The notes under the pieces are model-generated. The model did not search any database. It was given only the letters and a program-made list of their open reading frames with translations, and was not told the origin of the DNA. Position numbers and translations under genes: made by a program. From positions 496,001 to 560,000 of the forward strand of contig CP052876.1 in assembly GCA_020881835.1 (NCBI GenBank): a stretch of DNA of 64,000 nt, written 5' to 3'. Source of the DNA: Kineosporiaceae bacterium SCSIO 59966 (lineage in GTDB: Bacteria; Actinomycetota; Actinomycetes; Actinomycetales; SCSIO-59966). Below, one piece after another: positions 1-64,000 of this stretch. Each line of letters begins with the position of its first letter. Position 1 is the stretch's first letter.

Positions 1-437
1 TCAGCGCGGTCACCGAGCAGGCGATGTGGGCCGGGGTCGCCGCGCTGCAGGTCGGCGGCCGGCTCGGCGACGTCGGCGCCGCCGTCGAGGACGCCGTCGA
101 GGGTCGGTACGGCATCGTGGAGGGCTACGTCGGCCACGGGATCGGCACCGCGATGCACCAGCCGCCGGAGGTCCTCAACTACCGGGTCCGGGAACGCGGC
201 CCGCGCCTGCGCCCGGGACTGTGCGTCGCGGTCGAGCCGATGCTCGTCGACGGCGACCCGGACACCACCGTCCTGGCCGACGACTGGACCGTCGTGACGA
301 CGTCCGGCGCCCGCGCCGCCCACTGGGAGCACACCGTCGCACTCGGTGAGCGCGGACCCTGGGTGCTCACCGCCCCGGACGGCGGGGTGGAGGCGCTGGC
401 CGCCCTCGGCGTCCGCGCCGCTCCCCTTGCCGACTGA
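1..437 (+). CDS. map: Methionine aminopeptidase type I, C-terminal part
   Basis: This is the 3' end of a reading frame already open at the window edge (frame from base 3); about 145 residues remain. It removes the initiator methionine from nascent proteins in the cytosol. The pita-bread fold motifs of the C-terminal half are visible: GYVGHGIGT with a metal/substrate-site histidine, a proline-rich loop followed by GLCVAVEPML with a metal-binding glutamate, and a final WEHTV glutamate. Position just before infA is the usual adk-map-infA order. The N-terminal half lies outside the window. Confidence 0.93.
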   Translation, partial: SAVTEQAMWAGVAALQVGGRLGDVGAAVEDAVEGRYGIVEGYVGHGIGTAMHQPPEVLNYRVRERGPRLRPGLCVAVEPMLVDGDPDTTVLADDWTVVTTSGARAAHWEHTVALGERGPWVLTAPDGGVEALAALGVRAAPLAD

Positions 438-643
438 CTGGGCCGACTGACCGGACCGGCTGGCCCGACGATTTCGTGGTTGCGGGCAGAGTGGCGTAGG
501 CTTGTGCGTCGGCTCACGAGCACCATCGTCCTGTCGCGCCCCGCGGCTGGTTCGGCACGACCAGGACGCCGTCACGCGTGCGCCACGCCAGGTACGTCCC
601 CGCTCCGGCGGGCCGAGAAGACGAGTGAGGACCGACCCAGGAC
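438..643 (+). promoter_or_regulatory. Gap between map and infA with a possible promoter
   Basis: About 200 bases without a gene. A -10-like TAGGCT lies at 497-502, with no convincing -35 at 17 nt. It could start the infA to truA transcript. A purine-rich GAGGACC-type ribosome binding sequence precedes the infA ATG. No terminator-like hairpin was recognised after map. Confidence 0.3.
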
Positions 644-865
644 ATGGCGAAGAAGGACGGAGTCATCGAGATCGAGGGCACCGTGGTGGAGGCCCTGCCG
701 AACGCGATGTTCCGTGTGGAGCTGTCCAACGGGCACAAGGTCCTCGCCCACATCTCGGGCAAGATGCGCCAGCACTACATCCGGATCCTCCCGGAGGACC
801 GGGTGGTCGTCGAGCTCAGCCCGTACGACCTCACCCGCGGGCGCATTGTCTACCGCTACAAGTAA
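644..865 (+). CDS. infA: Translation initiation factor IF-1
   Basis: A 73-residue single OB-fold protein that binds the 30S A site during initiation. Length and sequence match the family almost end to end (start [20 protein letters not shown], end GRIVYRYK). The ATG follows a GAGGACCGACCC leader. It heads the conserved infA-rpmJ-rpsM-rpsK-rpsD-rpoA-rplQ operon. Confidence 0.99.
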
Positions 866-929
866 CCGACCACAGCGAGCACCGCGCCGCCGACGGCGAG
901 AGCCGGCCGGCGGGAGGCCGAGGGACACG

Positions 930-1043
930 ATGAAGGTACAGCCGAGCGTCAAGACGATCTGCGACAAGTGCAAGGTGATCCGCCGTCACGGCCGGGTCAT
1001 GGTGATCTGCGAGAACCCTCGTCACAAGCAGCGCCAGGGCTGA
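930..1043 (+). CDS. rpmJ: Ribosomal protein L36 (bL36), zinc-binding form
   Basis: A 37-residue protein starting [19 protein letters not shown]. The zinc ligands are present (C11 and C14, then C27 and H32), so this is the C+ form. Many actinobacteria also keep a zinc-free paralogue elsewhere under Zur control, which cannot be seen here. The ATG at 930 follows GGGAGGCCGAGGG. Its position between infA and rpsM is canonical. Confidence 0.98.
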
Positions 1044-1183
1044 CGACCCACCCCACTGCAGGGCACGACCCCCGGGACGACGTCCCGGGACGACACCCCC
1101 GGTCCGGAGGCCGGGGACTCCCACCTCGCGGCGGGAGGCCGGTCCTGCAGCAGACCTCCGGCGACACCAGGAGATAGACAGGA

Positions 1184-1561
1184 ATGGCACGTCTCGTCGG
1201 CGTCGACCTCCCCCGCGACAAGCGGCTCGAGGTTGCGCTCACCTACATCTACGGCATCGGACGCACCCGCGCCCAGCAGGCCCTTGCCGCCACCGGCGTG
1301 AGCCCCGACCTGCGCGTCCGCGACATGGGCGACGCCGAGCTCGTGGCCCTGCGTGACTACATCGACGCCAACTTCCAGGTCGAGGGAGACCTCCGCCGAG
1401 AGGTGGCCTCCGACATCCGGCGCAAGGTCGAGATCGGCTCCTACCAGGGGCTCCGCCACCGTCGCGGCCTGCCGGTGCACGGCCAGCGCACCAAGACGAA
1501 CGCCCGGACCCGCAAGGGGCCCAAGCGCACCGTCGCGGGCAAGAAGAAGGCCAAGAAGTAG
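1184..1561 (+). CDS. rpsM: 30S ribosomal protein S13 (uS13)
   Basis: 125 residues, normal for the family. The start [20 protein letters not shown] is diagnostic, and the helix-hairpin region [12 protein letters not shown] and the basic C-terminal tail ending KKKAKK that reaches the tRNAs are present. It sits in the 30S head and contacts S19 and the P-site tRNA. ATG at 1184 follows AGGAGATAGACAGG. The 140-nt gap from rpmJ has no recognisable gene. Confidence 0.99.
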
Positions 1562-1633
1562 ACCCAGCGGCCCCCGCCGCGCCCCCGACCTCCCGACACA
1601 GCGTCACCGAACCAGCCAGGAGAGAAGCAGCAC

Positions 1634-2041
1634 ATGCCTCCCAAGACCCGAGCAGCCGCCGGGGCGCGCCGTCCCCGCCGCAAGGAGAAGAAGAACGTCT
1701 CCCACGGCCAGGCGCACATCAAGAGCACCTTCAACAACACCATCGTCTCCATCACCGACCCGTCCGGTGCGGTGATCTCGTGGGCCTCCGCCGGTCAGGT
1801 CGGCTTCAAGGGCTCCCGCAAGTCGACCCCGTTCGCGGCGCAGATGGCGGCCGAGGCCGCGGCGCGCCGTGCCCAGGAGCACGGGATGCGCAAGGTCGAC
1901 GTGTTCGTCAAGGGACCTGGCTCCGGCCGGGAGACCGCGATCCGCTCGCTGACGGCCGCCGGGCTGGAGGTCGGGTCCATCTCGGACGTGACTCCCACCC
2001 CGCACAACGGCTGCCGCCCGCCCAAGCGCCGTCGCGTCTGA
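1634..2041 (+). CDS. rpsK: 30S ribosomal protein S11 (uS11)
   Basis: 135 residues, with the expected SFNNTI-type segment (here [12 protein letters not shown]), [14 protein letters not shown] and the terminal [11 protein letters not shown]. It lines the platform near the 3' end of 16S rRNA. An AGGAGAGAAGC ribosome binding sequence precedes the ATG. Second of the rpsM-rpsK-rpsD trio. Confidence 0.99.
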
Positions 2042-2081
2042 CCCGCGCCGACCCTGACGACACGAAGGAGAAACCCAGACC

Positions 2082-2708
2082 ATGGCGCGATACACCGGCG
2101 CTGACTGCAAGCGCTGCCGCCGCGAGAAGACCAAGCTGTACCTCAAGGGTGCCAAGTGCGACTCGCCGAAGTGCCCGATCGAGATCCGGCCCTACCCGCC
2201 GGGCGAGCACGGCCGCGCCCGCACCAAGGAGAGCGAGTACCTCCTGCAGATGCGGGAGAAGCAGAAGGCCGCCCGCATCTACGGCGTGCTGGAGAAGCAG
2301 TTCCGCGGGTACTACGAGGAGGCGCACCGGCGTCCGGGCAAGACCGGCGAGAACCTGCTGCGGATCCTGGAGTCGCGGCTCGACAACGTCGTCTACCGGG
2401 CCGGTTACGCCAAGTCCCGTGACATGGCTCGCCAGCTCGTCCGGCACGGCCACTTCCTCGTCAACGGCAAGAAGGTCGACATCCCGAGCTACCGGGTGAG
2501 CGAGAACGACATCGTCGAGGTCCGGGCGAAGTCCTGGGAGATGACGCCGTTCGTCGTCGCCCGCGCCGAGGCCGGTGAGCGGACCGTCCCGGCGTGGCTC
2601 GAGGTCGTCCCCTCCAAGATGCGGATCCTCGTGCACGGCCTGCCCCAGCGCCAGGTGATCGACACCCAGGTGCAGGAGCAGCTCATCGTCGAGCTCTACT
2701 CGAAGTAA
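2082..2708 (+). CDS. rpsD: 30S ribosomal protein S4 (uS4), cysteine-bearing form
   Basis: 208 residues. S4 nucleates 30S assembly and is often an autoregulator of its operon. The N-terminal CKRC plus CDSPKC cluster (about residues 10-31) is the zinc-binding type, followed by the S4 RNA-binding domain at roughly residues 95-160 ([20 protein letters not shown]). ATG at 2082 follows GAAGGAG. Directly precedes rpoA. Confidence 0.98.
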
Positions 2709-2870
2709 GCCGGGTAGCCGGCGTAACCCGCCGGTGCCCCCGGTGCCCACGGCACCGGGGACGCCGCGCGGGCGGGCTCCCCCCGGGAGCAGCACCACCC
2801 CGGACGGCGTACCGAGCCCGTCCGGGCCGTGTCAGGGTCAAATAGCGGGCCCTGGAAGGAAGGAACCACA

Positions 2871-3884
2871 GTGCTCATCGCGCAGCGCCCCACCCTCACC
2901 GAGGACGTCGTCACCGAGCGCCGCTCGCGGTTCGTCATCGAGCCGCTGGAGCCGGGCTTCGGCTACACCCTCGGCAACTCCCTCCGTCGCACCCTGCTGT
3001 CGTCGATCCCCGGCGCGGCCGTGACCAGCCTCCGCATCGACGGCGTCCTGCACGAGTTCTCCACCGTGCCGGGGGTCAAGGAGGACGTCACCGAGATCAT
3101 CCTCAACATCAAGAACCTCGTCGTCTCCAGCGAGCACGACGAGCCGGTCGTCATGTACCTGCGCAAGCAGGGCCCCGGCACGGTGACCGCCGCCGACATC
3201 GCCCCGCCGGCGGGCGTCGAGGTGCACAACCCCGACCTGCACATCGCCACGCTCAACGCCAAGGGCAAGCTGGAGATGGAGCTCACCGTCGAGCGCGGCC
3301 GCGGCTACGTCTCGGCCCAGCAGAACAAGTCCGGGGACGCCGAGATCGGCCGGATCCCGGTGGACTCCATCTACTCCCCGGTGCTCAAGGTGACGTACAA
3401 GGTCGAGGCGACCCGCGTCGAGCAGCGCACCGACTTCGACCGTCTCGTCGTCGACGTCGAGACCAAGGCCTCGATGCAGCCGCGTGACGCGATGGCCAGC
3501 GCCGGCAAGACCCTGGTCGAGCTGTTCGGGCTGGCCCGCGAGCTCAACGTCGAGGCCGAGGGCATCGACATGGGGCCGTCGCCCACGGACGCCGCGCTGG
3601 CAGCGGACCTGGCGCTGCCGATCGAGGAGCTCGACCTCACGGTCCGCTCCTACAACTGCCTGAAGCGCGAGGGCATCCACACCGTGGGTGAGCTCACCGC
3701 CCGCAGCGAGGCCGACCTGCTCGACATCCGCAACTTCGGCGCGAAGTCGATCGACGAGGTCAAGGCCAAGCTGGTCGGCATGGGCCTGTCGCTCAAGGAC
3801 AGCCCGCCCGGGTTCGACCCGAGCGCCGTCGTGGACACCTACGGCGACGACGACATGTCCTTCGCCGAGGACGAGCAGTACTGA
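2871..3884 (+). CDS. rpoA: RNA polymerase alpha subunit
   Basis: 337 residues from the GTG at 2871, chosen because GGAAGGAAGG ends eight nt upstream and [14 protein letters not shown] is the usual actinobacterial start; an in-frame start at 2829 would add an unconserved 14 residues. The N-terminal domain (about 1-230, with [20 protein letters not shown]) dimerises and assembles core enzyme. The C-terminal domain (about 250-315, with [14 protein letters not shown] and [13 protein letters not shown]) binds UP elements and activators. An acidic tail ends the protein. Confidence 0.98.
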
Positions 3885-3955
3885 GGCACCCGAGCCACGC
3901 TCACGCCGTCCGGCGGTCCTGACGGCGCGGCCCCACCCGAGGAGAACACCGAACT

Positions 3956-4555
3956 ATGCCTACCCCAGCCAAGGGCCCGCGGCTCGGCGGCGGCCCGGCC
4001 CACGAGCGCCTCATGCTCGCCGGTCTGGCCACCCAGCTGTTCGAGCACCAGCGGATCACGACGACCGAGGCCAAGGCGAAGCGGCTGCGTCCGCTCGCTG
4101 AGCGCCTCATCACCTTCGCCAAGCGCGGGGACCTCGCCGCCCGGCGCCGGGTGATGACGGTGGTCCGCGACAAGGGCGTCGTGCACACCCTGTTCACCGA
4201 GATCGGCCCGGCGATGGCCGAACGTCCCGGCGGGTACACCCGGATCACGAAGATCGGCCCCCGCAAGGGGGACAACGCCCCGATGGCCGTGATCGAGCTC
4301 GTGCTCGAACCGCTGTCGCCGAAGAAGGCGACCGTGCGCGAGGCCGAGTCGGCGACCCGCCGAGCCGCCGCGGCGAGTGCCGTCCCGGCCGCCGAGGAGA
4401 CGACGACCGAGCCGGCCGAGGTGGACGACTCTGCTGAGCCGGCTGACTCTGCTGAGTCGGCTGACTCTGCTGAGTCGGCTGACTCGCCGGCAGAGGCCGA
4501 CGCCGGTGCAGCGGCCGCTGGCGAGGACGAGGACGAGAAGAAGGCGGACGCCTGA
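3956..4555 (+). CDS. rplQ: 50S ribosomal protein L17 (bL17) with acidic repeat tail
   Basis: 199 residues. Residues 1-120 are canonical L17 ([20 protein letters not shown], then [20 protein letters not shown] and [19 protein letters not shown]). The last 75 or so residues are an Ala/Glu/Ser/Asp-rich extension. Part of it is encoded by near-perfect 18-nt repeats reading as ADSAES units. Actinobacterial L17 proteins often have acidic tails, but the repeat is local. GAGGAGAACACC precedes the ATG. Confidence 0.98.
4423..4485 (+). repeat. 18-nt tandem repeat inside rplQ
   Basis: Three near-identical copies of GACTCTGCTGAGTCGGCT plus a partial copy encode ADSAES repeats in the L17 tail. The first copy differs at one base (GAGCCG for GAGTCG). 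The period is a multiple of three, so copy-number changes keep frame. TCT and GCT codons are unusual against the GC-rich background. Confidence 0.9.
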
Positions 4556-4614
4556 CCCACCCGCCTGAGCGTGCCGCCGAGCCCGCCGCCCCCGCCGACG
4601 GGGACGGCGGGCTC

Positions 4615-5472
4615 GTGCGCGTCCGGCTGGACCTGGGCTACGACGGCACCGGGTTCCGGGGCTGGGCGCGCCAACCCGGCCTGCGCACCGTCCAGGAGAC
4701 CCTCGAGGACGCCCTTGCCCGGGTGCTCAGGCTGCAGGCCCCGCCGGTCACGGTCGTGGCCGGCCGCACCGACGCCGGCGTCCACGCCACCGGGCAGGTC
4801 TGCCACGTCGACCTGCCCCGAACCGTCTGGCTCGCCGTGCGCGACCGCTCCGGGTCCGCGCGCGGTGAGGTGCTGCGCCGGCGCCTGGCCGGCGTCCTGC
4901 CCGACGACGTCGTCGTCACCCGGGTGACGGCGGCGGCACCCGGCTTCGACGCCAGGTTCTCGGCACTGCGCCGCCGCTACGCCTACCGGCTCGCGGACGA
5001 CCCGGCCGGGGTCCCGCCGCTGCGCCGCTGGGACGTCGCCCGGGCCCGCGGTCCACTCGACGTCGCCGCGATGGACGCCGCCGCACGCACCCTGGAGGGC
5101 CTGCACGACTTCGCCGCGTTCTGCCGCCCTCGGTCCGGGGCGACGACGGTGCGCACGCTGCTGGAGTACCGCTGGTCCCGCGACGCCGACGGCTTCGTCA
5201 CCGCCCGCGTCGTCGCCGACGCGTTCTGCCACTCGATGGTCCGCGCCCTCGTCGGCGCGGTGCTGCCGGTGGGCAGCCGGCGCCGACCGGTGGACTGGCC
5301 GCGACAGGTGCTCGACGCAGGCGTCCGCGACCCGGCCGTCGAGGTCGCCCCGGCGCACGGGCTGGTCCTCGAGGAGGTCGTCTACCCCGGGGACGCCGAC
5401 CTGGCCGAGCGGGCCCGAGTGGCCCGCCGGCGCCGGGACGAGCCGCAGTGCCCACCCGGCCCCGACCGCTGA
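4615..5472 (+). CDS. truA: tRNA pseudouridine(38-40) synthase TruA
   Basis: 285 residues from GTG 4615, preceded by GGGGACGGCGGG. TruA isomerises uridines 38-40 of the tRNA anticodon arm. The N-terminal LDLGYDGTGFRGWARQPG is diagnostic, and the catalytic aspartate lies in GRTDAGVHATGQVCHVD. FAAFCRPRSG and the C-terminal FCHSMVRALVGAVLPVG complete the domain. It follows rplQ by 59 nt, the standard order, and is probably cotranscribed with the ribosomal operon. Confidence 0.96.
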   Translation: MRVRLDLGYDGTGFRGWARQPGLRTVQETLEDALARVLRLQAPPVTVVAGRTDAGVHATGQVCHVDLPRTVWLAVRDRSGSARGEVLRRRLAGVLPDDVVVTRVTAAAPGFDARFSALRRRYAYRLADDPAGVPPLRRWDVARARGPLDVAAMDAAARTLEGLHDFAAFCRPRSGATTVRTLLEYRWSRDADGFVTARVVADAFCHSMVRALVGAVLPVGSRRRPVDWPRQVLDAGVRDPAVEVAPAHGLVLEEVVYPGDADLAERARVARRRRDEPQCPPGPDR

Positions 5473-5539
5473 CCGGGCGGGGCGGGCCGGCGGGCCCCTC
5501 GAGTCGTGGGCCGGCCCGGGCGGTGGCATCGTCGGAGGC

Positions 5540-6040
5540 ATGAGCCAGAACGACAACGTCAGCGAGACCGTCGGCGTCCCCCCGGACGACGCCCCGGACG
5601 ACCTGCTCGAGCGGGCCACGGACGACGACGTCGACGACGTCCTGGACGCCGGCTACTCCCCGCCGGAGAAGCCGCTCGGCATCGACAGGTTCGGCACCAC
5701 GCTCGAGGAGGAGCGCCAGGGCGAGACCCTCGACCAGCGGCTGGCCCAGGAGGAGCCGGAGCAGTCCGTCGAGGCCCAGGACCCCGGCGGCGCGCGCGGC
5801 GTCCGTGCCCCCGGCGAGCCCGACGTGGTCGACGACGGGACTGCCGACGCCGCGCAGGACGGCGAGCTGCTGGACGACCAGGTCGGGGACCGGCGCGCCG
5901 GCCGGATCGTCGAGTCCGACGAGGGCGCCCACACCGACGCCGAGAAGGACGCCGTCGCCCGGGACGTGGGCGTCGACGGCGGTGCCGCCTCGGCGGAGGA
6001 GGCGGCGGTGCACGTCGTGGACGACTCTGAGTCGACGTGA
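5540..6040 (+). CDS. Acidic DUF5709-like protein
   Basis: 166 residues, strongly acidic and low in hydrophobics, without a signal peptide or membrane segment. The core YSPPEKPLGIDRFGTT followed by ETLDQRLAQEEPE resembles the actinobacterial DUF5709 family, whose function is unknown. The C-terminal half (RAGRIVESDEGAHTDAEKD and DVGVDGGAASAEEAAVHVVD) is also typical. The ATG at 5540 follows GGAGGC. It is a stand-alone gene between truA and the amylopullulanase. Confidence 0.7.
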   Translation: MSQNDNVSETVGVPPDDAPDDLLERATDDDVDDVLDAGYSPPEKPLGIDRFGTTLEEERQGETLDQRLAQEEPEQSVEAQDPGGARGVRAPGEPDVVDDGTADAAQDGELLDDQVGDRRAGRIVESDEGAHTDAEKDAVARDVGVDGGAASAEEAAVHVVDDSEST

Positions 6041-6178
6041 CCGGCTGACCTGACTGGCGGAGCCGGCGACGGGGCTCTTCCGGCGTGTCCGTGGCGGGGG
6101 CTACGGTGCTCGGCAGATCCCGCGGATATCGCCACGTAGCGGGACCAACCGCTGTCACCGCCCAGCCCTGGAGTCCCG

Positions 6179-9100
6179 ATGGCGTCTTCCCGCCCTCTGC
6201 GTGCCACCGCCCTGACCGTCGGCTCGGCGGCGCTCCTCGGGTCCCTGCTCGTCCCGCTGCCGGCGGTGGCGCAGCACTCCCCGGTGCCCGAGCAGGTCAC
6301 GCTGGTGGGCAGCCTGCAGAGCGAGCTGGGCTGCAGCGGTGACTGGGAGCCCGACTGCGAGGCCACCCGGCTCGAGCCGGTCGACGGCACCACCGAGTTC
6401 GCCGCGACGTTCGAGGTGCCCGGCGGGCAGCACTCCTTCAAGGTGGCGCTCAACGACGGGTGGGACGAGAACTACGGCGCCGGCGGGGTGGCCGGCGGCG
6501 CCGACATCCCCCTGGTGCTCGGTGGGTCCGTGCCGGTGCGGTTCTCCTACGACCACGCCACGCACGACGTCCGGATGACCCCGCTGCTGGCAGCGGAGCC
6601 GCTCGGGGACGGCGACGCGGACCTCGTGCCGCCGTCCCTGCGCGAGCCGCTGACCGACGAGCGGTTCTACTTCGTCATGGCCGACCGGTTCGCCAACGGC
6701 GACCCGACCAACGACACCGGCGGCTCGACGTCCGGCGACCGCCTGGACCACGGGTTCGACCCGACCGACAAGGGCTTCTACCACGGTGGCGACCTGGCCG
6801 GGATCATGGACCGGCTTGACTACGTCGAGTCGCTGGGAACCACGGCGATCTGGCTCACACCGTCGTTCGAGAACCGGCCGGTCCAGGGTTCCGGCGACGA
6901 CGTCAGCGCTGGGTACCACGGCTACTGGGTCACCGACTTCACCCGGATCGACCCGCACCTGGGCACCAACGAGGAGATGAAGGCCCTCGTCGACGCCGCG
7001 CACGAGCGGGGGATGAAGGTCTTCTTCGACATCATCACGAACCACACCGCGGACGTCATCGACTACGCCGAGGGCGAGTACGCCTACGTCAGCAAGGAGC
7101 AGGCGCCGTACCGGGACGCTGACGGCCACGAGTTCGACGACGCCGACTACGCCGGCACCGGGGAGTTCCCCGAGCTGGACCCTGAGGTGTCCTTCCCGTA
7201 CACGCCGGTGTTCCGGACCGACGCCGACGCCACCGCGAAGACGCCGGCCTGGCTCAACGATCGCACGCTGTACCACAACCGCGGCGACTCGACGTTCACC
7301 GGCGAGTCCAGCACCTACGGTGACTTCATCGGCCTGGACGACCTGTTCACCGAGCACCCGGACGTCGTCGAGGGCATGGGCGAGATCTACCGGACCTGGG
7401 TCGACTTCGGCATCGACGGCTTCCGGGTCGACACCGTCAAGCACGTGAACATGGAGTTCTGGCAGGAGTTCGCACCGGCGATCACGCAACGGGCCCGGGA
7501 GACCGGCAACGACGACTTCTTCGCCTTCGGCGAGGTGTTCGAGGCCAACCCTGCCTACATGTCGCAGTACACGACCACCGGGCGGATGCAGGCCACCATC
7601 GACTTCGCCTTCCAGGCGCGCGCCGTCGAGCTGGCCAAGGGCGGCCCGGGCACGGCGATGCGCGACCTGTTCGCGGCCGACGACTGGTACACCGACACCG
7701 ACTCCAACGCCTACCAGCTGCCCACCTTCCTGGGGAACCACGACATGGGCCGCGTCGGTCACTTCCTCGCCCAGGACGTCGAGGACGACGCCGAGCTGCT
7801 GGCGCGGGCCCGGTTCGCCCACGCGCTGATGTACCTCTTCCGCGGGCAGCCGGTCGTCTACTACGGCGACGAGCAGGGCTTCACCGGTGACGGCGGCGAC
7901 AAGGACGCCCGGCAGGACATGTTCGCCTCACAGGTCGCCAGCTACGCCGACGACGACCTCATCGGCACCGACGCCACGACGGCCGAGGACAACTTCGACA
8001 CCGACCACCCGCTGTACCGCTGGATCGCCGAGCTGGCGGCCCTGCGCGAGGAGCACCCCGCGCTGGCGGACGGGACGCAGGTGCACCGGTACGCGAGCAA
8101 CGCGGCGGGCGTGCTCGCGGTCAGCCGTTTCGACCGCGACCGCGGCGTGGAGTACGTCGTCGCGGTGAACAACGCGACCGAGCCCGCCACCGCGTCGTTC
8201 GAGACGTGGACGCCGAGGACGACGTTCCGTCCGGTGCTGGGGGAGGGCTCGCACCTGCGCAGCGACGCCGAGGGCCGGGTGGAGGTCACCGTGCCGCCGC
8301 TGTCGGCCGTGGTGTGGGAGGCCGTCCGGCCGGTCAGGAAGCGGACGACCGCGCCGGCGCCCGCGTTCGCCGCCCCGTCCGCCGGCGCCGTCGTGCACCC
8401 GGTGCCCGGCAGCGGCGGCGGCGACCGGGCCGAGGTGCGGGTGAGCGTCACCGAGAACGCGTTCGCCGAGGTCGGCTTCGCGTGGCGTCTGGCCGGCACC
8501 GAGGACTGGCAGCGCCTCGGCACCGACGACAACGCGCCGTACCGGGTGTTCCACGACCTCTCCGGGCTGGCCGACGGCACGGTCGTCGAGTACCGGGCGG
8601 TGCTGCGTGACGCCAGCGGCAACCTCTCGGTCGCCTCCAGCTTCGGCGTCGTGGGCGACGCCCCGGCCGGTGGCGGCACCGGCGGCGGCACCGACCCCGT
8701 GGGCCCGGTCGAGCAGCCCGACGCCGTGAGCGTGCCGGGGACGCACAACACCGAGATGGGTTGCGAGACCGACTGGGACCCCGGCTGCGACGCCGCCCAG
8801 CTGACGCTGTCGCCTACCGACGACGTCTGGAAGGGCACGTTCGACCTGCCCGCCGGCGACTACGAGTACAAGGTCGCCGTCGACGGCACGTGGGACGAGA
8901 ACTACGGCGCCGGCGCCGTCCCGGGCGGCGCGAACATCCCGTACACCCACGACGGCGGGCCGGTCTCCTTCTACTACGACCACCGCACCCACTGGGTGGC
9001 CTCCGACGCGCAGGGCCCGGTCGTCACCGCACCGGGGTCGTTCCAGTCCGAGCTCGGCTGCCCCGGTGACTGGGCACCCGAGTGCATGCGGTCGTGGCTG

Positions 9101-11986
9101 CAGGACCCGGACGGCGACGGCACCTACACGTTCGCGACCACGCAGATCCCGCCCGGCTCCTACGAGGTCAAGGTCGCGCACGGCCTGTCCTGGGACGAGA
9201 ACTACGGCGCCGGCGGCGCCCCGGACGGCGCGAACATCGGCTTCTCGGTGCCCGCCGCCGGCGTCGTGACGACGTTCAGCTACGACCTGGCCACCCACGT
9301 GCTCACGGTCAGCACGTCGCAGGCCGGTGCCGCCCCGGACCTCAGCACGGCGAAGGCGCACTGGGTGGCGCGCGACCTCGTCGCCTGGCCTCGAGGGGAC
9401 CTGCCACCCGGGCTCGGCCCCGACCAGGCGCGGTGGCGCCTGCACTGGGCCCCCGACGGTGGGCTGGCCGTGGACGCCGAGGACCTGGCCGGTGGTGACA
9501 GCGCACCGCTGACCTACGACCCGGCAGGCCTGCCCGACGACGTCCGGGAGTCCTTCCCGCACCTGGCGGACCACCTGGCGCTGCGGCTGGACGCCAGGAC
9601 CGTCGCGCAGGCCCGCGCCATCCTCACCGGGCAGGTCGCCGTCGCGCAGTACGACGACCTGGGTCGGCTCACCGACGCCACCGGCGTCCAGGTGCCGGGT
9701 GTCATCGACGACCTGTACGCGGCAGCGGCGGACGCCGACCTGGGCGTCCAGTGGCGCGGCCGCTCGCCGCACCTGGCCCTGTGGGCCCCGACGGCCAAGG
9801 ACGTCGACCTGCTGGTGTGGCCGGCGTCCGCACCCGACGGTGAGCCGCGGCGGCTGGACGCCTGCCGCGACGCCGACGGGGTCTGGCACGTGGTGGGCCG
9901 GCCGGACTGGACCGGGTCGCAGTACCTGTGGGCGGTCACGGTCTACGCGCCGTCGACCGGTGCAGTGGAGGAGAACCTCGTCACCGACCCGTACTCGGTG
10001 GCCCTGACCACCGACTCCCGGCGGTCGGTCGTCGTGGACCTCGACGACCGCTCGCTCGCCCCGGCGCAGTGGCGGACCGCCGAGCAGCCGGCCCTGGACC
10101 AGCCGGAGGACTCGACCATCTACGAGCTGCACGTGCGCGACTTCTCCATCGGGGACGAGACGGTGCCCGCTGAGCACCGGGGCACCTACCTCGCGTTCGC
10201 CGACGAGGGACGGGGGCGGGCGCACCTGCGAGACCTCGCCGAGGCGGGCCTCAACACGGTGCACCTGCTGCCGACGTTCGACATCGCCTCGATCCCGGAG
10301 GACCCGGCCGACCAGCTCACCCCGGACTGCGACCTCGAGTCGCTCCCCCCGGACTCGCCGGAGCAGCAGGCCTGCATCGGCGCCGTGCGTGCCCGCGACG
10401 CCTTCAACTGGGGCTACGACCCGTGGCACTTCTCGGTACCGGAGGGCTCGTACGCGACCCGGCCGGACGGCGGCGCGCGGGTCGCGGAGTTCCGGACCAT
10501 GGTCGGGGCGCTGCACGCCGACGGGCTGCGCGTCGTCCTCGACCAGGTGTTCAACCACACGGCCGCCTCGGGGCAGGACCCGAAGTCCGTGCTCGACCGG
10601 GTCGTTCCCGGGTACTACCACCGGCTGAACCCCTCGACCGGTGCGGTCGAGACGTCCACGTGCTGCCAGAACGTCGCGACGGAGCACGCGATGGCCGAGA
10701 AGCTCATGGTCGACTCGGTGGTGCTGTGGGCGCGTGACTACAAGGTCGACGGGTTCCGGTTCGACCTCATGGGTCATCACTCACGCTCGACGATGGAGAC
10801 GGTGCGGGCCGCGCTCGACGACCTCACGCCCGTGAAGGACGGCGTGGACGGCACCCAGGTGTACCTGTACGGCGAGGGCTGGAACTTCGGTGAGGTCGCG
10901 GACAACGCCCGGTTCACCCAGGCCACCCAGGGTCAGCTCGACGGCACCGGGATCGGAACCTTCTCCGACCGGCTCCGGGACGCCGTCCGTGGGGGCGGGC
11001 CGTTCGACGAGGACCCACGCGTCCAGGGCCTGGCCAGCGGGTTGTTCACCGACCCCAACGACAGCCCGGCGAACGGCGACACCGGCGCCCAGCGGGACCG
11101 GCTGCTCCACTACGGCGACCTGGTCAAGCTCGGACTGGCCGGCAACCTGCGGGACTACACCTTCGTCGGCGCGAACGGGGAGACGGTCAAGGGCTCCGAG
11201 GTCGACTACAACGGGTCGCCTGCCGGCTACGCGAGCGACCCGGAGGAGGTCGTCACCTACGTCGACGCGCACGACAACGAGACGATCTGGGACGCCCTGA
11301 CCCTCAAGCTGCCGCCGGACACCTCGATGGACGACCGGGTGCGGATGAACACCCTGGCGCTGTCGACGGTGGCACTGAGCCAGACCCCCGCGTTCTGGCA
11401 CGCCGGGGCCGACCTGCTGCGCAGCAAGTCGCTGGACCGCAACTCCTACGACTCCGGTGACTGGTTCAACCACATCGGCTGGGACGGCGCCGACAACGGC
11501 TTCGGCCGCGGCCTGCCCCCGGCGTGGGACAACGAGGCGAAGTGGGTCTACCAGCAGCCGCTGCTGGCGGACCCGGCGCTCAAGCCGGACGCCGACGACG
11601 TCGAGGCGGCGTCGACCGCCGCGCGCGAGCTGCTCGAGCTGCGGTTCTCCTCCCCGCTGTTCCGGCTCGGGGACGCCGCGGAGATCCAGCGTCGCGTGTC
11701 GTTCCCGCTGGGCGGCCCGGAGCAGACCCCGGGCGTGGTCGTCATGCACATCGACGACACGGCCGGCACGGACCTCGACCCCGAGCTCGAGGGGCTGCTC
11801 GTCGTCCTCAACGCCACCGACGAGCCGGTTGCCGAGCAGGTGCCGGGGCTGGCTGGTGAGGGCCTCTCCCTGCACCCGGTGCAGGCGGACGGCGCGGACG
11901 ACGTCGTGCGGGCCACCGCGTGGGACGCCGAGGCGGGGACCGTCACCGTCCCGGCCCGAACCGTCGCGGTCCTGGTCCAGGACTGA
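6179..11986 (+). CDS. Secreted amylopullulanase: alpha-amylase plus pullulanase in one chain
   Basis: 1935 residues that should hydrolyse alpha-1,4 and alpha-1,6 bonds of starch, glycogen or pullulan outside the cell. A signal peptide occupies residues 1-32. Next is an X25-type starch domain (about 38-140) and a first GH13 barrel (about 155-720) with FFDIITNHT near 281, GFRVDTVK near 414, GEVFE near 449 and GNHDMGR near 519. An Fn3-like segment and two more X25 repeats follow (about 845-1050, each with SELGC/TEMGC and WDENYGAG). A CBM48-like region lies near 1196. The second GH13 carries the pullulanase mark FNWGYDPWHF near 1408, DQVFNHT, FRFDLMGHH, GEGWNFGE and DAHDNE. All eight GH13 regions look intact. 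No cell-wall anchor is visible. Confidence 0.95.
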   Translation: MASSRPLRATALTVGSAALLGSLLVPLPAVAQHSPVPEQVTLVGSLQSELGCSGDWEPDCEATRLEPVDGTTEFAATFEVPGGQHSFKVALNDGWDENYGAGGVAGGADIPLVLGGSVPVRFSYDHATHDVRMTPLLAAEPLGDGDADLVPPSLREPLTDERFYFVMADRFANGDPTNDTGGSTSGDRLDHGFDPTDKGFYHGGDLAGIMDRLDYVESLGTTAIWLTPSFENRPVQGSGDDVSAGYHGYWVTDFTRIDPHLGTNEEMKALVDAAHERGMKVFFDIITNHTADVIDYAEGEYAYVSKEQAPYRDADGHEFDDADYAGTGEFPELDPEVSFPYTPVFRTDADATAKTPAWLNDRTLYHNRGDSTFTGESSTYGDFIGLDDLFTEHPDVVEGMGEIYRTWVDFGIDGFRVDTVKHVNMEFWQEFAPAITQRARETGNDDFFAFGEVFEANPAYMSQYTTTGRMQATIDFAFQARAVELAKGGPGTAMRDLFAADDWYTDTDSNAYQLPTFLGNHDMGRVGHFLAQDVEDDAELLARARFAHALMYLFRGQPVVYYGDEQGFTGDGGDKDARQDMFASQVASYADDDLIGTDATTAEDNFDTDHPLYRWIAELAALREEHPALADGTQVHRYASNAAGVLAVSRFDRDRGVEYVVAVNNATEPATASFETWTPRTTFRPVLGEGSHLRSDAEGRVEVTVPPLSAVVWEAVRPVRKRTTAPAPAFAAPSAGAVVHPVPGSGGGDRAEVRVSVTENAFAEVGFAWRLAGTEDWQRLGTDDNAPYRVFHDLSGLADGTVVEYRAVLRDASGNLSVASSFGVVGDAPAGGGTGGGTDPVGPVEQPDAVSVPGTHNTEMGCETDWDPGCDAAQLTLSPTDDVWKGTFDLPAGDYEYKVAVDGTWDENYGAGAVPGGANIPYTHDGGPVSFYYDHRTHWVASDAQGPVVTAPGSFQSELGCPGDWAPECMRSWLQDPDGDGTYTFATTQIPPGSYEVKVAHGLSWDENYGAGGAPDGANIGFSVPAAGVVTTFSYDLATHVLTVSTSQAGAAPDLSTAKAHWVARDLVAWPRGDLPPGLGPDQARWRLHWAPDGGLAVDAEDLAGGDSAPLTYDPAGLPDDVRESFPHLADHLALRLDARTVAQARAILTGQVAVAQYDDLGRLTDATGVQVPGVIDDLYAAAADADLGVQWRGRSPHLALWAPTAKDVDLLVWPASAPDGEPRRLDACRDADGVWHVVGRPDWTGSQYLWAVTVYAPSTGAVEENLVTDPYSVALTTDSRRSVVVDLDDRSLAPAQWRTAEQPALDQPEDSTIYELHVRDFSIGDETVPAEHRGTYLAFADEGRGRAHLRDLAEAGLNTVHLLPTFDIASIPEDPADQLTPDCDLESLPPDSPEQQACIGAVRARDAFNWGYDPWHFSVPEGSYATRPDGGARVAEFRTMVGALHADGLRVVLDQVFNHTAASGQDPKSVLDRVVPGYYHRLNPSTGAVETSTCCQNVATEHAMAEKLMVDSVVLWARDYKVDGFRFDLMGHHSRSTMETVRAALDDLTPVKDGVDGTQVYLYGEGWNFGEVADNARFTQATQGQLDGTGIGTFSDRLRDAVRGGGPFDEDPRVQGLASGLFTDPNDSPANGDTGAQRDRLLHYGDLVKLGLAGNLRDYTFVGANGETVKGSEVDYNGSPAGYASDPEEVVTYVDAHDNETIWDALTLKLPPDTSMDDRVRMNTLALSTVALSQTPAFWHAGADLLRSKSLDRNSYDSGDWFNHIGWDGADNGFGRGLPPAWDNEAKWVYQQPLLADPALKPDADDVEAASTAARELLELRFSSPLFRLGDAAEIQRRVSFPLGGPEQTPGVVVMHIDDTAGTDLDPELEGLLVVLNATDEPVAEQVPGLAGEGLSLHPVQADGADDVVRATAWDAEAGTVTVPARTVAVLVQD

Positions 11987-12207
11987 GCGCGCCCCGCGAG
12001 GGCGTTTTGACCACTCCAGCGGCCCCCTAGTACCCTGACGAGTCGTCGTGCGCTCTGGCCGCGTGGGCCGGGGCGCCGTCCCGACACCACTGGCGTGACA
12101 GGGCGCCTCGTCCTGCCGCCTCAGGCGGTCGGCGACACGCACGCACACCACCGAGCACACGCTCACCAACGAGCACCACCAACGAGACGGAACGAAGGCT
12201 GACCACC
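11987..12207 (+). promoter_or_regulatory. Promoter and leader of rplM-rpsI
   Basis: A good sigma-70-type promoter is visible: TTGACC at 12007-12012, an 18-nt spacer and TACCCT at 12031-12036. This leaves a leader of about 165 nt before the rplM GTG. The leader contains several CACC/ACGA-rich runs but no obvious hairpin ligand site for the ribosomal proteins. No terminator was recognised after the amylopullulanase. Confidence 0.65.
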
Positions 12208-12651
12208 GTGCGCACGTACACCCCCAAGCCCGGCGACGTCGAGCGTCAGTGGCACGTCATCGACGCGACCGACGTCGTCCTCGGCCGGCTGGCCAGCCAC
12301 ACCGCCCAGCTGCTGCGCGGCAAGCACAAGCCGGTCTTCGCCCCGCACGTGGACACCGGCGACTTCGTCATCATCGTCAACGCCGGCAAGGTGGCCCTCT
12401 CCGGCGCCAAGCGCGAGCAGAAGAAGGCCTACCGGCACTCCGGCTACCCGGGCGGCCTGCGCGCCATGGCCTACGGCGACCTGCTGGAGAGGTTCCCCGA
12501 GCGCGCCGTGGAGAAGGCCGTCCGCGGGATGCTTCCCAAGAACAGCCTCGGCCGCCAGATGATGCGCAAGCTCAAGGTCTACGCCGGCCCGGAGCACCCG
12601 CACGGCGCCCAGAAGCCGCAGCCGTTCGAGATCACCCAGGTCGCGCAGTAG
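12208..12651 (+). CDS. rplM: 50S ribosomal protein L13 (uL13)
   Basis: 147 residues from a GTG start, preceded by GAAGG. The beginning [20 protein letters not shown] and the segments [19 protein letters not shown] and [11 protein letters not shown] are canonical. It assembles early on 23S rRNA. The rplM-rpsI pair is universal and glmM follows, as in other actinobacteria. Confidence 0.99.
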
Positions 12652-12698
12652 CCCGCGCCCGCCCCACCGACTGAGACCAGCCCCACCCGAGGAGAACC

Positions 12699-13190
12699 GT
12701 GGCCGAGCCCACCGCGACCGACGTGACCGAGGACGTCGAGGACGCCCCGAGCAGCTACTCGACGACCACCCCCGGGACCCCCGGGGCCGGCACGAGCATC
12801 ACCGCGCCCGGCGGCGCGACCGGGCGGCGCAAGGAGGCCGTGGCCCGCGTCCGCCTGGTGCCGGGCAGCGGCCGCTGGTCCGTCAACGGCCGGGACCTGG
12901 AGTCCTACTTCCCCAACAAGGTGCACCAGCAGCTCGTCAACGAGCCGTTCCGGGTCACCGAGCTCGAGGGCCGCTTCGACGTCATCGCCCGGATCGACGG
13001 GGGCGGCACCTCGGGGCAGGCCGGCGCGCTGCGCCTGGGCATCGCCCGCGCGCTCAACGAGATCGACGCCGAGGCGAACCGGCCGGCGCTGAAGAAGGCC
13101 GGCTTCCTGTCCCGCGACGCCCGGGTCAAGGAGCGCAAGAAGGCGGGTCTGAAGAAGGCCCGCAAGGCCCCGCAGTACAGCAAGCGCTGA
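12699..13190 (+). CDS. rpsI: 30S ribosomal protein S9 (uS9) with N-terminal extension
   Basis: 163 residues from GTG 12699 after GAGGAGAACC. Residues 1-35 are an acidic, Thr/Pro-rich, probably disordered extension. Canonical S9 follows ([18 protein letters not shown]) and ends in the basic tail [12 protein letters not shown], which reaches P-site tRNA. N-terminal extensions of this kind occur in actinobacterial S9. Confidence 0.98.
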
Positions 13191-13229
13191 CGTCCGGGGC
13201 GCCCGCCCAGGGCGCGGCCGGCGACGTCC

Positions 13230-13263
13230 CGACGGCCCCGGGAGTACGCTCCCGGGGCCGTCG
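13230..13263. terminator. Hairpin between rpsI and glmM
   Basis: A near-perfect GC hairpin with a 15-bp stem (CGACGGCCCCGGGAG pairing with CTCCCGGGGCCGTCG) and a TACG loop. No T-run follows, which is common for actinobacterial terminators. It may end the rplM-rpsI transcript or attenuate readthrough into glmM 26 nt downstream. Confidence 0.65.
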
Positions 13264-13288
13264 CGGCGTCCACGACCCAGGAGGACCT

Positions 13289-14638
13289 GTGCCCCGACTC
13301 TTCGGCACGGACGGCGTCCGCGGTCTCGCGAACGTCGACGTCACCGCCGAGCTCGCCCTGGACCTGTCCGTCGCCGCCGCCCACGTGCTGGGCGACGCCG
13401 GGGCCTTCGCGGGCCACCGGCCGCGGGCCGTCGTCGGCCGCGACCCGCGCGCCTCCGGGGAGTTCCTGTCCGCCGCCGTCGTCGCCGGTCTGGCCAGTGC
13501 CGGGGTGGACGTCGAGGACGTCGGGGTGCTGCCGACCCCCGGTGTGGCCTACCTCGTCGCGGCGACCGGCGCCGACCTCGGCGTCGTCCTGTCGGCGTCG
13601 CACAACCCGATGCCGGACAACGGGATCAAGTTCTTCGCCCGCGGTGGGCACAAGCTGCCGGACGACGTCGAGGACCAGATCGAGAAGCGGTTGCGGGAGG
13701 ACTGGCAGCGGCCCACGGGTGCCCGGGTCGGGCGGATCCGGCCCGACGGCGCCGGGGCCGCCCGGTACGTCGAGCACCTCGTGGGGACCCTGCGCCACCG
13801 CCTGGACGGCCTGCGGGTGGTGATGGACTGCGCGCACGGCGCCGCCTACCAGGTCGGCCCCGCCGCGCTGCGCGCGGCCGGTGCGCAGGTGACCGTGATC
13901 GGCGCCGAGCCCGACGGCCTCAACATCAACGACGGCTACGGGTCCACCCACCTCGACCGGCTGCAGGCCGCCGTCCGGGAGCACGGCGCGGACGCCGGGA
14001 TCGCCGTCGACGGGGACGCCGACCGGTGCCTGGCCGTGGACGCCGACGGCCGCGTCGTCGACGGCGACCAGGTGATGGGCGTGCTGGCGGTTGCCCTCGC
14101 CGAGCGCGGCGAGCTGGCCGGCGACACCCTCGTCACGACGGTGATGAGCAACCTCGGGCTGCGCCTGGCGATGGAGCAGGCCGGGATCCGGACCGTGCAG
14201 ACCGCCGTCGGGGACCGCTACGTGCTCGAGGAGATGCACCGGCACGGCTACTGCCTGGGCGGCGAGCAGTCCGGGCACGTGCTCATGCTCGCCCACCAGA
14301 CCACCGGCGACGGCATCCTGACCGGGCTGCAGCTGCTGTCCCGGATGGCCGAGACCGGTCGCCCGCTCGCCGAGCTCGCCGGCGTCGTCCGGCGGCTGCC
14401 GCAGGTGCTCGTCAACGTCACGAACGTGGACAAGCGTCGCGCCCACGAGGACCCGGAGCTGACCAGCGCCGTCCAGGCCGCCGAGGCCGCCCTCGGCGAG
14501 ACCGGCCGGGTGCTGCTGCGACCGTCCGGCACCGAGCCGGTCGTGCGGGTCATGGTCGAGGCCGCGGACGTCGAGCAGGCCCAGCAGGTCGCCGACCGGC
14601 TCGCCGGCGTCGTCCGGCAGCGGCTCGCCCTCGCCTGA
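13289..14638 (+). CDS. glmM: Phosphoglucosamine mutase GlmM
   Basis: 449 residues, starting at GTG 13289 after AGGAGG. It interconverts glucosamine-6-P and glucosamine-1-P for UDP-GlcNAc synthesis. The signature start [11 protein letters not shown], the phosphoserine loop [15 protein letters not shown] (Ser about 104), the metal loop DGDADR and the C-terminal [13 protein letters not shown] phosphate loop are all present. Works with glmS 1 kb downstream; coaA lies between them on the other strand. Confidence 0.98.
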
Positions 14639-14644
14639 GGGCCC

Positions 14645-15619
14645 TCACAGCTTGCGCAGCCGGACCCGCTGCACCGAGTGGTCCGGGCCCTTGCCCAGGA
14701 CGAGCGTCGCCCGGCCACGGGTCGGCAGCACGTTCTCCACGAGGTTGCGCTCGTTGATGTCCCGCCAGATCTGCTCGGCGCGGGCGGTCGCCTGCTCGTC
14801 GGTCAGGTCGGCGTACCGGCGGAAGTAGGACCCGGGGCGGGTGAACGCCGTCCGGCGCAGCTCGAGGAAGCGCTGGACGTACCACTGCCGGACGTCGTCG
14901 GTGCGGGCGTCGACGTAGATGGAGAAGTCGAAGAAGTCGCTCACCGCCAGGCCCTGCCGGCCGTCGGCGCGCGGGCGGGCGGGCTGCAGGACGTTGAGTC
15001 CCTCGACGATGAGCACGTCCGGGCGCCGGACGACGACCTCGGCGCCGGGCACGATGTCGTAGGTGAGGTGGGAGTAGACCGGGGCGCGGACCTCCTCGGC
15101 CCCCGACTTCACCGCGGTGACGAAGCGCAGCAGGGCCCGCCGGTCGTAGGACTCGGGGAACCCCTTGCGGTGCATGAGGTGCCGGCGCTCGAGCTCCGCG
15201 TTGGGGTAGAGGAACCCGTCGGTGGTGACGAGCTCGACCCGCGGGGTCTGCGGCCACCGGGCCAGCAGCTCGCGCAGTAGCCGGGCCGTCGTCGACTTGC
15301 CCACGGCCACGGACCCGGCGATGCCGACGACGAACGGGGTGCGCCCCGGCGACTCCCCGAGGAAGGTCGTGCTGGCGGTGTGCAGGTGGTCGACGGCGTC
15401 GACGTAGAGGTTGAGCAGCCGGGACAGCGGCAGGTACACCTCCTCGACCTCCCGCAGGTCCACCCGCTCGCCGATCCCCCGCAGCCGCTCGACGTCCGCG
15501 TCGGTCAGCGGCAGTGGCGTCGAGCGCGCCAGCCGGCTCCAGGTGTGCCGGTCCAGGTGGACGAACGGCGACGCACCACCGCTGGTGCTCGGGTGCGCGA
15601 CGATCGACACGTACCGCAT
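14645..15619 (-). CDS. coaA: Type I pantothenate kinase
   Basis: 324 residues read leftward from ATG at 15619. It phosphorylates pantothenate, the first step of CoA synthesis. The P-loop [15 protein letters not shown] (about residues 105-119) and the CoaA segments TTDGFLYPN and FPESYD are present, as is [11 protein letters not shown]. The frame stays open far upstream, but homology begins near [13 protein letters not shown], so longer starts are rejected. It converges on glmM (6 nt between stops) and diverges from glmS. Confidence 0.96.
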
Positions 15620-15669
15620 TGTGCCGGTCACGGCCGCCTGGGTGGGCGTCCGCCCGCTGCCGGGATCGT

Positions 15670-15682
15670 TAGGCTGCCGTCC
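15670..15682 (+). promoter_or_regulatory. Leaderless-type -10 box of glmS
   Basis: TAGGCT at 15670-15675 ends seven nt before the glmS ATG at 15683, so transcription probably begins at the start codon. No Shine-Dalgarno sequence is visible. No strong -35 is seen at the expected distance. Confidence 0.5.
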
Positions 15683-17542
15683 ATGTGCGGCATCGTGGGC
15701 TACGCGGGCAGGGACGCCTCGACGCGTCAGGCGGTGGACGTGGTCCTCGACGGCCTGCGCCGGCTGGAGTACCGCGGCTACGACTCGGCCGGGGTCGCCG
15801 TCCTGGCCGACGGCGAGGTGGTGGCGGCCAAGCGGGCCGGCAAGCTGGCCAACCTCGTCGACGCCCTGGACGCCGCACCGCTGCCGGTCAGCGCCACCGG
15901 GATCGGGCACACCCGGTGGGCCACGCACGGTGCACCGACCGACGAGAACGCCCACCCGCACCTCGGCGGGCAGGGCCGGGTCGCGCTGATCCACAACGGC
16001 ATCATCGAGAACTTCGGCCGGCTCAGGGCCGAGCTGCTCGAGGCGGGCGTCACCTTCCGCAGCGAGACCGACACCGAGGTCGCCGCCCACCTGCTCGCCC
16101 GTGCCTACGACGACACCGGTGACCTCACCGAGGCGATGCGGACGGTCTGCCGCCGGCTCGAGGGCGCCTTCACCCTGCTCGCCGTCCACGCCGACGTCCC
16201 CGGCACGGTCGTGGGCGCCCGACGCAACTCCCCGCTCGTCGTCGGTCTGGGCCAGGACGCCAACTACCTCGGTTCGGACGTCGCCGCGTTCATCGCCCAC
16301 ACCCGCGAGGCGGTCGAGCTCGGCCAGGACCAGGTGGTCACCATCACCGCCGACGCCGTGGAGATCACCGGGTTCGACGGGTCACCGGCGCAGGGCAGGC
16401 GCTACCACGTCGACTGGGACGCCGCCGCCGCCGAGAAGGGCGGCTACCCGTCGTTCATGGCCAAGGAGATCCACGAGCAGCCGCGCGCCGTGGCCGACAC
16501 CCTGCTCGGCCGCACCGACGAGAACGGCGACCTGGTCCTCGACGAGCTGCGCATCGACGAGGCCGTGCTGCGCAGCATCGACAAGATCGTCGTCGTCGCG
16601 TGTGGCACCGCCGCCTACGCCGGTCAGGTGGCCAAGTACGCCATCGAGCACTGGTGCCGGATCCCGGTCGAGGTCGAGCTCGCGCACGAGTTCCGCTACC
16701 GCGACCCGGTGGTGAACGCCAAGACCCTCGTCGTCGCGGTCTCCCAGTCCGGCGAGACGATGGACACCATCATGGCGGTGCGGCACGCCCGCGAGCAGGG
16801 TGCCCGGGTGATCGCCATCTGCAACACCCACGGGTCCACCATCCCGCGCGAGTCCGACGGCGTCCTGTACACCCACGCCGGTCCCGAGGTCGCGGTCGCC
16901 TCGACGAAGGCGTTCCTCGCCCAGATCACCGCCACCTACCTGCTCGGGCTGTACCTGGCGCAGCTGCGCGGCAACAAGTTCCGCGACGAGGTGCGCGAGA
17001 TTCTCGGCCAGCTGCAGCAGATGCCCGAGGCGATCCAGAAGGTCCTTGACGGCGTCGAGCACGTCCGGCAGATCGCCCGCTGGATGGTCGACACCCGGTC
17101 GGTGCTCTTCCTCGGTCGGCACGTGGGGTACCCGGTGGCGATGGAGGGCGCGCTCAAGCTCAAGGAGCTCGCCTACATCCACGCCGAGGGCTTCGCCGCC
17201 GGGGAGCTCAAGCACGGGCCGATCGCCCTCATCGAGCCCGGCCAGCCGGTGTTCGTCGTCGTGCCGTCACCGCGCGGGCGGGACTCCCTGCACGCCAAGG
17301 TGGTCTCCAACATCCAGGAGATCCGGGCCCGCGGCGCCCGCACCCTGGTGATCGCCGAGGAGGGCGACGACGACGTCGTCCCCTACGCCGACGAGATCAT
17401 CCGGGTGCCACAGACCCCGACGCTGCTCGCGCCGCTGGTCACGACCGTTCCGCTGCAGGTGTTCGCCTGCGAGCTGGCCACCGCCAAGGGGTTGGACGTC
17501 GACCAGCCGCGCAACCTGGCCAAGTCCGTCACGGTCGAGTGA
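15683..17542 (+). CDS. glmS: Glutamine-fructose-6-phosphate aminotransferase
   Basis: 619 residues. Start fixed by MCGIVGYAG, where the cysteine becomes the N-terminal nucleophile after Met removal. The glutaminase domain spans about 1-240 ([31 protein letters not shown]). Two SIS sugar-isomerase domains follow ([50 protein letters not shown]). The end [15 protein letters not shown] is canonical. It makes glucosamine-6-P for peptidoglycan. No glmS ribozyme-like leader fits, since the -10 box abuts the ATG. Confidence 0.98.
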
Positions 17543-17566
17543 GGGTGACGGCTACCCGCGGGGCAG

Positions 17567-17589
17567 GGTGGCGGGACTGCATGATCACC
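17567..17589 (+). repeat. Dispersed 23-bp repeat copy
   Basis: Matches the core GGTGGCGGGATTGCATGATCACC found in five copies at 35974-36341, with one mismatch (ACTGC for ATTGC). The bases that follow, GAGAGGGG, also match one of the distant copies. They form the Shine-Dalgarno sequence of acpS. Confidence 0.9.
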
Positions 17590-17606
17590 GAGAGGGGATG
17601 GTGGGG

Positions 17607-18005
17607 GTGATCGTCGCGGTAGGGGTGGACGTCGTCGACGTCGCCAGGTTCACCGCCCAGCTGCAGCGCACTCCCGGGCTCACCGAGCGGCTGTTCACCG
17701 CGGCCGAGCGTGACCTGCCGCCGGCCTCGCTCGCCGCCCGGTTCGCCGCCAAGGAGGCGGTCGCCAAGGCCCTCGGTGCGCCGGTCGGGCTCGCCTGGCA
17801 CGACTGCACCGTGCACCGCGCGGACGACGGGCGGCCGCACCTGGAGGTCACCGGCACGGTCGCCGCCCGCGCCGCCGAGCTCGGCGTCGACACCTTCCAC
17901 CTGTCGCTGAGCCACGATGCCGGGATCGCCTCGGCGATGGTCGTCGCCGAGCGCACCCGCCCCCCCGCGGCCACCGGCACGGCCGGGGCCGGGGGCCGGA
18001 TGTGA
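17607..18005 (+). CDS. acpS: Holo-[acyl-carrier-protein] synthase
   Basis: About 132 residues. It transfers 4'-phosphopantetheine from CoA to acyl-carrier protein. Motifs [13 protein letters not shown] (Mg-binding Asp) and [13 protein letters not shown] are present. The GTG at 17607 is preferred because GAGAGGGG lies nine nt upstream and homologues begin at this point. ATG 17598 and GTG 17601 are possible alternatives. The C-terminal tail is Ala/Gly-rich. Its stop overlaps the nnr start by four bases (GTGA), so the two are translationally coupled. Confidence 0.93.
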
Positions 18006-19495
18006 TCCGCGCCTGGACGGTGGACGCCGTCCGCCGCGCCGAGGCGGCGGCGCTGGCCATCGCCCCCGAGGGCGCCCTCATGCAGCGGGCGGCCGGGGCG
18101 CTGGCCGCCCGCACCGCTGTCCTGCTCCGGCAGCGCTGCGGCGGCGTGGCCGGCCGCCGGGTGGTGCTGCTCGTGGGAGCCGGCGACAACGGTGGTGACG
18201 CGCTGTGGGCCGGCGTCCGGCTCGCCCGGCGCGGTGCCCGAGTGGACGCCGTCCCCGCCGCCGGGCGGGTGCACGCCGAGGGGCTCGCCGAACTGCGCGC
18301 CGCCGGTGGGCGGACCGTGGCCGTCGACGAGGCCACGGCCGTGCTCGCCCGCGCGGACGTCGTCCTCGACGGCCTGGTCGGTCTCGGCGGCAGCCCCGGG
18401 CTGCGCCCGCCCGCCGACGCGCTCGTCGCCGCCGTGCCACCGACGGCCGCGGTCGTCGCCGTCGACCTGCCCAGCGGGGTGGACCCGGACACCGGGCAGA
18501 CGCCGGGCGAACACGTGCGGGCCGACGTCACCGTGACCTTCGGCGGCGCCAAGCCGTGCCTGCTGCTGCCGCCCGCCGCGGCGGCCGCCGGCCGGGTCGA
18601 GGTCGTCGACATCGGCCTGGACCCCGCGGAGCTCGGCCCGCCGCAGGTGGAGCGCCTTGAGCCGGCCGACGCCGCCGGGCGCTGGCCGGTGCCGGGACCC
18701 CGGGACGACAAGTACTCCCGCGGCGTGCTCGGCGTCGTCGCCGGCGGCGCCCGGTACACCGGCGCGGCGGTGCTGTGCACCGGGGCGGCGGTGCGGGCCG
18801 GCGCGGGCATGGTCCGCTACCTCGGGCCGCCGGAGCCCACCGCGCTGGTGCGGGCCCGCTGGCCCGAGGTGGTGCCCGGCCAGGGACGAGTACAGGCCTG
18901 GGTGGTCGGCCCGGGGATCGACCCCGGCGACCCGGACCAGCTGCCGGCGGTGGAGGCCGCGCTCGCCGGCGACCTGCCCTGCCTGGTCGACGCCGGCGCC
19001 CTGGAGCTGCTGCCCGCGCAGCGGCGGGACGCCCCCACCCTGCTCACCCCGCACGCCGGGGAGCTGGCCCGCCTGCTCACCAGGCTCGAGGGCGACGGCG
19101 CCGGTCGCCGCGCCGGCACGACGGCCCGGGACGACGTGCTCGCCGCCCCGCTGGACGCGGCCCGGCGTGCGGCCCGGCTGACCGGGGCGACCGTGCTGCT
19201 CAAGGGCGCGACCACGCTGGTCGTCCCACCTGACGGGCCGGTGCGCTCCCAGCCGGCCGGCCCGCCCTGGCTCGCCACGGCGGGTGCCGGCGACGTCCTG
19301 GCCGGGGTCGCCGGCGTGCTGCTCGCGGCCGGGCTCGACCCCGTGGAGGCCGGTTCGCTCGCCGTGCTGGCCCACGCGGCGGCCGCCCGAGCCGCCGCCG
19401 GGACCGACGACACCCGGGTCGGTGGGCCGCTCGCCGCCGGCCTGCTGCTCGATGCGCTGCCCGCGGCCGTGGCCCGGCTGCTAGGCGGGGAATGA
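18002..19495 (+). CDS. nnr: Bifunctional NAD(P)H-hydrate epimerase / ADP-dependent dehydratase
   Basis: 497 residues. It repairs damaged NAD(P)H hydrates. The N-terminal YjeF_N epimerase half (about 1-215) has [15 protein letters not shown] and [11 protein letters not shown]. The C-terminal dehydratase (about 230-497) has [21 protein letters not shown] and [14 protein letters not shown]. The end reads [12 protein letters not shown] 17-nt piece of this 3' end recurs at 27034-27050 as [11 protein letters not shown], suggesting the accessory island entered here and may have changed the last residues. Confidence 0.96.
19466..19482 (+). repeat. 17-bp direct repeat, left copy (attL-like)
   Basis: GCCGTGGCCCGGCTGCT within the last codons of nnr, repeated exactly at 27034-27050. 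Both copies are in the frame that reads AVARLL. The two copies bound the 7.5-kb accessory island. Confidence 0.75.
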
Positions 19496-19593
19496 GCCCT
19501 GCCGGGGGACTGGTGGGTGAGGGCGGTGGTTCCGCTGAGCCGCGCGAACCCTGCTGGCGTGGCGGGCTCACGAGAGGAGGGAGCCCGTCATGG

Positions 19594-20148
19594 TCACGGG
19601 GCGAGCACCCCAGCCGGGATCTTGATCTGCAGCAACCGCTCGTAGGCGTCCCCCGAGGCCGCCACTGAGGTCGCGAAGGTGCGCTGCCAGACGCTGAGCG
19701 GCACGTCTTCCTCGACGAAGCCGCCCCGGGCCGCCAGCCTGCGCGTCTCGGCGTCAGCCCACTGCGACAGCCTGGACCAGGACAGGTTCAAGGCATTGAG
19801 CGACTGGAGGAAGGAGTCGGCCCCGCCCGTCGCGTCGGCAGTGACCCGGCCGGCGACACCGTTCATGATCGAGTGTCGGCCCAGGGGCAGGACGCGGACG
19901 CCCAGCCATGCCTGCAGCGCGTCCTCCACGCAGTGGCAGGTGGTGCATCCGTGCCACGACCACCTCGTGACGCCGCCCGCGGTGCCTCGAGCGCACACCT
20001 GGCACAGGTCGACCGCTCGGCTCACGTCGCGCCCCGACCACGGCTCTGCGGGCGCGCACGGGCAGCCCTGGCGGCCGGAGGCCGTCATCCCCCGGATGCG
20101 CCCACACGGCAGATGAACCGTGAGCTGCTCGACCTGCCGGGTCGTCAC
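19594..20148 (-). CDS. Unknown Cys-rich protein at the island edge
   Basis: 184 residues from GTG 20148, which has GGGAAGG seven nt upstream and overlaps the stop of a 25-codon ORF. The first 75 residues hold eight cysteines, in CPC, CQVC and GCTTCHC groupings, suggesting a zinc or Fe-S site. The second half is helical and charged (SFLQSLNALNLSWSRLSQ, then ETRRLAARGG). No signal peptide or membrane segment. I do not recognise the family; a shorter start at ATG 20088 would lose C15. Function not inferred. Confidence 0.6.
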   Translation of the reverse strand: MTTRQVEQLTVHLPCGRIRGMTASGRQGCPCAPAEPWSGRDVSRAVDLCQVCARGTAGGVTRWSWHGCTTCHCVEDALQAWLGVRVLPLGRHSIMNGVAGRVTADATGGADSFLQSLNALNLSWSRLSQWADAETRRLAARGGFVEEDVPLSVWQRTFATSVAASGDAYERLLQIKIPAGVLAP

Positions 20149-20222
20149 GCCGTGACCTTCCCGCGGGGACCGCGTCGTGGGCGGGCGGCGTGGATCTCCA
20201 CGCTCAAGTCGTCGTCGGACAT
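20145..20222 (-). CDS. 25-residue ORF coupled to the Cys-rich gene
   Basis: ATG at 20222, preceded by GGGGAGGACGC, encodes MSDDDLSVEIHAARPRRGPR and five further residues. Its TGA overlaps the GTG of the next gene (GTGA arrangement), so it may be a translated leader or small partner. The peptide is acidic at the start and Arg-rich later. Too short for homology; expression is inference. Confidence 0.4.
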   Translation of the reverse strand: MSDDDLSVEIHAARPRRGPRGKVTA

Positions 20223-20290
20223 GCGTCCTCCCCGGAGTCGATGGACCCCGGTGGCGTCGCACCGGTCGTCCGCGTGTTGCGGGCGCTGTC

Positions 20291-20326
20291 TGCGACCGCC
20301 AGGTCCGCTCGGACCACCCGCCGCGG
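20291..20326 (+). repeat. 36-bp dispersed repeat, copy 1
   Basis: An exact 36-bp match to 26979-27014, same orientation, one copy near each end of the island. It contains the small hairpin GGTCCG-CT-CGGACC. Both copies are intergenic. Confidence 0.9.
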
Positions 20327-20464
20327 AGACGGGTTGGTGACAGCAAGCCGAGCCTGCGCGCCGTCGTCCTGACCTCCGTCCAGGATGGTACGGACGCACC
20401 GCTGCTGCAAGGGCCTCTCCTACCAGCCTCACCTGCGGGCCGCCTTGGCCGACGGCGGCCGCGA

Positions 20465-20617
20465 GTGACCCGCGTCGACACGAACGTTCTCACCGCGGCT
20501 GCCCGGCTCGCAGACACCAACCACGTCGCTGCGGCGCCCCTGCTCGAGACCCCTGACGAGCCGCTGCTGGTTCCACCCACCGTGCTGGCGGAGGTCTGCT
20601 ACCTCCTCAACGAGTGA
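20465..20617 (+). pseudogene. Truncated PIN-domain (VapC-like) toxin
   Basis: Fifty codons beginning VTRVDTNVLTAAARLADTNH. They carry the first PIN aspartate (VDTNVL) and the conserved PTVLAEVCYLLNE helix with its glutamate, then stop. PIN toxins are about 130 residues, so the last two thirds, with the other catalytic acids, are missing. No continuation was found downstream in another frame. Remnant of a toxin-antitoxin pair. Confidence 0.6.
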
Positions 20618-20787
20618 AGCGGACCGAAAACTGGGGGTGTCGGGTGTTGACGGTCAGCGTTGGTTGAGGCCGGAAACTGCCGTCTGACCTGCGGGAACGC
20701 GCTCGTGGGACCGCTGGACGTCGTCGGCGAGAATCGGTCCGCTGGCGCTGCTTACCATGACCTCAGGTGACGCCGGCAACCCGGCGA

Positions 20788-21246
20788 CTACAGGGAGATC
20801 CCTCGGGCGAGGGCGGCGTCGAACAGCGTCCGGGCGACCAGCTCGGCCTTCTCGGTCGCCGCGGCCCCCACCGGCTTTGCCTCGTAGCGGTCCTGGTGAC
20901 GGGCGCGCCGCAGGCGGTCGAACTCCCGCGCTGCCTTCTCCGCCGGCGGCTTGTCGAAGACGGCGCGCAAGTAGCCGCCGAGCGCCTCATGCTGGCCGGG
21001 CCCGTTGGTGGTACGGAAGCCGTACGCCGCCAGCAGCGCCTCGCCCGCGTCGTGGCAGGCGTCGTAGGCGATGCCGTACCTGACGGTGACGCTGGTGAGC
21101 AGCGGCAGTTGGTCCAGGCGCTCCTCGGCCTGGCGCAGGAACGAGACCGCACGCGCGAGGTCTGCGGGCACGACGTCGAGACGCCGGGCCTCGACCAGGG
21201 CGAGGACCGTCGCCTGCTGGGCGCGGGTGAGTGGAGTCAGCGCCAC
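20788..21246 (-). CDS. HEPN-like protein, partner of the MNT gene
   Basis: 152 residues from GTG 21246, overlapping the end of the MNT gene by ten bases. It is all-helical in character, with segments VRYGIAYDACHDAGEALLAA and ARHQDRYEAKP, as in HEPN proteins paired with minimal nucleotidyltransferases. The exact Rx4-6H RNase motif is not clear (R-x5-R-H-x2-R only), so nuclease activity is uncertain. Operon order MNT then HEPN and the overlap support a toxin-antitoxin pair. Confidence 0.6.
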   Translation of the reverse strand: MALTPLTRAQQATVLALVEARRLDVVPADLARAVSFLRQAEERLDQLPLLTSVTVRYGIAYDACHDAGEALLAAYGFRTTNGPGQHEALGGYLRAVFDKPPAEKAAREFDRLRRARHQDRYEAKPVGAAATEKAELVARTLFDAALARGISL

Positions 21247-21821
21247 GGCGGCTCCCCGATCACGGGGACCGCCGGGCCGCTGCGTACGTTGTCCAGGAAC
21301 CCGGAGGACGCGGCGAACTCCTCAGGAGTGAGGATCGTCGGGTTCACGGGACGGTGCACAACGGCCTCGACCCGGGTGCACGCCTCGTAGACCGCGTCCA
21401 CGTCGGGCTCACCGAGCACCATGACGTCGATGTCGTGCGGCGCCGGACCGGCATCCCCGAGCATCCGCGCGGCGAAGGAGCCGTAGAGGAACGCCGACTC
21501 GATCCCGTCGATGCGGCCGAGCTCCTCGGCCAGGACGACCACCGGGCCGGTCGCGATCGCGAGGATCTCGCGCAAAGGGTCCACCAGCGGGCTCTCGTCG
21601 TTGGCGCGGATGAGCCTTGTGCGGCCCACGTGTCGCTCGGCCAGGATGCCGGCATCCAGCAGGCGCGCGACCTCACGGTGTGCGGTCGGGTACGCCAGGC
21701 CGGCCCGCTTGGCCAGGTCGGTGACGCTCAGCTCGTCGCCGGTGAGCAACAAGGTGGAGAGCAGGCGCGCCTGTCCCTCCGACCGGAAGATCGGAGCGAG
21801 AAGCGGGGCCTCGGTTCTCAT
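21237..21821 (-). CDS. Winged-helix + minimal nucleotidyltransferase (MNT) antitoxin-like protein
   Basis: 194 residues from ATG 21821. Residues about 8-75 form an ArsR/MarR-like winged helix (LTGDELSVTDLAKRAGLAYP, then AHREVARLLDAGIL). The C-terminal half is a Pol-beta-type MNT with FLYGSFAARML followed by DIDVMVLG, the GS-x-DxD signature. In known HEPN-MNT pairs the MNT protein AMPylates and silences the HEPN toxin; here the DNA-binding domain could add autoregulation. It has a leaderless promoter. Confidence 0.7.
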   Translation of the reverse strand: MRTEAPLLAPIFRSEGQARLLSTLLLTGDELSVTDLAKRAGLAYPTAHREVARLLDAGILAERHVGRTRLIRANDESPLVDPLREILAIATGPVVVLAEELGRIDGIESAFLYGSFAARMLGDAGPAPHDIDVMVLGEPDVDAVYEACTRVEAVVHRPVNPTILTPEEFAASSGFLDNVRSGPAVPVIGEPPWR

Positions 21822-21828
21822 ATACCTG

Positions 21829-21857
21829 AGATTATTCTCCACTATATCGATAGTCAA
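21829..21857 (-). promoter_or_regulatory. Leaderless promoter of the MNT-HEPN operon
   Basis: On the minus strand TTGACT (21852-21857), a 17-nt spacer and TAATCT (21829-21834) form the best sigma-70 promoter in the window. Only seven nt separate the -10 box from the ATG, so the mRNA should start at or next to the start codon. The spacer holds an AT-rich near-palindrome (ATCGATAT). Confidence 0.75.
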
Positions 21858-21864
21858 GGCGCCG

Positions 21865-22197
21865 CTACCCCCAGAAGATCGGGTCGCCGCTGCTGCCGAT
21901 GTGGTCCAGGAGATCTTGGACGTTCTTGGTCGGGCGCTTGCGCTTGTACTCGTGGAACTTGAGGTGGCGGTCCCGCCAGTAGATCGCCCACAGGCCGGTC
22001 GACTTCGTGTAGCGCAGCCGTGCGATCGGGAACCGGGTGTGTTCACCGACGCCGTTCCACGGCGGCCGCACCTCGACGATGTCGACGTGTCGGTCGGAGA
22101 CGTCGGCCTCGACCTTGACCTGGTCCCACAGGTGCTCGGGCACGCGCTTCCGCGCCCACAGCCGGATGCGGCGCAGGTCAGTTTCGGGAAGCGCCAT
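21865..22197 (-). CDS. DUF3024-like protein
   Basis: 110 residues from ATG 22197 (GGAAGG upstream). The run LWDQVKVEADVSDRHVDIVE, RPPWNG and FPIARLRYTKSTGLWAIYWR followed by RDRHLKFHEY is typical of the small actinobacterial DUF3024 family, whose function is unknown. It is scattered among islands and defence loci. Its stop lies eight nt before the MNT -35 box, so it is probably transcribed separately. Confidence 0.65.
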   Translation of the reverse strand: MALPETDLRRIRLWARKRVPEHLWDQVKVEADVSDRHVDIVEVRPPWNGVGEHTRFPIARLRYTKSTGLWAIYWRDRHLKFHEYKRKRPTKNVQDLLDHIGSSGDPIFWG

Positions 22198-22249
22198 CAC
22201 ACCTTCCAGCCTGCTCGAGGACAAGACACAGCATCTACCAGCGGGGGGT

Positions 22250-22267
22250 CCCAACAGGCTCGGGCAT
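22250..22267 (+). repeat. 18-bp direct repeat, left copy of inner cassette
   Basis: CCCAACAGGCTCGGGCAT, repeated exactly at 25192-25209 in the same orientation. The copies bracket the unknown-PIN-hsdM segment (2.9 kb), as expected for a separately acquired cassette within the island. Confidence 0.75.
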
Positions 22268-22410
22268 GCCTCACCGGCGATGCATCCGACCTGTCGGAGG
22301 CCGAGGACATGATCGGCGCGTGAGCGGCGGGTAGGCCAGGTCGTTCCTCGCCGACGGCACAATGGTCAGGTTGCACTCGACACGCTCAAGACCCGAGGGA
22401 GGTGATCCGC

Positions 22411-23271
22411 ATGGCCACGCAGTTCGAGTTCCGCCTCATCGGCGCGAGCGCGCCCGACGGCGAGCTCGAAGCCGATCATCTTCTCGCCATCGTCGCGAGC
22501 CTGAAGGAGGTCGCGACGAAGATCGGGCGCGTCGAGACCGACGCGGAACCGGTCGGCCGGGCACCGAAACGCACCCAGCGGGTCGCGAAGCTGACCATCG
22601 GGCTGGCTCCCGGGAGCACCACTGTGCTCGCGCGCAGGGCCGGCGCGGGTGACGGCGCTCTGGACTTCGACCTCGCCGACGAACAGGCCTTCGACGAGAA
22701 GTTCACCGCCCTCGTCGAGTCGATCGGCCTCGACCACCGTCCCAGTTGGGTCGATGACTCCCTCTCCCTCGCCGCTGCAGACCTCACCGCGGCCCTGCAG
22801 CAGGCGGCACCCGAGGTCGAGTTCACGGCCGCCGGGAAGGTGTGCCGCCGTTTCAAGACCGAAGCGACCCACCGGGAGACCTGGCGCGTCGACACGCCGT
22901 CGAGTTCGGAATCGGTCACGTTCACCGGGAGGCTCTTCGCGGTGAACCTCAACACGCACCGCCTCCAGGTGCAGGACGACGTCGGCCACCATGTCGCGTT
23001 GCCGAAGGTGTCCAACGACGCCGAGGTGAGCCGGCTCATCGGCAGCTACGTGACGGTGACCGGTGCGCCCGAGCGCGACGCATCGGGACGCCTCACCCAG
23101 ATCCACGATGCCGCCATCGCTGCCGCCCCGGACCCGCTGGGCGGGAGCGTCGTGCCGGCGGCAGTGTCGCTCGACGAGATCCTCGCGAGCGCCCCCGGCC
23201 CGGATATTGACGGCGGGATCGAGCTGACCGACGAGGAGTTCACGGCCTTCCTCGAGGCGGTCCGTGGGTGA
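22411..23271 (+). CDS. Unknown 286-residue protein coupled to a PIN gene; possible large antitoxin
   Basis: Starts at ATG 22411, eight nt after GAGGGAGG. Residues about 165-235 look like a small beta barrel (TFTGRLFAVNLNTHRLQVQD, then YVTVTGAPERDASGRLTQ), OB-like by pattern only. The C-terminal 35 residues are acidic and contain LDEILASAPGPDIDGG, the kind of tail with which antitoxins wrap toxins. The stop overlaps the next gene by four bases. I do not recognise the family. Usual VapB antitoxins are about 80 residues, so this would be unusually large. Confidence 0.55.
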   Translation: MATQFEFRLIGASAPDGELEADHLLAIVASLKEVATKIGRVETDAEPVGRAPKRTQRVAKLTIGLAPGSTTVLARRAGAGDGALDFDLADEQAFDEKFTALVESIGLDHRPSWVDDSLSLAAADLTAALQQAAPEVEFTAAGKVCRRFKTEATHRETWRVDTPSSSESVTFTGRLFAVNLNTHRLQVQDDVGHHVALPKVSNDAEVSRLIGSYVTVTGAPERDASGRLTQIHDAAIAAAPDPLGGSVVPAAVSLDEILASAPGPDIDGGIELTDEEFTAFLEAVRG

Positions 23272-23696
23272 GCGACCCCCAAGCCACAGTGCTCGATAGC
23301 GACGCGTTCAGTCTCCTGTTCGTCAGGCGTGATGCGGCGGATCCCCGGACCGCCGGCTGGCGTCAGCTGCTTGCCGGGCACCGGGTGCTCATCTCGTTCC
23401 AGACCCGGGCCGAACTGCTCGCTGGGGCGATTGCGCGCGGCTGGGGTGAACGGCGGACGAGCGAGCTCCGGGCGATCCTGGATCGGACTCCCACGATCGG
23501 CGTCGACGACGAGGTCATCGACGCCAACGCCACGCTCTACGCGGACTGCCGACGGCTTGGGCACGCACTCCACGCCAGGGAACACACCGCGGATAGGTGG
23601 GTCGCTGCCTGTGCCATTGCGAAGACCACTCCACTACTGGCTGGGGACGGCGTCTACCGGGGCGCTCCAGGACTTTCGCTGCTGATGGGAGGCTGA
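23268..23696 (+). CDS. PIN-domain RNase (VapC-like toxin)
   Basis: 142 residues from GTG 23268, overlapping the preceding stop. PIN domains cut RNA with a Mg-dependent acidic site. Candidate acids are visible in order: LDSDAFSLLF, then TRAELLAGA, then TADRWVAACA, then GDGVYRG. Length is normal, so unlike the fragment at 20465 this copy looks complete. Tight coupling with the upstream gene suggests a toxin-antitoxin operon. Confidence 0.75.
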   Translation: MSDPQATVLDSDAFSLLFVRRDAADPRTAGWRQLLAGHRVLISFQTRAELLAGAIARGWGERRTSELRAILDRTPTIGVDDEVIDANATLYADCRRLGHALHAREHTADRWVAACAIAKTTPLLAGDGVYRGAPGLSLLMGG

Positions 23697-23701
23697 CGCC
23701 C

Positions 23702-25182
23702 GTGTCCGACTCCCGCCGCCTCGTCGACAAGCTCTGGTCCTACTGCAACGTCCTGCGTGACGACGGCGTGGGCGTCATCGAGTACACCGAGCAGCTACGT
23801 ACCTGCTGTTCCTCAAGATGGCGCACGAACGCGCCACCCGGAGGCTGAACCCGCAGCAGATCGTGCCGCCCGAGTACTCCTGGCAGAGGCTCCTCGACGC
23901 CGAAGGCACCGATCTGGAGGTCACCTACACCCAGATCCTGGTTGGCCTTGCACAACAGCCGGGCACCCTTGGCACGATCTTCCGGAAGGCTCAGAACCGG
24001 ATCCAAGACCCGGCCAAGCTCAAACGACTCATCGTCGACCTCATCGACCAGGAGAACTGGTCGGCTTCCGGTACCGACCTCAAGGGAGACGCCTACGAGG
24101 AGCTGCTGTCGAAGGGCGCCTCCGACAAGGGCTCCGGCGCCGGGCAGTACTTCACGCCACGCGAGCTGATCCGGGCGATCGTCGACGTCGTCGACCCCAA
24201 GCCCACCGACACGGTCGTCGATCCTGCCTGCGGCACCGGCGGCTTCCTCCTGGTCGCCCACGAGCACGCCTCCCGCGACGCCGCCAGCCTCACGCCGACC
24301 GAGCGCGAGCACCTGCGCAACGGGTTCGTCACCGGCTACGAGCTGGTCGACGGCACCGCCCGGCTGGCCGCGATGAACCTGCTGCTGCACGGCATCGGGA
24401 CGCCGAACGGCGACTCCCTCATCGACGTCCGCGACTCCCTCATCGCCGACCCCGGGCAGCGCTGGTCCGTGGTACTCACGAACCCGCCCTTCGGTCGCAA
24501 GTCGTCGCTCACCATGGTCGGCGCCGACGGGCGGATCGTGCGCGAAGACCGCGACATCGAGCGCCAGGACTTCGTCGTGACGACGTCCAACAAGCAGCTC
24601 AACTTCCTGCAGCACATCATGACGATCCTCGACATCAACGGTCGCGCCGCAGTCGTCCTGCCCGACAACGTGCTGTTCGAGGGCGGTGCCGGTGAGACGC
24701 TACGCCGCAAGCTGCTCGCCGACTTCGACCTGCACACGATGATCCGGCTCCCCACCGGCATCTGGTACGCCCCCGGGGTGAAGGCCAACGTGCTCTTCTT
24801 CGACAAGAAGCCGGCCGCCGAGCAGCCGTGGACCCAGAAGTTGTGGGTCTACGACTTCCGGACCAACATCCACTTCACTCTCAAGCAGAACCCGCTGCGC
24901 CGGCCGGACCTCGACGACTTCGTGACGTCGTACCTGTCCGGCAAGGACCGCGCGGAGCGGGTGGAGTCCGAGCGTTGGAGATCCTTCGACTACGACGAGC
25001 TCGTGGCGCGCGACAAGGCGAATCTCGACATCACCTGGCTGCGCGACGAGTCGCTCGAGGATGCCGACAACCTGCCGGCACCCGAGATCATCGCCCGCGA
25101 GATCGTCGAGGACCTGACGGCGGCGCTCGCCGAGTTCGAGGGCGTCGCGGCCGCACTCGAAGCCTCGTCCGGCGACTCCTGA
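23702..25182 (+). pseudogene. hsdM: Type I restriction-modification methyltransferase subunit HsdM, frameshifted
   Basis: GTG 23702 opens with SDSRRLVDKLWSYCNVLRDD, the usual HsdM N-terminus, but after IEYTEQL (about 23792) the frame is lost. It continues from 23798 in a +2-shifted frame as YLLFLKMAHERATRRL to the stop at 25182. One missing base within CTACGTAC explains it. The rest is intact: DPACGTGGFLLVAHEHA (SAM motif) and TNPPFGRKSS (NPPF catalytic motif). No hsdS or hsdR is nearby. A broken orphan methyltransferase, or a sequencing error. Confidence 0.85.
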
Positions 25183-25191
25183 TCTTCTCTT

Positions 25192-25209
25192 CCCAACAGG
25201 CTCGGGCAT
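25192..25209 (+). repeat. 18-bp direct repeat, right copy of inner cassette
   Basis: Exact copy of 22250-22267, ten bases after the hsdM stop. Flanking bases differ beyond the repeat on both sides. Confidence 0.75.
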
Positions 25210-25259
25210 ACCGCCGCGAGTCCGCCGATCTCCGGAGCGCCCCAGGTTCTCGGCCGTTC

Positions 25260-25508
25260 CTATAGGAGGTGCGGCTCTCGGTTGAGGGCAGCGGCACGCG
25301 ACGGTTCCGGACGACCCGGCGAACGCATCGCCGGCCGCAGCGCCCGGTCCCCTGCCCATGGCCGCCGCGCACCGGCCGGACGCTGCTTGGCCACGACCGC
25401 CGCGGCAGTCGTCAGCGAGGAGTACTCGCCCTGGTGGTCATTGACCAGCCGCACAGTCCGGGCCTTCAACTCTTCATCGATCTTCTTCGGCATGGTGCCC
25501 ATCCTCCT
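25260..25508 (-). mobile_element. IS3-family OrfA fragment
   Basis: From ATG 25493 (AGGAGGATGGGCACC upstream) the frame reads MPKKIDEELKARTVRLVNDH and continues with a further 17 family-like residues, the start of IS3-type OrfA transposases. Similarity ends near 25383 after VVAKQ and the frame runs on as unrelated sequence to 25260. The rest of OrfA and all of OrfB, with the DDE domain, are gone. No terminal inverted repeats were recognised. It fills most of the 25183-25528 gap. Confidence 0.75.
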
Positions 25509-25528
25509 GGACTCAAACAGGAGCGGCA

Positions 25529-26734
25529 TCAAACCTGGGGGCGCTCCCGGGACCGGGCGATCGTCGCCGCGGCCGGGATCGCGGCGGCGGCGACGATCGC
25601 GCCGACCAGGACGGCGACCTCGGTGTCGGCGGTGGCGGCGATCAGGGCAGCGAAGGCGCCCCCGGCAGGGATGATCACGTCCTGGGAGCTGCGGATGACC
25701 GAGAACACCCGCCCCTGCAGGTCGGGGGGCGTCCACCGCTGCCGGAGCGTGGCGACGTTGACGGCGACAACGACCGCGCTCGCTGAGAACAGCACCTGGT
25801 AGACGGTAAGGAGCAGCACAGGCGCGCCCAGGGCCGCGGCGGGGATACAGAACAACGCCAGTGAGGCGATCGCGAACCCGAGGACGAGGCTGGTGCGCGG
25901 CCCAACCCGGTCGGAAAGCCGGACCACCACCACCGAGCCAACCAGGGCGCTAACCCCGCCGACCGCCGTGATCACGCCCAGCACCTCAGGGGACACCTGC
26001 AGCGGGCCGGTCACGTAGACCACCCACAGGGCGCCGATCATTGCCCCGCCGAGGTTGAGCAGCAGCATCACTACCACCGCGGACCTCAGCAGCGGCTCGG
26101 CCAACAGGTGGCGCGCCCCGGCCGTCCACTCGCCCAGCCGGGTGGTGCCCGGCGTGCCCGCCGGCGCGGGCAGTTCCCGCAGCAGGAGCAGCAGCACGCC
26201 AGACACCGCGAGACTGATGGAGTTGACGCCGATGGCCGCCCCGGGACCGGCCAGGCCGATCACCGCGCCGGCTGCGGGCGGCCCTGCCATGTCCGCGACG
26301 GCCTGGACCCTGGCGAACCAGCTGTTGGCCCGGCCGAGCTGATCGGCCGGGACCGCACGAGGGAGGTAGGTCTGCAGGCCCACGTCGAAGACCACCGCCC
26401 AGCACCCGCTGATTAGCGCCACGAGCAGAACCAGCACCCACCCCAGGTCCGCGTCCATCATCGGCACGAACACCACTAGGGCTGCCAGGAGCAGGCCGCG
26501 CGCCAGGTCGGAGGACACGCACCAGGCGCGAATCCTGCCGCTGCGGTCGAAGTACGGTCCGAGCAAGACGGCCGCCACGCCAGGCAGCGCGTACGCGGTG
26601 AACAGCAGCGCCGCTGCGGCCGCCGTCGCCCCTGTGGCCGACATCGCGAACAGTGGCAGCGCAAGCAGGGTGAAGCGGTCGCCGAACTGACCGATCAGCC
26701 GGGCTGCCACGAGGACGGAGAGGGTGCGGGTCAC
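25529..26734 (-). CDS. MFS efflux transporter
   Basis: 401 residues from GTG 26734. About twelve hydrophobic segments, e.g. FTAYALPGVAAVLLGPYFDR, with the cytoplasmic loop motif GPYFDRSGRIR, and a second-half repeat RLSDRVGPRTSLVLG. The layout resembles MefA-like or enterobactin-exporter-type MFS permeases that extrude drugs or metabolites. The substrate cannot be told. It is the last gene of the island and faces away from alr. Confidence 0.85.
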   Translation of the reverse strand: MTRTLSVLVAARLIGQFGDRFTLLALPLFAMSATGATAAAAALLFTAYALPGVAAVLLGPYFDRSGRIRAWCVSSDLARGLLLAALVVFVPMMDADLGWVLVLLVALISGCWAVVFDVGLQTYLPRAVPADQLGRANSWFARVQAVADMAGPPAAGAVIGLAGPGAAIGVNSISLAVSGVLLLLLRELPAPAGTPGTTRLGEWTAGARHLLAEPLLRSAVVVMLLLNLGGAMIGALWVVYVTGPLQVSPEVLGVITAVGGVSALVGSVVVVRLSDRVGPRTSLVLGFAIASLALFCIPAAALGAPVLLLTVYQVLFSASAVVVAVNVATLRQRWTPPDLQGRVFSVIRSSQDVIIPAGGAFAALIAATADTEVAVLVGAIVAAAAIPAAATIARSRERPQV

Positions 26735-26978
26735 GTTGGCTTTGCTCCGTCGACCGGTTCCGTCAGCGCCAGGCCGCGGATGCCCGCCTGCACCAGGGCG
26801 GGCGCTTCGAACACGTCACCAGAGGCTACCAGTCAACAGGCCGCCCACCTGGGCGGACACGCTGGTTCGTGTCAGGAGGCGAATCCGACCGCGTCACCAG
26901 CCGACACCGCCTTGACCTGCGTCTTCACCCCACGGCAGGCCCCAGAACCCCGATCAGCTGCGGAACTCAGGCGCCGGC

Positions 26979-27014
26979 TGCGACCGCCAGGTCCGCTCGG
27001 ACCACCCGCCGCGG
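26979..27014 (+). repeat. 36-bp dispersed repeat, copy 2
   Basis: Identical to 20291-20326 over 36 bases, direct orientation, 20 bases before the nnr-like repeat. Confidence 0.9.
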
Positions 27015-27033
27015 TCTTCGGGCGGTCCCGGCC

Positions 27034-27050
27034 GCCGTGGCCCGGCTGCT
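27034..27050 (+). repeat. 17-bp direct repeat, right copy (attR-like)
   Basis: Exact copy of 19466-19482. In frame it reads AVARLL followed by HAH and a TGA, so it looks like an alternative 3' end of nnr left on the far side of the island. Confidence 0.75.
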
Positions 27051-27087
27051 GCACGCGCACTGACCCCGCCTGGGACACTGGCAGACG

Positions 27088-28251
27088 ATGTCCGAGCCAG
27101 CAGCCCACGGCGCCGGCCACGCCGGCGAGGTCGTCGTCGACCTCGCGGCCGTGCGCGGCAACGTCGCTGCGCTGCGCGCTCGCGCCGTCGGCGCCCAGGT
27201 GATGGCGGTCGTCAAGGCGGACGCCTACGGTCACGGGCTCGTCCCCGCGGCCCGTGCCGCGCTCGCCGGCGGCGCGACGTGGCTCGGCGTCGCCCAGGTC
27301 GGCGAGGCCCTCGCCCTGCGCGCCGCCGGCGTCGGCGGCCGGGTGCTGTGCTGGCTGTACACCCCGGACGCCGACCTCGCCCCACTGGTGGCAGCCGACG
27401 TCGACGTGTCGGTGTCCGCGCCGTGGGCGTTGGACCGGGTCGTGGCCGCGGCCGGCGCCGTGGGGGGCGTCGCGCGGGTGCACCTCAAGGTCGACACCGG
27501 CCTCGGCCGCAACGGGTGCCCGCCGCCCCAGTGGCCGGACCTCGTCGACGCCGCGCTGCGCGCCCAGCGGGACGGCGCCGTCCGGCTGGTCGGGGTGTGG
27601 AGCCACCTGGCCTTCGCCGACGCCCCGCAGCACCCCACGGTTCGCCGGCAGGCCGAGGTGTTCGAGGACGCCGTCGCCGTCACGACCGCCCGCGGCGCCG
27701 ACCTCGAGGTCCGCCACCTGGCGAACTCCGCCGCCGTCCTGACCGCCCCTGAGCTCCACTACGACCTCGTCCGCCCCGGTCTGGCCGTGTACGGGCTGTC
27801 ACCCGTCCCCGACCTCGGTGGACCGGCCGACTACGGCCTGGTGCCGGCGATGACGGTGCGCACCTCGCTCGCCCTGGTCAAGGACGTCCCGGCCGGTCAC
27901 GGCGTCTCCTACGGCCACGAGTACACGACGGCGCGGCCGACCCGGCTCGGCCTGGTCCCGCTCGGGTACGCCGACGGCGTCCCCCGGCACGCCTCGAACC
28001 GGGGCCCGCTGCTCGTCGGCGGCGCCAGCGCCCGGGTGGCCGGCCGGGTCTGCATGGACCAGGTCGTCGTCGACCTGGGCCCCGACAGCGCTGCGGCGGC
28101 CGGGGACCCCGTCGTCCTGTTCGGTCCCGGCACCAGTGGGGAGCCCACCGCGCAGGACTGGGCGGACGCCGCCGGAACCATCAGCTACGAGATCGTCACC
28201 CGGATGAGCGCCCGACTGCCGCGGCGCTGGGTGGGACAGGAGGTCACGTGA
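27088..28251 (+). CDS. alr: Alanine racemase
   Basis: 387 residues. PLP enzyme that makes D-alanine for peptidoglycan. The cofactor lysine is in VVKADAYGHG (about K43), and the second catalytic base lies near GVSYGHEYTT and PLGYADGVPRHASNRG. CMDQVVVDLG and SYEIVTRMSARLPRRW complete the family pattern. ATG 27088 is preceded by a possible -10 box but no clear Shine-Dalgarno. Its stop overlaps the GTG of the next gene. Confidence 0.97.
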   Translation: MSEPAAHGAGHAGEVVVDLAAVRGNVAALRARAVGAQVMAVVKADAYGHGLVPAARAALAGGATWLGVAQVGEALALRAAGVGGRVLCWLYTPDADLAPLVAADVDVSVSAPWALDRVVAAAGAVGGVARVHLKVDTGLGRNGCPPPQWPDLVDAALRAQRDGAVRLVGVWSHLAFADAPQHPTVRRQAEVFEDAVAVTTARGADLEVRHLANSAAVLTAPELHYDLVRPGLAVYGLSPVPDLGGPADYGLVPAMTVRTSLALVKDVPAGHGVSYGHEYTTARPTRLGLVPLGYADGVPRHASNRGPLLVGGASARVAGRVCMDQVVVDLGPDSAAAAGDPVVLFGPGTSGEPTAQDWADAAGTISYEIVTRMSARLPRRWVGQEVT

Positions 28252-29345
28252 GCCGTCGCACCGGGCTGCTGTCTCTCGGTGTCGGCCTGGCCGCCGCCGG
28301 CGTCGGCGCCGTTCTCGGCACCGCCGCGGAGCGGCTCGCCGTGGGTCGCCCGCTGCTCCCCGCCAGTGAGGACGTGGACTCCGGCGACGTCGCCGAGCGG
28401 GACCCGCTCGGCGCCCTGCACGCGCCGCCGCGGCCGGTCACCGCCGACGACGGCACGGTGCTGCACGCCGAGGTCGACGAGCCCGCCGAGCCGGACCCGG
28501 ACGGGCTCACCGTCGTGTTCAGCCACGGGTACTCCCTCAGCTTGGACTCCTGGCACTACCAGCGGCAGGCCATGCGCGGGCGCTACCGGATGGTGTTCTG
28601 GGACCAGCGCGGCCACGGTCGTTCCCAGCGCGGGCCGCAGGGGTCCGCCACTGTCGACCAGGTCGGCCGCGACCTCGCCCGGGTCGTCGCCGAGACCGCC
28701 CCGAACGGCCCCCTCGTCCTCGTCGGCCACTCGATGGGCGGGATGACGGTGATGTCCTACGCCGCCCACTACGGCGAGGAGTTCGCCCGCCGGGTCGCCG
28801 GCGCCGCACTCGTGTCGACCAGCTCGGGCGGCATGTCCACCGTCGACTTCGGTCTGGACCGCCTCGGTCTGGCCCTGCACCGGGTCGGCCCGCCGGCGCT
28901 GTCGCTGCTGGCCCGCCGTCCGGGCCTGGTCGAGCGTGGACGCCGGATCGGCTCGGACCTGGAAGAGGTTCTGGTTCGCCGGTTCAGCTACGCCTCGGAC
29001 GTCGACGAGGAACTCGTCCGGTTCACTGCCGACATGATCGCCTCCACCCGGATCGAGGTGGTCAGCGACTTCTTCCCGGAGTTCAGCGCGCACGACAAGC
29101 GGGAGGCGCTGGCTGCGCTCGACGGGATCGAGACGCTGGTCCTGGTCGGCGACTCCGACCTGCTCACCCCGGCCGCCCACAGCGAGGACATCGTTCGGCT
29201 CGTCCCGCACGCCGAGCACGTCGTCGTCCGTGACGGCGGCCACCTCGTCATGCTCGAGCACCCCGACGTCGTCACGGGGCACCTCGTCGCCCTGGTCGAG
29301 CGGGCCCGGCGGGCCGGGGTGCACCCGGCGAGGGAGACGGCGTGA
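28248..29345 (+). CDS. Alpha/beta hydrolase
   Basis: 365 residues, GTG start coupled to alr by a four-base overlap. An N-terminal hydrophobic stretch (about residues 6-25) could be an anchor or signal. The hydrolase core has SHGYSLSLDSWHYQR (oxyanion region), DQRGHGRS and the nucleophile elbow VGHSMGGMTVMS. The acid is probably D in VGDSDLLTP and the histidine lies in DGGHLVMLEHP. The substrate is unknown. It sits in the conserved alr-hydrolase-tsaE arrangement. Confidence 0.88.
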   Translation: MSRRTGLLSLGVGLAAAGVGAVLGTAAERLAVGRPLLPASEDVDSGDVAERDPLGALHAPPRPVTADDGTVLHAEVDEPAEPDPDGLTVVFSHGYSLSLDSWHYQRQAMRGRYRMVFWDQRGHGRSQRGPQGSATVDQVGRDLARVVAETAPNGPLVLVGHSMGGMTVMSYAAHYGEEFARRVAGAALVSTSSGGMSTVDFGLDRLGLALHRVGPPALSLLARRPGLVERGRRIGSDLEEVLVRRFSYASDVDEELVRFTADMIASTRIEVVSDFFPEFSAHDKREALAALDGIETLVLVGDSDLLTPAAHSEDIVRLVPHAEHVVVRDGGHLVMLEHPDVVTGHLVALVERARRAGVHPARETA

Positions 29346-29890
29346 GTGATGCGGTCGTCGTCCCGACGGCGGAGGCGATGCGCGAGCTCGGCCGGCAGCT
29401 CGCCGGACTGCTGCGCGCCGGCGACCTCGTCGTCCTCAGCGGGGACCTCGGGGCCGGCAAGACCACGCTGACCCAGGGGATCGGGGAGGGCCTCGGCGTC
29501 CGTGGACCGGTCACCTCCCCGACGTTCGTGATCGCTCGGGTGCACCCGTCCACCGTCGACGGGCCGCCGCTCGTGCACGTCGACGCCTACCGGCTGGGCG
29601 ACATCGCCGAGGTCGACGACCTCGACCTCGACGCGTCGGTCGCGGAGTCGGTGACGGTCGTGGAGTGGGGCGCCGGGCTCGTCGAGGGCCTGGCCGTCGA
29701 CCGTCTGGAGGTGCGGCTCGAGCGGCCTCGCGGCGACGACCCGGACGCCGGGGACGGCCCGGACGCCGGGGGGGACGCGGACGTCGAGGGGGACACCGCC
29801 GCGCGCACCGTCCGGGTCACCGGTGTCGGGGACCGGTGGGCCGGCGTCCAGCTGCCCGGCGTCCGGCTGACCGGCGCAGACCTGGACTAA
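29342..29890 (+). CDS. tsaE: tRNA t6A biosynthesis ATPase TsaE
   Basis: 182 residues; GTG start overlaps the hydrolase stop. TsaE is the ATPase that drives the TsaB-TsaD complex in forming threonylcarbamoyladenosine at tRNA position 37. Walker A SGDLGAGKTTLTQGIG (about 32-47), TSPTFVI and HVDAYRLG are conserved, as is VVEWGAGL. The C-terminal 45 residues are an Asp/Gly-rich insertion plus tail, longer than usual. Confidence 0.95.
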   Translation: MSDAVVVPTAEAMRELGRQLAGLLRAGDLVVLSGDLGAGKTTLTQGIGEGLGVRGPVTSPTFVIARVHPSTVDGPPLVHVDAYRLGDIAEVDDLDLDASVAESVTVVEWGAGLVEGLAVDRLEVRLERPRGDDPDAGDGPDAGGDADVEGDTAARTVRVTGVGDRWAGVQLPGVRLTGADLD

Positions 29891-29899
29891 CCTCGCCGC
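29888..29899 (+). promoter_or_regulatory. Leaderless-type -10 box of tsaB
   Basis: TAACCT at 29888-29893, overlapping the tsaE stop, then six nt, then the tsaB GTG. A CTGACC (29867-29872) is a possible -35 with a short 15-nt spacer. Confidence 0.5.
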
Positions 29900-30592
29900 G
29901 TGCTCCTGCTGGGGATCGACACCTCCGCCGCCGTCGGCGCCGCCGTGCACGACGGCCGGTCCGTGCTCGTCGCCGCCCGCGAGCACGATCCCCGCCGGCA
30001 CGCCGAGCTGCTCGCCCCGATGGTGACCGACGTGCTGGCGCGGGCCGGGGTCGACCGGTCGCAGCTCACCGGTGTCGCGGTCGGCGTCGGGCCCGGCCCG
30101 TTCACCGGGCTGCGGGTGGGTCTCGTCACCGCGCGCACGCTCGGGCTCGTGCTCGGCGTGCCGGTGCACGGCGTCTGCAGCCTGGACGCGCTCGCCGAGG
30201 AGGCGCTCGCCGCGGACCCCGACGGCCTCGCCGACGGGTTCGTCGTCGCCACCGACGCCCGGCGCCGGGAGGTGTACTGGGCCCGGTACGCCGTCGGCGA
30301 CGGCGTCGCCCGCCGGGTGACCGGACCGCACGTCGGCCCGGCGCGGGACGTCGACCGCGACCCCGGCGACGGCGGCCCACCCGTGCCGGTCGTCGGCCGC
30401 GGCGCCGCGCTCTACCCCGACGTCCTGCCCGGTCCGGCGGGGTCACCGGCCGATCCGGGGCCCGGCGCGGTCGCCGCGATCGCCGTCCGGGTGCTCGCCG
30501 GTGGCCCCGGCGAACTGCTGGGGCCCGAGCCGCTGTACCTGCGTCGTCCGGACGCCGTCGAACCCGGGTCCCGCAAGCCCGTGCTGCAGTAG
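29900..30592 (+). CDS. tsaB: tRNA t6A biosynthesis protein TsaB
   Basis: 230 residues from GTG 29900. TsaB is the inactive ASKHA paralogue that dimerises with TsaD. LLGIDTSAAVGAAVHDG, GVAVGVGPGPFTGLRVGL and GVCSLDALAEEAL are typical. In most actinobacteria rimI follows directly; here 6.5 kb of other genes intervene before rimI-tsaD. Confidence 0.94.
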   Translation: MLLLGIDTSAAVGAAVHDGRSVLVAAREHDPRRHAELLAPMVTDVLARAGVDRSQLTGVAVGVGPGPFTGLRVGLVTARTLGLVLGVPVHGVCSLDALAEEALAADPDGLADGFVVATDARRREVYWARYAVGDGVARRVTGPHVGPARDVDRDPGDGGPPVPVVGRGAALYPDVLPGPAGSPADPGPGAVAAIAVRVLAGGPGELLGPEPLYLRRPDAVEPGSRKPVLQ

Positions 30593-30650
30593 GACTGTGC
30601 CGCAGCGGTTCTGCAGCGGTTCTCGAGCCGGGACTGTCGGTGGTCGCCGT

Positions 30651-30662
30651 TAGCGTGACCGT
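30651..30662 (+). promoter_or_regulatory. Leaderless-type -10 box of the DUF222/HNH gene
   Basis: TAGCGT at 30651-30656 then six nt to the ATG at 30663. No Shine-Dalgarno sequence is visible. Confidence 0.5.
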
Positions 30663-32321
30663 ATGGACAGGCAGCAGCTGGCGGTCGCGGACGGCGAGGG
30701 CACGCCGCCCGCCGCCCGGCTGCGGCAGCTGGTCGCCGACGCGCTCGCCCACGAGACCGGGCCCGAGCTGCTGGCCGGGGTGCTGGCCGTGTCGGCGCGC
30801 GACGACCTGTCCGCCCGGGAGCTCGTCGAGCTCACCTGCGCGTGGGACCGGCTGTCGTCCTACGTCACCGCCGGCCGGTACGCCGCGGTCGCGGACCTGG
30901 ACCGCGCGCTGCCCACGCCTGCCCGGCGCGGGAAGGGGCGCGTGCCAGCCGGGCGGCGCGCCGCCGACGAGCTGGCACCGGCGCTCGGGATGGCGCCCGC
31001 GACGGCCTCGCGGCTGGTCAACGACGCCCGGCGGCTCGACGGGGAGATGCCGGCTGCCTTCGACGCCCTCGCCGAGGGCCGGGTCACCCCACCGCAGGTC
31101 CGGGTGCTGCTGGAGGTGACCGCGGGGCAGCCGCACGCGGTGGTGCGGGCGGTGGAGCAGGCCGCGGTGACGCAGGCGGCGGGGCGGACCACCGGCCAGC
31201 TGCGGGAGGCGCTGACCGCCACGGCGGTGGCCGCCGACCCGGGGTTCGCCGAGCGCGCCGCGGCCAGCGGCAGGGCCAAGCGGGACGTCGTCCTGCGGCC
31301 GTCGCCGTTGCCCGGCTGCACCCGGATGGTGGCCGACCTGCCCACGCTCGACGCGTACGCCGCCTGGCACGCGCTCAACGGTGTCGCGCTCGCTGCGCGC
31401 GCCCGCGGCGTCCGGGGCGACGGCACCGCGGAGGACCGCAGCCTGGGGCAGCTGCGCGCCGACGCCCTGGTCGGGCTGCTCACCGGCCTCGTCGACCCGG
31501 CCGACGCCGCCCTGGTGCCCACTCCGGACCGGCTGGCGACGCTGGCCGAGGTGCACGTCGTGGTCGACCTGTACACGCTCCGCGACGCCGACCGGGCCGC
31601 GTACCTGCCCGGCGTCGGGCCGGTCGACGCCCAGCACGTCCGGTGGGTCGCCCGCCGCGCGCGGTGGCGTCGGCTCGTCGTCGACCCGGTCACCGGCACG
31701 CTGCGTTCCGTCGGCACCCGGGTGCATCCGCCCGGCCCCGGCGGCGACGAGGACGGCGACGGCTGGGGGAGCGGAGGGCCATGGCCCCGTGGCCGAGATC
31801 CCGGTGGTGGGGGACGCGGAGGGCCCGGCGGACGACGCGGAGGCCCCGGTGGAGGACGGCGCGGACGTGGCGGAGGACGGCACGGACGTGGCGGTGGACG
31901 CGGAGGCGGCGGGGGAGCCGGTGGTGGGCCTCGTGACGGTGGGCGCACGACCGCGGCCAGGCTGACTCGGCTGCTCGCCGACCCGCTGGAGGCACCTCCC
32001 GCGCCGTCGCGGGGCTACCGCCCCGGGGCTGCTCTGGCCCGGCACGTGCGGACCCGTGACGCCGTGTGCATCGGTCCGGCGTGCCACCACGCGGCCCATG
32101 GGACCCAGCTCGACCACACTGTCGACCACGCCGCGGGCGGACCGACGGCGGATGCCAACCTCGGTTCACCCTGCCAGCGGTGGCACAACGCGAAGACGCA
32201 CGGCGGGTGGCGCCTCCAGCAGCCCGCCCCGGGCGTGTTCGCGTGGACCAGTCCGACCGGCCGGCACTACCTGCGCCGCGCCCGCCCCGTGCTCGGCCCG
32301 GTGGCCGGCCCGGGAGTCTGA
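30663..32321 (+). CDS. DUF222 / HNH endonuclease (13E12-type) with disturbed linker
   Basis: 552 residues. The N-terminal DUF222 domain covers about 20-350 (LTCAWDRLSSYVTAGRYAAV, GRVTPPQVRVLLE). An HNH nuclease lies at about 455-530 (RDAVCIGPACHHAAHGTQLD, HTVDHAAGGPT, NLGSPCQRWHNAKTHGGW). These are multicopy genes in actinobacteria. Residues about 370-440 are Gly/Arg-rich and use A/T-ending codons. The +1 frame over 31770-31955 reads as a normal acidic linker (AEIPVVGDAEGPADDAEAPV), implying two compensating one-base indels. Confidence 0.85.
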   Translation: MDRQQLAVADGEGTPPAARLRQLVADALAHETGPELLAGVLAVSARDDLSARELVELTCAWDRLSSYVTAGRYAAVADLDRALPTPARRGKGRVPAGRRAADELAPALGMAPATASRLVNDARRLDGEMPAAFDALAEGRVTPPQVRVLLEVTAGQPHAVVRAVEQAAVTQAAGRTTGQLREALTATAVAADPGFAERAAASGRAKRDVVLRPSPLPGCTRMVADLPTLDAYAAWHALNGVALAARARGVRGDGTAEDRSLGQLRADALVGLLTGLVDPADAALVPTPDRLATLAEVHVVVDLYTLRDADRAAYLPGVGPVDAQHVRWVARRARWRRLVVDPVTGTLRSVGTRVHPPGPGGDEDGDGWGSGGPWPRGRDPGGGGRGGPGGRRGGPGGGRRGRGGGRHGRGGGRGGGGGAGGGPRDGGRTTAARLTRLLADPLEAPPAPSRGYRPGAALARHVRTRDAVCIGPACHHAAHGTQLDHTVDHAAGGPTADANLGSPCQRWHNAKTHGGWRLQQPAPGVFAWTSPTGRHYLRRARPVLGPVAGPGV

Positions 32322-32373
32322 GCGAGACGTGGCGGTTCGGGATGTCGGGCGCCGGCCGTGGGCTCGGCTCTGG

Positions 32374-33216
32374 TCAGGCGGTGGTGAACCGGCCCAGCAC
32401 GTGGGTGCGGCCCGACGGCGAGCGCATCACCGCGTCGGTGGTCTCCCCGGTCCGCACGCCGATCTCGACGGTGCCGGGCAGCAGCACCGGTGCCCGGAAC
32501 ACGGCGGTGTACCGGACGGCGTCCGGCAGCCGGTTGGCCACCAGCGCGGCCAGCGCGCCGGCCGTCCACATCCCGTGGGCGATCGCCCGGGGGAAGCCGA
32601 GCAGCCGCGCCGACAGCGGGTGCAGGTGGATCGGGTTGACGTCGCCGGAGACCGCGGCGTAGCGGCGGCCGAGGTCGCCGCCGAGCCGGCGGACCGCAGT
32701 GGTCGCCAGCTGCTCGTCGACGTCCAGCCGCGGCCCGGCCGCGCCGGGGTCGCCGCCGCCGCGGCGCAGGTAGGTGCTCGTCGACGTCCACGCCGGTTCG
32801 CCGTCCAGGGCCACTTCGGTGAGCAGGTCGACGGTGCGGCCCCTGGGGTGCGGGTGCGGCCCGGTGGCGCGCACCGTGACGTCGAGCGGGGCGCCCACCG
32901 GCAGCGGCCGGCGCTGCTCGATGACGTTGGCGACGTGCACGAGTCCGACCGCGGGGAACGGGAAGTCCCCGGCGGCCATCAGCTGCATCTGCAGCGGGAA
33001 GCCGAGCAGGTGCGGGTAGGTCAGCGGCAGGTCGCCGGTCAGGACGTCGTCGACTAGCCGCGCGTAGGCCGCGACGTGGTCGGCCTCGGGGCGCAGGCCG
33101 GTGAGCCGCAGGGCGCGGTCCGGCACCGCGCCACCGCCACCACCACGCCGAGGCAGGACGGCGCGGGCGTACAGCGGCAGCAGCGACGGCGGGGAACCCA
33201 CCTCGACGACGTCCAC
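32374..33216 (-). CDS. MaoC-like (R)-specific enoyl/hydroxyacyl dehydratase, HtdX-like
   Basis: 280 residues, double hot-dog organisation. The hydratase-2 motif is clear: YAAVSGDVNPIHLHPLSARL then GFPRAIAHGMW (Asp and His catalytic). It should hydrate or dehydrate acyl-CoA or acyl-ACP esters. It lies 10 nt downstream of the FabG4-like gene, so they form one operon. The order matches M. tuberculosis htdX-fabG4 divergent from fadA2 (from memory). Confidence 0.88.
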   Translation of the reverse strand: MDVVEVGSPPSLLPLYARAVLPRRGGGGGAVPDRALRLTGLRPEADHVAAYARLVDDVLTGDLPLTYPHLLGFPLQMQLMAAGDFPFPAVGLVHVANVIEQRRPLPVGAPLDVTVRATGPHPHPRGRTVDLLTEVALDGEPAWTSTSTYLRRGGGDPGAAGPRLDVDEQLATTAVRRLGGDLGRRYAAVSGDVNPIHLHPLSARLLGFPRAIAHGMWTAGALAALVANRLPDAVRYTAVFRAPVLLPGTVEIGVRTGETTDAVMRSPSGRTHVLGRFTTA

Positions 33217-33226
33217 CCGCCCCGCC

Positions 33227-34588
33227 TCAGGCGCCGATCAGGGCCTGGCCGCAGACCCGGACGACGTTGCCGGTCACCCCGGTGGACGCTGGCCACAGCA
33301 GCCAGCCGATCGTCTCGGCGACGTCGACCGGCAGGCCGCCCTGGTTCAGCGAGGACAGTCGTCGTCCGGCCTGACGCACACCCACCGGGACGGCGGCCGT
33401 CATCTGCGTCTCGATGAACCCTGGGGCGACCGCGTTGACGGTGATCCCCTGGCCGGCCAGGTCCGCGGAGAGCCGGTCGACGAGGCCAGCGACACCGGCC
33501 TTGGAGGTCGCGTAGTTCGTCTGCCCGGTGTTGCCGGCCAGCCCGGCCACCGAGGACACCCCGACGACCCGGGAACCGTGGCCCAGGACGCCGTCGGCGA
33601 CGAGCTCGGTGGTGATCCGTAGCGGGGCCGCGAGGTTGACCGCGAGCACCTGGCGCCAGCGGTCGGCGGACATGTTCCGCAGTCGCTTGTCCCGGGTGAT
33701 CCCGGCGTTGTGGACGATGCCGTGCAGGTCGTCGTGGTGCTCGGCGGCGTGCCGGGCGATGCGCGCCGCGGCGTCCGGGGCGGTGACGTCCAGGGCCAGG
33801 TAGCTGCCGCCGGTCCGTCGGGCCACGTCGGCCAGCCCTGAGGCGGCGGCGGGGACGTCGACCGCGACGACGGTCCCGCCGTCCCGGGCGACCGTCGTCG
33901 CGATCGCCTCGCCGATGCCCCGGGAGGCACCGGTGACGACGACGACCCGCCCGGTCAGGGGCGCGTCCCAATCGGGCACGTCGACCGGCCCGTCGACGTC
34001 CGTGCCCATCTCGACGTCCGTGCCGATCTCGACGACCTGCCCGGAGACGAACGCCGAGCGGGCCGACAGCAGGAAGCGGAGGGTCGAGCCGATCCGGTCC
34101 TGGGCACCAGGGGCGACCCGGACCAGCTGGGACGTCGCACCCTGGCCGCCGACCTCCTTGCCGACGGAACGGGTGAACCCCTCCAGGGCACGCTGGACGA
34201 CGGCCGCCTCGGCGTCCGCGGCGTCCTGCGGGCGACCGGCCAGGACGAGGACCCGGCCACCGTCCGCCAGCCGGCGCACGGTGGGGGAGAAGAACGCGTG
34301 CAGCCGCTCGAGGTCCTCGACGGTGGCGAGGTCGTCGGCGTCCAGGACGAGCGCGCCGTAGCGGGTCTGGCCGTCGTCGGTCCTGCGGATGTCGACCCCG
34401 GTGCCGGACAGCGCCGCGGCGGCGGCGTCGGCGAGGCGCCCGCCGTCGGCGGGGCCGAGCAGCACCGGTCCGACGGTGAGCGGCTGGCCCGGGGCGTACC
34501 GGCGCAGCACGGGCGGGGTGGGCAGGCCCAGGCGGGGGAGCACGAGACGGCCGGCGGGGGACGCGGCGAGTGCGGCGTAGCGGTCCAC
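33227..34588 (-). CDS. fabG4: High-molecular-weight 3-oxoacyl reductase, FabG4-like
   Basis: 453 residues, about twice the size of ordinary FabG. The first 190 or so residues are a non-catalytic flavodoxin-like domain; the C-terminal SDR domain starts near 210 with VVVTGASRGIGEA. It has the catalytic YATSK (in TNYATSKAGVAG) and HNAGITRDK. FabG4 proteins reduce 3-oxoacyl-CoA with NAD(P)H. Divergent from the thiolase gene across an 86-nt operator region. Confidence 0.92.
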   Translation of the reverse strand: MDRYAALAASPAGRLVLPRLGLPTPPVLRRYAPGQPLTVGPVLLGPADGGRLADAAAAALSGTGVDIRRTDDGQTRYGALVLDADDLATVEDLERLHAFFSPTVRRLADGGRVLVLAGRPQDAADAEAAVVQRALEGFTRSVGKEVGGQGATSQLVRVAPGAQDRIGSTLRFLLSARSAFVSGQVVEIGTDVEMGTDVDGPVDVPDWDAPLTGRVVVVTGASRGIGEAIATTVARDGGTVVAVDVPAAASGLADVARRTGGSYLALDVTAPDAAARIARHAAEHHDDLHGIVHNAGITRDKRLRNMSADRWRQVLAVNLAAPLRITTELVADGVLGHGSRVVGVSSVAGLAGNTGQTNYATSKAGVAGLVDRLSADLAGQGITVNAVAPGFIETQMTAAVPVGVRQAGRRLSSLNQGGLPVDVAETIGWLLWPASTGVTGNVVRVCGQALIGA

Positions 34589-34674
34589 GGTGTTACCGTA
34601 ACTTTCTGTGTAACTGGTTGTCGACCTGATCGTGTCGGCGGCCGGTGAGACCGTGCACCCAGGAGGAGCCTGCA
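34589..34674. promoter_or_regulatory. Divergent operator region between fabG4 and thiolase genes
   Basis: Contains the palindrome GTTACCGTAAC (34592-34602), a further GTAAC at 34610-34614, and the sequence GTGTAACTGGTTGTC (34608-34622). The last matches GTGACACTGGTTGTC on the minus strand upstream of the TetR gene at 37056-37070 in 13 of 15 positions. Likely binding site of that TetR. Confidence 0.6.
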
Positions 34675-35958
34675 GTGCCCCAGAACGCCGTCCGCCGTGT
34701 CGCCGTCGTCGGCGGGAACCGCATCCCGTTCGCGCGCTCGAACACCGCGTACACCCACGCCTCGAACCAGGACATGCTGACCGCGGCCATCGACGGCCTC
34801 GTCGAGCGCTTCGGCCTCGAGGGCGAGGTCCTCGGCGAGGTGGCTGCCGGTGCGGTGCTCAAGCACAGCCGGGACTTCAACCTCGTCCGCGAGTCCGTGC
34901 TCGGCAGCCGGCTCGACCCACGCACCCCCGCTTACGACGTCCAGCAGGCCTGCGGCACCGGGCTGGAGGCGACGATCCTCGTCGCCAACAAGATCGCGCT
35001 CGGGCAGGTCGACGTCGGGATCGCCGGCGGCGTCGACAGCACCTCTGACGCCCCGCTGGCGCTCAGCCCCCGGCTGCGCAGGGCGCTGCTCGCTGCCAGC
35101 CGGGCCAAGAGCCTGCCGCAGCGGCTGGCCGCGCTGACGTCCGTGCGGCCGGGGCACCTCGTCCCGGACGCCCCGGCGAACCGCGAGCCGCGGACCGGGA
35201 TGTCGATGGGTGAGCACACCGCGCTGACCGCGGTCGAGTGGCAGGTGTCCCGGGAGGCCCAGGACGAGCTCGCCGTCCAGAGCCACCACCGGGCGGCCGC
35301 GGCCTACGAGCGCGGGTTCTTCGACGATCTCGTCACCCCCTACCTCGGCCTCGAGCGGGACAACAACCTGCGCCCGGACACCAGCCTCGAGCGCCTCGCC
35401 CGGCTCAAGCCGGTGTTCGGCCGCGGCGAGACGGCGACGATGACGGCGGGAAACTCGACTCCGTTGACCGACGGCGCGTCCGTCGTCCTGCTCGCCAGCG
35501 AGGAGTGGGCCGCGGCGCGGGACCTGCCGGTGCTGGCCTACCTCACCTGGGCGCAGACCGCGGCGGTCGACTACGTGCACGGCGGCGAGGGTCTGCTGAT
35601 GGCCCCGGCGTACGCGGTGCCGGCGATGCTCGACCGCGCCGGGCTCACCTTGCAGGACTTCGACTTCTACGAGATCCACGAGGCGTTCGCCGCGCAGGTG
35701 CTCGCGACGCTCAAGGCGTGGGAGGACCCGATCTTCTGCGCCAAGCGTCTCGGCCGCGACGAACCCCTCGGGTCGATCGACCGCGACCGGCTCAACGTCA
35801 ACGGCGGCTCGCTGGCCGTCGGTCACCCCTTCGCCGCCACCGGCGGGCGCATCGTGGCCCAGCTGGCCAAGCAGCTGGCGGAGAAGGGGTCGGGGCGGGG
35901 ACTCATCTCGGTGTGCGCCGCCGGCGGGCAGGGAGTCGTCGCGATCCTCGAGCGCTGA
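34675..35958 (+). CDS. Acetyl-CoA acetyltransferase / 3-ketoacyl-CoA thiolase
   Basis: 427 residues from GTG 34675 after AGGAGGAGC. Thiolase that cleaves or condenses 3-ketoacyl-CoA. The nucleophile cysteine is in QQACGTGLEAT (about 98). The second-half motifs are NVNGGSLAVGHPFAATGGR (His) and SVCAAGGQGV (Cys). It resembles FadA2/FadI. With the divergent FabG4 and MaoC genes it gives three enzymes of a beta-oxidation-like cycle. Confidence 0.94.
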   Translation: MPQNAVRRVAVVGGNRIPFARSNTAYTHASNQDMLTAAIDGLVERFGLEGEVLGEVAAGAVLKHSRDFNLVRESVLGSRLDPRTPAYDVQQACGTGLEATILVANKIALGQVDVGIAGGVDSTSDAPLALSPRLRRALLAASRAKSLPQRLAALTSVRPGHLVPDAPANREPRTGMSMGEHTALTAVEWQVSREAQDELAVQSHHRAAAAYERGFFDDLVTPYLGLERDNNLRPDTSLERLARLKPVFGRGETATMTAGNSTPLTDGASVVLLASEEWAAARDLPVLAYLTWAQTAAVDYVHGGEGLLMAPAYAVPAMLDRAGLTLQDFDFYEIHEAFAAQVLATLKAWEDPIFCAKRLGRDEPLGSIDRDRLNVNGGSLAVGHPFAATGGRIVAQLAKQLAEKGSGRGLISVCAAGGQGVVAILER

Positions 35959-35973
35959 CCACCCGCCCTCCTC

Positions 35974-36070
35974 GGTGATCATGCAATCCCGCCACCCCGG
36001 CTGCCCTCGCGGTGATCATGCAATCCCGCCACCCCGGCTGCCCTCGCGGTGATCATGCAATCCCGCCACC
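35974..36070 (-). repeat. 37-bp repeat array, left (three core copies)
   Basis: Cores at 35974-35996, 36011-36033 and 36048-36070 are identical 23-mers (GGTGATCATGCAATCCCGCC plus ACC) with a strict 37-nt period. The 14-nt linkers are also identical (CCGGCTGCCCTCGC). On the minus strand they read GGTGGCGGG-ATTGCATGATCACC. Confidence 0.95.
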
Positions 36071-36281
36071 CGCCGGCCACCGCCCGGCTCACAGAATGCT
36101 GGGTTGGTGGCGCGACACGCCGGCAAAGCAGTGCCCAGCACAGCATTTTGTGGTCGAGGGCGCCTGACCCGACGTGGACGCTTCTGTTTCTCCGAGCTTC
36201 CTGGCAAGGCCTGGAGTCTTCACGGCCGCCTGGCTGTCGCAACGTGAACCAGAACTCCACGGAGCAGGGCAGGCGGCCCAG
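36071..36281. other. 210-nt segment between inverted repeat arrays
   Basis: No credible ORF. Less GC-rich than its surroundings, with T-runs such as GCATTTTGTGG. It contains an imperfect inverted repeat: AATGCTGGG near 36098 against CCCAGCACAGCATT near 36132-36146. It could fold as a structured RNA or be the body of a small non-autonomous element. Confidence 0.5.
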
Positions 36282-36341
36282 GGTGGCGGGATTGCATGAT
36301 CACCGAGAGGGCGGTTGGGGTGGCGGGATTGCATGATCACC
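36282..36341 (+). repeat. 37-bp repeat array, right (two core copies, inverted)
   Basis: Cores at 36282-36304 and 36319-36341, again 37 nt apart, in opposite orientation to the left array. The linker GAGAGGGCGGTTGG is related to, but not identical with, the left linkers read on the other strand. The array ends inside the last codons of the TetR gene. Confidence 0.95.
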
Positions 36342-37032
36342 GACGAGGGGTGAGGGGGCGGCCGAGGGCGGCGGCGACGAGGGTGTCGACGACGAGGCGG
36401 CGCACCGTCGCCTCGTCCACGGGCACGGTCTGCGGGCCGCCGTCCGCGGACCGCACGTAGAACCCGGTTCGTGCCAGGTGCAGCGCCCCGAGGGCCTGCA
36501 TCCACAGCGTCGTGGCCAGCAGGTCGGCGTCCGAGGTCGCAAGGTCAGACGCCGCCAGGTCACCGGCCGCGGCCCCGGACTGCAGGACGGCGGCGATCCG
36601 CCCGGTGGTGGCGCCCATGAGCCGGCCCAGCTGCACCAGCGCCCCGCCCCCGATCTCGGCGAGCAGCTCCTCGCCCGGCTGACGCATCAGCGCGATCGCG
36701 CAGTCCAGGAACGCCGGGTGCTGCAGTCCGTAGTCGGCCAGCACCCCGCACGCCGCGGTCAGCCGGTCGCGCGTCGTCGCCGCCGGGTCGTCGGCCTGCG
36801 CGAGCAGGACGTCGAGCTCCTCGAGGTAGCCGGCGAGGGTGAGGGCGAACAGCTCCTCCTTGCTGCCGAAGTGCCGGTAGATGATCGCCCGGTTCACGCC
36901 GACGGCCCGGGCGATGTCGTCCATGTTGGCGTCCCGCAGCCCGCGCTCGTCGAACAGCTCCCGGGTGGCCCGGACGATCTCGGCGCGCCGGGCCCGTCGC
37001 CGCGCGGCGACGGTCGAGGAGCGGGCGGACAT
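36337..37032 (-). CDS. TetR/AcrR-family regulator
   Basis: 231 residues from ATG 37032. The N-terminal helix-turn-helix is typical: REIVRATRELFDERGLRDAN, then VNRAIIYRHFGSKEELFALT (about 18-65). The C-terminal ligand domain shows little conservation. Its stop overlaps the last repeat core. It probably represses itself and the FabG4/thiolase divergon, since both upstream regions share an operator-like sequence; a fatty-acyl-CoA ligand would fit but is inference. Confidence 0.9.
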   Translation of the reverse strand: MSARSSTVAARRRARRAEIVRATRELFDERGLRDANMDDIARAVGVNRAIIYRHFGSKEELFALTLAGYLEELDVLLAQADDPAATTRDRLTAACGVLADYGLQHPAFLDCAIALMRQPGEELLAEIGGGALVQLGRLMGATTGRIAAVLQSGAAAGDLAASDLATSDADLLATTLWMQALGALHLARTGFYVRSADGGPQTVPVDEATVRRLVVDTLVAAALGRPLTPRR

Positions 37033-37051
37033 GAACCGATGCTAACCACGG

Positions 37052-37072
37052 GTGTGACAACCAGTGTCACTG
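37052..37072. promoter_or_regulatory. TetR operator candidate
   Basis: Perfect 6-bp arms GTGACA (37054-37059) and TGTCAC (37065-37070) around ACCAG, 20 nt upstream of the TetR start and just before rimI. Related to the sequence in the fabG4/thiolase gap. Confidence 0.6.
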
Positions 37073-37098
37073 CGAGTTACGTGCGGCACGATGGACCC

Positions 37099-37554
37099 GT
37101 GATCCGAGCCATGCGCTGGTGGGACGTCGAGCCCGTCGTCGCCCTCGAGCGCGACCTGTTCGGGCCGACCGCCTGGCCGGCGGAGACGTTCTGGTCCGAG
37201 CTGGCCGCCCCGGACCGGTGGTACGTCGTCGCCGAGGACGCCGACGGCACCCTGGCCGGCTACGCGGGGCTGATGGCACCGGGACCCGAGGCCGACGTCC
37301 AGACCATCGCCGTGGCCCCCGCCGCCCAGGGCCGCGGGGTCGGCGGACGGCTGCTCGACGCCCTGGTGCAGGAGGCGGCCCGCCGCGGTGCGACGAGCCT
37401 CCTCCTGGAGGTCCGGGCCGACAACGAGCCGGCGATCGCCCTGTACACCCGCCGCGGGTTCGAACGGATCGCGGTGCGCCGCGCCTACTACCAGCCCGGC
37501 GGCATCGACGCCCACGTGATGCGGCTGCGGCCGCTGCCTACCCTGGTCCGGTGA
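37099..37554 (+). CDS. rimI: Ribosomal-protein-S18-alanine N-acetyltransferase RimI
   Basis: 151 residues from GTG 37099; ATG 37111 is an alternative. GNAT acetyltransferase with the acetyl-CoA loop [19 protein letters not shown] and [26 protein letters not shown] sits six nt before the GTG, so it may be leaderless. It is coupled to tsaD by a four-base overlap, the usual rimI-tsaD pair. Confidence 0.93.
37539..37550 (+). promoter_or_regulatory. Leaderless-type -10 box of tsaD inside rimI
   Basis: TACCCT at 37539-37544, then six nt to the tsaD GTG at 37551. May give tsaD an internal start besides coupling to rimI. Confidence 0.35.
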
Positions 37555-38597
37555 ACGACGAGCCGCTGGTCCTGGGGATCGAGACCTCCTGCGACGAGAC
37601 CGGTGTGGGGCTGGTGCGCGGCGGGACGCTTCTCGTCGACGCCGTCGCCAGCTCCGTGGACGAGCACGCCCGCTTCGGCGGCGTCGTCCCCGAGGTCGCC
37701 AGCCGCGCCCACCTCGAGGCGATGGTCCCCACCATCGAGCGGGCCTGCCGGGAGGCCGGCGTCCGGCTGCAGGACGTCGACGCCGTCGCGGTGACGAGCG
37801 GTCCCGGGCTGGCCGGCGCGCTGCTCGTCGGCGTGGCCGCCGCGAAGGCGCTGTCGGTGGGGCTCGGCGTCCCGCTGTTCGGTGTCAACCACCTCGCCGC
37901 GCACGTCGCGGTGGACACCCTCGAGCACGGACCCCTGCCCGAACCGGCGATGGCGCTGCTCGTCTCCGGCGGGCACTCCTCGCTGCTGCTCGTACCCGAC
38001 GTCACCGCCGACGTCCGACCCCTCGGCCAGACCATCGACGACGCCGCCGGGGAGGCGTTCGACAAGGTGGCCCGCCTGCTCGGCCTGCCGTTCCCGGGGG
38101 GACCGCACGTGGACCGCCAGGCCCGCGAGGGGGACCCGGGCGCGATCGCGTTCCCCCGCGGGCTGTCCGCCCCGCACGACCTGGAGCGGCACCGGTACGA
38201 CTTCTCGTTCTCCGGGCTCAAGACCGCGGTCGCCCGCTGGGTGGAGCGCCGTCAGGCGGACGGCGAGCCGGTGCCGGTCGCGGACGTCGCCGCGTCCTTC
38301 CAGGAGGCCGTCGTCGACGTGCTGACCCGCAAGGCGGTCGCCGCCTGCCGCGAGAACGGCGTGGACCACCTGCTCATCGGCGGTGGGGTGGCCGCCAACT
38401 CCCGGTTGCGGGCCGTGGCCCAGGAGCGGTGCGACGCCGCGGGTATCACGCTGCGGGTGCCGCGCCCTGGCCTGTGCACCGACAACGGGGCGATGGTCGC
38501 CGCGCTCGGCGCGCAGCTCCTCGCCCGCGGCCGGACGCCGTCCGCTCTCGACCTGCCGGCGGACTCGTCGATGCCGGTGGAGCTGGTCCGGGCGTGA
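37551..38597 (+). CDS. tsaD: tRNA t6A threonylcarbamoyltransferase TsaD
   Basis: 348 residues. Catalytic subunit that transfers threonylcarbamoyl from TC-AMP to A37 of ANN-decoding tRNAs. [13 protein letters not shown] opens the ASKHA fold; iron ligands H114 and H118 are in [18 protein letters not shown] and [11 protein letters not shown] are conserved. The stop overlaps the GTG of the GH3 lipoprotein gene. Confidence 0.98.
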
Positions 38598-40276
38598 TCC
38601 GGCGCCCCGTGGCGGTCGGTCGGGTAGCCGTGCTCACCGCGCTGGCGCTGGTGCTGGCCGCCTGCTCCGCGGACGCCGGCGGGCCGGGCCCCGCCACGAC
38701 GTCGGGGACGCCGACGGCGGACCCGCCGTCGTCCGGGGCGTCCGCGCCGTCCGGGCCGTCCCCGTCGTCCGGGCCGTCACCGTCCACCGAGCCGGCGCCC
38801 ACCGGCTGGGGGCCCACCGAGGCCGACCTGACCGCCGCACGGACCGCCGTCGCGCAGCTGTCCGTCGAGGAGCTCGCCGGTCAGGTGGTGGTGGCGAGCT
38901 ACCGCGGCACCGACCCCCAGGACGCGGCCGACCTCGTCGTCCGGCACTCCCTGGCCGGGGTGATCCTGATGGCGGACAACGTCGTCGACGGCGAGCAGGT
39001 GGCGGCCACGGCGGCCGCGGTCCAGGACGCCGTCACCGCCGGTGGGCGGGACTGGCCGGGCGTCGTCGCCGTCGACCAGGAGGGCGGGCGGGTCGAACGG
39101 ATCGGCGAGCCGGTCACGCCCCTGCCCACGTTCATGACCCACGGCGCTGCGGCGTCCTCGCCGGTGACCACCGCGGTGACCCGGGCGGCGGGCCGGGAGC
39201 TGCGCCACCTCGGCGTCACCGTCGTGCTCGCCCCCGTCGCCGACGTCACCACCGGTCCCGACGACCCGACGATCGGCAGCCGCGCCGCCTCGGACGAGCC
39301 GGCCCTCGTCGCCGACGTCGTGACCGCCGCCGTGACCGGCTACCTGGAGGCGGGCGTCGTCCCGGTCGCCAAGCACTACCCCGGCCACGGCAGCGTGCCG
39401 GCCGACAGCCACGTCACCCTGCCGGTGCAGACCATGTCCGCCGACGAGCTCGCCGCCCGCGACCTGGTGCCGTTCGCCGCTGCCGCGCAGGCCGGGGTGC
39501 CGGCGGTGATGATGAGCCACCTCGACGTCCGGGCCTGGGACCCCGGGGTGCCGGCCTCGCTGTCCGCGGCCGCCTACACCGCCCTGCGGGAGCGCACCGG
39601 CTTCGCCGGCGTCGCCGTCACCGACGCCCTCGACATGGCGGCGGTGACCGCCGAGGCAGGGCCTGGCCAGGCCGCCGTCCGGGCCCCGGCCGCCGGGGCC
39701 GACCTGCTGCTCATGCCGGCCGACCCGGCGGCGGCCGTCGAGGCGGTGACCGCCGCGGTGCGCAGCGGCGAGCTGCCGCGCGAACGGGTGGAGGAGGCGG
39801 CCGCCCGCGTCGTCGCGCTGCTCACCTGGCAGGGGCGGCAGGCGCCGCCGGATCCGGAGTCCCTCGAGCTCACCGCACCGGTCGTGCACGCCCTGTCCCT
39901 GGTCGGGACGACCGTCGTCGACGGACCGTGCTCCGGCCCGCTCGTCGGGGACGCGGTGCAGGTGGTCGGCGGGACGGCGCAGGACCGGGCCCGGTTCACC
40001 GCCGCCGCGCAGGCCGGCGGGCTGCAGGTCGGCTCCGGGGACGTCGTCCGGCTGCTCGGCGGGCCCACCTCGAGCGGGTCGGGGGACGTCGTGGTCGCCC
40101 TCGACGCGCCGTACGGCCTGGCCGGCTCGTCGGCGGCGACGGCCCGGCTGGCGCTGTACGGGCGGACCCCGGCCGCGTTCGCGGCGCTCGTCGACGTGCT
40201 GCGCGGACAGGGCCGCGCAGGCGGGCGGCTGCCGGTCGAGGTGCCCGGCCTGCCGCGCAGCGCCTGCCGACCGTGA
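38594..40276 (+). CDS. GH3 beta-N-acetylhexosaminidase-like lipoprotein
   Basis: 560 residues. The N-terminus is a lipoprotein signal with lipobox LAAC (about C23), then a Ser/Pro-rich linker to about residue 75. The GH3 domain follows: [36 protein letters not shown] with the His/Asp pair, and the nucleophile aspartate in TDALDMAAV. The pattern is that of NagZ-type hexosaminidases acting on cell-wall muropeptides. GTG start coupled to tsaD. The C-terminal domain (about 400-560) is less conserved. Confidence 0.9.
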
Positions 40277-40286
40277 GCGACCCGGC

Positions 40287-41465
40287 TCACTGGACCGGCC
40301 GGCACAGCAGCACCGACTGCCGCCCGGCGACCCGGGTGAGCACCACCGTGGCGGCGCCCGGGCCGGTGAGCCGCAGCTGACGGCGCAGCTGCTCGACGTC
40401 GACCGCGCTGCCGCGCTTGAGGATCTCCACCCGGCCGACCCCGCGGTCCCGCAGCCGGGTGCGCAGCGTCTTCAGCCCGAACGGCAGCACCTCCTCCACC
40501 GCGAACGCCCGCCCCAGCGGCGTGGGCACCAGCCGGTCGGAGGTGACGTAGGCGATCGTCGGGTCGAGGAGCCGGCCCTCGACGTCCGCGGCGAGCTGCC
40601 CGACCAGGCCGGCCCGCACCACCGCGCCGTCCGGGTCGTAGAGGTAGCCACCGACCGGCCCGGCCGGGGGCCGGCCCAGACCCGTGTCGTCGACGAGCGT
40701 CGCGGACCCGTCGCGCAGCAGCAGCGCACTGCGGGTCACGCCCGGGCGGGCGAGCGGTCCGAACCAGACCCCGGCTTCGACGACGTCCCCGTCGACGGAC
40801 ACCCACTGCGTCTCGGCGTCCGGGGGGAGCAGGTCGTGCCGGATGCCGGGTGCGGCCTTCACCCCCGTCGCCGGCACCCGGGCGGCCGTCGCCAGGACGA
40901 CGTCCCAGGAGGGCTCGGCCTGCCAGGGGTCGAGCACCCGCCGTCCGGACGCCGTCCGCCGCGCGGGGTCCAGGAAGACCCCCCGGACGTCGCGCAGGTC
41001 CGTCGTCGTCGCGTCCTCGTGCCGGACCTCCGCGTGGGGCCAGTGCCGCAGGTTCACGGTGGCGACGGCCGCGGTCAGCTCGTCGCGCTCGACGGCGAGC
41101 ACCCCGACGTCCAGGGCGGCCAGCGCCATGGCGTCCCCGCCGATGCCGCAGCCGAGGTCGGCCACCCGGTCGACGCCGGCGGCGACGTACCGCTGCGCGT
41201 GCCGGGCGGCCACCTCGAGCCGGGTCGCCTGCTCCAGGCCCTCGGGGGTGAAGAGCATGCCGTCGGCGAACGGTCCGAACTTCGCGTGGGCCCGGGCCCG
41301 CAGGCGGGACTGGGTGAGCGCGGCGGCGACGAGCGTGCGGTCGACGCCCTCGGCGTGGAGCCGCTCGGCCAGGTGCAGCGCGGCTTCCTGGCGGTACGGG
41401 GGCAGCGCCTCGAGCAGCTCCCACCCCTGGGGAGTGAGCAGTGCGGAGAGCCCGGCCAGGTCCAC
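40287..41465 (-). CDS. SAM-dependent methyltransferase with THUMP-like domain
   Basis: 392 residues from GTG 41465, after CGAGGATCGGG. Class I methyltransferase core at about 90-180: [19 protein letters not shown] and FLDPARR (DPAR in place of DPPY). The C-terminal third is the THUMP-like domain, with [18 protein letters not shown]. Homologues are annotated only by domain; substrate (probably RNA) is not known. It converges with the GH3 gene and is divergent from groES. Confidence 0.85.
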
Positions 41466-41494
41466 CCCCCGATCCTCGCACCCCTGCTGTGACC

Positions 41495-41558
41495 CGATCT
41501 CTGGAGGCTTTCCGGGGTCTCGGACCCCATCGAGACCCCGGAAGGCCTCCAGAGATCG
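41495..41558. repeat. Long palindromic element, copy A
   Basis: Arms 41495-41522 and 41531-41558 pair over 28 positions with one mismatch around an 8-nt loop. The core is CTCTGGAGGCTTTCCGGGGT. Lies between two divergent genes, so it is not simply a terminator. Related copies are at 55674 and 56846. Confidence 0.95.
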
Positions 41559-41573
41559 AAGGGGCCGGGTGGT

Positions 41574-41600
41574 CTGGCACTCGGTTTGCGCGAGTGCTAA
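41574..41600 (+). promoter_or_regulatory. CIRCE element 1 (HrcA operator) of groESL
   Basis: CTGGCACTC, nine nt, GAGTGCTAA: 16 of 18 positions match the CIRCE consensus TTAGCACTC-N9-GAGTGCTAA. It overlaps a candidate -35 (TTGCGC 41586-41591) paired with TAGAGT at 41610-41615. Confidence 0.92.
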
Positions 41601-41619
41601 CCGGAGTCCTAGAGTCCGG

Positions 41620-41646
41620 TTGGCACTCTCGGTACGAGGGTGCCAG
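41620..41646 (+). promoter_or_regulatory. CIRCE element 2 of groESL
   Basis: TTGGCACTC, nine nt, GGGTGCCAG: left arm one mismatch and right arm three to the consensus, but the arms still pair well with each other. It starts 20 nt after element 1 ends, on the transcribed side of the promoter. Confidence 0.85.
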
Positions 41647-41749
41647 CCGCTGCGGCGGCGCCGCCCGGCACCCGCGACGACGGACGGCATCCCGCGGCAC
41701 CCGTCAGACGAGACACCACCCGCGAGAACAAGCGAAGGGGAGGTCCGCA

Positions 41750-42046
41750 GTGTCGGTCTCCATCAAGCCGCTCGAGGACCGCATCGTCGTCAAGACGCTC
41801 GACGCCGAGCAGACGACGGCCTCCGGCCTGGTCATCCCGGACACCGCCAAGGAGAAGCCCCAGGAGGGCGAGGTCCTGGCCGTCGGTCCGGGCCGTGTCG
41901 ACGACAACGGCAACCGTGTTCCGGTCGACGTCAAGGTCGGCGACAAGGTCATCTACAGCAAGTACGGCGGCACCGAGGTCAAGTTCGGCGGCGAGGAGCT
42001 TCTCATCCTCTCGGCGCGCGACGTCCTCGCCGTCGTGGACAAGTAA
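41750..42046 (+). CDS. groES: Co-chaperonin GroES
   Basis: 98 residues from GTG 41750 (GGGGAGG seven nt upstream). [20 protein letters not shown], then [20 protein letters not shown], is canonical, with the mobile loop in between. Caps GroEL during folding. Two CIRCE elements upstream predict HrcA-controlled heat-shock expression. Confidence 0.99.
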
Positions 42047-42136
42047 GACCCGCCGCACCGACGACGACGAGCGCCCCGGTGGGCCGGCACCCGCCGGACG
42101 CCGGGGCGACCTCGTGAGAGGGACGAGAGACACAAC

Positions 42137-43756
<1,620 letters not shown>

Positions 43757-43792
43757 GCCGACCGGCAACACGGCCATCAGCGGCCACCAGCA

Positions 43793-43832
43793 CGTCAGGA
43801 GCCCGGTCCCCGCGGGGACCGGGCTCCTGACG
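43793..43832. terminator. Terminator after groEL
   Basis: A 40-nt perfect palindrome (arms CGTCAGGAGCCCGGTCCCCG and its complement), 36 nt after the groEL stop. No T-run. Also faces the convergent whiD gene, so may serve both. Confidence 0.85.
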
Positions 43833-43864
43833 CGTTGTGGCTGATCTGCGTTGTGGCTGATCTG
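43833..43864 (+). repeat. 16-bp tandem duplication
   Basis: CGTTGTGGCTGATCTG occurs twice back to back directly after the groEL terminator. No function suggested. Confidence 0.9.
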
Positions 43865-43908
43865 CGTGCGGGGGGCTGCTGCTGACGACTGGGGGGTCGG
43901 GCGTCAGG

Positions 43909-44238
43909 TCAGCTGGCGACGGGCAACGGGGTTCCGGCCCGGACCTGGGTGCTCTGAGCGGCCCGCTGCTCGGCGTAGATCCGCTCGCGGTCGTCCTCGG
44001 TCAGCCCGCCCCACACGCCGTAGGGCTCGCGCACCGTCAGCGCGTGGTCACGGCACTGCTGCAGCACCGGGCAGGTGGCGCAGATCGCCTTGGCCGCCTC
44101 GTCCCGCTGGCGCCGGGCCGGGCCCCGCTCACCCTCCGGGTGGAAGAAGAGGTTGGTGTCGTGCTCCCGGCACGCACCCTCCAGCTGCCACTCCCAGATG
44201 TCTGCGATCGGTCCGGGGAGCCGCGAGATCTCCGCCAT
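43909..44238 (-). CDS. whiD: WhiB-family iron-sulfur regulator, WhiD/WhiB3 type
   Basis: 109 residues. ATG 44238 is chosen because GAGGAG ends six nt upstream; ATG 44244 would have no spacer. The [4Fe-4S] ligands are C23, C53, C56 and C62 (CATCP, QQC), with the GVWGG turn and a basic tail. The N-terminus AEISRLPGPIADIWEWQL and FFHPEGERG match Streptomyces WhiD / mycobacterial WhiB3. Such proteins sense redox or NO and act with the principal sigma factor. Gene position after groEL is conserved. Confidence 0.92.
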   Translation of the reverse strand: MAEISRLPGPIADIWEWQLEGACREHDTNLFFHPEGERGPARRQRDEAAKAICATCPVLQQCRDHALTVREPYGVWGGLTEDDRERIYAEQRAAQSTQVRAGTPLPVAS

Positions 44239-44417
44239 GGCCATCTCCTCTGTCTGTCGGTGTTCCTGCGGGTGCGCCGTCCGGCGCCGACGAAGAGGGA
44301 CGCTAGCAATCGTTGCAGAGGTTGTTCAAGTACTTCGCGCCAAGACTTGGTCAACATCTCGGCAGAGTCCAGCGTGCTCCGTGCGCGTGCCGACTGGCAA
44401 CCCCCTGGCCCAGTCCG

Positions 44418-44429
44418 CAGAATCAGGTC
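44418..44429 (+). promoter_or_regulatory. Leaderless-type -10 box of the MerR gene
   Basis: CAGAAT at 44418-44423 then six nt to ATG 44430; no ribosome binding site. Confidence 0.4.
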
Positions 44430-45428
44430 ATGCCCTCGAACCGGCCGCAGGCCGCCGAGGCACCGTCGGCCCCCACTCTGACCGTCGCTGCCGTCGCCCG
44501 CCGTCTCGGCGTCGCCCCGGCCACCCTGCGGACGTGGGCCCGGCGCTACGGGCTCGGCCCGTCCGCGCACACCGCCGGCGCCCACCGCCGGTACACCCCC
44601 GCCGACCTGACCCGGCTCATGGTCATGCGCCGGCTCACTCTCGAGGGCGTGGCGCCCGGTGAGGCCGCGCGGATCGCGGTCGACACCCCGGTCGACGACG
44701 ACACCGGCGCAGCCCTGGCCACCGTGACCGCCCTGCCCGCCGGCGAGCCCGCCGACGTCCAGGCGCCGGCCGACTTCGGCCGCGCCGGCGGCGGCCACGT
44801 CGTGGCACTGCCGGACGCCGGTCCCGCCGCCCGGGGCCTGGCCCGCGCCGCCCTCGCCCTGGACTCCCGCGAGTGCGTGCGGATCCTGCGCGCGGCCGTC
44901 GAGGTCCAGGGGGTCGAGCCGGTCTGGGACCGCCTCGTCGCACCCGTGCTCGTCGCCCTCGGCCGTCGCTGGCAGGAGACCGGCAGCGGGGTGGAGTCCG
45001 AGCACCTGCTGTCCGAGGCCGTGCTCGCCGTGCTGCACGCCCACACCCTCGCCCAGCCGGTCCGCGGCGGGGCCACGGTGCTGCTGGCCGCTGCCGAGGA
45101 GGAGCAGCACGTGCTGCCGGTCCACGCCGTCGCCGCCGCGCTGGCCGAGCGTGGCACCCCCTCCCGGGTCCTCGGCGGCCGGGTGCCGCGGGACGCGCTG
45201 GCCGCCGCCGTCCGGCGCAGCGGTCCGGCCGTCGTCCTCGTCCACGCCTCGCTCGCGGTCGCTGACGCCGACCAGCTCGCGTCCCTGCCGCGGATGCGTC
45301 CGGCGCCGCGGCTGGTCCTCGCCGGGCCGGGCTGGCAGGACGTCGAGCTGCCGGCCGGGCTGGACGCCGTCCGGGTCACCTCCCTCGGCCAGGCCGTCCA
45401 GGAGATCCAGCAGTCCGTCGCCGGCTGA
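44430..45428 (+). CDS. MerR-family regulator with cobalamin-binding-like domain
   Basis: 332 residues. A MerR winged helix lies at about 16-75 (TVAAVARRLGVAPATLRTWA, then GAHRRYTPADLTRL). A B12-binding-type four-helix cap (about 145-215) follows and has WQETGSGVESEH, the W-x9-EH motif of CarH/LitR photoreceptors that stacks on adenosylcobalamin. In the Rossmann part the usual E/D-x-H-x-x-G appears as EQHVLP: the cobalt-ligand His is present, Gly is replaced. It may therefore bind B12 and sense light; this is inference. Confidence 0.8.
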   Translation: MPSNRPQAAEAPSAPTLTVAAVARRLGVAPATLRTWARRYGLGPSAHTAGAHRRYTPADLTRLMVMRRLTLEGVAPGEAARIAVDTPVDDDTGAALATVTALPAGEPADVQAPADFGRAGGGHVVALPDAGPAARGLARAALALDSRECVRILRAAVEVQGVEPVWDRLVAPVLVALGRRWQETGSGVESEHLLSEAVLAVLHAHTLAQPVRGGATVLLAAAEEEQHVLPVHAVAAALAERGTPSRVLGGRVPRDALAAAVRRSGPAVVLVHASLAVADADQLASLPRMRPAPRLVLAGPGWQDVELPAGLDAVRVTSLGQAVQEIQQSVAG

Positions 45429-45518
45429 GGCTCACGTTCGGGTCCGGACGTGCCGACACACTGCGGGACAGGTGCGGAGCCGCAGTGCGCGGCAGGGACG
45501 GACGGGCAGGAGCGCGTG

Positions 45519-46124
45519 GTGGCGACGGTTCTCGTGTGCGACGACTCACCGACGACACGTGAGGCGCTGCGGCGAGCGGTGGCCGAGGTGCCCGGCGTCA
45601 GCCGGGTCGTGGGGGCCTCCAGCGGTGAGGAGGTCCTCGAGCGCTGGCCGGCCGAACGGCCTGCGGTCGTCCTCATGGACGTGCGGATGCCCGGCATCGG
45701 CGGGGTCGAGGCGACCCGGCGGCTGGTGTCCCGTCACCCCGAGGCGACCGTCGTCGTCCTCACCGTCGCCGAGGACGCCGAGGGCGTCGCCCAGGCGGTC
45801 GCCGCAGGCGCCCGCGGGTACGTGGTCAAGGACGCCGACCGTGAGGAGCTCACCGCCGCCGTGCTGCAGGCCGTCGACGCCTCCCGGCCTGCGGTGCGGG
45901 GCCGCCGCCGGCTCGAGCCCGAGCAGGCACCACGGCTCACCGACCGGGAGCTGCAGGTGCTCACCGGGATGAGCCGCGGGCGCAGCAACGCCGAGATCGG
46001 ACGAGACCTCTACCTGTCGGAGGACACCGTGAAGACGCACGCCCGACGGCTGTTCCGCAAGCTCGGCGCCGCGGACCGCGCCCAGGCGGTGGCCGTCGGC
46101 TTCCGCTGGGGCATGGTGCGCTGA
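45519..46124 (+). CDS. LuxR/NarL-type response regulator
   Basis: 201 residues from GTG 45519, with GGAG six nt upstream; GTG 45516 is an alternative. Receiver domain (about 1-120) has [14 protein letters not shown] and phospho-acceptor Asp in [13 protein letters not shown]; the switch Thr and Lys appear in VVLTVAED and YVVKDAD. A LuxR helix-turn-helix (about 140-195) has [20 protein letters not shown] and [17 protein letters not shown]. No histidine kinase is adjacent, as for many orphan regulators. Sits just upstream of the sigma factor gene. Confidence 0.93.
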
Positions 46125-46152
46125 GCCGCGTGGCACGGCATCCTCACCTGTC

Positions 46153-46757
46153 GTGGTAACGCTCCGCAGCGTCCCGGCGATCACACCGGTAGAGCCGCCG
46201 ACGCGGCTCTCCGCGCTCGCCGCCGCCGCGACCGGCGGGGACCCGCGGGCCACCGAGGAGCTCGGCGCCGCCGTCCACCACCTCGTCCTGCGGTACGCCC
46301 GCGGGCGCCTGGGCCGTTCGGCGGGCGCGGACCAGACCGCGCAGGACGTCGCCCAGGAGGTGTGCGTGGCCGTGCTCACCGCACTGCCCGGGTACCGGCA
46401 CGAGGGCCGGCCGTTCGAGGCCTTTGTCTACCGGATCGCCTCCCGCCGGGTCGCCGACGTCGGTCGCGCCGCCGCGCGGGCGCCCCTGCTCGTCGAGCAC
46501 GTCCCCGACCGGGAGAGCCCGGAGCCGGGCCCGGAGGGGCTGGCTCTGCAGCGCGAGGACGCCGACCTCGCCCGTGAGCTGCTCGCCCGGCTGCCCGAGC
46601 AGCAGCGCGAGCTGCTCCTGCTGCGGGTCGTCGCCGGGCTCACCGCCGAGGAGGTGGGGCGCGCCCTGGGGATGACGGCCGGCGCGGTGCGCGTCGCCCA
46701 GCACCGGGCGCTGACCCGGCTGCGGGCGCTCGCCCCCGCCGAGCGGGAGGCCCACGG

Positions 46758-46761
<4 letters not shown>
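46153..46761 (+). CDS. sigD: ECF sigma factor, SigD-like
   Basis: 202 residues from GTG 46153. Sigma-2 region at about 35-105 ([20 protein letters not shown] and [19 protein letters not shown]) and sigma-4 at about 140-195 ([20 protein letters not shown] and [18 protein letters not shown]). The neighbourhood (anti-sigma next, then guaB-guaB3) matches mycobacterial sigD-rsdA-guaB2-guaB3. Its stop overlaps the anti-sigma ATG. Confidence 0.92.
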
Positions 46762-49179
<2,418 letters not shown>

Positions 49180-49203
49180 GGCGTCCCGCCCTCCGGCCGC
49201 CGG

Positions 49204-49215
49204 TAGCCTGGCAGC
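49204..49215 (+). promoter_or_regulatory. Leaderless-type -10 box of guaB3
   Basis: TAGCCT at 49204-49209 then six nt to the GTG at 49216. Confidence 0.45.
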
Positions 49216-50340
49216 GTGATGAACGAGATCGAGATCGGGCGCGGCAAGCGGGGACGCCGGGCGTACTCCTTCGACGACGTCGCGATCGTGCCGAGCCGGC
49301 GCACCCGCGACCCCGAGGACGTCTCGGTCGACTGGCAGATCGACGCCTACCACGTCGAGCTGCCCGTGATGGCCGCGCCGATGGACTCGGTGATGTCGCC
49401 GGCCACCGCGGTGGCGATGGGCCGCCTGGGCGGCATCGGCGTCCTGGACCTCGAGGGCCTGTGGACCCGCTACGAGGACCCCGAGCCGCTGCTCGCCGAG
49501 ATCGCCGCACTCGACCCGGGCTCCGCGACCCGGCGGATGCAGGAGATCTACTCCGCGGACATCGACCCCGACCTCGTCACCCGGCGGCTCGGGGAGATCC
49601 GCGACGCCGGTGTCACCGTCGCCGGCGCGCTCACCCCGCAGCGCACCCAGCAGCTGTGGAAGACGGTCGTCGACGCCGGCGTCGACCTCTTCGTCATCCG
49701 CGGCACCACCGTCTCGGCCGAGCACGTCTCCGGGCGCGCGGAGCCGCTGAACCTCAAGCGGTTCATCTACGAGCTCGACGTCCCGGTGGTCGTCGGCGGC
49801 TGCGCCACGTACACCGCGGCCCTGCACCTCATGCGGACCGGTGCGGCCGGCGTCCTCGTCGGCTTCGGCGGCGGCGCGGCGCACACGACCCGCATCGTCA
49901 CCGGCATCCACGCGCCGATGGCCAGCGCCGTCGCCGACGTCGCCGCAGCCCGCCGCGACTACATGGACGAGTCCGGCGGCCGGTACGTGCACGTCATCGC
50001 CGACGGCGGCGTGGGCCGCTCCGGTGACCTGGTCAAGGCCGTCGCCTGCGGCGCGGACGCCGTCATGCTCGGCGCCGCGCTCGCCCGCGCCACCGAGGCC
50101 CCCGGCCGCGGGTGGCACTGGGGCAGCGAGGCCCACCACCCGCAGCTCCCCCGCGGGGAGCGGGTCCGGGTGGGCACGGTCGCGCCCCTGGAGGAGATCC
50201 TGCTGGGCCCGGGCCGGATCGCCGACGGCACCACGAACCTCGTCGGCGCGCTGCGCCGGGCGATGGCTACCACCGGGTACTCCGACCTCAAGGAGTTCCA
50301 GCGGGTCGAGGTCGTCGTCTCCCCCTACCAGCCGGCATGA
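49216..50340 (+). CDS. guaB3: GuaB3-family IMP dehydrogenase paralogue
   Basis: 374 residues; GTG 49216 and ATG 49219 are adjacent candidates and the -10 spacing favours the GTG. IMPDH-type barrel without CBS domains: EIGRGKRGRRAYSFDDVAIV, AAPMDSVMSPATAVAMGRLG. The catalytic-loop position reads GFGGGAAHTTR with no SICT cysteine, so it is unlikely to be a standard IMPDH. Actinobacterial GuaB3 proteins have been proposed to act as GMP reductases or regulators. Its stop overlaps the glpD ATG. Confidence 0.93.
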   Translation: MMNEIEIGRGKRGRRAYSFDDVAIVPSRRTRDPEDVSVDWQIDAYHVELPVMAAPMDSVMSPATAVAMGRLGGIGVLDLEGLWTRYEDPEPLLAEIAALDPGSATRRMQEIYSADIDPDLVTRRLGEIRDAGVTVAGALTPQRTQQLWKTVVDAGVDLFVIRGTTVSAEHVSGRAEPLNLKRFIYELDVPVVVGGCATYTAALHLMRTGAAGVLVGFGGGAAHTTRIVTGIHAPMASAVADVAAARRDYMDESGGRYVHVIADGGVGRSGDLVKAVACGADAVMLGAALARATEAPGRGWHWGSEAHHPQLPRGERVRVGTVAPLEEILLGPGRIADGTTNLVGALRRAMATTGYSDLKEFQRVEVVVSPYQPA

Positions 50341-52085
50341 CCCGCCCCGGCAGGTTCCCGCGCCCACTGGTCACCGGGGCACCGGTCGCGCTCGGACCGG
50401 CCGAGCGCGAGCAGGCGCTCGCCGCGATGGCCGCCGAGGAGCTCGACGTCCTCGTCGTCGGCGGTGGGGTGGTCGGTGCCGGCAGCGCGCTGGACGCCGC
50501 CACCCGCGGGCTGACCACCGGGCTGGTCGAGGCGAGGGACTGGGCCAGCGGGACGTCGTCCCGCTCCAGCAAGCTCATCCACGGTGGCCTGCGCTACCTC
50601 GAGATGCTCGACTTCGGGCTGGTCCGGGAGGCCCTCGCCGAACGGGCGCTGCTGCTGCAGCGGATCGCCCCGCACCTGGTGCGGCCGGTGCCGTTCCTCT
50701 ACCCGCTGACGCACCGGGTCTGGGAGCGGCCGTACGTGGGTGCGGGGCTGGTGCTCTACGACACCCTCGGACTCACCTCCGGGGCCTCCCGGGGCGTGCC
50801 CGGGCACCGGCACCTGACCCGGCGCGGGGCGCTGCGCGAGGCCCCGGCGCTTCGCCGCGACTCTCTCGTCGGAGCCCTGCAGTACTACGACGCCCAGGTG
50901 GACGACGCCCGGCACACGCTGGCCGTCGTCCGCACCGCAGCCTCCTACGGCGCGCACGTCGCGAACCGGGCCCGGGTGGTCGGCTTCCTGCGCGAGGGCG
51001 AACGGGTCGTCGGGGCGCGGGTGCGCGACCTCGAGTCCGGCCGGGAGCTCGACGTCCGTGCCCGTCAGGTGGTCAACGCGACCGGGGTGTGGACCGACGA
51101 GACCCAGGCGATGGTCGGCGAGCGCGGCCAGTTCGAGGTCCGCGCCTCCAAGGGCATCCACCTCGTCGTCCCACGGGACCGGATCCGGTCCCGCACCGGG
51201 ATCATCCTGCGGACGGCGACGAGCGTGCTGTTCGTCATCCCCTGGGGCCGGCACTGGGTGATCGGGACCACCGACACCGACTGGCACCTCGACAAGGCGC
51301 ACCCGGCGGCGTCCAGCCGGGACATCGACTACCTGCTCGGGCACGTGAACCGGGTTCTCGTCACGCCGCTCACCCGCGAGGACGTCGAGGGGGTCTACGC
51401 GGGCCTGCGCCCGCTGCTGGCCGGGGAGAGCGAGGAGACCAGCGCCCTGTCCCGCGAGCACGTCGTGGCCCACCCGGTGCCCGGGCTCGTCGTCGTCGCC
51501 GGGGGCAAGTACACGACCTACCGGGTGATGGCCCGCGACGCCGTCGACGAGGTCGCCCGCAGCCTCGACTTCCGGGTCGCGGCCAGCTGCACCGACCGCA
51601 TCCCGCTCGTCGGCGCCCAGGGGTACGCCGCCGCGTGGAACGCCCGGCGGCGCACCGCCGAGGCCGCCGGCCTGCACGTCGCCCGTATCGAGCACCTGCT
51701 GCAGCGGCACGGCGCGCTGACCCCCGAGGTGCTCGCCCTCGTCGCCGACGACCCCACGCTCGGCGAGCCGCTCACCGGGGCCGAGGACTACCTGGCCGCC
51801 GAGGTGGTCTACGCCGTCAGCCACGAGGGCGCCCGGCACCTCGACGACGTGCTCACCCGCCGGCTACGGGTCTCGATCGAGACCTGGGACCGCGGGACGG
51901 CGGCGGCCCCCGTCGCGGCCGCGCTCATGGGCCGGGTCCTCGGCTGGAGCGACGAGCAGCGGGACAAGGAGGTCTCCCACTACCTGGCCCGGGTGGAGGC
52001 TGAGCGGCTGAGCCAGCAGCAGCCGGACGACGAGACCGCCGACTCCGCCCGGCTCGGCGCCCCGGAGATCGTGCCGCTCGTGTGA
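50337..52085 (+). CDS. glpD: FAD-dependent glycerol-3-phosphate dehydrogenase
   Basis: 582 residues, ATG overlapping the guaB3 stop. Membrane-associated enzyme oxidising glycerol-3-P to dihydroxyacetone-P. FAD-binding VLVVGGGVVGAGSALDAATR at about 40-60; GTSSRSSKLIHGGLRYLE is the GlpD signature; GTTDTDWHLDKAHPAASSRD and AGGKYTTYRVMA follow. The C-terminal 130 residues form the GlpD cap domain. No glpF or glpK nearby. Confidence 0.95.
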   Translation: MTRPGRFPRPLVTGAPVALGPAEREQALAAMAAEELDVLVVGGGVVGAGSALDAATRGLTTGLVEARDWASGTSSRSSKLIHGGLRYLEMLDFGLVREALAERALLLQRIAPHLVRPVPFLYPLTHRVWERPYVGAGLVLYDTLGLTSGASRGVPGHRHLTRRGALREAPALRRDSLVGALQYYDAQVDDARHTLAVVRTAASYGAHVANRARVVGFLREGERVVGARVRDLESGRELDVRARQVVNATGVWTDETQAMVGERGQFEVRASKGIHLVVPRDRIRSRTGIILRTATSVLFVIPWGRHWVIGTTDTDWHLDKAHPAASSRDIDYLLGHVNRVLVTPLTREDVEGVYAGLRPLLAGESEETSALSREHVVAHPVPGLVVVAGGKYTTYRVMARDAVDEVARSLDFRVAASCTDRIPLVGAQGYAAAWNARRRTAEAAGLHVARIEHLLQRHGALTPEVLALVADDPTLGEPLTGAEDYLAAEVVYAVSHEGARHLDDVLTRRLRVSIETWDRGTAAAPVAAALMGRVLGWSDEQRDKEVSHYLARVEAERLSQQQPDDETADSARLGAPEIVPLV

Positions 52086-52111
52086 CGGGTACCTGACGGG
52101 GCGCTGTCCGT

Positions 52112-52123
52112 TAGCATGCCTGC
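52112..52123 (+). promoter_or_regulatory. Leaderless-type -10 box of the SSADH gene
   Basis: TAGCAT at 52112-52117 then six nt to ATG 52124. Confidence 0.5.
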
Positions 52124-53743
52124 ATGTTGAGCGACACGGCGTCGGCCCCGGCCGCGCCCACCGTGCCGACGACCCATCCGCTGCATGCCGCCCTGGACCC
52201 GGCCCGGGTAGCCGCACTCCTTGACCGGGTCGTCGCTTCGCCGCGTGCTGAACGGCGCACGACGACTGCACCGTTCACCGGCCTGCCGCTGGTCAGCGTG
52301 CCGACATCCACCCCGCAGGACGTCGCGAACGCCGTCGAGGCGGCCCGCCGGGCGCAGCGCGACTGGGCCGCCCGCCCGGTCGGTGAGCGGGCCGCCGTGC
52401 TGCTGCGGCTGCACGACCTCGTGCTCGAGCACCAGGGCGAGGCCCTCGACCTGGTGCAGCTGGAGGCGGGCAAGGCCCGGGCGCACGCCTTCGAGGAGGT
52501 CGCCGACATCGCGATCGTCGCCCGCCACTACGCCCGGACCGGTCCCTCACTGCTGGCCGATGCCCGCCGGCCTGGGCTGGTGCCGCTGCTGTCGACAAGC
52601 ACCGAGGTCCGTCACCCCAAGGGTGTGGTCGGGGTGATCGCGCCGTGGAACTACCCGCTGACGCTCGCGGTGTCCGACGCGCTACCGGCGCTGCTCGCCG
52701 GCAACGCGGTCGTCGTGAAGCCGGACAGCCAGACGCCGCTGTCGGCGCTGTGGGCAGCCGAGCTGCTGCACCGGGCCGGTGTGCCGGAGGGCGTGTTCGC
52801 CGTCGTCGTCGGTGACGGCGCGACCGTCGGTGGTGCCCTCGTGGACTCCTGCGACTACGTGTGCTTCACCGGCTCGACGGCAACCGGCCGGCGTGTCGCC
52901 GAGCAGGCTGCCCGCCGCCTCGTCGGCGCGTCGCTGGAGCTCGGCGGCAAGAACAGCCTCTACGTCACCGAGGACGTCGACGTCGAGGTCGCCGCGGAGG
53001 GCGCGGTCCGGGCGAGCTTCGCCAGCGCCGGGCAGCTGTGCGTGTCGACCGAGCGGCTGCTCGTGCACGAGGCGGTCGCGGACCGGTTCCTCGAGGCCTT
53101 CCTGCGCCGCGTGCGGGCCCTGCGCCTCGGACCCGGTCTGGACTTCGACGCCGACATGGGATCCCTGGTGTCCCGTCGCCAGCTCGACGCGGTGGCCGCC
53201 CACGTCGACGGCGCCGTCGCCGCCGGGGCCCGGGTGCTCGCGGGCGGTCGGGCCCGTCCTGACGTCGGTCCCCTGTTCTACGAGCCGACCGTGCTCGCCG
53301 ACGTCCCGGCCGACAACCCGTGCTGGGTCGAGGAGACGTTCGGCCCGGTGGTGTCCGTGCGCGTCGTCGGCGGGGACGACGAGGCCGTCCGGGTCGCGAA
53401 CGACACGGCGTACGGCCTCAACGCGAGCGTCTGGGTCCGCGACCTGCGCCGCGGGCGGGCGATCGCCCGACGGCTGCAGGCCGGCACCGTCAACGTCAAC
53501 GAGGGGTACCTCACCGCGTGGACGGCCACCGGGGCGCCCATGGGCGGGATGAAGGACTCCGGACTGGGCCGCCGGCACGGCGCCGAGGGGCTGCTCAAGT
53601 ACACCGAGTCCCAGACGATCGGCGTCCAGCGGATGGTCCACCGCGGCCTGGGGATGGGGCGGGTGTACGACCTGGACGGCGCCACCTACACCCGCGCGAT
53701 GACGTGGGGGCTGCGTGCGCTCAAGATGCTGGGTGCCCGGTGA
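52124..53743 (+). CDS. Succinate-semialdehyde dehydrogenase, GabD2-like
   Basis: 539 residues, NAD(P)-dependent aldehyde dehydrogenase. Motifs: APWNYPLTLAVSDALPALLA, the proton-acceptor Glu in SLELGGKNSLYV and the nucleophile Cys in SAGQLCVSTERL (about 306). Closest pattern is actinobacterial succinic-semialdehyde dehydrogenase, though a broader substrate range is possible. The N-terminal 40 residues are an extra extension. Confidence 0.87.
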   Translation: MLSDTASAPAAPTVPTTHPLHAALDPARVAALLDRVVASPRAERRTTTAPFTGLPLVSVPTSTPQDVANAVEAARRAQRDWAARPVGERAAVLLRLHDLVLEHQGEALDLVQLEAGKARAHAFEEVADIAIVARHYARTGPSLLADARRPGLVPLLSTSTEVRHPKGVVGVIAPWNYPLTLAVSDALPALLAGNAVVVKPDSQTPLSALWAAELLHRAGVPEGVFAVVVGDGATVGGALVDSCDYVCFTGSTATGRRVAEQAARRLVGASLELGGKNSLYVTEDVDVEVAAEGAVRASFASAGQLCVSTERLLVHEAVADRFLEAFLRRVRALRLGPGLDFDADMGSLVSRRQLDAVAAHVDGAVAAGARVLAGGRARPDVGPLFYEPTVLADVPADNPCWVEETFGPVVSVRVVGGDDEAVRVANDTAYGLNASVWVRDLRRGRAIARRLQAGTVNVNEGYLTAWTATGAPMGGMKDSGLGRRHGAEGLLKYTESQTIGVQRMVHRGLGMGRVYDLDGATYTRAMTWGLRALKMLGAR

Positions 53744-53807
53744 GCGAGGGACCACCCGCACCTGCGGCAGCCGCAGGCTGCTGCAGGCGCAGAGACAGGG
53801 TCTCCTG

Positions 53808-54089
53808 ATGCGAGCAGTGTGGAACGGTCACGTCGTTGCCGAGAGCGACGACACCGTCGTCGTCGAGGGCAACCACTACTTCCCCCGGTCCTCGCTGCGG
53901 GAGGACCTGCTGCGGCCCTCGGCGACGACGACGCGCTGCCCGTGGAAGGGCGAGGCCTCGTACTACTCGCTGGAGGCCGACGGGCGGCGCAGCGAGGACG
54001 CCGTCTGGTACTACCCGGAGCCGAGCCCGCAGGCCGAGATGGTCCGCGACCGGGTGGCGTTCTGGAAGGACGTCCGGGTCGAGGACTAG
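53808..54089 (+). CDS. DUF427 domain protein
   Basis: 93 residues from ATG 53808. The family pattern WNGHVVAESDDTVVVEGNHY, FPRSSLREDLL, TRCPWKGEASYYSL and AWYYPEP is complete. Small beta-sheet proteins of unknown role, common in actinobacteria and fungi. Single gene with no obvious operon partner. Confidence 0.9.
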   Translation: MRAVWNGHVVAESDDTVVVEGNHYFPRSSLREDLLRPSATTTRCPWKGEASYYSLEADGRRSEDAVWYYPEPSPQAEMVRDRVAFWKDVRVED

Positions 54090-54152
54090 CCGGTCGGCGT
54101 CCGGAAGGTCGACCCGAACCGTCCGGACTGAACCGCTGGGACTGCCTGCCGG

Positions 54153-55178
54153 TCAGGGGACGAGGATCCCTCGGCCCCGTAGCCGACCGGCGTCCAGGTC
54201 TGCCATCGCGTCGAGGGCAGCGTCGAGCGGGTACCTCGTCGTCTGCATGACGACCTTTCCCGCCGCCGCCAGCGCCATCAGCTCGACGAGCTCGTTGTAG
54301 CTGCCGACGAGGTTGCCGATGACGTTGCGCTCGGTGGAGATGACGTCGATCGTCGGGATCTCGACCGTGCCTCCGTAGCCGATGACGTAGTGGCTCCCCG
54401 CCCGGCGGGTCATCGCCCAGGCGTCCCGCTCCGCGCCACGCTCGCCGACGAAGTCCAGCACCACCTCGGCTCCGTGGCCGTCGGTGAGCTCGAGCACCCG
54501 CTCCACGTGCGAGCCGTCGACGAGCACCGTCTCGTCGGCGCCCCAGCCGGTCGTCAGGGCCAGCGCGTCGGGGTTGGCGTCGAGCACCACGACCCGCGTC
54601 GCGCTCAGCGCCGTGAGGCACTGGATGCCGATGTGGCCGAGGCCGCCGGCGCCGATGACGACGCACGTGCTGCCCGGGTGCAGCAGGGGCAGGGCCTTCT
54701 TCACCGCGTGGTAGGCGGTGAGTCCCGCGTCGGCGAGCGCTGCGACGTCCGCGGGTTGCACGCCGGCCGGCAGCGGGACCACCGAGCGTGCCGACGTCCT
54801 GAGGTACTCGGCCATTCCGCCGTCGGTGTCGATACCGGGGAAGGACTGCGCCTCGCAGTGCACGTCGTCCCCCGCGCGGCACGCCCGGCAGAAGCCGCAC
54901 GTCACCAGCGGGTGCAGGATGACGGCGTCCCCCACCTGGACGTGCTCGACGGCCGGACCGACGGCGTGCACCCACCCGGCGTTCTCGTGCCCCAGCGTGT
55001 AGGGCAGGGAGACGTTGCTCCGGCTGGCCCACTGGCCCTCGATGATGTGCAGGTCGGTGCGGCACAGGCCGGCGCCACCGACCCGCACGACCACGTCGAA
55101 CGGTCGCTCGACGGTCGGCTCGGGAACCTCCTCGACCACCGGGCGCTCGTCGTACCGGTGCAGGCGAACCGCCTTCAT
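54153..55178 (-). CDS. Zinc-dependent alcohol dehydrogenase
   Basis: 341 residues from ATG 55178, preceded by GAGGGGAAGGGGACGCCC. MDR superfamily. Catalytic zinc ligands are expected at GLCRTD (about C38), GHENAG (about H62) and later; the structural-zinc cluster is CGFCRACRAGDDVHC (about 92-106). The NAD site is VIGAGGLGHIGIQ. Resembles NAD-dependent ADHs acting on primary or aromatic alcohols; substrate unknown. Divergent from the SnoaL-like gene. Confidence 0.92.
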   Translation of the reverse strand: MKAVRLHRYDERPVVEEVPEPTVERPFDVVVRVGGAGLCRTDLHIIEGQWASRSNVSLPYTLGHENAGWVHAVGPAVEHVQVGDAVILHPLVTCGFCRACRAGDDVHCEAQSFPGIDTDGGMAEYLRTSARSVVPLPAGVQPADVAALADAGLTAYHAVKKALPLLHPGSTCVVIGAGGLGHIGIQCLTALSATRVVVLDANPDALALTTGWGADETVLVDGSHVERVLELTDGHGAEVVLDFVGERGAERDAWAMTRRAGSHYVIGYGGTVEIPTIDVISTERNVIGNLVGSYNELVELMALAAAGKVVMQTTRYPLDAALDAMADLDAGRLRGRGILVP

Positions 55179-55323
55179 GGGCGTCCCCTTCCCCTCGTGT
55201 CGGTCTCGATCCGACGGTAAAGGCAAGCACCGACGACCGCCCGCCCACAGGGTCGTTGGTCCCTGGCCCGTCGCCGCGCCGGGGCGGACGATCGGTGGTC
55301 GGGACATCCACGAAGGAGGGGCC

Positions 55324-55665
55324 ATGACCCGTACACCGGAAGAGGTCTTCGCGCACCACGGCCAGGCGCTCGGTGCGGAGGACCTCGAGGAGATCGTCGC
55401 CGACTACCGCGACGACGCGGTCCTCGTGGTGAACAAGCAGGTGTTCCGGGGCAAGGACGGCGCCCGACAGGTCTTCACCCAGCTGCTGAGCGACGTCCCC
55501 CAGGCGCAGTGGCAGCTCGACACCGTGTTCGCCGACGACGTCCTCTACCTGGAGTGGAAGGCCACCGGTGGTGGCCGCACGGTCGACAACGGCGTGGACA
55601 CGTTCGTCTTCGCGGACGGCCTGATCCGCGTGCAGACGGTGCTGTACACCGCGCAGCCGGCCTAG
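55324..55665 (+). CDS. SnoaL/NTF2-like small protein
   Basis: 113 residues from ATG 55324, with GAAGGAGG upstream. Cone-shaped NTF2 fold pattern: FAHHGQALGAEDLEEIVADY and YLEWKATGGGRTVDNGVDTF, then FADGLIRVQTVLYT. Such proteins act as isomerases, hydrolases or binding modules. The divergent alcohol dehydrogenase may share its promoter region (145 nt). No specific activity can be assigned. Confidence 0.8.
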   Translation: MTRTPEEVFAHHGQALGAEDLEEIVADYRDDAVLVVNKQVFRGKDGARQVFTQLLSDVPQAQWQLDTVFADDVLYLEWKATGGGRTVDNGVDTFVFADGLIRVQTVLYTAQPA

Positions 55666-55673
55666 CAACCGAC

Positions 55674-55726
55674 CTCTGGAGGCCTTCCGGGGTCTCGTGT
55701 GGGCTCGAGACCCCGGAAAGCCTCCA
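55674..55726. repeat. Long palindromic element, copy B
   Basis: Arms about 55677-55697 and 55706-55726 pair over 21 positions with one mismatch, loop of eight nt (TGTGGGCT). The core TGGAGGCCTTCCGGGGTCTC matches copy A. Lies between two co-oriented genes. Confidence 0.95.
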
Positions 55727-55842
55727 CTCGTCGCGGCGGGTGGCGGTGACTGGGCCTCCACAGGACCGGTCGTTCCTCGTGTCTGTCCACAGGCCGACGG
55801 GGCCCCTTGGCAGGGTGCGGTCGCCTGCGGCTCAGTCGCAGC

Positions 55843-56841
55843 ATGCCGATCACGCCTCACGCACCGGACGAGCTTGTCCACGCCCCGTTTCGAGGCCGTG
55901 ACGCTGTCGCGGCCGGCCAGCTGACGGAGGAGCAGCTGAGGTCGAGCATCTGGCGGCGGCTGGTGCGGGGTGTGTACGTGCACCAGTCCGTCGAGGTCAC
56001 CAGCGAGGTGCGGCTGGCCGCCGCCCGGCTCGTGATGCCGCAGGACGTCGTCGCGTGCGGGCTCCTGGCCGCCTGGTTGCACGGTGCCTGGCAGCCTGCG
56101 CCCGGACGCGTCGTCCCGCTCGACGTCACCCGGCCGGTGCTGACGGCCGGCACCGGGGTCGCGGGTCTGAACCGCCGGCGGCTGACGTTGCGCGGCACGC
56201 CCGACTGGGGCGGCGGGCTCGTCGGTCACAGCGAGATCGACCGGGACATCGTCGAGAAGGACGGCGTGCTCCTCACCTCGCCGCTGCGCACCTGTTTCGA
56301 CCTCATGCGTGAGCGTCGTCTCGTCGAGGCCGTGGTCGTCGCCGACGCCTTCCTGTGGGAGCTCGGCCTGTCTCGGGTCCTGCTCGCCGTCTACGCCGCG
56401 GACCGTCGCCGGTGGCCCGGCGTCCGGCTGGTCCGGGTCGCCGTCGACCTGTGCCGGGAGAACGTGCGCTCGCCCGGCGAGACCCGGCTGCGGATGATCT
56501 ACGTGCTGGCGGGTCTACCCGAGCCGTGGGTCAACGTGCCGGTCCTGGACGCCGACGGTGCCGTGATCGGCGTCCCCGACCTGCGCGTCCCCGGTCACCC
56601 GGTCGGCTCGGAGTACGACGGTGGGTACCACGACGAGGCCGACCAGCCGTCCCTGGACCGTCGTCGGCAGAACCGCCTGACCACGATGGGCTCGATCCAG
56701 CTGCTGCGGTACGACCGGACCTCCGTCCGAGACGAGCGCCACGCCGTCCTCGACGATCTGTGGCGCCTCACCGGTCTGCGTGCCCCGGTGCCGCTCGACG
56801 ACGCCGACTTCTGGCGCCCCCGTGCCGCGCGTGCCTGGTGA
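55843..56841 (+). CDS. DUF559-like protein with AbiEi-type N-terminus
   Basis: 332 residues from ATG 55843. The N-terminal part (QLRSSIWRRLVRGVYV, VVACGLLAAWLHG) resembles the AbiEi antitoxin-type winged helix widespread in actinobacteria. The C-terminal third has a Vsr-like restriction-fold pattern: PDLRVPGHPVGSEYDGGYH, then RRRQNRLTTMG, with acidic D/E residues. Single gene with no toxin partner. Function unknown; it may be a solitary nuclease-like protein. Followed at once by palindromic element C. Confidence 0.75.
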   Translation: MPITPHAPDELVHAPFRGRDAVAAGQLTEEQLRSSIWRRLVRGVYVHQSVEVTSEVRLAAARLVMPQDVVACGLLAAWLHGAWQPAPGRVVPLDVTRPVLTAGTGVAGLNRRRLTLRGTPDWGGGLVGHSEIDRDIVEKDGVLLTSPLRTCFDLMRERRLVEAVVVADAFLWELGLSRVLLAVYAADRRRWPGVRLVRVAVDLCRENVRSPGETRLRMIYVLAGLPEPWVNVPVLDADGAVIGVPDLRVPGHPVGSEYDGGYHDEADQPSLDRRRQNRLTTMGSIQLLRYDRTSVRDERHAVLDDLWRLTGLRAPVPLDDADFWRPRAARAW

Positions 56842-56845
56842 CGCG

Positions 56846-56909
56846 CGATCTCTGGAGGCTTGCCGTGGTCTCGGCCGGCCCGGAGACCACGGAAAGGCTC
56901 CAGAGATCG
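56846..56909. repeat. Long palindromic element, copy C
   Basis: Arms 56846-56874 and 56881-56909 pair over 26 of 29 positions. Outer stem CGATCTCTGGAG is identical to copy A. In the inner stem CCGGGGTCTC has become CCGTGGTCTC, and the opposite arm changed to GAGACCACGG, keeping the pair. Confidence 0.95.
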
Positions 56910-56926
56910 GGGGATGGGCGGCGGGG

Positions 56927-56938
56927 TAGCGTGGGGAG
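56927..56938 (+). promoter_or_regulatory. Leaderless-type -10 box of the SURF1 gene
   Basis: TAGCGT at 56927-56932 then six nt to GTG 56939. GGGGAG in the gap could equally be a short Shine-Dalgarno. Confidence 0.4.
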
Positions 56939-57703
56939 GTGCTCCGGACCGCCACGCGACCGCACTTCATCGCGCTGCTCGGCGTGGCCCTGGCGGCGGC
57001 CACGCTGTTCGCCTACCTCGGTGACTGGCAGCTCGGCCGGGCCCGGGACGAGGCCGCGCGCGAGGTCCGCGAGCAGACGGCCGGGCGCGGCGTCGTGCCG
57101 CTGGAGGACGTGCTCGCTCCCGCCGAGCCGCTCGAGGGCAGCGACGTCCGCCAGCTCGTCCGGGTGACCGGCGTGCTCGACCCGGACGCCGCGGTGCGCG
57201 TCCCCGACCGGGAGCTCGACGGCCGTCCCGGGTCCTGGCTCGTCGCCCCGCTCGCCGTCGACCGGCCGGACGAGACGGACGGCGGCACCCTGGCCGTCGT
57301 CCTGGGCTGGCTCCCGGACGGCGCGAGGCCCCTCGACGTCCCCGCCGGACGGGTCACCCTCGAGGGCCGCCTGGAGCAGAGCGAGCCGCCGGTCGGCGGC
57401 GCCGGCCCCGGCACCCGCGAGCTGCCCACCGTCGCCTCCGCCGACCTGGTCAACGTCTGGGACCCGCCGCTGTACACCGCCTACCTGGCGCTCACCGATA
57501 CCGAGCCGCCGCTGGAGCCGGTGCCGACGGTCGAGCCCGCGGACGGGCTGGCCCTGCAGAACCTGTCCTACGCGCTGCAGTGGTGGCTGTTCGCCGGGTT
57601 CGCCGTGTTCTTCTGGTGGCGGCTGGTCCGGGACGCCCACGAGCGGGAGCTCGAGGCCCGCGCCGAGGCGGCCGCACCCGAGCAGGCACAATCGACGTCG
57701 TGA
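56939..57703 (+). CDS. SURF1-family cytochrome oxidase assembly protein
   Basis: 254 residues. Two membrane segments, about 9-28 ([20 protein letters not shown]) and about 205-228 ([20 protein letters not shown]), flank an extracytoplasmic domain. Family marks are DWQLGRAR just after the first helix, VRVTGVLD and LGWLP. SURF1 proteins assist haem a insertion into cytochrome c oxidase. The stop overlaps the DUF3817 GTG. Confidence 0.88.
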
Positions 57704-58092
57704 GCACCACCGACCGCGCCACCTCCTCGCGCGCCCCCAGCCGGCTCGCCGCCTCGCTGACCCGCTACCGGGTGATGGCCTGGGTCACCGGTGGCTTCCT
57801 CCTGCTGCTGACCGTGGAGATCATCGTCAAGTACCTGCTGCTCGACGGCGAGCCGTTCCTCGGCACGTGGATCGCGATCACCCACGGCTGGATCTACGTC
57901 ATCTACCTCGTCACCGTCGTCGACATGTGGTCCAAGCTGCGCTGGGGCCCGGGCCGGCTGGTCCAGCTGGTCCTGGCCGGCGTCGTCCCGGCACTGTCCT
58001 TCGTCGTCGAGCGGAAGGTGACCGGCGAGGCGCGGGACCGGATCGCCGCGCTCGAGGGTCGTGCGGGCGGCGGCACTACGCTGGCGCGGTGA
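57700..58092 (+). CDS. DUF3817 integral membrane protein
   Basis: 130 residues from GTG 57700. Three membrane helices: about 28-48 ([20 protein letters not shown]), 60-80 ([20 protein letters not shown]) and 88-108. [11 protein letters not shown] and the preceding pattern mark the actinobacterial DUF3817 family. It is typically located before guaA, as here. Function unknown. Overlaps guaA by four bases. Confidence 0.85.
58077..58088 (+). promoter_or_regulatory. Leaderless-type -10 box of guaA
   Basis: TACGCT at 58077-58082, inside the DUF3817 gene, then six nt to guaA GTG 58089. Confidence 0.4.
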
Positions 58093-59789
58093 CCGTCCCG
58101 GGCTCCAGCGCTGACGACGCCCCCACCCGGCCGTCCCGGCCCGACGACCCGGCGTCCGAGCTGGTCGCCGACGGCGCGCCGTCCACCGGCATCGGCGCCG
58201 ACCGCTCCGCCGCGGCGCCCGGTACCGGCCACCGGCCGGTGCTCGTCGTCGACTACGGCGCCCAGTACGCCCAGCTCATCGCCCGCCGGGTCCGCGAGGC
58301 CAACGTCTACTCCGAGATCGTCCCGCACTCGATGCCGGTCGAGCGGATGCTGGACAAGCAGCCGCTCGCGGTGATCCTCTCCGGCGGCCCGTCGTCGGTG
58401 TACGCCGAGGGCGCCCCGCGGGTGGACGAGGCGCTGTTCGAGGCGGGCGTGCCGGTCCTGGGCATCTGCTACGGCTTCCAGGCGATGGCCGCGGCGCTCG
58501 GCGGCGAGGTCGCCCGCACCGGCCTGCGTGAGTACGGCGGCACCCAGGTGCGGGCACAGCCCTCGGACAGCGTGCTCCTGGCCGGGCAGCCGGAGACGCA
58601 GAGCGTGTGGATGAGCCACGGGGACGCCGTCCGGCGGGCGCCCGAGGGGTTCACCGTCGTCGCGGAGTCCTCCGGGGCGCCGGTGGCGGCGTTCGAGGAC
58701 GTCGAGCGGCGGCTGTTCGGCGTCCAGTGGCACCCGGAGGTCCGGCACTCCACCTTCGGCCAGCAGGTGATCGAGAACTTCCTCCGGAACGGTGCGGGGA
58801 TCGAGCCGGACTGGACCACCGGCAACGTCATCACCGAGCAGGTCGAGCGGGTCCGCGCGCAGGTGGGCGGCGCCGCGGTCATCTGCGGGCTGTCCGGCGG
58901 GGTCGACTCGGCGGTGGCGGCCGCGCTCGTGCACCGGGCGGTCGGGGACCAGCTCACCGCTGTCTTCGTCGACCACGGCCTGCTGCGCGCCGGTGAGGCC
59001 GAGCAGGTCGAGCGCGACTACGTCGAGGCGACCGGCATCCGGCTCAAGGTCGTCGACGCGGCCGACACGTTCCTCGACGCGCTCGCCGGGGTCACCGACC
59101 CCGAGGAGAAGCGCAAGGTCATCGGCCGGGAGTTCATCCGGGCGTTCGAGGGCGCCGCACGGGAGATCCTCGCCGAGGCGGGCGAGCAGGGCGAGGAGGT
59201 CCGGTTCCTCGTCCAGGGCACCCTCTACCCGGACGTCGTGGAGTCCGGTGGCGGGGAGGGCGCAGCGACCATCAAGAGCCACCACAACGTCGGGGGACTG
59301 CCCGAGGACCTGGCCTTCGAGCTTGTCGAGCCGCTGCGGACTCTGTTCAAGGACGAGGTGCGCGCGGTCGGTGCGGAGCTCGGGCTGCCCGAGGCGATGG
59401 TGTGGCGCCAGCCGTTCCCCGGGCCGGGGCTCGGCATCCGGATCGTCGGGGAGGTCACCCGGGACCGGCTCGAGACGCTGCGCGCCGCCGACGCGATCGT
59501 CCGCGAGGAGCTCACCGCCGCCGGCCTGGACCGGGCCATCTGGCAGTGCCCGGTCGTCCTGCTCGCCGACGTCCGCTCGGTCGGCGTCCAGGGTGACGGA
59601 CGGACCTACGGGCACCCGGTCGTGCTGCGGCCGGTCACCTCGGACGACGCGATGACGGCCGACTGGGCCCGACTGCCGCACGACCTGCTCGCGCGGATCT
59701 CCACCCGGATCACCAACGAGGTCGACGGGGTCAACCGGGTCGTCCTCGACGTGACGAGCAAGCCGCCGGGCACGATCGAGTGGGAGTGA
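58089..59789 (+). CDS. guaA: GMP synthase (glutamine-hydrolysing)
   Basis: 566 residues; the first 45 are an acidic extension before [20 protein letters not shown]. Glutaminase domain with C127 in [10 protein letters not shown], its His/Glu in WHPEV; ATP pyrophosphatase P-loop [13 protein letters not shown]; dimer domain ending [18 protein letters not shown]. Converts XMP to GMP after guaB. The GTG start is supported by the -10 box six nt upstream. Confidence 0.97.
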
Positions 59790-59813
59790 CGCCGCCCCGC
59801 CGTCCGCCGCCCT

Positions 59814-59881
59814 CCCACGTCGTGCGGGCTTGACGTGGCCAGGGGACGGGGTTCGGCCACGTCAAGCCCGCAGGACGTGGG
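59814..59881. terminator. Long hairpin after guaA
   Basis: Outer arms CCCACGTC / GACGTGGG, one unpaired base each side, then a perfect 18-bp stem (59823-59840 with 59855-59872) and a 14-nt loop. 26 bp in total, 25 nt after guaA. No T-run. The sequence is unrelated to palindromes A-C, though the architecture is similar. Confidence 0.7.
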
Positions 59882-59962
59882 CTCGTGCTGGGGGGCTGGG
59901 AGGTCTAGCGTGGCTGGTGCCCGACGGGGCCGTGCGCGCCCCGCCCAGGCACAGGAGCGACG

Positions 59963-60100
59963 ATGTCCGACAAGTCCCACACCCAGAACCGGACGGCGAA
60001 GAAACCGGGTCGCTCGATCAAGGAGAAGCGCGCCGCCAAGCGTGCCAAGCACGATGGCGCTCAGCAGCACGACGCGGTGACGGACCTGCGCAAGCACTGA
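59963..60100 (+). CDS. Small basic actinobacterial protein
   Basis: 45 residues from ATG 59963 (AGGAGCGACG upstream): MSDKSHTQNRTAKKPGRSIK followed by a Lys/Arg-rich helix EKRAAKRAKHD and the end DAVTDLRKH. Strings of this kind (SDKS..AKK.GKS.KEKRA.K) recur as small hypothetical proteins in actinobacteria. The charge suggests nucleic-acid binding, but no role is known. Confidence 0.75.
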   Translation: MSDKSHTQNRTAKKPGRSIKEKRAAKRAKHDGAQQHDAVTDLRKH

Positions 60101-60140
60101 CCAAGGCTCAGGCACTGACCAAGGCTCAGGCACTGACCAA
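60101..60140 (+). repeat. 18-nt tandem repeat after the small basic gene
   Basis: CCAAGGCTCAGGCACTGA occurs twice (60101-60118, 60119-60136) with a partial third copy. It begins right after the stop codon; the CACTGA of the gene end resembles the repeat end, so it may have arisen by slippage. Confidence 0.85.
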
Positions 60141-60146
60141 GGGCGC

Positions 60147-60923
60147 CTACTGCGGCGCCGGGACGGTGACCGGCTCCTCACGCGTCCCCGCCCGGACCAC
60201 CTCGACGAGGTGCTCCCCGGGCCCGACGTAGGCACCGTCCCAGACGACGCAGCGCTCCACCGTCCCCTCGACGACGGCCCCCCGGCCGACGACGCTTGCT
60301 CCCCCGGAGACGGTGAGGTTGGCGCGCAGGTAGTCCGTCGGCGTGCCGCAGTCGATCGCCGTCCCGGTGAACGTCACGAGCTCCAGCCGCCCGGCCTCGT
60401 GCTCGCGGCGCCACAGCACCTCGTAGAGCCCGGACGGCTCCGCGGCCAGGCCGCCGACGAGGCGGCCCGGCAGCAGGCAGGCGCCGACGTAGCGGTGCCC
60501 GTCGAAGTCGCCGGTTCCCTCGGCCGGGACGACGAGCAGCCGGCAGCGCTCGCCGTCCCACCCCTCCAGGAGCTCGTCCAGCGGTCCGACGAGCAGCGCG
60601 TCGGCGTTGGTGACCAGGACGTCGCGCCCGCCGACCCAGTCCCGCAACCGGCCCAGGGCGCCCGCCGTGCCCAGCGCCTCCGGCTGCTCGACGCTGACGT
60701 GCGCCCGGTCCCCGACGTGCCGGACGACCTGGTCGGCCAGGGCGTGCGCGTTGACGGCGAGGTGTGCCGGGCCGGCGCCGGTGTAAGGCGCCAGCCGGGC
60801 CAGCGCGCGGTCGAGCAGTGGGACGCCGCCCACCGGGCACAGCGCCTTGGGGCGCAGCGTCGTCAGCGGCCGCAGCCGGGTGCCGTGGCCGGCGGCCAGG
60901 ACGACGCCCGCCGGCCGGGTCAC
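60147..60923 (-). CDS. Sugar-phosphate nucleotidyltransferase family protein
   Basis: 258 residues from GTG 60923. The NTP-transferase signature GVVLAAGHGTRLRPLTTLRP followed by KALCPVGG is complete, with VLVTNADALL supplying the metal aspartate. The C-terminal 35 residues (GASVVGRGAVVEGTVERCVV) suggest a short left-handed beta-helix turn. Likely makes an NDP-sugar; the sugar is unknown. Coupled to the upstream NUDIX gene by a four-base overlap. Confidence 0.88.
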   Translation of the reverse strand: MTRPAGVVLAAGHGTRLRPLTTLRPKALCPVGGVPLLDRALARLAPYTGAGPAHLAVNAHALADQVVRHVGDRAHVSVEQPEALGTAGALGRLRDWVGGRDVLVTNADALLVGPLDELLEGWDGERCRLLVVPAEGTGDFDGHRYVGACLLPGRLVGGLAAEPSGLYEVLWRREHEAGRLELVTFTGTAIDCGTPTDYLRANLTVSGGASVVGRGAVVEGTVERCVVWDGAYVGPGEHLVEVVRAGTREEPVTVPAPQ

Positions 60924-61495
60924 TGCGGGCTGGCCTGGGGAGGGGTTGGCCGGGGCGGCGCAGCCGGGGGCGGGCTGTCCGGTGCGACCACTCGACCGTC
61001 GTAGGCGCCGGGCGCGGCCACCCGCTCCAGCAGGGCGAGGATCTCCCGGGTCGGGCCGTCGGCGTCCTCGAGCACCTCCCTGGGCCGCAGCCAGCGAGCG
61101 GCCCTGGCCTCCCCGCCGGGCTCGACGTGGGGGCGCTCGTCGACCCGGACCCGGTAGATGACGTCGACCCGGCGCACCGTCGCGTTGACCTGGGTGGTGA
61201 GCGGCAGCCCGACCTCGATCCGCAGGCCGGTCTCCTCGCGCACCTCCCGGACGACGCCGTCCGCCGGGGCCTCGCCCCGGTCGAGCAGGCCGCCGGGCAG
61301 GCTCCACCCCTCCCGGTGCGGCTGGCGCAGGAACAGCAGCGTGTCACCGTGCTGCACCGCGCAGACCGCGCCGACGGTGAAGCCGGGGGTCACCGCCCCC
61401 ACCAGTCGCCGGCGCACCGGGGCGGGCAGCCACCGGAACGTCAGCAGCGCGGCGGTGTGCCCGCGGCGTCGCAGCGTGCTCAGCGTGCCCGACAT
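60920..61495 (-). CDS. NUDIX hydrolase
   Basis: 191 residues. The NUDIX box is perfect: GGLLDRGEAPADGVVREVRE then ETGL (G-x5-E-x7-REVxEExG, about residues 68-91). N-terminal 40 residues are a basic helical lead (RRLVGAVTPGFTVGAV). The C-terminus is Pro/Ala-rich. Hydrolyses a nucleoside diphosphate linked to X, not further specified. First gene of the pair with the nucleotidyltransferase. Confidence 0.9.
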   Translation of the reverse strand: MSGTLSTLRRRGHTAALLTFRWLPAPVRRRLVGAVTPGFTVGAVCAVQHGDTLLFLRQPHREGWSLPGGLLDRGEAPADGVVREVREETGLRIEVGLPLTTQVNATVRRVDVIYRVRVDERPHVEPGGEARAARWLRPREVLEDADGPTREILALLERVAAPGAYDGRVVAPDSPPPAAPPRPTPPQASPQ

Positions 61496-61716
61496 GCGGT
61501 CACCCTAGGTGCCTGCTCGGGACCCCGCCGCCCGGGATTCCGCATCGCCGCTGGCTCTGCGTCGGCACCTTCCGTCCCGGAGGCCGGCGTCCGGGGCGAC
61601 CACGCCACGGGTGTTCCTCACCCCTGCGCTCGACCTCATGGTCGAGGAGGGCCTCGCCCAGGCCCGCTGAGCACCCCGCGGCAGCGGCCCACCTAGGGTC
61701 ACGCCGGCAGCCTGGC

Positions 61717-61728
61717 TAGGCTGCCGGC
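61717..61728 (+). promoter_or_regulatory. Leaderless-type -10 box of the 112-residue membrane protein gene
   Basis: TAGGCT at 61717-61722 then six nt to GTG 61729. Confidence 0.5.
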
Positions 61729-62067
61729 GTGACCCTCCTCTACGACCTGCTCCTCGTCCTGCACTTCATCGGGCTGGCCGCGATCATCGGCGGCTACCTC
61801 ACGGTCCTGCGCTCGCCGCGGATCGTCGTCGGGATGGTGCATGGGTCCCTGCTCCAGGTGGTCACCGGCCTGCTCCTCGTCGGGGTCGCCGAGGCCGCCC
61901 TGGACGCGGACGTCGACCAGGCCAAGATCGGGGTCAAGCTCGTCGTCGCGCTGGTCGTCGCGGCGCTCGCGTTCGCCTACCGCAAGAGGGACGCCTCGCC
62001 CGCGGTGGTCCACACCGTCGGCGGGCTGGCGATCCTCAACGTGCTCATCGCCGTTCTCTGGGGCTAG
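61729..62067 (+). CDS. Small integral membrane protein
   Basis: 112 residues with four predicted membrane helices: LHFIGLAAIIGGYLTVL (about 11-27), VVGMVHGSLLQVVTGLLLVG (about 33-52), VKLVVALVVAALAFAY (about 69-84) and VGGLAILNVLIAVLW (about 97-111). A conserved actinobacterial type without known function; the LHFIGLA...GGYL start is characteristic. GTG 61729 follows a -10 box by six nt. Confidence 0.75.
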   Translation: MTLLYDLLLVLHFIGLAAIIGGYLTVLRSPRIVVGMVHGSLLQVVTGLLLVGVAEAALDADVDQAKIGVKLVVALVVAALAFAYRKRDASPAVVHTVGGLAILNVLIAVLWG

Positions 62068-62448
62068 CCGGTCGCCACCACCACCTGAAGTGATCCCGCC
62101 GCACAGGAAGAACGTCGGCCGTGGACCACGCTCGCCTCTTCTCCATCCGCTGACTTCGGCGACACGGTCGACTTCGACCACATCAAGCGGCACCACTACG
62201 GGCACGCATGAGCAGACCCACCCGAGAGGGATCGTGCCACTGGCGCCGGAGCTGTCGGGGTGTACGGAGCCGTCCCGGCGGGGCTGATCGCCTGCCGAGG
62301 GCGACGAGCGCCAGTACGACAGATGAGGGTGGACCTGTCCCGGATGTCAAACGTTCGGTTGCCCACGGGTCATCTGTTACCTACCAGCATGTCCCACAGC
62401 CGGGTTAAGGTCCCACTACCCAACGGACTCATCCAGTCAAGGAGTCAC
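62068..62448. other. Region between the membrane protein and 5'-nucleotidase genes
   Basis: Apart from the reductase remnant it holds no complete gene. From about 62300 it becomes less GC-rich, with CAAACGTTCGG and GTTAAGG runs, as expected for the upstream region of the secreted enzyme gene. No clear promoter hexamers at good spacing. Confidence 0.5.
62153..62287 (+). pseudogene. Remnant of glutathionyl-hydroquinone reductase (YqjG/ECM4-like), C-terminus
   Basis: One frame reads DFGDTVDFDHIKRHHYG at about 62153-62203. After an extra base in GGGC near 62201-62204 the next frame reads THEQTHPRGIVPLAPELSG up to a stop at 62285-62287. The GST-like xenobiotic reductases end with VDFxHIKRHYY...INPxxIVPxGP, so this matches their last 40 residues. 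The rest of the gene is absent. Confidence 0.6.
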
Positions 62449-64000
62449 ATGTCCATCGCAACCAGCCGGCGCATCGCCGCCTCGGTGATCGCCTCCGGCG
62501 CCATGGTGGCGACCGTCGCCGCAGGTGCGGCCACGGCGGCACCCGGCGAGGGCCGCAAGGCGGCGGACAAGGGTGGGTTCACCCTCACGGTCCTGCACGC
62601 CAACGACACGGAGTCCGCTCTGCTGCCGATAACCCGCACCTACGGGAGCGGTGAGGACGCCGTGATCGCCGAGGTCGCCGGTGCGGCCATGTTCACCGAG
62701 CTGGTGCAGCAGCAGCGCGACGCTGCCGTCACCGGACCGCCTGCCGCGCCGGGAACCAAGCGCGGTGTCATCACCATCCACGGCGGTGACCTGTACCTGC
62801 CGAGTGCCCAGCTCGACGCGAGCCGCCAGGAGGGTGCCCCGTTCTACGACGCCCTCGCGTTCAACGCGGCTGGCTGGGACGTCAGCGCCATCGGCAACCA
62901 CGACTTCGACCTGGGTCCGGAGTTCTTCGCCGACTTCCTCGCGCAGGTCGACCAGAGCACCACGTTCGTCGCCGCGAACCTGGACTTCAGTGGCGAGCCG
63001 CGGCTCCAGGGCCTTCGTGGACGACGGCACCATCGTCGACGCCACCGTGGTCCAGGAGCGCGGTGAGCGCATCGGCGTCATCGGCCTGACCACGCCGGAG
63101 CTGTCGTCCCTGACCAGCAGCCGAAACGTCGCGGTGGACCCGGACCTCGCGGGTATCGCCAACGCGCAGGCCGAGCTGCTCGAGAAGGCGGGCGTGAACA
63201 AGATCATCCTTGTCTCCCACCTGCAGGACATCGACAACGAGATCGCCCTGGCTGCGGAGCTCGAGAACATTGATGTCGTGGTCGGCGCCGGTGGCGGTGA
63301 GGTCATGGCCAGCGCGGGCGACGAGATTCTCCCGGGCGACACGCGCAACCCCGGCTACTCCTACCCACAGGTGGTCACGGCCGCCGATGGTGCGGACATC
63401 CCGGTGGTCACCACCTCCGGCCTGTACCGGTACGTCGGCAAGCTGGTCGTGCAGTTCGACCGCGACGGCAACGTGGTGTCGGTCGACGACGAGGCGAGCC
63501 GGCCGATCCCAGTGACCTCGCTCGGGCCGGACGCGGTCAAGCCGGACGCTCGGGTGCTGCGCATCGTCGAGCAGCCGGTCGCGGAGTTCGTCGAGTCGCT
63601 GCAGGAGACGGTCGTCGCGACGACCGAGGTGCCGCTGGACGGAACGCGCGTCAGCATCCGCTCCAAGGAGACCAACCTCGGTAACCTGGTCACTGACGCC
63701 CTCCTGTCCGAGGGAAAGCGGCTCGCGGCCGAGAACGGCGTGACGCCGCCGCAGGTGGCGATCCAGAACGGCGGTGGCATCCGCAACGACTCGGTCATCC
63801 CGGCGGGCGACCTCACGCTGTTTGACACCTACAGCGTTGTGCCGTTCCCGAACTTCGTCTCCGTAGCGCCGGCGCTCCCGGTGGAGGCGTTCGTGGCGGC
63901 GGTCGAGCACGGCTCCGTCTCGGCGACCGGCTCGTTCGCCCAAGTGGCCGGCTTCTCGTACACTTACGACCCTGCCGCCCCGGTCGGCAGTAGGGTTCAG
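62449..64000 (+). CDS. Secreted 5'-nucleotidase / metallophosphatase, frameshifted and cut by window end
   Basis: ATG 62449 follows AAGGAG. Signal peptide at about 1-31 (SVIASGAMVATVAAGAATAA). Metallophosphatase motifs: TVLHANDTESALLP, TIHGGDLYLPSAQ and IGNHDFDLGPEFF. After EPRLQ (63009) frame one degenerates to a stop at 63066, while the +1 frame continues perfectly (AFVDDGTIVDATVVQERGER) to the window end. One extra G in GGG at 63009-63011 explains it. The C-terminal 5'-nucleotidase domain starts near 63600 (SKETNLGNLVTDALL, IQNGGGIRND). Confidence 0.85.

Follow-up and report, generated by a model that had tools for sequence, protein, structure and literature searches.

The window analysed here is the whole stretch of 64,000 nucleotides from Kineosporiaceae bacterium SCSIO 59966 (contig CP052876.1, positions 496,001 to 560,000 of the forward strand), and all coordinates below refer to it. 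At 22411-23696 it holds two genes on the plus strand. The first encodes a protein of 286 residues, here called the partner; it opens with ATG at 22411, 8 nt after the end of a GGGAGG stretch, and closes with TGA at 23269-23271. The second encodes a PIN-domain protein and starts with GTG at 23268, the bases GTGA being common to both genes. The coordinates of the original prediction (22411-23271 and 23268-23696), and with them its four-base overlap, are right. The features of the locus are:

21865..22203, minus strand: DUF3024 gene (PADLOC PDC-S43), the left flank common to the window and the Nocardioides locus L002
22270..22323, plus strand: remnant of the 3' end of hsdS, last 17 codons and stop, found by tblastn of the L002 HsdS
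22411..23271, plus strand: large partner, putative sensor-antitoxin of 286 aa, defined by its ORF, start and homologues with a PIN gene downstream
22411..22890, plus strand: N-terminal alpha/beta (ferredoxin-like) domain of the partner, residues 1-160, from an AF2 model
22909..23130, plus strand: predicted OB fold of the partner, residues 167-240, from predicted secondary structure and VIA alignment
23167..23268, plus strand: acidic C-terminal tail of the partner, residues 253-286, proposed PIN-binding antitoxin peptide, from tail-profile matches and its pI
23190..23648, plus strand: recombinant block relative to L002 (partner end and PIN), from an informative-site scan and a jump in dS
23268..23696, plus strand: PIN-domain (VapC-like) putative toxin of 142 aa, from Pfam PF01850 and conserved acids
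23702..25182, plus strand: hsdM, frameshifted near 23796 and open from 23818 (N6_Mtase E 2.7e-62)

A tandem HEPN/MNT-like pair on the minus strand adjoins the locus: a HEPN-domain protein (20788-21246) that matches the PADLOC candidate PDC-M05B (1.9e-70), and a winged-helix and nucleotidyltransferase protein (21237-21821) that matches PDC-M05A (2.4e-106). Further, at 20462-20614 (plus strand) the last part of an ORF corresponds to the beginning of a further PIN domain (PF01850 3-46, E 5.9e-6) and stops early; this is probably a truncated second PIN gene.

The PIN protein of the pair matches PF01850 with an E-value of 1.6e-5, a match above the gathering score, and the NCBIfam VapC model with 1.2e-7, yet under that model's cut-off. 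Its nearest solved sequences are 3dbo chain B and 5k8j chain B (VapC), and one plasmid relative carries a VapC annotation. The candidate catalytic acids are D10, E49, D109 and D127: the first three are kept in all 11 aligned PINs, and of the 10 that extend far enough to include D127, 9 keep it and the Microbacteriaceae locus L003 has N there. Pfam finds no ATPase domain in either protein of the pair.

The partner had been described as a member of no recognised family, and this holds. Its best matches are at chance level in Pfam (0.11), NCBIfam (0.098) and PHROGs (0.23), PADLOC gives none, and the best E-value in a PDB sequence search with the partner profile is 0.9. No known DNA-binding domain is found in Pfam, NCBIfam or PHROGs. 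The structural model of the full protein, built from 8 sequences, has a mean pLDDT of 71.5 and a pTM of 0.50. In it, strands are predicted over residues 169-238 with a helix between the third and the fourth, a five-strand OB topology, and VIA aligns this part with SSB, PriB, RecG and RPA32 folds at Z up to 7.4 over 66-80 residues, a level (Z below 8) that may reflect merely a common arrangement. The OB-like character claimed earlier is a fold prediction from 8 sequences: topology and VIA agree with it, but in Foldseek no match reaches E 0.001 (best 0.014). The OB part has a pI of 5.65 and no excess of basic residues.

A second domain, absent from the original prediction, precedes the OB part. 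Modelled alone, residues 1-166 reach a pLDDT of 77.9 and a pTM of 0.77 and form an alpha/beta domain (1-160). Its PDB matches are weak, many of them ferredoxin-like (best Foldseek E 0.37), and its VIA rows, all with Z below 6, list ferredoxin-like folds, cyclases and Cas proteins, which excludes no family. Over the 8 sequences R40 and P111 are, besides M1, the only invariant positions in this domain. An enzyme active site in the partner had been named as evidence against an antitoxin; none is seen, and as the alpha/beta domain shows no set of conserved polar residues and its PDB matches are weak, an enzymatic partner is not supported. For the body of the partner dN/dS is 0.26 between the window and L002 and 0.17 between the window and L003.

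Comparison with viral predicted structures gives, for the alpha/beta domain, three proteins at E 7.7e-4 to 1e-2, one of them annotated DUF6575. Against a DUF6575 protein the domain alone reaches E 6.6e-4 with probability 27, the whole protein E 0.008 with probability 5. Among the homologues of the partner, the alpha/beta domain of L007 matches PADLOC PDC-M32A (6.4e-6) and that of L015 matches PDC-M63B (2.1e-4); the sole match of the PDC-M63B profile in 89 genomes is the partner of G284 (9.8e-6). Neither the window partner (P0001) nor L008 matches PDC-M32A or PDC-M63B in PADLOC. One DUF6575 protein matches both PD-T4-10_B and PDC-M63B, and the DUF6575 domain (PF20215) has no match in P0001, L007, L008 or L046. 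DUF6575 is present in 1 of 118 genomes, where no PIN was noticed beside it. A link between the N-terminal domain of the partner and a domain used in phage-defence systems is thus probable but unproven, being weak and running via homologues only.

How widespread is the pair? A pattern scan of GTDB species genomes, a method limited to close relatives, located partners in Nocardioides (L002, 85% in the best segment), a Microbacteriaceae MAG (L003, 65%) and an uncultured Arachnia (L004, 62%). Whole-genome searches with the partner hit 1 of 149 genomes of relatives (its own), 4 of 396 in the phylum (its own, G284, G157 and G285), 4 of 394 in the class (its own, G284, G827 and the discarded G847), 2 of 201 in the family of G284 (G284 and the discarded G944) and 2 of 66 in the class of G285 (G285 and G400). 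Distant partners are undercounted in the class and phylum searches, since the best six candidates per genome were scored. Two candidates were excluded before counting: G847 (L016, E 2.4e-4) is antisense of an apparent gene, and G944 (L042, E 6.7e-4) lies in a frame that looks non-coding. By tblastn the window partner was not found in plasmid and phage records, nor the G157 partner in plasmids, and viral contigs gave nothing in three scans with the partner and one with PIN. The count is at least nine partner loci including the window, which is no census.

At 8 of these 9 loci a PIN gene or a remnant of one lies directly 3' of the partner, adjoining or overlapping it. The PIN ORF is uninterrupted in six (the window, L002, L003, L004, G827 and G285), although the PIN of G285 is divergent (PF01850 E 4.1e-8). 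In G157 it is broken by an in-frame stop, and in G284 there is only a short PIN-like start, seen by eye, behind a frameshifted partner end. No recognisable PIN follows the partner in G400. The two genes as chance neighbours can be rejected with this degree of pairing, and the coupling of PIN to a large partner that was predicted from one locus proves to be a recurrent unit. The partner homologue of G400 (L047 4264-5025) is 54% identical to that of G285, has a similar tail ending and is a possible orphan antitoxin.

Residues 244-286 of the partner include nine acidic residues and one basic, giving a pI of 4.05, and the pLDDT is below 50 over most of 244-272, followed by a predicted helix at 274-285. 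The acidic disordered tail of the original prediction is thereby corroborated. The window PIN (P0002) was searched against 197 genomes and matched at 20 places in 17 of them; 19 of these places lie outside the window. Read by eye, 14 of these 19 relatives show an ORF of 53-109 aa immediately before PIN, and there is no clear one in L027, L032, L038, L040 and L041. A mechanical count gives 15 of 19, against 1444 of 4619 (31%) random same-strand positions in the same loci; the extra locus is L027, where the accepted ORF overlaps PIN itself.

Several of these relatives carry a small separate ORF that resembles the tail. When a profile of five tails is compared with 737 ORFs of the PIN-relative loci, the upstream ORFs of L025, L024 and L039 rank first. 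With G157 added as a sixth tail and the set enlarged to 1,500 ORFs, the four best matches are the ORFs upstream of PIN in L025 (E 1.2e-7), L024 (1.3e-5), L039 (0.0084) and L023 (0.071), the first unrelated ORF (0.11) being close behind the fourth. L024 and L025 are near-identical systems with PINs 94% identical, and we count them as one case. By eye, a short ORF of the plasmid pCLP (Mycobacterium celatum) is tail-like, but with the profile it ranks tenth (E 0.75); the ORF of L026 is tail-like by eye only. Up to its stop, the PIN of G157, which is of the large-partner type, shares 43-50% identity with five PINs that follow short ORFs and 33-44% with the five other PINs of the large-partner type in the comparison. 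On a Deinococcus plasmid (L043 1-5375) a relative of the window PIN stands in the order SNF2-AIPR-HTH-ORF-PIN-methyltransferase-ORF-helicase, so that an HTH gene and an ORF of 62 aa precede it and a site-specific DNA methyltransferase follows; with the tail profile the 62-aa ORF shows no likeness to the partner tail.

The tail and PIN also appear to share a history that the body does not. In 60-base windows the body is 80-97% identical between the window and L002 and hsdM 85-100%, while tail and PIN are 43-77% identical. Against G827 the body is 33-63% identical and the tail 72-73%. A three-sequence scan of 839 informative sites gives a statistic of 31, compared with at most 12 in 20,000 permutations, none of which reach it. 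The block begins at partner codon 260, and its right edge falls between about 23648 and 23690. Between the window and L002, dS is 0.237 in the body and 0.267 in hsdM, but 1.60 in the tail (based on 29 codons) and 1.25 in PIN. A PIN that is merely fast-evolving is rejected, as dS itself rises 5-7 fold. On this comparison of sequences, tail and PIN are exchanged together as one cassette between the window and L002. The tail favours G827 by 22 informative sites to 9; within PIN the sites are near-balanced (60 agree with L002 and 67 with G827), so G827 itself is not the donor. Either lineage, that of the window or that of L002, may have received the foreign block.

Since related PINs have a tail-like short ORF, and since tail and PIN form one recombination block, the tail rather than the barrel is the likely antitoxin element. 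It looks like the tail is the antitoxin and the alpha/beta-plus-OB body an addition. This changes what the partner was taken to be: it is placed like an antitoxin gene, as predicted, but the antitoxin element is most probably its last ~30 residues. PIN homologues found regularly without this partner had been expected to speak against the original idea. Taken literally, that is what we find, the large partner being near none of the 19 relatives (flanks of ~1.5 kb), but several of these 19 do carry a small tail-like ORF of their own.

The pair is surrounded by what is left of a type I restriction operon, a point that the original prediction did not mention. The window and L002 are colinear to the left and to the right of the pair, except that the window lacks 4.0 kb with hsdR and nearly all of hsdS; ~65 bp separate the matched stretches. 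The hsdS remnant is identical to the L002 HsdS at 13 of 17 residues, which alone gives E 0.036, but it is colinear with L002 in the DNA. The hsdM gene has 96% amino acid identity to that of L002 and a dN/dS of 0.076, so its frameshift is recent or a sequence error. The partner and PIN ORFs are both intact despite the loss of hsdR and most of hsdS, and an intact pair in a damaged operon suggests that, provided PIN is active, the partner suffices to hold it in check.

Type I hsd operons surround the pair at 4 of the 9 partner loci (the window remnant, L002, G827 and L004), with two types of HsdR. The order is hsdR (EcoEI-type C terminus), hsdS, partner, PIN, hsdM in L002 and G827, and hsdM, hsdS, GIY-YIG/DUF4357, partner, PIN, hsdR (EcoR124-type C terminus) in L004. 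Elsewhere, L003 has a helicase upstream and a TrwC-type relaxase downstream, G285 a recombinase of the phage-integrase family upstream, and G284 an Mrr endonuclease upstream. Just before that Mrr gene, 42 residues (L018 7125-7244) resemble the start of the L002 HsdR (57%, E 1.5e-5); the G284 locus is perhaps another decayed type I operon. There is no hsd match in the stretches of G157 (17 kb), G285 (10.3 kb) and G400 (6.8 kb), so coupling to restriction-modification (RM) is not obligatory.

The gap between hsdS and hsdM can hold other genes. We sampled the best 5 of 64 plasmid records and the best 3 of 34 genomes with HsdM matches, which gives a sketch. The gap contains a GIY-YIG/DUF4357 gene in Streptomyces Alt2, HipA_C-like and HIRAN/Couple_hipA genes in Rhodococcus (two HipA matches, under the Pfam cut-offs), GmrSD in Gemmobacter and a MazE-family antitoxin with Fic/Doc in G597, and it is empty in Vibrio, G546 and G549. 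On a Methylomonas plasmid, a short gene annotated as VapC immediately precedes hsdM, and no hsdS is annotated. This suggests that the hsdS-hsdM gap is a general cargo slot. In the operons L080, L081, L082 and L085 the cargo in this gap is unrelated toxin or restriction genes.

Taken together, the pair is probably a type II-like PIN toxin-antitoxin module with a modular antitoxin, embedded in RM operons and acting as a second line of defence behind restriction. The PIN protein would be an RNase toxin. The partner would be a fusion in which the last ~30 residues are an antitoxin peptide that binds and blocks PIN; that the tail neutralises PIN is what the architecture points to. The alpha/beta and OB body would position or control this peptide, probably as a sensor of nucleic acid or of the condition of the restriction system, and the module would be accessory cargo in a slot of type I restriction operons. 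With the body at rest, the tail would keep PIN silent. If restriction is defeated or abnormal nucleic acid appears, a trigger that is our conjecture, the tail would be freed or the partner lost, and PIN would stop translation. A bolder version is possible but doubtful: a conserved body could serve as a sensor-antitoxin with exchangeable tail-and-PIN cassettes, housed in a toxin slot of type I restriction operons, a PIN-based counterpart of PrrC whose body detects restriction failure or its DNA intermediates and frees the RNase. Swaps would then retarget the toxin, or evade phage antidotes, with the sensor unchanged.

The pair that stays intact after the loss of hsdR and most of hsdS could also be a plain selfish addiction module, whose body merely binds an operator or dimerises for autoregulation, does no sensing, and is found with RM genes through the clustering of defence islands. 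Three of the 9 loci have no hsd genes in the stretches examined, and short tail-like antitoxins seem to be enough for related PINs, as this explanation would have it. However, the body is large, two-domain and conserved, as the dN/dS values above indicate; moreover, the partner has no known DNA-binding domain, and differing toxin types recur in the same operon slot. We regard a plain addiction module as rather unlikely.

The OB part raises a different question, that is, whether the partner is an adaptor for RNA or DNA that brings substrate to PIN in a two-part effector, with the tail as docking peptide and not as inhibitor. OB folds often bind nucleic acid, the VIA rows list SSB, PriB and RPA, and a docking tail would likewise be exchanged together with its PIN. 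This is nevertheless improbable, as the short tail-like ORFs stand in the classic antitoxin position at related PINs, one of which, on a plasmid, is annotated VapC. Least probable of all, and in our view barely credible, is a strict guard of the PrrC type, in which the Hsd complex silences PIN and the partner links the two. The order in L004, hsdM-hsdS-(GIY)-partner-PIN-hsdR with an EcoR124-type HsdR, does resemble prrC in the type IC operon EcoprrI, as far as the latter is described in the available text of PMC3874165. But loci without hsd genes in the examined stretch exist, and the window keeps both ORFs intact without hsdR and most of hsdS. A module in which the partner itself controls PIN is the reading we retain.

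If so, the locus is a natural test case for the step from a toxin-antitoxin pair to an effector under sensor control, as members of one PIN family are found either beside a short tail-like antitoxin or beside a two-domain body that ends in the tail. The exchange of tail plus toxin maps the cognate unit from evolution alone. Further, differing toxins in one slot of restriction operons bear on the proposed coupling of restriction and growth arrest (discussed in the available part of PMC3506569), which is known in detail for few systems, for example PrrC.

Among known systems, the closest is type II VapBC. The window pair has in common with it a PIN protein with conserved acids, an upstream gene in the position of the antitoxin, a 4-base overlap and an acidic C-terminal tail. 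It differs in a partner of 286 aa with no recognised DNA-binding domain and with an alpha/beta and a predicted OB domain, and in that tail and toxin are exchanged as a cassette behind the partner body. No PIN antitoxin with an OB body was found in the literature searched (titles and abstract beginnings, with most subscription journals outside this scope).

The N-terminal domain of partner homologues shows a distant likeness to PDC-M32A and PDC-M63B and thereby touches PD-T4-10, PDC-M32 and PDC-M63. PD-T4-10 is described as a two-gene toxin-antitoxin system that protects against T-even phages (PMC9519451, seen in part); its toxin is the B protein, whereas the window partner lacks the DUF6575 domain. 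For PDC-M63AB the accessible portion of PMC12409345 gives one test, in which there was no defence.

With PrrC the pair shares the location of an RNase-type toxin gene within a type I operon; in L004 that place is between hsdS and hsdR. The gene prrC is embedded in the type I operon EcoprrI according to the available texts of PMC3874165, PMC12707154 and PMC3506569. In contrast, the window has PIN with a separate partner gene and no ABC-ATPase anticodon nuclease architecture, and its pair persists after the loss of hsdR and most of hsdS.

DarT ADP-ribosylates DNA and is a different toxin, yet it too belongs to a toxin-antitoxin pair between hsd genes. DarTG2 is located between hsdS and hsdR of an E. 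coli type I RM system, a site regarded as a potential recombination hotspot in the part of PMC12255303 available; the slot is hsdS-hsdM in L002, G827 and the window. Finally, PIN-GNAT-EVE proteins occur near type I RM systems, with HsdR/M/S operons (PMC7641849, from the accessible text). Here too PIN domains are associated with HsdR/M/S operons, and there they form a single fusion with GNAT and EVE.
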